In this document: positions 1 through 21,389 of the stretch, piece by piece
Position numbering within the stretch: the first letter of the stretch is position 1
How the letters are laid out: every line of letters begins with the position of its first letter
Source of the DNA: a virus
IMG/VR virus record: IMGVR_UViG_3300031757_000612
Coordinates: 1 to 21,389 of that record
DNA: 21,389 nucleotides
Direction: 5' to 3' (one strand)
Position numbers and translations under genes: made by a program
The notes under the pieces: generated by a model
Database searches by the model: none
What the model saw: the letters and a program-made list of their open reading frames with translations, nothing else
What the model was told of the DNA's origin: nothing

Positions 1-1610
1 TTGTAGATAATAAAGGTGATGCTTGGATTGAATCAAAAGGTAAGAAGTATTCACCATCACAAATATCTGCTTTTACTTTACAAAAAATGAAAGAAACAGC
101 AGAAAAGTATTTAGGTCAAGAAGTTACTAAAGCAGTAATTACAGTACCTGCATACTTTAATGACGCACAACGCCAAGCAACAAAAGACGCAGGTAAAATT
201 GCAGGACTTGAAGTTGAACGTATTGTTAACGAACCTACTGCGGCGGCACTTGCTTATGGATTAGACAAAAAAGCAGACCAAAAAATTGCTGTATATGACT
301 TAGGTGGTGGTACATTTGACGTATCTATCTTAGAAACTGGCGAGAGTGTATTTGAAGTTAAATCAACTAATGGTGATACATCATTAGGTGGTGAAGACTT
401 TGATAAAGTTTTAATTGATTACATCGCGAGTGAATTTAAGAAAGACCAAGGCGTTGATTTAATGAATGACAAACTTGTTATTCAAAGATTAAGAGAAGCG
501 GCAGAAAAAGCAAAGATTGAACTTTCTTCTACTATAGAAACAGAAGTTAATCTACCATTTATAACTGCTGACAAATCAGGACCTAAACACTTAAACGTAA
601 AAATTACAAGAGCAAAATACGAAGCACTAGTTGAAAAACTAATTGCAAGAACCCTTGCTCCTTGTAAAACTGCACTAAAGGATTCAGGTTATAAAGCTAG
701 TGAGATTGACGAAGTAGTTCTTGTTGGCGGAATGACTAGAATGCCTAAGGTACAAGAAACTGTTAAAAACTTTTTTGGTAAAGAACCTCACAAAGGTGTT
801 AACCCAGATGAAGTTGTTGCTCTTGGAGCCGCAATCCAGGCTGGTGTATTACAAGGTGATGTTAAAGATGTGTTACTATTAGACGTAACTCCTTTATCAC
901 TTGGTATTGAAACACTAGGTGGTGTAGCTACAAAACTTATCGATAAGAACACAACAATACCTACAAAGAAAAGCCAAACGTTTTCTACTGCTGATAATAA
1001 TCAATCAGCTGTTACAATTAAAGTTGTACAAGGTGAACGTGAAATGGCCGCAGACAATAAACTATTAGGAAACTTTGATCTAGTAGGAATTCCACCAGCA
1101 CCAAGAGGCATTCCACAAATTGAAGTTACTTTTGATATTGATGCAAATGGTATTGTTAATGTTTCAGCCAAAGATAAAGGAACTGGTAAAGAACAATCTA
1201 TCCAAATTCAAGCATCAGGCGGATTAAGTGATGCTGAAATTGATAATATGGTTAAAGAAGCTGACGCTAATAAAGAAGCTGATAAAAAGAAACGTGAAGA
1301 AGTAGATGTGCGTAATAGTGCAGATGGTCTTATTCATGCTACAGAGAAGTCATTAGAAGAACATGGTGACAAAGTAACAGCTGAAGACAAAGAAGCTATA
1401 CAGACAGCTCTAAGAAGCTTACAGGACACCTTAAAAGACGAAACTGATGTTGAAGCAATTAAACAAAAAACACAGGATCTAAGTCAAGCGTCTATGAAGC
1501 TGGGTGAAGCTATATATAAGAGTCAGCAAGAGGCTGAAAAAGAACCAACAAAAGAGGAAACGAATGACGACGTTGTTGATGCGGATTTTGAAGAAGTAGA
1601 TAAGAAGTAA
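1..1610 (+). CDS. dnaK: DnaK (Hsp70) chaperone, 5' partial
   Basis: ATP-dependent chaperone that, with DnaJ and GrpE, folds and remodels cytosolic proteins; phage relatives could support capsid assembly or host takeover. The reading frame is already open at base 3, so the first ATG at 87 is internal: about 95 N-terminal residues of a normal ~640-aa DnaK lie left of the window and about 535 are visible. Seen: the nucleotide-binding motif [10 protein letters not shown] (about nt 297-327), the adenosine-site [13 protein letters not shown] (about nt 718-757), the substrate-binding domain with [10 protein letters not shown], and the C-terminal end [14 protein letters not shown] typical of proteobacterial DnaK. 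Wording such as [17 protein letters not shown] and [12 protein letters not shown] matches alphaproteobacterial rather than enterobacterial DnaK from memory. It is followed after 33 bases by clpS. No frameshift is seen. Confidence 0.97.
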
Positions 1611-1643
1611 CCCACCAACAAATGCGTTACAAGGAGACGTCGA

Positions 1644-1952
1644 ATGATAAGTAATGTTATGGATGTAGAGATCGACGAAAAAATTAGGCAAAAGATTCTT
1701 GAACCTGACTTATATAAAGTCATTTTCTTAAATGATAATGCAACTCCTATGGAATTTGTTATAGATGTTCTTATCCAAATCTTTAAACACTCCGACACTA
1801 CTGCACGTGATCTTACAGTTAAGATACATGAAGAAGGCTCTGCAATTGTAGGTGTATATACTTACGAAATTGCAGAACAAAAAGGTGTTGAAGCAACTAA
1901 TTTGAGCCGTACACATGGATTTCCTCTACAAATAAAAGTGGAGAAACAATGA
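1644..1952 (+). CDS. clpS: ClpS-like adaptor (N-degron recognition)
   Basis: ClpS binds proteins with destabilising N-terminal residues and hands them to ClpAP. The 102-aa product has the core of the family: LNDNATPMEFVIDVL (residues 29-43) and the strand with H62 (VKIHEEGSAIVGVYTYEIAE). Against E. coli ClpS, N34, D35 and H66, which hold the substrate alpha-amino group, correspond to N30, D31 and H62; D36 is replaced by N32. The gatekeeper Met and the C-terminal ClpA-contact region look present. The start has a strong ribosome binding site (AAGGAG, about 1631-1636). The stop overlaps the heme oxygenase start as ATGA, so it is translationally coupled to the bilin genes. No ClpA gene is visible, so it would have to use host ClpA or act as a decoy. 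Confidence 0.92.
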   Translation: MISNVMDVEIDEKIRQKILEPDLYKVIFLNDNATPMEFVIDVLIQIFKHSDTTARDLTVKIHEEGSAIVGVYTYEIAEQKGVEATNLSRTHGFPLQIKVEKQ

Positions 1953-2494
1953 GTTTAAAAGAATTAACAAAAGATGTTCACGGTAACGCTGAACGACAAA
2001 GTTTTGTCAAAGTTTTAATGTCTGGAGAAATTGATCCTGAGCTTTATGCGATGTTTTTAGCAAATCAACATCCAATGTATGATGTGCTAGAAGCACTTGC
2101 AGGGGCTAAAGGATTGTTAAACGACTTACCAGATATACGTAGGGCACCAGCTATTCATGAAGACTATAAAGAATTATGGACTTCTGATGAACCAGCGCCT
2201 ATGCTCGATGTTACTAAAAAATACTTAGATCATATTCGTGGAATACAAGACGATGAAGTAAAACTATTTGCACACGTCTACACAAGACACATGGGTGATT
2301 TAAGTGGGGGCAAGATGATAGCATTAAAAGTACCAGGTGAAGGGCGACTATATAAATTTAAAGAGCCTGATACTTTAAAAGCAAAAATACGTGAACGGCT
2401 AACAGACGATATGGCTGATGAATCGAAAATTTGTTTTGAATTTGCTACTCAAACATTTCGAGAGATGTTGCCCTATGTCAAGTCATCAAGTTAA
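1949..2494 (+). CDS. ho1: Heme oxygenase (heme to biliverdin IX-alpha)
   Basis: Opens heme to biliverdin, iron and CO using ferredoxin or another reductant; first step of bilin synthesis. The 181-aa protein has the proximal heme-ligand histidine in LTKDVHGNAE (H11) and the distal-helix signature YTRHMGDLSGG (residues 111-121), matching HO-1 YTRYLGDLSGG. It lacks the long C-terminal extension of plant and animal enzymes and is shorter than the roughly 220-240 aa common in cyanobacteria. The start overlaps the clpS stop by 4 bases and the 3' end overlaps the halogenase start by 20 bases. The bilin reductase three genes downstream is its expected partner. Known relatives: heme oxygenases carried by marine cyanophages and by the non-cyanophage marine phages that carry pcyX. 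Confidence 0.93.
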   Translation: MSLKELTKDVHGNAERQSFVKVLMSGEIDPELYAMFLANQHPMYDVLEALAGAKGLLNDLPDIRRAPAIHEDYKELWTSDEPAPMLDVTKKYLDHIRGIQDDEVKLFAHVYTRHMGDLSGGKMIALKVPGEGRLYKFKEPDTLKAKIRERLTDDMADESKICFEFATQTFREMLPYVKSSS

Positions 2495-3992
2495 ATCAAT
2501 ATGTATAGCAGGTGGCGGTTCATCAGGTTGGTTAACGGCCGCTCATGCTCTACATCTTTTTCCATCTGATATAAAAGTTACATTAGTTGAAAGTCCTAAT
2601 ATTCCAATCATTGGAGTAGGTGAAGCAACATTATTAGGATTTGACAAATTCCTTACTAACGAATGCAACATTCCTTTTGAATTATGGACAAAAGAATGTG
2701 ATGCCACGATTAAACTAGGAACAAAGTTTACTAATTGGTTTGCCGATGGCTTAGATATATGGGCACCGTTCTTAGTCCCTGTAATTTTAGGCGAAGACGA
2801 GCACCATTATGATTTACTTGACTTGGCTCTAAAAGCGAACATTACAAAACCAGACTTTTATTCAACGTGTGCGGCTTGGTGGGAAATTTCTGTAGAAGAT
2901 AAAAAGATTCCTTCTACAGCAACACTAGGTGGTCCTGACTCAGGGGCTCACGGAGTAGCTTACAATTTAGATGCAATAAAGTTAGCAAACTTTTTAAGTA
3001 AATGGTGTAATAAAAAATATCCATACTTAACACATATTAAAAAACATATAGACAAACCTGTTATTAAAAATGGTAATGTTGATCATTTAATATTAGAAGA
3101 CGGCAGTACTATTCATGCTGATGTGTTTATAGATTGTACTGGATTTAAAAAACTATTATCAAATGCAATAGAAGGAAGTGACTGGCGTGATCATAGTGAT
3201 ATGCTGTATATTAATTCAGCAGTTGCTAGTCAAATTAATTACAAAGATGACGAAGAACCTCAACACCCATACGTAGACGCTACTGCCCACGACTTAGGTT
3301 GGATTTGGAAAACTCCTATTAAAGACAGAATAGGTAGTGGATTATGTTACAACAATACGATTACAACAAAACAAGAAGCTGAAGATGCCTTTGTACAACA
3401 TTGGGGTAAAGATAGATTAAGAACAGGTGAATTTAATCACATAAAATTTACTCCAGAATATAATGCAAAAAATTGGCGAGGTAATGTTATTCCAGTAGGA
3501 TTGTCTAGCGGATTTGTTGAACCATTAGAATCATCTGGACTAGGTTTAATGACTCTTAGTATGGCTCCACTTGCAAGTTGTTTAGTACATGGGGAATATA
3601 CAGATACTGACCGAAATGCTTATAATGACGTACTTGCATTTACTTACCAGAACACAATAGACTTTATAGGATTACACTATTTTAATAATCCACGAACCGG
3701 TGCTTTCTGGAAGTTAGTTGCAGAAAAATATGATGCCACAGAATCTTTATTTAATTCCCTTAAAGCTCTTAAAATAACAGCAACTCATACCCATCAGAAA
3801 CAATACTATCCTAGAGCTACCGGACTTTTTCATGAATGGAATTGGAAATTATGGGCATACGCAACTGGAATAGGAACTAAGACTTGGGATATGAATGAAG
3901 ACGAGGCTTTAAAACATATTAATCTAATAAAAGACAAAGATAGAAAAGATTCTTACCCTGGAATAGAAAATAGAAAATGGATACATAGATGA
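2475..3992 (+). CDS. Flavin-dependent (tryptophan-type) halogenase
   Basis: FADH2-dependent halogenase of the PrnA/VirX1 superfamily; makes HOX that is passed to a lysine near the substrate. Seen in the 505-aa product: FAD-binding GGGSSGW (13-19), VGEATLLG (48-55), the catalytic lysine K80 in ATIKLGTKFTNW (PrnA K79), a slightly altered WxWxIP motif (WIWKTP, 'T' for 'I') and FVEPLESSG with E352 (PrnA E346). The start at 2475 is preferred over 2418, which would lie 77 bases inside heme oxygenase. The stop overlaps the next gene as ATGA. A marine phage halogenase (VirX1 of cyanophage Syn10) is known to have broad substrate range with a preference for iodide. The substrate here is unknown; its position between heme oxygenase and bilin reductase makes a tetrapyrrole-linked role worth testing. 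Confidence 0.93.
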   Translation: MSSHQVKSICIAGGGSSGWLTAAHALHLFPSDIKVTLVESPNIPIIGVGEATLLGFDKFLTNECNIPFELWTKECDATIKLGTKFTNWFADGLDIWAPFLVPVILGEDEHHYDLLDLALKANITKPDFYSTCAAWWEISVEDKKIPSTATLGGPDSGAHGVAYNLDAIKLANFLSKWCNKKYPYLTHIKKHIDKPVIKNGNVDHLILEDGSTIHADVFIDCTGFKKLLSNAIEGSDWRDHSDMLYINSAVASQINYKDDEEPQHPYVDATAHDLGWIWKTPIKDRIGSGLCYNNTITTKQEAEDAFVQHWGKDRLRTGEFNHIKFTPEYNAKNWRGNVIPVGLSSGFVEPLESSGLGLMTLSMAPLASCLVHGEYTDTDRNAYNDVLAFTYQNTIDFIGLHYFNNPRTGAFWKLVAEKYDATESLFNSLKALKITATHTHQKQYYPRATGLFHEWNWKLWAYATGIGTKTWDMNEDEALKHINLIKDKDRKDSYPGIENRKWIHR

Positions 3993-4756
3993 GAATAGCT
4001 GGTGCACAAATACCTTGTTCTAAAGATGTCGATAAAAATCTTATTACTATTAAACAAGCAATTGACTGGTCTGTAGATAACGACTGTGATTTTCTTGTAA
4101 CTCCAGAAGGATCTTTAAGTGGATACCTAGCAGAGTTTGATATTGACGCAACTGTTAAAGGACTTGCTGACATTGAAAAATATGCTAAAGAAAAAGAACT
4201 TGGTTTATGCCTAGGAACCCTTTGGGTTGAAAAAGAAGATATAGGTGACATTAGAAGAAATCAAATTAGATTTTATGATAGACAAGGTTGTTTTTTAGGA
4301 GCGGCTAATAAGACTCATGGTGTTAAACCAGACGAGTCTTTTTTAATGAACGACATTGTAAAAGACGGAATTAAGGTATATAGATTACTTGGTAATTCTG
4401 ACACTGGTCGTCAATATGTTAATGTAGTTGGATTAATATGTAATGATTTATGGCCATCTGGTGTTCAGAGCATACCCCACATAGCAGAGAAACAAGGTGT
4501 GAACCTTTTAGTTCACAGTTCTAATGGGGCTAGAGGAAATGTTAGAGACAATTTATATGATGATTGGCACAATGCCCATTTAAGAATGGTCAGTCATAAT
4601 TCACAACTTCCAATTATAACTGTTGATAATATATATCATATTAATGGCGAATTTTATGATGGGCCTACAAGTAGTCCAAGTGGTGTTGTAATAGACGGCG
4701 AATGGGCCAAACAAGTTCCTCGGACAGGAACACAATATTTTTACTGGGATTTTTAA
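3989..4756 (+). CDS. Carbon-nitrogen hydrolase (nitrilase superfamily)
   Basis: Cleaves a non-peptide C-N bond (amide, nitrile, carbamoyl) or, in some branches, forms amides. The 255-aa protein carries the full catalytic triad in the usual order and context: E40 in FLVTPEGSLSGY, K108 in GAANKTHGV and C151 in GLICNDLWPSG. The length fits a single-domain amidase with no attached NAD synthetase. The ATG overlaps the halogenase TGA, and only one base separates its stop from the bilin reductase start, so it is a coupled member of the heme-to-bilin operon. Nothing in the sequence fixes the substrate; a bilin propionate amide or a nitrogenous halogenation product are guesses. It could equally be a general amidase for nitrogen scavenging. 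Confidence 0.88.
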   Translation: MRIAGAQIPCSKDVDKNLITIKQAIDWSVDNDCDFLVTPEGSLSGYLAEFDIDATVKGLADIEKYAKEKELGLCLGTLWVEKEDIGDIRRNQIRFYDRQGCFLGAANKTHGVKPDESFLMNDIVKDGIKVYRLLGNSDTGRQYVNVVGLICNDLWPSGVQSIPHIAEKQGVNLLVHSSNGARGNVRDNLYDDWHNAHLRMVSHNSQLPIITVDNIYHINGEFYDGPTSSPSGVVIDGEWAKQVPRTGTQYFYWDF

Positions 4757-4757
4757 T

Positions 4758-5453
4758 ATGAGCGTACTATGGAATAAACTAATACAAAGTCAAGAAGATA
4801 TTATTAGCATCTTTGAAGAACAAGCTAAAGAAATACAAGAACCAGGTATGGATCATTTTAATCAGCCCGACGGAGGCTGGATTAATAGAGTATGGGCTAA
4901 TGATAATATACGTAGAGCTCATATTGACGTAGTAGATGCACGTGAGTCAAAAGGTCTTTGGATGATGCACGTATGCTGTTTTCCTGTATTAAATAATGAC
5001 GGTCCTATATATGGATTTGATGTTATATCTGGTAAGAACAAAATGACTGGTGCCTTCCATGATTTTTCAGCTTCTTCTGGTGGTGAAGATCATCCACTAG
5101 TAGAGTGGTTTGAAAACGAAGTTAAAGAATTTATTCCAAGCAAAAGGCGTGAATTACCCCAATGGGCATTAAACATCTTTACAGATAGTTTTATTGCCGC
5201 AGGTAATGTTCAAGATGAAGAAGAAGCTACAGCTATAATAGACCTAGCAGTAAATAACCTAAAAGTTTACTTTGAAAGTATAGGGCAATATGCAGGTATG
5301 GGCGATACTGCTATAACTACTGCTTCACAAAACTATTACTGTGATAATCAACAACAAAACCCACATACACCACGGGTAATGACTAGTTTAGGCCTTAATG
5401 AAGCTGACGTACAAAAGTTTTGTACGGATATGCTATTCCCTAAAATAGTATAA
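4758..5453 (+). CDS. pcyX: Ferredoxin-dependent bilin reductase, PcyX/PcyA-like
   Basis: Reduces biliverdin to a phycobilin using ferredoxin. The 231-aa product matches the PcyA/PebS fold length. Its core LWMMHVCCFP ... GPIYGFDVISG ... TGAFHDFS carries H71 and D88, separated by 17 residues exactly as the PcyA catalytic pair H88 and D105. The glutamate E76 of PcyA aligns, with a two-residue insertion, to D57 (RRAHIDVV). PcyX enzymes from uncultured marine phages, described as PcyA-related but making phycoerythrobilin, are the closest family I know; PcyA or PebS activity cannot be excluded. It is the last gene of the clpS-ho-halogenase-nitrilase operon. Its TAA stop lies inside the late promoter motif of the next gene. 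Confidence 0.88.
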   Translation: MSVLWNKLIQSQEDIISIFEEQAKEIQEPGMDHFNQPDGGWINRVWANDNIRRAHIDVVDARESKGLWMMHVCCFPVLNNDGPIYGFDVISGKNKMTGAFHDFSASSGGEDHPLVEWFENEVKEFIPSKRRELPQWALNIFTDSFIAAGNVQDEEEATAIIDLAVNNLKVYFESIGQYAGMGDTAITTASQNYYCDNQQQNPHTPRVMTSLGLNEADVQKFCTDMLFPKIV

Positions 5454-5456
5454 ATA
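5449..5456 (+). promoter_or_regulatory. T4-type late promoter TATAAATA
   Basis: Exact match to the T4 late promoter -10 consensus, ending 8 nt before the ATG at 5465. The pcyX stop codon (5451-5453) is inside the motif. No Shine-Dalgarno separates motif and start. Confidence 0.8.
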
Positions 5457-5464
5457 TTAGTACT

Positions 5465-7063
5465 ATGCGATTCTATGAATTTAAAACAACTCTGATTGAA
5501 GTTACAGGTATTTCTTGGGGTAAAATTGCCGGGAAAGGATATGAAGAAACTCGATTACCTAACTTTTTAGATTTTCTAACTACACAAAAACCATTTACAA
5601 CTGTAGATGGACATAAATTTGTACCAAGCCCAGGACAAGCAGAGGCGTGGAAACAGTATGCAGGAAATCCACAGTCAAAGACTAACCCTGAGGGGTCCCC
5701 AAACCCAAGAACAATAAACGGTACAGTATTTGCTCCAGATGACGATAAAGGCCAAATAGCAAACTTAAATCTATCGCAAATAGCAAAAACTAATGAGCCA
5801 TTTACAGGTGGCCAAGCTAAAGCCTGGGATCAAGATGACTCAGAAGCAGGAAAAGAATATATTAAAGGTAAAACAGCACATTTAGATTTACACGGTGAAG
5901 AAGGTGATGCAGAAGCAGAAGCTAAAGCAGTTAAATCAGCAGAAGAGCTTATTAGCGAAAAAGGTATTCCTGGTAACGATTTAGTAAATGTATTAATCAA
6001 CAATCCCTTATTGAATAGTAAAGAAGCACAACCGCACGGTGCATGGATTGTTAATATTGCAAAAGCAATTTCGTCTAGAGAATATCCAGTTCCAATTACT
6101 GAAGAAATATTTGATAAAAAAAATAAAAAAATAAGAAGTTTTATACAAGACTATGCAGGTGAATATCTAGGCATAGCAGGACTTGTTCATGACCTAGGTG
6201 ATTTCCCTAATAAAGATGCTTTTTTACAATTTTTAGATGCTACTGATATGAAACAATTATCATATTATTTTCCATCTGCACAAAATACTCCATTAGCAGA
6301 TAGTTTTGGTTATATTAAAGCCCCAAGTGGTGCAACGCATATGAAGATATCTAGTAAAGGTGGTACTACAGGAGCGGCTCCAAGTTTAGCAAATTTAAAA
6401 ATAACTAACGAAATTGAGAATAACGAAAAATTTGCAGGAAGTGGTGCTATACAATTTCTAAAAGCAATTCAAGAAGTAGCAAAAGGTAGTAATGCTCAGA
6501 TTACTGGTACATTAAGAGCTATAAATTTAATGCACCAACTTCATCAAAAAGAAGACCCTATCCAAGATAAAGAACTTAAAGCAATACTTCCATTAAGTGA
6601 CGACGAAATTACTTGGTTTAATACTGCATTTAATCAAGAGTCTAAGTTTAGAAAAGAAAATGTAGGACAAAACTATATTAAGGAATTTCCAGAACGCTTA
6701 CAGCCTTATGTAGTACAAAGGCAAGACAAAGCAGACAAAAAAGAAATACCAGGAGTAGGGAAAGAACCATATATGATTCAATCAAATGTTGGCGATTTTA
6801 TAATGGAATGCACAAGACAAATTATAGCTGGCATTAATAAACACGGAGCATTTCCGAAATTTGAACCGATGGCGAAAGAAATACTTGGTTATAATTTTAT
6901 GCAGATATTTACAAGGGTATCAGCTGGTAAAGGAAAAGCAAAAAAAGGTAGAGGAATGTCGTTCAGAGTACTATGGCCAGCTAAAATTGGTGGCAACATA
7001 GAGTTATGGAGTAATAGTTCGCAAACTAGAATGAACGGTCGAATTGGATTTAGAATTCATTAA
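5465..7063 (+). CDS. Unknown 532-aa late protein
   Basis: I do not recognise this protein with certainty. It begins MRFYEF, a type of N-terminus common among marine T4-like phage proteins. The first 120 residues hold a repeated motif, PGQAEAW (56-62) and GGQAKAW (115-121), each after a PFT segment, followed by a charged, low-complexity stretch (EGDAEAEAKA). The middle has a strand-like MKISSKGGTTGAAPS followed by helices; the C-terminus is basic and aromatic (GKGKAKKGRGMSFRVLW ... GRIGFRIH). No signal peptide or membrane segment is seen. The TATAAATA promoter directly upstream says it is made late, so a virion or packaging-linked role is plausible. The ISSKGG segment could also belong to a nuclease-like fold, but I cannot show the acidic catalytic residues. 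Confidence 0.85.
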   Translation: MRFYEFKTTLIEVTGISWGKIAGKGYEETRLPNFLDFLTTQKPFTTVDGHKFVPSPGQAEAWKQYAGNPQSKTNPEGSPNPRTINGTVFAPDDDKGQIANLNLSQIAKTNEPFTGGQAKAWDQDDSEAGKEYIKGKTAHLDLHGEEGDAEAEAKAVKSAEELISEKGIPGNDLVNVLINNPLLNSKEAQPHGAWIVNIAKAISSREYPVPITEEIFDKKNKKIRSFIQDYAGEYLGIAGLVHDLGDFPNKDAFLQFLDATDMKQLSYYFPSAQNTPLADSFGYIKAPSGATHMKISSKGGTTGAAPSLANLKITNEIENNEKFAGSGAIQFLKAIQEVAKGSNAQITGTLRAINLMHQLHQKEDPIQDKELKAILPLSDDEITWFNTAFNQESKFRKENVGQNYIKEFPERLQPYVVQRQDKADKKEIPGVGKEPYMIQSNVGDFIMECTRQIIAGINKHGAFPKFEPMAKEILGYNFMQIFTRVSAGKGKAKKGRGMSFRVLWPAKIGGNIELWSNSSQTRMNGRIGFRIH

Positions 7064-7082
7064 CTTTTGGTTTAAATAGTTG

Positions 7083-7111
7083 TTGACAACTGTATGTATA
7101 TACAGTATACT
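7083..7111 (+). promoter_or_regulatory. Sigma70-type promoter for the gene at 7133
   Basis: TTGACA (7083-7088), 17-bp spacer, TATACT (7106-7111). The -35 box is centred in a short inverted repeat (AGTTG-TTGA-CAACT, 7078-7091), and a LexA-like palindrome fills the spacer. Confidence 0.88.
7088..7107. promoter_or_regulatory. LexA (SOS)-box-like operator between -35 and -10
   Basis: CTGTATGTATATACAG at 7090-7105 fits the E. coli-type LexA pattern CTGT-N8-ACAG with an AT-alternating centre; counting the two flanking bases on each side it matches the 20-base consensus at 18 positions. It lies wholly between the promoter boxes, the ideal place for repression. Alphaproteobacterial LexA normally uses a different box (GTTC-N7-GTTC), so either a phage repressor or a host with E. 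coli-type LexA is implied, or this is chance in AT-rich DNA. Confidence 0.55.
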
Positions 7112-7132
7112 AAACACTAATTAGGAGACGTT

Positions 7133-7327
7133 ATGTTGCACAAAATTAGTGAAATGTGCGATCTAGTAAAAGTAATACACAACAAGTCAGAAAACTTAAG
7201 ACAATTAAAATACGGACAACCAAAACAAGAACAAGATAAACGTATAATTGACTATCATGTTTCAGACATTCAAGCTATGTGTAGACAGATTGCAGAAGAT
7301 AAACAACCTTACGAAAAACGAGAATAA
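7133..7327 (+). CDS. Small protein, 64 aa, unknown
   Basis: Not recognised. The product is a charged, largely helical 64-aa protein with no membrane segment or signal. It is supported as real by a consensus promoter at 7083-7111 and an AGGAG ribosome binding site (7123-7127) five bases before the ATG. Two cysteines (residues 9 and 50) are not in a metal-binding arrangement. The promoter carries a LexA-like box, so it may be induced on DNA damage or repressed by a phage regulator. Its 3' end overlaps the 3' end of the minus-strand gene at 7309-7707 by 19 bases, leaving no room for a conventional terminator. Confidence 0.8.
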   Translation: MLHKISEMCDLVKVIHNKSENLRQLKYGQPKQEQDKRIIDYHVSDIQAMCRQIAEDKQPYEKRE

Positions 7328-7707
7328 GAATTAGTTGTACTTAACTCTATAAAATCTCGTAAGAAGATAAAGTGTTTACTCAGTGACTCAAATAGTTCGT
7401 GGTTTAATGTTGTTATTCTACTATAACTAGACCTACCTATTTCTACAAAATAATCAGTATTCCCGTAGGCGGGAAAAACTCCAGAAACAAAAAGACACGT
7501 ATCTCCTAGCTCTTTAGCATTACTTGATTTACGAATAGTTAGGTAGGATTCTGCAAAGGATTTTTTAGGCAAGAAATCATTCTTATCAATATGGTCAGCC
7601 AAGAGCATTACAACATAACACTCTATATCATTCGGTAAAGTAAGCCCTGAGCTTTCTTGGGTTTCTTTAACTACCCCATAAAAAGCCGTTTGGTAAACGT
7701 CCCTCAT
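7309..7707 (-). CDS. Conserved-looking 132-aa protein, unknown, late
   Basis: Minus-strand gene; function not recognised. The protein is globular, without signal or membrane segments. The block LGDTCLFVSGVFPAYGNTDYFVEIGRSSYSRI (given here in part: GDTCLFVSGVFPAYG, residues 68-82) recalls an uncharacterised bacterial family in which a similar 'GD-CL-SG-FP' run precedes 'D-YV--GR-AY'. It is supported by an AATAAATA late motif 4 nt upstream of its ATG on the same strand and by uninterrupted coding of plausible composition. There is no Shine-Dalgarno. It runs against its neighbours, which are early-type genes on the plus strand, so expression in the two phases would be head-on here. Confidence 0.8.
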   Translation of the reverse strand: MRDVYQTAFYGVVKETQESSGLTLPNDIECYVVMLLADHIDKNDFLPKKSFAESYLTIRKSSNAKELGDTCLFVSGVFPAYGNTDYFVEIGRSSYSRITTLNHELFESLSKHFIFLRDFIELSTTNSYSRFS

Positions 7708-7711
7708 ACTA

Positions 7712-7719
7712 TATTTATT
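7712..7719 (-). promoter_or_regulatory. Late promoter motif AATAAATA (minus strand)
   Basis: Reads AATAAATA on the minus strand, 4 nt before the ATG of the 132-aa gene. It is back to back with the plus-strand sigma70-type promoter at 7783. Confidence 0.65.
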
Positions 7720-7782
7720 TGGTTTTGGATAACCACGGTACTAAACCATTGAATTTACTAGATCTTATTGGAACCTAACTAT

Positions 7783-7811
7783 TTGACTTTTACAGTTAAA
7801 TTTGTTATAAT
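7783..7811 (+). promoter_or_regulatory. Sigma70-type promoter for the SprT-like gene
   Basis: TTGACT (7783-7788), 17-bp spacer, TATAAT (7806-7811). It decides the start of the downstream gene: an upstream in-frame ATG at 7768 lies before the promoter, so the start at 7837 is used. Confidence 0.85.
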
Positions 7812-7836
7812 TATAGTATATCATGAGGTAAAGATT

Positions 7837-8313
7837 ATGCAAATAAAATGCACAGGCGGTACAAAAAATCAAAAGAAGTATGCTAAATCTATAGCATTAT
7901 TTTGTGCTGGTAAACTCATGCACAAAAATTTAATTGAGAACATTGGACTACATATTACGTTCTCAAACACCTTATTCAAAAAAGAAGGAAATCTTGGTAA
8001 TGTTACGTGGGAAGACGATAACTTCAACCCACGTGAATTTATCATGGAAATCGACAATACTGTACGACTTCGTAGAATCCTTGAAAGTGTAGCCCATGAA
8101 ATGGTCCATTTGAAGCAATTTGCCAAGGGTGAAATGCGGGATATGATGACTGCTGATAAGACTGAATGGCTAGGTCAATCAATGCATTCAAGAAGCCTAG
8201 ATTACTATGATTTACCATGGGAAATCGAAGCACACGGCCGCGAATGCGGACTCTTCGTTCGCTGGGCTGAAGCTCATAAATTAGGAAAACGCAGGTGGAC
8301 ATGGGATCGCTAA
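7837..8313 (+). CDS. SprT-like zinc metalloprotein (putative protease)
   Basis: The 158-aa product has a zincin motif HEMVH (87-91) in SVAHEMVHLKQFAKGE, followed by PWEIEAHGRE (127-136), which offers the third zinc ligand. This arrangement is typical of small phage SprT-like/zincin proteins; SprT-family proteins cleave DNA-protein crosslinks in other organisms, but the role in phages is not established. The N-terminus is basic with two cysteines. Start at 7837: GAGGT ribosome binding site (7825-7829) and a consensus promoter at 7783-7811. The TAA stop is inside the TAAATA motif that precedes the ClpP-like gene, so early transcription can run on into that gene. Confidence 0.85.
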   Translation: MQIKCTGGTKNQKKYAKSIALFCAGKLMHKNLIENIGLHITFSNTLFKKEGNLGNVTWEDDNFNPREFIMEIDNTVRLRRILESVAHEMVHLKQFAKGEMRDMMTADKTEWLGQSMHSRSLDYYDLPWEIEAHGRECGLFVRWAEAHKLGKRRWTWDR

Positions 8314-8316
8314 ATA
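8309..8316 (+). promoter_or_regulatory. Late promoter-like motif GCTAAATA
   Basis: TAAATA core (8311-8316) preceded by GC, ending 6 nt before the ATG at 8323. The two leading bases depart from T4 TATAAATA; CTAAATA-type variants occur in marine T4-like phages. It contains the stop codon of the upstream gene. Confidence 0.55.
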
Positions 8317-8322
8317 CAGTAT

Positions 8323-8889
8323 ATGAGCGCCAAGAAAATAGAAGATTTTACAGCCTTAGACAGAATCGAGATCAAGCTTCTCGAAAACCATACCCATTAT
8401 CTTTCAGGTGAACTTACTGAAGAAAATGTTGGCGAAGCAGTCAAGTGGATTTTGTTCGAAAATCTAGAGAAGAAACCTAAAAAAACTTTAACACTTTATA
8501 TCAATTCAACTGGTGGCGATTTATACGAAACATTTGGTTTAATTGATGTTATGCGTGATTCATATCATAATATTTCTACTGTAGGTATTGGTGCTATAAT
8601 GAGTGGAGCCTTTCTTATTTTTGTTATGGGTTCACAAGGCAAAAGATATATTGGTAAAAATACAGGAATTATGAATCACCAACATAGTGATGCAGTTGAT
8701 GCCAAAATGCATGATATGAAAGCTCAAATGAAAGAGAATTCTAATTGTGAACTAAGATGTCTTACATTATTACGTGAAGCATCAGGAATGACTTTACAAG
8801 AAACACGCAAAAAATTGAATACTCCTTCAGATCAATACTTTACTGCCAAAAACTTGGTAGATCTTAAATTAGCAGACCACATTTTATAA
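8323..8889 (+). CDS. clpP: ClpP-like serine protease
   Basis: Self-compartmentalised serine protease of the ClpP family. The 188-aa protein shows the ClpP core: TLYINSTGGDLYE (57-69), GIGAIMSGAFLIF (88-100) with nucleophile S94, GIMNHQHSD (115-123) with H119, and TPSDQYFTAKNLVDLKLADHI with D170. S94-H119 spacing is 25, as in E. coli ClpP; a gap-free alignment keeps the serine although the following GAF is shifted by one. No obvious propeptide. The gene follows a late-type TAAATA motif and has no Shine-Dalgarno. It might act as a head-maturation protease or as a phage ClpP working with host ClpX/ClpA and the phage ClpS encoded 6.7 kb away. Confidence 0.92.
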   Translation: MSAKKIEDFTALDRIEIKLLENHTHYLSGELTEENVGEAVKWILFENLEKKPKKTLTLYINSTGGDLYETFGLIDVMRDSYHNISTVGIGAIMSGAFLIFVMGSQGKRYIGKNTGIMNHQHSDAVDAKMHDMKAQMKENSNCELRCLTLLREASGMTLQETRKKLNTPSDQYFTAKNLVDLKLADHIL

Positions 8890-8896
8890 CCTTTTT

Positions 8897-8914
8897 CGGT
8901 TGACAAACCGTTTT
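8897..8914 (+). terminator. Weak hairpin plus TTTT overlapping the next -35 box
   Basis: CGGTT-GACA-AACCG (8897-8910), a 5-bp stem, then TTTT. It lies just after the ClpP-like gene and could be a weak terminator; the -35 TTGACA of the following promoter is its loop and inner stem. The stem is short, so termination is uncertain. Confidence 0.35.
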
Positions 8915-8928
8915 ATTGATGTTATTAT
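8900..8928 (+). promoter_or_regulatory. Sigma70-type promoter for the gene at 8963
   Basis: TTGACA (8900-8905), 17-bp spacer, TATTAT (8923-8928). The -35 box is in the centre of an inverted repeat. Confidence 0.82.
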
Positions 8929-8962
8929 AGTAATATAATAATTAGGCTAGAGGCATTAACTT

Positions 8963-9682
8963 ATGGCAAAGAAAAAAGAACAACCAATTGAACTACCGGC
9001 AATAGAAGTTATTGCAACCGCATTTGCGGCACATAGAATTAATGGTGGGTACTTTAAAGAAACAAGAAGGTTTACTGAGCCTACGCCTACTACATTTGCA
9101 AATAAGGAATTAATAAATTTTAAACTACACCGAGACGAATATACCCCAAAAGATTTTATCAACTTTAAAATTTACAACAAAGATCGTAAAATGGCTAAAG
9201 AAGCAATCGATTGGTTGCAACGTGATAATACCCTTAATGTTATTGCAGGAACTTTATCAGATTTTATGAGATCAGTTATGCAATTTATTTCAAGTGAAAA
9301 ATTAGGCTCACACGCATATGGCGTTATTGCTGTAGTACCAAAAGTTTATTTTGAAGGTTCAAAAAAGAAGAATCTTAAAAAAGAATTAAAAGGTTCTTTT
9401 CGTGAAAGCAAACACGTAGGTACTTTAGGACTACCTATTACAGGATTATTTACATTAAACGAAACTAAATTTATTGACAGATTTGCTTGTAACGTTTTTA
9501 ACGGAAGTATTGATGGGGATCTTGTAAGTTTCTTTAAAAATATTGACCAAACACAAATAGTTCCAAAAGAAGGCACAACTTTTAAAATTAAAGGCAAAGT
9601 TAAGCGACATGGGGAAAACTTTATTACAAAATTCCCAGAAACCCAGTTAAATTATGTTAGATTCAAGGTTGACAATAAATAA
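8963..9682 (+). CDS. Unknown 239-aa protein, early type
   Basis: Not recognised. The protein is basic with a lysine-rich patch (SKKKNLKKELKG, about 133-144) and a C-terminal pair of strands, FKIKGKVKRH ... ETQLNYVRF, that resembles a pattern I have seen at the ends of phage DNA-metabolism proteins; a nucleic-acid-binding role is a guess. No signal peptide or membrane segment. It is expressed from the consensus promoter at 8900-8928. TAGAGG (about 8947-8952) is a fair ribosome binding site for the ATG at 8963. The 3' end contains the TTGACA of the next promoter. Codon and base use look like the neighbours. Confidence 0.85.
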   Translation: MAKKKEQPIELPAIEVIATAFAAHRINGGYFKETRRFTEPTPTTFANKELINFKLHRDEYTPKDFINFKIYNKDRKMAKEAIDWLQRDNTLNVIAGTLSDFMRSVMQFISSEKLGSHAYGVIAVVPKVYFEGSKKKNLKKELKGSFRESKHVGTLGLPITGLFTLNETKFIDRFACNVFNGSIDGDLVSFFKNIDQTQIVPKEGTTFKIKGKVKRHGENFITKFPETQLNYVRFKVDNK

Positions 9683-9697
9683 AATATACATTATAGT
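9669..9697 (+). promoter_or_regulatory. Sigma70-type promoter for the 9739-bS21 unit
   Basis: TTGACA (9669-9674), 17-bp spacer, TATAGT (9692-9697). It starts inside the end of the upstream gene and implies a transcript start near 9703, which excludes the overlapping ATG at 9698. Confidence 0.8.
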
Positions 9698-9738
9698 ATG
9701 ACAATACAAAGTACTTTCAGATATACAGGAGCAGTGAG

Positions 9739-9966
9739 ATGGCAGAAGATTGCAAGACGTATAGAGTACCAGAATATATTACAATGGAGGAAGCCCTTGA
9801 AGACAATGATTGGGGGCTTATTATCAATGCGAGCGGTGAACTTAAAGGAATTTATGTCCCTAAGGGATCTGAAGACGATGCAGTACCTGAAGCAATTGTC
9901 GGAATTTGTGAAACATTTTTCGGAGTTGACTGGGATGAAGAAGACACATTCAGGACGGTACATTAA
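9739..9966 (+). CDS. Small acidic protein, 75 aa, unknown
   Basis: Not recognised. The 75-aa product is very acidic (DEEDTF near the C-terminus, SEDDAVPEA in the middle) with alternating strands and helices (EYITMEEALEDNDWGLIINASGELKGIYVPKG). It has an AGGAG ribosome binding site about six bases before the ATG and a consensus promoter at 9669-9697. An overlapping frame open from 9698 to 9988 is rejected because its start lies in that promoter and its end runs into the bS21 gene. It is 12 bases upstream of the bS21 gene in the same transcript, so a link to translation is possible but not shown. Confidence 0.75.
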   Translation: MAEDCKTYRVPEYITMEEALEDNDWGLIINASGELKGIYVPKGSEDDAVPEAIVGICETFFGVDWDEEDTFRTVH

Positions 9967-9978
9967 AATAGGAGGACT

Positions 9979-10176
9979 ATGGAAGTAATCGTAAGAAATA
10001 ATAATGTAGAAAAGGCATTACGTGTTCTGAAAAAGAAGATCAAAAAAGAAGGTCTTATGACAGAGTTACGTGACCGTCAATACTATATTAAACCAAGCGA
10101 AAAACGAAGACTGGCCAAGAAACGTGGAATCAAACGTGTCGCTAAAGAACAAGCGAAACGTGACGCTATGATGTAA
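9979..10176 (+). CDS. rpsU: Ribosomal protein bS21 homologue
   Basis: bS21 sits near the anti-Shine-Dalgarno end of 16S rRNA in the 30S subunit and aids initiation. The 65-aa product begins with the family pattern [20 protein letters not shown], continues with [19 protein letters not shown] and ends in a basic helix ([16 protein letters not shown]), all as expected for bS21. It has an AGGAGG ribosome binding site five bases before the ATG. Phage-encoded bS21 is known in several marine phages, including pelagiphages, and is thought to favour phage mRNA on host ribosomes. Length is close to bacterial bS21 (about 65-71). It shares a transcript with the acidic 75-aa gene upstream. Confidence 0.92.
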
Positions 10177-10209
10177 ACACTGACTATGGATATATACAGT
10201 AAGGGATCC

Positions 10210-10455
10210 ATGAGTTACGAGTTTGAAGATTATAGAAAAAGGAAAGAAGAACCAAACATTGGTTCTTGGCCGTTCTGGATCTTACCGCCTAAAGATGTAA
10301 GAGGATATATATTTAGGATGATACTACTACTACTTGCAATACCTTTAGTATTTTTAGGATATTTATTTACACCAGCCACAACATTCATTTATTGGGTTAT
10401 ATTTGATCTAGTAGAGTACATTAAAATTAAACGTGGAGGAGGATTTCTACCGTGA
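10210..10455 (+). CDS. Small membrane protein, 81 aa
   Basis: Function not recognised. The cytoplasmic-looking N-terminus (MSYEFEDYRKRKEEP) is followed by a strongly hydrophobic region, about residues 34-72, with RMILLLLAIPLVFLGYLF and TTFIYWVIFDLV, consistent with two transmembrane helices forming a hairpin, and a basic tail. The start at 10210 is chosen over the in-frame ATG at 10186 because AAGGG lies a few bases before it. The stop overlaps the GTG of the next gene (GTGA). Small two-helix membrane proteins in phages include holins and superinfection-exclusion proteins, but there is no lysis neighbour to support either. Confidence 0.72.
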   Translation: MSYEFEDYRKRKEEPNIGSWPFWILPPKDVRGYIFRMILLLLAIPLVFLGYLFTPATTFIYWVIFDLVEYIKIKRGGGFLP

Positions 10456-10703
10456 ACCAATTTAGCGAATCGAGTTTTGATACACATTGTGATGTTACTA
10501 ATACTGATACTGGGCACACAGTTACAGGTGAAGTACATAACTTTAAAAGTGAAAAGTTTTTAAGTATAGTACTAAACAGATCGGTTGAAATTAAATTAAC
10601 ATACAATCCTCGGTCTAAAGTTTATTTTGGAAGTAAAGGCGGAATGGAGTTTACATCTCCAGGCCCTGTAGAACATATACCTCATGACGCTACTAGACGA
10701 TAA
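10452..10703 (+). CDS. Small protein, 83 aa, unknown (GTG start)
   Basis: Not recognised. The product is predicted to be rich in beta strands (TGHTVTGEVHNFKSEKF, LSIVLNRSVEIKLTYN, KVYFGSKGGMEFTSPGP) and soluble. It starts at GTG 10452, overlapping the previous stop, with GGAGGAGG about ten bases upstream, so translation is coupled. Its end overlaps the next gene start by 20 bases. The central 'SIVLNRSVEIKL' recalls Sm/SH3-like small beta barrels but this is only an impression. Confidence 0.72.
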   Translation: MNQFSESSFDTHCDVTNTDTGHTVTGEVHNFKSEKFLSIVLNRSVEIKLTYNPRSKVYFGSKGGMEFTSPGPVEHIPHDATRR

Positions 10704-11193
10704 AATTACAGTATTAGATAACTTTATATCTTTAGAGCAATTAAAAGCTATTCGGACAACGATTGAAAACGGCTCATGGATATCGCATCAAAGTACAGAT
10801 GCTGGAATGGAATTTTTAAATATGGATGTTACTAATGATCCATATTATAATACAGAACTTCTAAATCATATTAATAAACAATTAAACATAAAATTTAAAT
10901 TAGGCAGAGTATACTTTAATGGACAATACCCTGGACGTGAAGGTGCTTTCCATACTGACGATGATAATCCTAAAAATCATACTGTCATAATATATACCAA
11001 TAAAGTTTATTCATGGGGTTGGGGCGGCTTTACAGAATTTATAGACCCTAAATCAGGAGATCACAAAGTTGTTGCTCCGGTTCTTTACCGAGCAGTATTT
11101 TTTCCAGCTAATATATTACATAAAGCATACGCATTTACACAACAAGATTGTCCGATGCGTACATCATTAAATTTTAAACTAGAAGGTGAATAA
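10684..11193 (+). CDS. 2OG-Fe(II) oxygenase (prolyl-hydroxylase-like)
   Basis: Predicted iron- and 2-oxoglutarate-dependent oxygenase. The 169-aa protein begins LLDDKITVLDNFISLEQLKAI in the manner of phage P4H-like enzymes and has the facial triad H90-x-D92 (AFHTDDD) and H146 (PANILHKAY), with R159 (MRTSLNF) positioned for 2-oxoglutarate. The spacing is normal for this family. The substrate is unknown; relatives hydroxylate proteins or nucleobases. It overlaps the previous gene by 20 bases and shares one base with the next start, so it is part of the run 10210-12323. It is one of five proteins with this fold in the window. Confidence 0.88.
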   Translation: MTLLDDKITVLDNFISLEQLKAIRTTIENGSWISHQSTDAGMEFLNMDVTNDPYYNTELLNHINKQLNIKFKLGRVYFNGQYPGREGAFHTDDDNPKNHTVIIYTNKVYSWGWGGFTEFIDPKSGDHKVVAPVLYRAVFFPANILHKAYAFTQQDCPMRTSLNFKLEGE

Positions 11194-11501
11194 TGGATAC
11201 TCCAAAAAAAGATATAACATTTGTAAAAGAAGCAATGGCAATGTTAAAAGGTATTCCAACACAGGATGCCTTGATTAAAACTTTACAAGAAAAATCAGCT
11301 ATAGTTACATTTTTAAAATTGGATGGTGACGAACGAATAATGACTTGCACTAAAGATCTTAAAGTTATTCCTGAAGCTAATCATCCTAAGACGGATAAAA
11401 AAGCTAAAGAAGGTAATGTTAATGTTTGGGATCTAAACGCAAAAGGTTGGAGGTCGTTTAAATACGATAGAGTAAAGAAAGTCGAAATTAATGAAGCCTA
11501 A
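11193..11501 (+). CDS. WYL_2-type SH3-like phage protein
   Basis: The 102-aa protein ends with NVNVWDLNAKGWRSFKYDRVKKV preceded by ATVTFLKLDGDERIMTCT-like wording (AIVTFLKLDGDERIMTC, residues 36-52), the characteristic pattern of the phage family once called DUF2693 (WYL_2, Sm/SH3-like beta barrel). Its function is not established; a ligand- or nucleic-acid-binding role is assumed by fold. The N-terminal 30 residues are helical. It overlaps the upstream oxygenase by one base (TAATG) and the downstream dCMP deaminase by 11 bases. Confidence 0.8.
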   Translation: MDTPKKDITFVKEAMAMLKGIPTQDALIKTLQEKSAIVTFLKLDGDERIMTCTKDLKVIPEANHPKTDKKAKEGNVNVWDLNAKGWRSFKYDRVKKVEINEA

Positions 11502-11919
11502 ATTCATTGACGCATACATGGATGTTGCAGAACGCTTTGGCAAGTTGTCAACTGCTAGAAGATTAAATGTTGGTGCTATTATTGTAAAGGATAATAGAAT
11601 CATAAGTATTGGTTATAATGGTATGCCGAGTGGTTGGGATAATAACTGCGAAATTGAACTAGACGAAGGCAAATTAAAATCTAAACCTGAAGTACTTCAT
11701 GCAGAATCAAATGCAATTGCCAAATTAGCAAGGTCGAATGAAAGTGGAGAAAACTCTACATTATTCTTAACTCATAGTCCTTGTTTAGAATGTTCAAAAT
11801 TAATTTATCAAAGCGGTATCACAACCGTTTATTACAAACATGAATACCGATCGCAAGACGGAGTAGAGTTTCTTAATAAAAGTAAAATCAACGTGCATTG
11901 TGTAAATGCAAATGGATAA
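11491..11919 (+). CDS. dCMP deaminase
   Basis: Converts dCMP to dUMP for thymidylate supply, a standard T4-like phage nucleotide enzyme. The 142-aa product has the zinc-dependent deaminase motifs HAESNAI (H70, catalytic E72) and SPCLECSKLI (C98, C101), plus GYNGMPSGWDNNC (41-53) typical of dCMP deaminases and the adjoining structural zinc region. The length is below that of T4 Cd (193 aa) but typical of shorter phage and bacterial dCMP deaminases. It starts inside the previous gene by 11 bases and overlaps the next by 14, so it is translationally coupled. Confidence 0.93.
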   Translation: MKPKFIDAYMDVAERFGKLSTARRLNVGAIIVKDNRIISIGYNGMPSGWDNNCEIELDEGKLKSKPEVLHAESNAIAKLARSNESGENSTLFLTHSPCLECSKLIYQSGITTVYYKHEYRSQDGVEFLNKSKINVHCVNANG

Positions 11920-12142
11920 AAACTTTCAACCGACATCACCAGACGATATATTATCCAAATACGAATCTTTAGACAAATATTCACTAATTTTTGTATTAAC
12001 AAAAATGATACGAAAAGGTATTGCTAAATCCCAACATGATGCTATGAAGCAATTAGAAGAAGGAGTTGATCTCACAAACTTGTTCGCCGAGGAAGAGCCG
12101 GAAATAAGTACTAGTGATGAAGAAATTAAAGAAACCCCATAA
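11906..12142 (+). CDS. Small acidic protein, 78 aa, unknown
   Basis: Not recognised. The N-terminal part is helical (SPDDILSKYESLDKYSLIFVLTKMIRKGIAKS) and the C-terminal 20 residues are very acidic (FAEEEPEISTSDEEIKETP), like many small phage proteins. The start could be ATG 11906 or ATG 11912, with no clear ribosome binding site for either, so it probably depends on coupling to the deaminase gene that ends at 11919. It overlaps the following gene by 29 bases. Confidence 0.65.
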   Translation: MQMDKNFQPTSPDDILSKYESLDKYSLIFVLTKMIRKGIAKSQHDAMKQLEEGVDLTNLFAEEEPEISTSDEEIKETP

Positions 12143-12323
12143 AGATTTTTCTGGTGATTTGATTAGAGTTAATATTTTAAAACAGGAAATTGCGTTGTAT
12201 AAAACAATGTTGCGTGACCATGACACAGGACATATTCATACAACTATAAGTTTTCTTCAAGAACGTGTTGACCATTTGGAGGGGAAATGCAAGGAAATGT
12301 ATGTCCCTGAATTTCAGGAGTAG
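12114..12323 (+). CDS. Small helical protein, 69 aa, unknown
   Basis: Not recognised. The product is basic at the N-terminus (MMKKLKKPHKDFSG) and then forms a long likely coiled coil (VNILKQEIALYKTMLRDHD ... TTISFLQERVDHLEGKCKE), a layout seen in many small T4-like phage proteins. The start may be ATG 12114 or 12117. It overlaps the preceding gene by 29 bases, the largest same-strand overlap between plausible genes here, and it ends 1 base before the next ATG. Confidence 0.65.
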   Translation: MMKKLKKPHKDFSGDLIRVNILKQEIALYKTMLRDHDTGHIHTTISFLQERVDHLEGKCKEMYVPEFQE

Positions 12324-12324
12324 T

Positions 12325-12684
12325 ATGCATTGGTATATAATTTTTATCTTTTATTTAGGAAACACTCCAAATACATCGCCGCCAGCTTATATTGAATACA
12401 AAAAAGAAATTTTTACAAATAGATGGGATTGTGCAACGTACTTAGAAGAACATAGAAATGAATTACTTGAAGGAATATTACAAGCCCAACCAAATATTGA
12501 TAAAGTTCGTTCTAACTTATTATGTGTAGATGAAAGAAAATTAAAAGAATTGGAAGAATCGAATGACAGAGTTAAGTACAGAAAGTATATTAAACACAAT
12601 GCCCCTGTAGCTGAGTGGTTTAGCAAGGTCTTTGTAAGTCCTAGACGGGGGTTCGATTCCCTCCGGGGGCTCCAAAACGCATAG
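12325..12684 (+). CDS. Possible exported small protein; 3' end contains tRNA-Thr
   Basis: Function not recognised. The start at 12325 is preferred (AGGAG about five bases upstream) over an in-frame ATG at 12265 inside the previous gene. The 119-aa product opens with a short hydrophobic stretch (WYIIFIFYLG) that may be a signal or anchor, then a soluble domain with two cysteines (WDCATYLEEH and NLLCVDERK), which would fit a disulfide in the periplasm. The frame stays open through tRNA-Thr (12601-12674), so the last 27 residues, including PRRGFDSLRG, are encoded by tRNA sequence. Either the tail is tolerated, or this gene is normally shorter and the tRNA landed in its end. Confidence 0.65.
   Translation: MHWYIIFIFYLGNTPNTSPPAYIEYKKEIFTNRWDCATYLEEHRNELLEGILQAQPNIDKVRSNLLCVDERKLKELEESNDRVKYRKYIKHNAPVAEWFSKVFVSPRRGFDSLRGLQNA
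12563..12591 (+). promoter_or_regulatory. Likely sigma70-type promoter for tRNA-Thr, inside a CDS
   Basis: ATGACA (12563-12568), 17-bp spacer, TATATT (12586-12591), ending 9 bases before the tRNA. The same -10 to tRNA distance is seen at the tRNA-Arg promoter. Confidence 0.6.
12601..12674 (+). tRNA. tRNA-Thr (anticodon UGU)
   Basis: A 74-base cloverleaf with encoded CCA. Acceptor GCCCCTG/CGGGGGC with one G-T pair, D stem GCTG/TAGC, anticodon stem AGGTC/GTCCT with a T-T mismatch in the fourth pair, loop TTTGTAA giving anticodon UGU (reads ACA), T arm GGGGG-TTCGATT-CCCTC, discriminator T. It is nested in the end of the CDS at 12325-12684. ACA is a plausible A-ending codon for an AT-rich phage to support. 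Confidence 0.85.
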
Positions 12685-12693
12685 GAGATAACA

Positions 12694-12888
12694 ATGCAAC
12701 GATTATTTAGAATCTTAGATACTAAAACACAAAAATTCGAACTTGATCGATTCGAAAATAAAATGGAAGCTAAACAGCTTCGTAACGACTTAAATGGTAA
12801 AGCTAAATCAGAAGGTCGTTTTATAATTAACAGAGGTGAAGACCACTTGTGGGGTGTGTCTAGAAAAGGTAATGCAAAAAGAAACTGA
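12694..12888 (+). CDS. Small basic protein, 64 aa, unknown
   Basis: Not recognised. The 64-aa product is strongly basic and mixed alpha/beta (MQRLFRILDTKTQKFELDR, then KMEAKQLRNDLNGKAKSEGRFIINRGEDHLWGVSRKG). The pattern of a strand, a helix with KQLRNDLN, and a second strand resembles small phage proteins that bind nucleic acid, but nothing specific can be claimed. AGGAG lies a few bases before the ATG, and it follows tRNA-Thr by 19 bases, so it is probably on the tRNA transcript. Its 3' end overlaps the next gene by 17 bases. Confidence 0.72.
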   Translation: MQRLFRILDTKTQKFELDRFENKMEAKQLRNDLNGKAKSEGRFIINRGEDHLWGVSRKGNAKRN

Positions 12889-13678
12889 ACAATTTTATTT
12901 AGAACATAAAGATAAGACTTGGGAGCTACCCAAATTTCCTGATGGCATGGATGAAACCAACGGTGACGAAGTTACCAATTGGATTTTAGAAGAAATGAAG
13001 GCAGGAAACATTGGCTGGATAGAACTAAACCTTATGAATGTTAAAGGTGGAGATTTTATACCAATAGCATGGCACCATATGGGGCAAATAGAAACCCAAT
13101 CTCTTACTCTCAAAAACTTCTATACTAAAGATCCTGAAAATAACGAGAGATGTCTTCTACATAATGAAAACGACTGGATTAAAGAGAATAATCTGAATGA
13201 AGAAATAGGAAATATTCATGCTTATTGGCAGAACGACTTTTGTGGGTCTAATTTTAAAAATATTGAATTTATAAAAATACCCCCAAGAGGATCAATGGGT
13301 ATTCATTGTGATAATATAAATGACGATAAAGATAAAATACTACTTCCAGTAAAAGATATATTTCCATTAACAACATCAATGAAAGAACCTAGTAAAAACT
13401 GTCATATTATAGTTGAAGGCTTCGGACGAGTACCAATAAAAGAAGGTAGAACATATCTTATTAATCCGTATCGTAAAAAGGTTGTAGTGAATACATCAGA
13501 TACGGAAGAAGCTATCCATACGCAAGTTCAAGTAATTCCTGGAACAAAATTTGGTGAATTTGTTAACTGTCTTACTAGATCATATTTTGAATTCGAAGGA
13601 AGAATGGGTAAAGACTACTTACGCCAATTTAAACACCTTGCTGAGAGAGGTGGCCGCCCAGGAGTAATGGATTACTAA
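12872..13678 (+). CDS. Asp/Asn-hydroxylase-like cupin protein, altered active site
   Basis: The 268-aa product resembles 2OG-dependent Asp/Asn beta-hydroxylase-type proteins: IKIPPRGSMGIHCDN (135-148) gives H145-x-D147, and GRTYLINPYRKKVVVNTSDTEE is the place where these enzymes usually read 'pH-v-Nts'. Here the distal metal histidine is apparently lysine (K202/K203), and the expected arginine after 'NTSD' is missing (EEAIHTQV). H216 is the only nearby candidate ligand. It may be inactive, use a different ligand, or have a binding role. The start at 12872 (AAAAGG upstream) is chosen over an ATG at 12836 deep inside the previous gene. The next gene follows directly. Confidence 0.65.
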   Translation: MQKETEQFYLEHKDKTWELPKFPDGMDETNGDEVTNWILEEMKAGNIGWIELNLMNVKGGDFIPIAWHHMGQIETQSLTLKNFYTKDPENNERCLLHNENDWIKENNLNEEIGNIHAYWQNDFCGSNFKNIEFIKIPPRGSMGIHCDNINDDKDKILLPVKDIFPLTTSMKEPSKNCHIIVEGFGRVPIKEGRTYLINPYRKKVVVNTSDTEEAIHTQVQVIPGTKFGEFVNCLTRSYFEFEGRMGKDYLRQFKHLAERGGRPGVMDY

Positions 13679-14287
13679 ATGTTTTGGATTAATTCAAGTG
13701 CAAATCATGGTATGTTTTTTCATTCTTTACAAAATGTAATAGATGAAACGATTCTTAAAAACTTAGAAGACCATGTTAATAGCCATAACTTAATACAACC
13801 AGCTAAATTTATTACTGACTTTGGAGGAGTTTCAAACGATGAGGCTGACAGCGATAGGAACCCAGATGTAAGAGTAACTGAAATAGCTTGGATTGATACT
13901 AGAACAAATCCAGACTTGTATGGTGCATTAGCTATTGCTATTAATAAAGCTAATAACGAATACTTTGATTTTGCAATTACATATTTAGAAACTCTCCAAT
14001 ATAGCATTTATCCACCAGGTGGGCATTATAAATGTCATACAGATGCCGCATTAAAAGGACCAAATTGTGATTCAAGAAAGATATCTTTCTCAGTTGGTTT
14101 AAATGATCCAGAAGAATATGAAGGTGGTGAACTTGAAATATGGACAGGCGGCGATAATAAAATTACACGATTAAAGAAATTTGAGATGGTTTTATTTCCT
14201 TCCTGGATACCTCATCAAGTAAATCCTATTACAAAAGGTACTCGAAAGTCATTAGTTGGTTGGGTACATGGTCCTGATTTCAGATAA
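13679..14287 (+). CDS. 2OG-Fe(II) oxygenase (PKHD/prolyl-4-hydroxylase type)
   Basis: Predicted iron- and 2-oxoglutarate-dependent hydroxylase. The 202-aa protein has all expected active-site residues: YPPGGHYKCHTDAA with H120-x-D122, EYEGGELEIW (147-155) typical of P4Hc domains, and FPSWIPHQVNPITKGTRKSLVGW with H179 and R189. This is the best-preserved PKHD-like oxygenase in the window. It starts immediately after the stop of the altered hydroxylase (ACTAAATG), so the two may be co-translated and work together. The substrate is unknown; phage members of this family are common in marine T4-like genomes and are mostly uncharacterised. Confidence 0.9.
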   Translation: MFWINSSANHGMFFHSLQNVIDETILKNLEDHVNSHNLIQPAKFITDFGGVSNDEADSDRNPDVRVTEIAWIDTRTNPDLYGALAIAINKANNEYFDFAITYLETLQYSIYPPGGHYKCHTDAALKGPNCDSRKISFSVGLNDPEEYEGGELEIWTGGDNKITRLKKFEMVLFPSWIPHQVNPITKGTRKSLVGWVHGPDFR

Positions 14288-14302
14288 TTGGTGGACTAGA
14301 GG

Positions 14303-14331
14303 TTGACAAAGCTAAAGTAATATAGTACAAT
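14303..14331 (+). promoter_or_regulatory. Sigma70-type promoter of the HTH gene
   Basis: TTGACA (14303-14308), 17-bp spacer, TACAAT (14326-14331). Confidence 0.87.
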
Positions 14332-14344
14332 AGTTAAACTTGAA

Positions 14345-14362
14345 TGAGAGATTAGTCTCTCA
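14345..14362 (+). promoter_or_regulatory. Leader hairpin or operator before the HTH gene
   Basis: Perfect inverted repeat TGAGAGA-TTAG-TCTCTCA just after the predicted transcript start (about 14338) and ten bases before the AAGGAGGT ribosome binding site. It could stabilise the 5' end of the mRNA or be an operator read by the HTH protein itself. Confidence 0.6.
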
Positions 14363-14385
14363 CTTATTAATAAGGAGGTTTCAAA

Positions 14386-14631
14386 ATGAAACAAACAATT
14401 CAAGACTCAGTTCTAACTGCCCTTAAAAGCGGCCAAGAACTAACAAGCACCCAAATTGCTAAGAAATTTGGTGCAGGCAATCCGCAATCGGTAATCCAGA
14501 GCCTACGTTTTTCTGGCCATGCTGTTTATCTTAATACCAAAAAGAACGGTACTAGGAAGTACAGACTGGGAACACCGAGCAGAGCAGTTGTAGCCGCTGG
14601 TTACAAAGCACTTGCCACAGCAGTTAACTAA
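14386..14631 (+). CDS. Winged-helix DNA-binding protein, 81 aa
   Basis: Predicted small transcription factor or DNA-binding protein. The N-terminal helix (QTIQDSVLTALKSG) is followed by a helix-turn-helix, TSTQIAKKFGAGNPQSVIQSLRF (20-42), and a wing with NTKKNGTRKYRLG (50-62), then an alanine-rich tail. The gene is a self-contained unit: consensus promoter, leader hairpin, near-perfect ribosome binding site AAGGAGGT (14372-14379) and an intrinsic terminator right after it. That strong setup suggests high early expression. Autoregulation through the leader repeat is possible. Base composition is a little richer in G+C than the neighbours. Confidence 0.82.
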   Translation: MKQTIQDSVLTALKSGQELTSTQIAKKFGAGNPQSVIQSLRFSGHAVYLNTKKNGTRKYRLGTPSRAVVAAGYKALATAVN

Positions 14632-14654
14632 GATTTTCTAGTTAATTCAATCCT

Positions 14655-14695
14655 AAAAATGGGTGGCACCACCAATGGTGTTGCCCATTTTTTTT
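14655..14695 (+). terminator. Intrinsic terminator after the HTH gene
   Basis: AAAAA, then a 12-bp stem (TGGGTGGCACCA / TGGTGTTGCCCA with three G-T pairs), a CCAA loop and eight T. It is the only strong intrinsic terminator in the window and separates the HTH unit from the late gene at 14716. Confidence 0.88.
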
Positions 14696-14700
14696 GGCTT

Positions 14701-14708
14701 AATAAATA
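14701..14708 (+). promoter_or_regulatory. Late promoter motif AATAAATA
   Basis: NATAAATA-type motif ending 7 nt before the lipoprotein ATG at 14716 and just after the terminator; no Shine-Dalgarno follows. Confidence 0.68.
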
Positions 14709-14715
14709 CGTACAA

Positions 14716-14886
14716 ATGAATATCATCGCCGCCTTAATAGTAATTCTATTTCTATCTGGATGTACGAAGACAGTTAGCTATATAAAGTCGTGCGACACAT
14801 ATACAGGAGTATCAATACACGGAAGTTCACCAAATGAACTTGTAGATAATGCAATACCACAAGTCACAGTTTCCTGCCCAATTTAA
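14716..14886 (+). CDS. Small lipoprotein, 56 aa
   Basis: A predicted lipoprotein: hydrophobic signal MNIIAALIVILFLSGC with lipobox LSGC and lipidated cysteine at residue 16, leaving a mature part of about 40 residues with two further cysteines (SCDTYTG, SCPI) that could form a disulfide. The start at 14716 is used because the longer in-frame ATG at 14659 is inside the terminator hairpin, and because a late motif sits just before 14716. Function unknown; an outer-membrane spanin subunit is one possibility for a late phage lipoprotein but no partner spanin is visible. It overlaps the SET gene by 38 bases. Confidence 0.75.
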   Translation: MNIIAALIVILFLSGCTKTVSYIKSCDTYTGVSIHGSSPNELVDNAIPQVTVSCPI

Positions 14887-15349
14887 AAAATTTTGGTATA
14901 AGAAAAGATCCAAAGTACACGGGACCGGTCTCTTTGCTAGTAAGCATATTCCAAAAGGCACAACAATTATAGAATACACAGGCGAAAAAGTTAAAAAGAA
15001 AATAGGATACAAACGAGCTGACAAGCATCTTCCTAAAGTATGGATATTCGAATTAAGTCATCATTATCTTATTGATGGTAAATTTCCACGAAACCACGCA
15101 AGACTAATTAATCATTCATGCGAGCCAAATTGTGATATAAAAATTAAAAAAGATCATATTTGGATATACGCAAAAAAAAATATTAATAAAAATAAAGAAT
15201 TAAATTACAACTACGGTTATGACTACGACAGAGATGACATACTTGATCATCCTTGTAGATGTGGATCACCAAAATGTGTAGGCTATATTGTAGAACAAGA
15301 CCAATGGCCTAAACTCAAAAAGTACCTAGCAAAAACGCATACCTTATAA
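14849..15349 (+). CDS. SET-domain protein (putative lysine methyltransferase)
   Basis: Predicted SAM-dependent protein lysine methyltransferase. The 166-aa protein is almost only SET domain: VHGTGLFASKHIPKGTTIIEY (start of SET, 23-43), RLINHSCEPNC (85-95, the SAM-binding pseudoknot motif), KELNYNYGYDY (116-126, catalytic-tyrosine region) and a post-SET zinc-type cluster CRCGSPKCVG (136-145). All core motifs look intact. The N-terminus is basic. The target could be a host or virion protein, or bS21-like ribosomal proteins. It is expressed after the late lipoprotein gene, which it overlaps by 38 bases. Its TAA is embedded in the next late promoter. Confidence 0.9.
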   Translation: MQYHKSQFPAQFKKFWYKKRSKVHGTGLFASKHIPKGTTIIEYTGEKVKKKIGYKRADKHLPKVWIFELSHHYLIDGKFPRNHARLINHSCEPNCDIKIKKDHIWIYAKKNINKNKELNYNYGYDYDRDDILDHPCRCGSPKCVGYIVEQDQWPKLKKYLAKTHTL

Positions 15350-15352
15350 ATA
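15345..15352 (+). promoter_or_regulatory. T4-type late promoter TATAAATA
   Basis: Exact T4 late consensus, ending 6 nt before the ATG at 15359, and holding the SET gene stop codon (15347-15349). It opens the five-gene operon 15359-19179. Confidence 0.8.
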
Positions 15353-15358
15353 TTTTTC

Positions 15359-15970
15359 ATGAATATCTATCATAGATTTATAAATGTCCCTGTTGACATA
15401 CCTAAACCTAAAGTATTTGAAAAAACTCCAGAAAGTTTTATTACATACGTAGGTGAAGAAGCTGTACCATCTAAATTTAAAGAATGGATTAACTCATTTG
15501 GACTTACATTAAGTAATATTGTTGAAGGATTTTATTCAGGACCAAATGGCGGTGAAGTTCCTCTTCACAATGACACAACTACAAAGCCAGGTGAGCACGA
15601 TGCTATAAAAATTAATATGACCTGGGGACCAAACACTAGTGTTATACGTTGGTGGAAAATAAAAAATGAAAGTGACCTAGTTGAAGTAGTACACGATCAA
15701 ACAGAAATAAATGACGGCTTTACTAAAGCAGGAATAACACCAGACATTGAATGCCATAAGTGTTATACCGCAGAACCGGAGTGTGTAGAAAAAGTACACG
15801 AAGTAGTAATTAATAGTCCTAGTATAATTAACGTAGGACAACTACATTCAACATATAATCCTGATCCTAGCGGACATAGATGGACACTATCGTTTACTCC
15901 ACTTAAAGATGGGAAAATTATTACATTTAATGATGCCCTAGATATATTTAAATCATGCCTAAAAGAATAA
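15359..15970 (+). CDS. Cupin/2OG-Fe(II) oxygenase-like protein
   Basis: The 203-aa product has the oxygenase active-site set: GGEVPLHNDTTT with H70-x-D72, INVGQLHSTYN with H163, and HRWTLSF with R174, on the two flanking strands expected for a double-stranded beta helix. The insert between (CHKCYTAEPEC, 132-142) contains three cysteines that might bind a metal. The spacing fits Asp/Asn-hydroxylase-like rather than PKHD enzymes. It is first in the late operon with aminotransferase and amidinotransferase, pointing to a small-molecule or residue hydroxylation step there. It overlaps the next gene by 16 bases. Confidence 0.75.
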   Translation: MNIYHRFINVPVDIPKPKVFEKTPESFITYVGEEAVPSKFKEWINSFGLTLSNIVEGFYSGPNGGEVPLHNDTTTKPGEHDAIKINMTWGPNTSVIRWWKIKNESDLVEVVHDQTEINDGFTKAGITPDIECHKCYTAEPECVEKVHEVVINSPSIINVGQLHSTYNPDPSGHRWTLSFTPLKDGKIITFNDALDIFKSCLKE

Positions 15971-16482
15971 GGGTTATTTGCCCAAAAGAAGTTAATAAAA
16001 AATACTTTAGTTTTGAAAAACAAAAATATAAAAACGATCTTAGCATTTATGTTAATGATGCTATTGTATTTTCGCATATAAATGATGCCGAAGAGTGTTT
16101 ACCAATAACACTTGAAGAACCTATTAGTCTTGACGAAAATAAAGAACATACAATTAAATGTGTATATGATGTTTTATTTGATACAGTTAACGAAAAAGTA
16201 GATATAATTTTTAAATTAAAAACGAATGGTGTTTTAGAAACTAGTATTCATAGGCATAATTTTGTAGAAGGAAGCGAAACACTAGATAGTGATTTTTTAA
16301 TAACGTTTGTAATTAACGACCAAAAAACATTATTAGGTAAAGAATATCATGAAGGCAATACTGCAAACATAACGTTTGATAATTACTACACGTATCCTTT
16401 AAAGATTAAATGGGGTAGTAAGAAATCCTTTACTGATACAGAAAACGTATATTGGGACGACATTGAATTGAGGTTAGAATAA
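15955..16482 (+). CDS. Beta-rich 175-aa protein, unknown
   Basis: Not recognised. The protein lacks signal or membrane segments and is rich in alternating strands (LSIYVNDAIVFSH, EHTIKCVYDVLFD, VDIIFKLKTNGVLE, DFLITFVINDQKT, ANITFDNYYTYPLKIKWG). It ends with TDTENVYWDDIELRLE. The strand pattern resembles a jelly-roll or carbohydrate-binding-like module. It is embedded between the oxygenase and the aminotransferase with overlaps of 16 and 1 bases, so it is probably needed in stoichiometric association with that pathway, as an accessory or substrate-carrier protein. It could also be a virion protein, given late expression. Confidence 0.75.
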   Translation: MPKRIRVICPKEVNKKYFSFEKQKYKNDLSIYVNDAIVFSHINDAEECLPITLEEPISLDENKEHTIKCVYDVLFDTVNEKVDIIFKLKTNGVLETSIHRHNFVEGSETLDSDFLITFVINDQKTLLGKEYHEGNTANITFDNYYTYPLKIKWGSKKSFTDTENVYWDDIELRLE

Positions 16483-17588
16483 TGAATTACGATGGTCTAA
16501 TACCAGAACAGCAAAAGCCTGTACAGCCAGCACACCCACATTGGCGTTACGGAACTATTGAAGACGGAGTTAAAAAGATTGACCCGTTACTACACTATGG
16601 CTGTTTTACATTAGGGTTTGAATATCCGCAAATTGTTGATAAAGTTTGTGAAGTAGTAAAAAATATCAAACCTGAAATTGCTGAAGTTGTTGGAACTACT
16701 GATTTAAGACTTAACCAAGTAAGTTACCAACTACAAGATAAACTTTTCAAAGTAACAGGCGGGTATAATAGCTTTTATGCTTTATCTGGTAGTGATGCAA
16801 ATGAAGGTGCTGTTAAACTTGCATCTGCTTATCATCATACACTAGGGAATAAGGATAAGAAAAAGATTGTAACACTTAATCCAAGCTACCATGGAAGTAC
16901 GTATCTTACTAGTTCATTAGGATGTGAATCGTTAATGGTTGATCCTTTTTATACATTTGAAAAATTCAGCGGAGTAATACGAGTTGATAGAGACTTCGCA
17001 GAAGATTCAATTGACTGGAAAGAAGTAGGTGCAATTATGGTTGAAACCTGTAGCTATAGTGACATCATGACACCTTTTACTGAAGAGTTCTGGAATAAGC
17101 TAACATACATTCAACAAAATTATAATGTATTAATTATTATAGATGACATTTTTATAGGTGGCGGCAAAACAGGACACTATTGTGGCTGGAAACATTTACC
17201 TATTGTTCCGGATATCTTTACAATGGGCAAAGCAATTACTGCCGGGTTCTTTCCGTTAAGTGCTACATTTTATAATTCAAAAGTTAAAAGCACATTACCC
17301 GACGACTTTAAATGGGAACATGGATTTACATATAATTTTAGTATTCCTGGAGTTGTAAGTGCTTTAGAATATTTAGATATTGTACACAACCAAGAACATT
17401 ACGAGCGTCAAGCTGAAATATGTAATCGTGCTAGAAAAACATTTCTTATTAATGGGTTTGATATTGTTAATACATTTGGAACTTACTTTTTAGTTGAAAA
17501 GGGTGACTTCATGAATCTATATATGATGCCTTTAAATGCTGATGACGAATACTTTGAAACATTAAGGCAAGAGTTATGCACATTGTAG
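16482..17588 (+). CDS. Class III PLP-dependent aminotransferase
   Basis: Moves an amino group between an omega-amine or aldehyde/ketone and an acceptor. The 368-aa protein has the class III signature: ALSGSDANEGAVKLA (100-114, phosphate-binding), SYHGST (135-140), IIIDDIFIGGGKTG (218-231, D221 to the pyridine nitrogen) and DIFTMGKAITAGFFP (244-258) with Schiff-base lysine K250. It is shorter than the usual ~430 aa; the N-terminal and C-terminal subdomains are trimmed. The substrate cannot be read from sequence. Its operon partners are two oxygenase-fold proteins and an amidinotransferase, which suggests making an amine that is then guanidinylated. It overlaps the following gene by 13 bases. 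Confidence 0.92.
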   Translation: MNYDGLIPEQQKPVQPAHPHWRYGTIEDGVKKIDPLLHYGCFTLGFEYPQIVDKVCEVVKNIKPEIAEVVGTTDLRLNQVSYQLQDKLFKVTGGYNSFYALSGSDANEGAVKLASAYHHTLGNKDKKKIVTLNPSYHGSTYLTSSLGCESLMVDPFYTFEKFSGVIRVDRDFAEDSIDWKEVGAIMVETCSYSDIMTPFTEEFWNKLTYIQQNYNVLIIIDDIFIGGGKTGHYCGWKHLPIVPDIFTMGKAITAGFFPLSATFYNSKVKSTLPDDFKWEHGFTYNFSIPGVVSALEYLDIVHNQEHYERQAEICNRARKTFLINGFDIVNTFGTYFLVEKGDFMNLYMMPLNADDEYFETLRQELCTL

Positions 17589-18115
17589 AAAACTTTTTAA
17601 GTGCTGACGAATACAAACAGTTTACATCTTTAGTATCAAACTGTACTGAGAAAGAAGTAGGCGAAGCACACTACAATGATGATAACGCTATCCAAGGATT
17701 TGATAACTCCGCTTATATTATAACTACACCTGAATTCCAACAATGGTGGCTTGATATATTAAAATCAAAAAATTATATTAAAGATACAGTACTGCCAAGG
17801 GATATTGTAAGTTTATATATTTTAGAAACAAAACCACCTTACCATGCAAATTGGCATCGTGATAGTTTGCCTGAAGAAGAACTGGATTTAGGTAGTATTA
17901 TATTATACTTTGGAGAGAATCTTAATGTACACGATGGTGGATTATTTCTAACAAAAGAGAATGAAAATGATATACACGGCCAATGGGTTTTACCAACAGA
18001 TAATGTCTGTACTATAAATCCAAAGGACGTTATGCACCTAGTTACAAAATATGAGAATAAAGATATAGTAAGGAAGATAGTTATAATGTTCCTAAGACAA
18101 AGAGACTTCACATGA
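17576..18115 (+). CDS. 2OG-Fe(II) oxygenase
   Basis: Predicted 2-oxoglutarate- and iron-dependent oxygenase. The 179-aa protein opens with HIVENFLSADEYKQF, a common start for phage P4H-like enzymes, and carries PYHANWHRDSLP with H94-x-D96, VMHLVTKY with H154 and VRKIVIMF with R166, in the standard order. DGGLFLTKE (120-128) is the 'GG-L' strand of the fold. It overlaps the aminotransferase by 13 bases and the amidinotransferase by 4 bases (ATGA), so the three enzymes are translationally coupled and probably act in one pathway. Substrate unknown. Confidence 0.87.
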   Translation: MHIVENFLSADEYKQFTSLVSNCTEKEVGEAHYNDDNAIQGFDNSAYIITTPEFQQWWLDILKSKNYIKDTVLPRDIVSLYILETKPPYHANWHRDSLPEEELDLGSIILYFGENLNVHDGGLFLTKENENDIHGQWVLPTDNVCTINPKDVMHLVTKYENKDIVRKIVIMFLRQRDFT

Positions 18116-19179
18116 TTTATACAGAATTTGATCCGTTACAAGAAGTAATTGTAGGTGACAGTTATTCACCAGGAGATATAGATCATCTATTGCCTAAAAG
18201 AAGTCTTATAGGCTTTAATAAAATACTAGAAGAAACAAAAGAAGATTTAGAAAATTTAAGCACACAACTAAAGAACTTAGGTGTGAAAGTGCATAGACCA
18301 AAAGTATATAAATTTGATAAGTCTATAGCTATGCCTAGATTTGATATACCACTACCAATGAGTCCTTTAGTACCAAGAGACGCTTATATTGTTAGAGGCA
18401 AAACAGTTATTCAAACATATACAAGTTTAACTGATAGATACTTTGACAGTCATTCTTATTATCATATTTTTAAAGAACTATTTGATCAAGGGTATAACTG
18501 GCTCAGTCAGCCTTCACCTATGTTAAAAAATTTAAACCAAACAGAGCAATGGTTTTTTGATAAGAACATTTATGTAAGAGAACTTAACGATAAAGTCCTT
18601 TGGCATACAGCAACGATGTTTCAAGCCGGCGATGCTGTAATTGTAAACAATAAAGGTCCAGGTACACAAGCCGGATTAGAGTGGATGAAACGTAACCTAC
18701 CAGATACTAGATTTATAAACGATGAAAATAATATATTTGAAAACTTTGGACATATTGATCATGGCTTTATTTTAATAGATGACGAAACTGTTATCCATGC
18801 TGGAATAGAGTGGGTACCTGATGCATTAAAAACAAAAAAATTAATTGATATAAAAAAATACTTGCCCGAACTTAAATTAGATAGGTTTAAACATGACTAC
18901 ATTGAATCAGGTGGTACATATGATGTAAAATGGGTACAAAAATATCTTGAAAGCTGGCAGGGTTATAATCAAGAAGTTTGTTTTGATCTTAATGTATTAA
19001 TACTTGATAGTAAGAATATCTTATGGGGTCGTGAAATACCTGAACTATTTAAATATCTTAAAACACTAGGTATTGAAAGTTACGTAGCACCTGTACGACA
19101 TTCGTTGTTTTGGGAAGGTGGTATACATTGTTCTACATTAGATATCAAACGCAACGGCAAGTCTAGAACAATTATCTAA
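18112..19179 (+). CDS. Amidinotransferase (glycine/inosamine amidinotransferase family)
   Basis: Transfers an amidino group, usually from arginine, to an amine; relatives make guanidinoacetate or guanidinylated cyclitols (StrB1). The 355-aa protein begins FDPLQEVIVGDSYSP and has the catalytic trio in order: MFQAGDAVI with D174, FGHIDHGFI with H214, and the nucleophile C340 in GGIHCSTLD. MPRFD (74-78) and the repeated beta-beta-alpha pattern fit the pentein fold. The length is close to StrB1 and AGAT. It is last in the late operon; its TAA interlocks with the TAG of the minus-strand gene. The guanidino acceptor may be the amine made by the neighbouring aminotransferase. Confidence 0.93.
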   Translation: MIYTEFDPLQEVIVGDSYSPGDIDHLLPKRSLIGFNKILEETKEDLENLSTQLKNLGVKVHRPKVYKFDKSIAMPRFDIPLPMSPLVPRDAYIVRGKTVIQTYTSLTDRYFDSHSYYHIFKELFDQGYNWLSQPSPMLKNLNQTEQWFFDKNIYVRELNDKVLWHTATMFQAGDAVIVNNKGPGTQAGLEWMKRNLPDTRFINDENNIFENFGHIDHGFILIDDETVIHAGIEWVPDALKTKKLIDIKKYLPELKLDRFKHDYIESGGTYDVKWVQKYLESWQGYNQEVCFDLNVLILDSKNILWGREIPELFKYLKTLGIESYVAPVRHSLFWEGGIHCSTLDIKRNGKSRTII

Positions 19180-19613
19180 TAATCCATTATTTCTTTTAAG
19201 TATTTAGAATCCCAATAACTGTAATATTTTGTTGTCTTGAGCTTTGCTCTTGCTTCTTCTAGTTCTTTCTTATTCTGAACAAGAATACAAGGATAAAAAT
19301 TGTTATTAGTTTGAACTCCGTTAATGTACGTTTTATGTTCAGGATGGTCAGGTAAAAATATCATATCTGTATGTACGTCTTTTAACTGTTGACAAATATT
19401 CGTAAGTACATCAAAAGAACTAGTTTTTGATAATTCTATATGTACTTGTACTGGTACATTGGTAACTACTTGAAAGTTTTCATACTTAAACATTTCATGT
19501 TCTATAACTTTAGGATTAGGTCTAGCAAAAGGACATAGGCTTTGTCCGCCAAGTTCATCTCGCGGAGCCATAACGTGTTCAATCCATTTATTGATATTTT
19601 CAAACGCTAACAA
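19176..19613 (-). CDS. LCPFA-motif protein (DUF1415-like), unknown
   Basis: Not firmly recognised. The 145-aa product has KWIEHVMAPRDELGGQSLCPFA (K9-A30 region) reminiscent of the bacterial DUF1415 family, where a tryptophan helix precedes 'LCPFA'; C27 is the only residue of that motif that looks catalytic. The rest is mixed alpha/beta (QVVTNVPVQVHIELSK, DMIFLPDHPEHK, NFYPCILVQNKKELEEA). It starts at TTG 19613 with GGGAG seven bases before it, overlapping the SpeD-like gene by 14 bases, so it is co-translated with it. An internal ATG (residue 15) would lose the helix. Its function is tied by context to the AdoMet decarboxylase. Confidence 0.72.
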   Translation of the reverse strand: MLAFENINKWIEHVMAPRDELGGQSLCPFARPNPKVIEHEMFKYENFQVVTNVPVQVHIELSKTSSFDVLTNICQQLKDVHTDMIFLPDHPEHKTYINGVQTNNNFYPCILVQNKKELEEARAKLKTTKYYSYWDSKYLKEIMDY

Positions 19614-19968
19614 GGTCGGTCTCCCTATCTAAAAATTTATACTTTACGTCAATAGGGTTAAATTGGTTAAAAAGTTCTAATACTATATCTACCTTAAAGT
19701 CTTGACAACTGTAAACGTCTAATTGTAGTTTATTAGGAGTTTCTTCAGTCCATAAATGCAAAGCAATATGTGATGTTTCGATTATACAAAATGCTGTAAT
19801 ACCTTTATTACCAATTTTTTCCGTATTCAAAGATATTGGACCATGTAAAATTTTCATACCAATAGCATCTACTAAATTACTAATCCAAGATGTTATAAAA
19901 GATTCTGTACAGTCAGATTTGGTAATTGTCGAAGATATTAATAGGTGTTTATGTTTATGGGTCAGCAC
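19600..19968 (-). CDS. speD: S-adenosylmethionine decarboxylase-like (SpeD)
   Basis: Class 1B AdoMet decarboxylases cleave themselves to make a pyruvoyl group and supply decarboxylated AdoMet for spermidine. In this 122-aa product the core is CIIETSHIALHLWTEE: S66 is the pyruvoyl serine, H71 the processing histidine, and C88 in LDVYSCQD the proton donor (S63, H68, C83 in Thermotoga). The residue before the serine is T instead of E, which may alter processing. The N-terminus HKHLLIS is typical. The GTG start at 19968 lies 4 nt after a late motif; a longer frame from 20115 is rejected because it covers tRNA-Arg. Several T4-like cyanophages carry speD. Confidence 0.83.
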   Translation of the reverse strand: MLTHKHKHLLISSTITKSDCTESFITSWISNLVDAIGMKILHGPISLNTEKIGNKGITAFCIIETSHIALHLWTEETPNKLQLDVYSCQDFKVDIVLELFNQFNPIDVKYKFLDRETDLVSV

Positions 19969-19972
19969 GAAG

Positions 19973-19980
19973 TATTTATT
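19973..19980 (-). promoter_or_regulatory. Late promoter motif AATAAATA (minus strand)
   Basis: Reads AATAAATA on the minus strand, 4 nt before the GTG of the SpeD-like gene; back to back with the plus-strand tRNA-Arg promoter at 19991. Confidence 0.65.
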
Positions 19981-19990
19981 AATAAAGTAT

Positions 19991-20019
19991 TTGACAAAAG
20001 CCAAAAAAGAATGTACAGT
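19991..20019 (+). promoter_or_regulatory. Sigma70-type promoter for tRNA-Arg
   Basis: TTGACA (19991-19996), 17-bp spacer, TACAGT (20014-20019), ending 8 bases before the tRNA. Confidence 0.8.
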
Positions 20020-20027
20020 ATAAAGAC

Positions 20028-20104
20028 GGACCCGTAGCTCAGTTGGATAGAGCGTTGGTTTGCGGAACCAAAGGCCAGGAGTTCGAATCTCTTCGGGTCC
20101 GCCA
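20028..20104 (+). tRNA. tRNA-Arg (anticodon GCG)
   Basis: A 77-base cloverleaf with encoded CCA. Acceptor GGACCCG/CGGGTCC, D stem GCTC/GAGC, anticodon stem TTGGT/ACCAA, loop TTGCGGA giving anticodon GCG (reads CGC and CGU), T arm AGGAG-TTCGAAT-CTCTT, discriminator G. Bacterial CGN decoding normally uses anticodon ACG edited to ICG, so an unedited G34 is unusual. Confidence 0.92.
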
Positions 20105-20139
20105 TAACGTAGCACTATATAAGACTAGTAAGGAGTTAT

Positions 20140-20355
20140 ATGGATGATGCATTAGATCAAGAACACGCTGAAAATTTAAGTTACGAAAATGAAGTAACTT
20201 CAAGGCGAACTGTAACTATTCCGTTAACGGAATACGATACATTAAAACAAGAACAACACTATATTAAAGACAAAGCATTGATAGATATTATAGACAATAT
20301 TGAACGATTAGTTAGAGCTTTAAGAAAACACATAATTAGAAAGGATGTAACATAA
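20140..20355 (+). CDS. Small helical protein, 71 aa, unknown
   Basis: Not recognised. The 71-aa product has an acidic N-terminus (MDDALDQEHAENLSYENE) and a long helical C-terminal half that looks amphipathic or coiled (TEYDTLKQEQHYIKDKALIDIIDNIERLVRALRKHIIRK). It has an AAGGAG ribosome binding site a few bases before ATG 20140 and probably shares the tRNA-Arg transcript. The stop overlaps the next ATG by one base (TAATG). No signal or membrane segment. Confidence 0.75.
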   Translation: MDDALDQEHAENLSYENEVTSRRTVTIPLTEYDTLKQEQHYIKDKALIDIIDNIERLVRALRKHIIRKDVT

Positions 20356-20552
20356 TGTTAAAATGGATAACGATACCACTGATGGCTGTAATCATAGCCG
20401 GATGTTCTCAAATTCCAAAAGAACCAGCACTTGCTTTTGGTAAGAAATGCGAAGTTACCGAAAATGGTACTGTAGTATCAAGTTCTGTATGGATTTACAG
20501 TAAAGAAGATGGTTTAAAAGCTACTGAAGAAGCCTGTCCAAAAAAAGAATAA
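20355..20552 (+). CDS. Small lipoprotein, 65 aa
   Basis: Predicted lipoprotein: basic start MLKW, hydrophobic core ITIPLMAVIIAGC with lipobox IAGC and lipidated C17, then a mature domain of about 48 residues (KKCEVTENGTVVSSSVWIYSKEDGLKATEEACPKKE) with two more cysteines that could pair. The fold hint is a small beta hairpin. Translationally coupled to the preceding gene (TAATG). Unlike the late lipoprotein at 14716 it lies in an early-type transcript, so it is more likely to act on the host envelope during infection, for example in superinfection exclusion, than in lysis; this is inference. Confidence 0.78.
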   Translation: MLKWITIPLMAVIIAGCSQIPKEPALAFGKKCEVTENGTVVSSSVWIYSKEDGLKATEEACPKKE

Positions 20553-20559
20553 AAAGAGG

Positions 20560-20588
20560 TTGACAAATTGGTGCTAGGATGTTATACT
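20560..20588 (+). promoter_or_regulatory. Sigma70-type promoter of the DNA ligase gene
   Basis: TTGACA (20560-20565), 17-bp spacer, TATACT (20583-20588). An AGAGG ribosome binding site follows at about 20610. Confidence 0.88.
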
Positions 20589-20620
20589 ATAAGTATAAAA
20601 TTTAATAAAAGAGGCACAAA

Positions 20621-21389
20621 ATGAGAACTCAACCACAGGCAATAATTGAAAAACTAGAGGCAGACAATTCACGTCTATCTAAAGAAGCAATCCTATTAGA
20701 CGCAATGAACGAAGGACTAGATGAGTTCTTCGATGGAGTAAAAATGTGTTTAGATCCTCTATACACATTCGGCGTCAAAAAAGTCCCTACAAAAGATACA
20801 GTAATGTCAGCTCAAGGCTGTGATTGGAAAGTCTTTAAGAATTTAGCAGAAAAACTTAATAAGCGAGAACTTACAGGTCATGCGGCACGTGATGCCATTG
20901 AACTTGTAATGAGTTCAGCAACCGCAGAACAATGGAATGGATTTTATCGTAGAATCCTAATTAAAGATTTACGTTGTGGTGTAAGTGAAAAAACTGTAAA
21001 CAATGTTGCTAAGAAAAATGGATTTGACAAATACGAAGTTCCAAGATTTACTTGCCAACTAGCACAAGACTCTGCAAAACACGAAAAGAAACTTACTGGT
21101 AGAAAAATGCTAGAAGTTAAATTAGACGGTGTAAGAGTTTTAACAATCGTTCGTAAAGATGGTAAGATAGAACAGTTTAGCAGAAATGGAAAACAGTTTA
21201 TAAACTTTCAACATATTATTGACGAAATTCAAACTGTCGTTAAAAAATCTCCTCCACCATATGATTTAGTTTTGGATGGAGAAGTAATGAGCGACAACTT
21301 CCAAGACTTAATGAAACAAGTTCATCGTAAAAGTAATGTTACGGCTAAAGACGCCATTTTACATCTTTTCGATTTTATTCCATTAAAAG
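20621..21389 (+). CDS. ATP-dependent DNA ligase, 3' partial
   Basis: T4 gp30-type ligase that seals nicks during replication and repair. About 256 residues are visible before the window ends. The N-terminal helical DNA-binding region (SRLSKEAILLDAMN, GHAARDAIELVMSS, RRILIKDLRCGVSEKTVN) matches T4-like ligases, and the adenylation motif I is KLDGVR at 167-172 with nucleophile K167 (T4 K159). Motif III-like LVLDGEVM follows at about residues 220-227. The start at ATG 20621 has AGAGG upstream and a consensus promoter at 20560-20588. The remaining nucleotidyltransferase domain and OB-fold lie outside the window. Confidence 0.95.
   Translation, partial: MRTQPQAIIEKLEADNSRLSKEAILLDAMNEGLDEFFDGVKMCLDPLYTFGVKKVPTKDTVMSAQGCDWKVFKNLAEKLNKRELTGHAARDAIELVMSSATAEQWNGFYRRILIKDLRCGVSEKTVNNVAKKNGFDKYEVPRFTCQLAQDSAKHEKKLTGRKMLEVKLDGVRVLTIVRKDGKIEQFSRNGKQFINFQHIIDEIQTVVKKSPPPYDLVLDGEVMSDNFQDLMKQVHRKSNVTAKDAILHLFDFIPLK

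Follow-up and report, generated by a model that had tools for sequence, protein, structure and literature searches.

A flavin-dependent halogenase between the heme oxygenase and bilin reductase genes of T4-like marine phages

The window, i.e. the whole stretch of DNA analysed here, is an IMG/VR virus record of 21,389 bases. Its first part comprises the following features, whose gene names agree across Pfam, PHROG and PDB searches.

3 to 1610, plus strand: phage dnaK, the 5′ end of which is cut by the record (PF00012, 4.5e-227; NCBIfam DnaK)
1644 to 1952, plus strand: clpS, encoding an N-degron adaptor, the constant first gene of the cassette (PF02617, 1.8e-27)
1949 to 2494, plus strand: ho, encoding a heme oxygenase (HO) predicted to convert heme to biliverdin (PF01126, Heme_oxygenase, 5.8e-20; His11 and MGDLSGG kept)
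2475 to 3992, plus strand: flavin-dependent halogenase of 505 amino acids with its ATG at 2475 (PF04820, Trp_halogenase, 3.2e-89)
3989 to 4756, plus strand: carbon-nitrogen hydrolase of the nitrilase superfamily, an optional member (PF00795, CN_hydrolase, 1.6e-11)
4758 to 5453, plus strand: pcyX, encoding a PcyX-type ferredoxin-dependent bilin reductase predicted to convert biliverdin to phycoerythrobilin (PF05996, Fe_bilin_red, 3.6e-14; PcyX 5OWG, phmmer 9.1e-82)
5465 to 7063, plus strand: protein of 532 amino acids of unknown family, 11 bases 3′ of pcyX

A previous sequence-only reading had described the five genes from 1644 to 5453 as a coupled operon with overlaps of 4, 20 and 4 bases followed by a 1-base gap, and this layout matches the ORF calls exactly. 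An overlap or a gap of at most one base is found at 14 of the 27 same-strand junctions of the window. We therefore ruled out the argument that tight overlaps prove a pathway, since half of the junctions are equally tight. Dense packing is ordinary in this window; what is unusual is the gene content, which recurs in other phages. The placement of dnaK 5′ of clpS is likewise seen in many halogenase-bearing loci. Pfam and PHROG searches yielded no match for the 532-amino-acid protein, which is probably co-transcribed with the cassette and stands outside the pathway; at its position, the related locus L004 contains an ORF of 476 amino acids with a similar N-terminus.

The HO retains the proximal His11, Asp117 and the distal-helix motif MGDLSGG, i.e. 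GDLSGG with its Asp. The reductase is of the PcyX rather than the PcyA type, scoring 277 bits (9.1e-82) against PcyX (5OWG) versus 49 bits (4.5e-12) against PcyA. Alignments with PcyA and 5OWG place its His71 and Asp88 at the positions of PcyA His88 and Asp105, with PcyA Glu76 replaced by Asp in PcyX, and His71, Asp88 and Asp57 are invariant in 83 cassettes. Thus, the heme-to-bilin pair proposed from the sequence is real, and ho together with a PcyX-type reductase gene in one operon is what characterizes the phage ho-pcyX cassette. Although the two genes usually adjoin, adjacency is not strict, and in the window they are separated by 2.26 kb comprising the halogenase and nitrilase genes. The window is a variant arrangement of this cassette, and the halogenase insertion is common to 13 of 55 distinct cassettes. 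PcyX homologues are known to convert biliverdin to phycoerythrobilin (PMC11480375). Judging from this homologue activity, there is little doubt that the HO and PcyX of the window would open heme to biliverdin and then reduce it with four electrons to phycoerythrobilin. Uncultured marine viruses of bacteria carry the gene set that leads from heme to a pink pigment.

A scan of IMG/VR for PcyX retrieved 207 relatives, the best 80 loci of which were examined. clpS lies 5′ of ho, and ho 5′ of pcyX, in all 80. Of these best 80 loci, 19 have the halogenase gene in the slot that separates ho from pcyX; in some others the slot holds a nitrilase gene alone, genes for 2OG-type oxygenases, a degenerate second ho or small ORFs. 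We looked for PcyX residues specific to halogenase-bearing cassettes and found none. In HO, positions 86, 88 and 90 are the only halogenase-associated residues, and these may merely follow the tree.

A halogenase-bearing record of 117.5 kb encodes DNA polymerase B, a clamp loader, a baseplate wedge protein, a ribonucleotide reductase (RNR), PhoH, a ClpA-like protein and DnaJ. Because of the DNA polymerase B, clamp loader, baseplate wedge and RNR genes, the halogenase-bearing phage is T4-like. No match to the Mosig terminase, gp23 (PF07068) or Terminase_6N (PF03237) was obtained in the halogenase-bearing records, but for incomplete records such blanks carry no information. Searches of the viral-contig records for ferredoxin (PF00111), flavin reductase (PF01613) and phycobiliprotein (PF00502), as partners in electron transfer or as acceptors, were negative. 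A 5-aminolevulinate synthase is encoded in 4 of the 13 halogenase-bearing records and in 3 others, suggesting that these phages also feed tetrapyrrole synthesis. This finding matches the alaS-hemO-pcyA/X cassettes described in marine phages (PMC11480375), which resemble the present ones in that alaS is found elsewhere in several related records.

Among isolates, Pelagibacter phage Mosig EXVC030M (PMC11480375) has the nearest cassette, its PcyX and HO being 54% and 45% identical to those of the window, respectively. By analogy with Mosig, we infer that the window phage may infect a SAR11-like host. However, ho and pcyX are adjacent in Mosig, where a halogenase gene is absent, whereas in the window and its relatives the halogenase gene, sometimes with the nitrilase gene, stands between them. 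Moreover, the window has dnaK and clpS upstream; Mosig instead has genes for 2OG oxygenases and a ferrochelatase.

Turning to the halogenase, the FAD motif GGGxxGW (GxGxxG) and the motif WxWKTP, which replaces WxWxIP, are invariant in its clade. The catalytic residues K80 and E352, which had been reported as intact, indeed do not vary among 12 cassette halogenases or in a set of 43 diverse ones. The FAD motif, WxWxxP and the catalytic Lys and Glu that mark flavin-dependent halogenases are all present. The clade has 38 clade-specific invariant positions, and R447 and K458 are specific to it. The AlphaFold model (pLDDT 90.9) has Thal as its top fold match (TM 0.84–0.87). From sequence and model, it is highly likely that the protein is a competent enzyme using FADH2, O2 and halide. 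It has the fold (TM 0.84–0.88) and catalytic motifs in common with Thal, RebH, PrnA and PyrH; unlike these, it lacks the Trp-binding Glu and appears to differ in the lid region. PrnA binds tryptophan via Y443, Y444, E450 and F454 (PMC5659210), and the equivalent of E450 is L, M or I in the cassette clade, a hydrophobic residue at this position being common to many non-bilin halogenases too. The lid region 435–453 is modelled as a low-confidence loop without a predicted helix, its block 441–450 having a pLDDT of 57. Since the Glu that holds tryptophan is absent and the profile similarity to tryptophan halogenases fades past approximately residue 430, free tryptophan is an unlikely substrate. 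The phage homologue VirX1 lacks the helical lid, has a larger pocket and accepts diverse substrates (PMC7948982). Going by the model, a tetrapyrrole substrate would be compatible with the cassette enzyme.

The IMG/VR census of halogenases combined an alignment scan with three single-protein scans from both subclades and is a lower bound; a single-protein scan with the window halogenase gave no matches, which were obtained with the alignment. Halogenases at least 52% identical to that of the window are encoded on at least 23 contigs, directly after HO in 23 of 23. pcyX follows 3′ of the halogenase gene in 22 of them, and the remaining contig ends inside the halogenase. Among the matches listed, all those with at least 52% identity lie in the bilin cassette, the next found are at most 36% identical, and neither ho nor pcyX was seen at any locus of the latter. 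The halogenase VirX1 of cyanophage Syn10 and those of S-SSM7, P-SSM2 and HTVC008M belong to the same Pfam and PHROG families, have the catalytic Lys and Glu and, as in the low-confidence loop of the cassette model, no predicted helical lid; however, they are at most 36% identical to the cassette clade and have no bilin genes nearby, the gene lying beside sugar genes in S-SSM7 and between terminase subunits in HTVC008M. In the halogenase tree, the cassette sequences group in a single clade (SH-aLRT 100) that falls within the phage halogenases, VirX1 branching more distantly. The closest bacterial halogenase found is 34% identical.

On a tree of clpS, HO and PcyX from the 55 distinct cassettes, the halogenase is present in 13 and absent from 42, a distribution explained by 2 changes versus 11.7 with shuffled labels. 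The halogenase tree agrees with the cassette tree in nearly the same topology (Mantel r 0.85, p 1e-4), and dN/dS values of 0.08–0.29 indicate purifying selection. Moreover, all 13 halogenase-bearing records checked as a whole contain a single Trp_halogenase, the cassette copy. Taken together, the single clade, the two changes, the tree agreement and the dN/dS values argue for an old halogenase retained by selection in one part of the cassette family only, and its long-term residence in the bilin cassette appears likely. It should be mentioned that co-inheritance of a fixed locus in one phage lineage would yield the same tree agreement.

The conserved order anticipated from the window stands in part. 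The order ho-halogenase-pcyX recurs on the contigs described above, whereas the full order including the nitrilase is limited to three distinct cassettes, i.e. the window, L001 and L003. The nitrilase is present in 7 of the 55 distinct cassettes. Among the best 80 of the 207 PcyX loci, it accompanies the halogenase in L001 and L003 and occurs without it in L004, L063, L064 and L072; L170 likewise has a nitrilase and no halogenase, and L002, a member of the window's clade, has a halogenase and no nitrilase. Nitrilases entered the gap between ho and pcyX at least twice, once in the window group and once in L063/L072. The residues E40, K108 and C151, the Glu-Lys-Cys triad that the first reading had considered intact, are invariant in 43 phage homologues, and dN/dS is 0.26. 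The model (pLDDT 94.5) displays an alpha-beta-beta-alpha fold, the closest matches being amidases and carbamoylases, namely D-carbamoylase and N-carbamoylputrescine amidohydrolase. The window protein shares their fold and triad; it differs from solved enzymes in being shorter and only 13–19% identical, and belongs to a phage-specific family (PHROG 36475, unknown function). Its relatives lie mostly outside bilin cassettes in phages, often in tandem, and one in Synechococcus phage Sf-FS3 is located among fucosyltransferase genes. The nitrilase is probably an exchangeable accessory that cleaves an amide or carbamoyl bond rather than a core step, and we consider it unlikely to share a product with the halogenase and the bilin enzymes.

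We propose that the bilin cassette of T4-like marine phages (clpS-ho-pcyX) has been extended in one phage lineage by a dedicated flavin-dependent halogenase. HO would open heme to biliverdin, PcyX would add four electrons to give phycoerythrobilin, and the halogenase may tailor the tetrapyrrole from HO and PcyX, with electrons and reduced flavin supplied by the host. Biliverdin has substituents at every beta position, which would leave a meso CH or a vinyl carbon as the site of attack for an electrophilic halogenase. As PcyX exhibits no change that tracks the halogenase, halogenation after PcyX would be the simpler order if a bilin is the substrate. Tailoring of the tetrapyrrole that HO and PcyX produce would be the most economical role for the halogenase, and we put it forward tentatively. 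We assign a rough probability of 0.37 to the full proposal, in which the virus encodes a route leading from heme to an open-chain tetrapyrrole that is halogenated after or before the PcyX reduction, and which would supply infected marine bacteria that are not photosynthetic with a new class of natural pigment or an effector derived from the bilin.

Several observations bear on this proposal. Gene neighbourhood is the sole tie of the halogenase to bilins. Within the best 80 of the 207 PcyX loci the protease adaptor gene clpS is even more constant than the halogenase gene (80 of 80), and because clpS, which encodes no bilin enzyme, is linked as tightly or more, linkage alone makes no pathway. 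Speaking against halogenation of a tetrapyrrole are also the 42 of 55 cassettes that do without the halogenase, the acceptance of other genes by the slot and the missing halogenase-specific residue in PcyX. The negative searches of the viral-contig records for a flavin reductase and a phycobiliprotein, and the hydrophobic residue at the E450 position that many non-bilin halogenases share, count against it as well.

In a rival explanation, the gap between ho and pcyX simply tolerates the insertion of auxiliary metabolic genes into a co-transcribed unit. The targets of the halogenase and the nitrilase would then be small molecules, peptides or surface glycans of the infected host that have nothing to do with bilins, and the two enzymes would share only the timing of expression with the bilin genes. 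We weigh this possibility, which falls somewhat short of an even chance, as equal to a tetrapyrrole substrate, the remainder going to other substrates. The varied occupants of the slot and the clpS linkage are in line with it, as are the different surroundings of other phage halogenases and nitrilases, i.e. the sugar genes in S-SSM7, the terminase subunits in HTVC008M and the fucosyltransferase genes in Sf-FS3. However, a mere insertion site is at odds with a halogenase that forms one clade and, at 52% identity or more and among the matches listed, occurs nowhere else in IMG/VR than between ho and pcyX. Furthermore, purifying selection keeps the halogenase while other slot contents turn over, and none of the 13 records checked holds a second halogenase.

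Alternatively, the enzyme might act on tryptophan or another indole, as classical tryptophan halogenases do, and thereby furnish the infected cell with a signalling molecule or one resembling an antibiotic, as might be surmised from the fact that tryptophan halogenases such as Thal are its closest solved relatives. The replacement of PrnA Glu450, the fading profile match, the low-confidence lid region without predicted helix and the diverse substrates taken by VirX1 (PMC7948982) render this improbable. Similarly doubtful is a four-enzyme pathway in which the nitrilase would contribute to a halogenated, amide-modified bilin. The four-gene order in three cassettes and the repeated entry of nitrilases into the gap point in this direction, but the two genes also occur without each other (L002 versus L004, L063, L072 and L170) and the nitrilase family resides mostly elsewhere. 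Moreover, a C-N hydrolase fold breaks rather than makes amides, and an ATP-dependent ligase is absent; for the same reasons the amidated bilin suggested earlier was rejected as the main reading.

Both the ho-pcyX cassette and halogenases of phages had been described before; the halogenase clade dedicated to the cassette is new. The one paper retrieved that covers heme oxygenase, bilin and flavin-dependent halogenase treats them as separate cyanophage genes (PMC10452541). In line with the initial statement that no described pathway combines them, our literature search, which covered few subscription papers, retrieved no paper pairing pcyX with a halogenase, and no precedent for a halogenated natural bilin was found in the literature searched.

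The confinement of one halogenase clade to the bilin cassette joins two questions, namely the role of this cassette in hosts without known phycobilisomes and the substrate that phage halogenases use in nature. A halogenated bilin, should this be the product, would represent a new class of natural products made by viruses; otherwise, the locus would point to a hot spot for the insertion of auxiliary genes.

In L004, a bilin cassette with a nitrilase and without a halogenase, the interval between the nitrilase and pcyX holds a second heme oxygenase (2629-3255) and likewise a 2OG-Fe(II) oxygenase (3252-3923). The motif MGDLSGG is replaced by GNLEHGD in this second heme oxygenase, which is apparently degenerate. 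The ho-pcyX gap of L065 (6190-7996) is occupied by two mutually related proteins of about 300 aa each, for which no Pfam match was obtained.

Relatives of the inserted genes were also observed in other phages. Phage nitrilase-family genes (PHROG 36475) form tandem arrays of two or three copies in L180, L186, L203, L207 and L232, among other loci. In Pelagibacter phage HTVC008M (L326), a different halogenase is flanked by the small and large terminase genes (2421-5995) and adjoined by a phytanoyl-CoA dioxygenase gene.

Outside the cassette, a 5-aminolevulinate synthase is encoded in the IMG/VR records behind L002, L008, L013, L030, L034, L047 and L051, comprising both halogenase-bearing and halogenase-free phages. 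In the related 117.5-kb record (L362-L366), one protein matched PHROG 3704 (5e-103), a family annotated as ferredoxin, yet the Pfam Fer2 search of this record gave no match.

The window further contains the following genes:

5465-7063, 532-aa ORF, no family match
12601-12674, tRNA-Thr (tgt)
14849-15349, SET-domain protein (PF00856, 7.5e-23)
20028-20104, tRNA-Arg (gcg)

At the position of the 532-aa ORF, L004 carries a 476-aa ORF with a similar N-terminus (MRFxEF).

Three genes of the window point to possible polyamine or guanidino metabolism (16482-20115):

16482-17588, class-III aminotransferase
18112-19179, 355-aa protein of a phage family of no known identity, which looks amidinotransferase-like by eye
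19600-20115, minus strand, S-adenosylmethionine decarboxylase

Chaperone and Clp protease genes are likewise present in the window:

3-1610, DnaK
1644-1952, ClpS
8323-8889, ClpP

The bilin genes are always adjoined by clpS, and the 117.5-kb record of the T4-like phage encodes ClpA-like and DnaJ proteins. Taken together, the products from both sources possibly constitute a complete set of virus-encoded chaperones and N-degron/Clp protease components.
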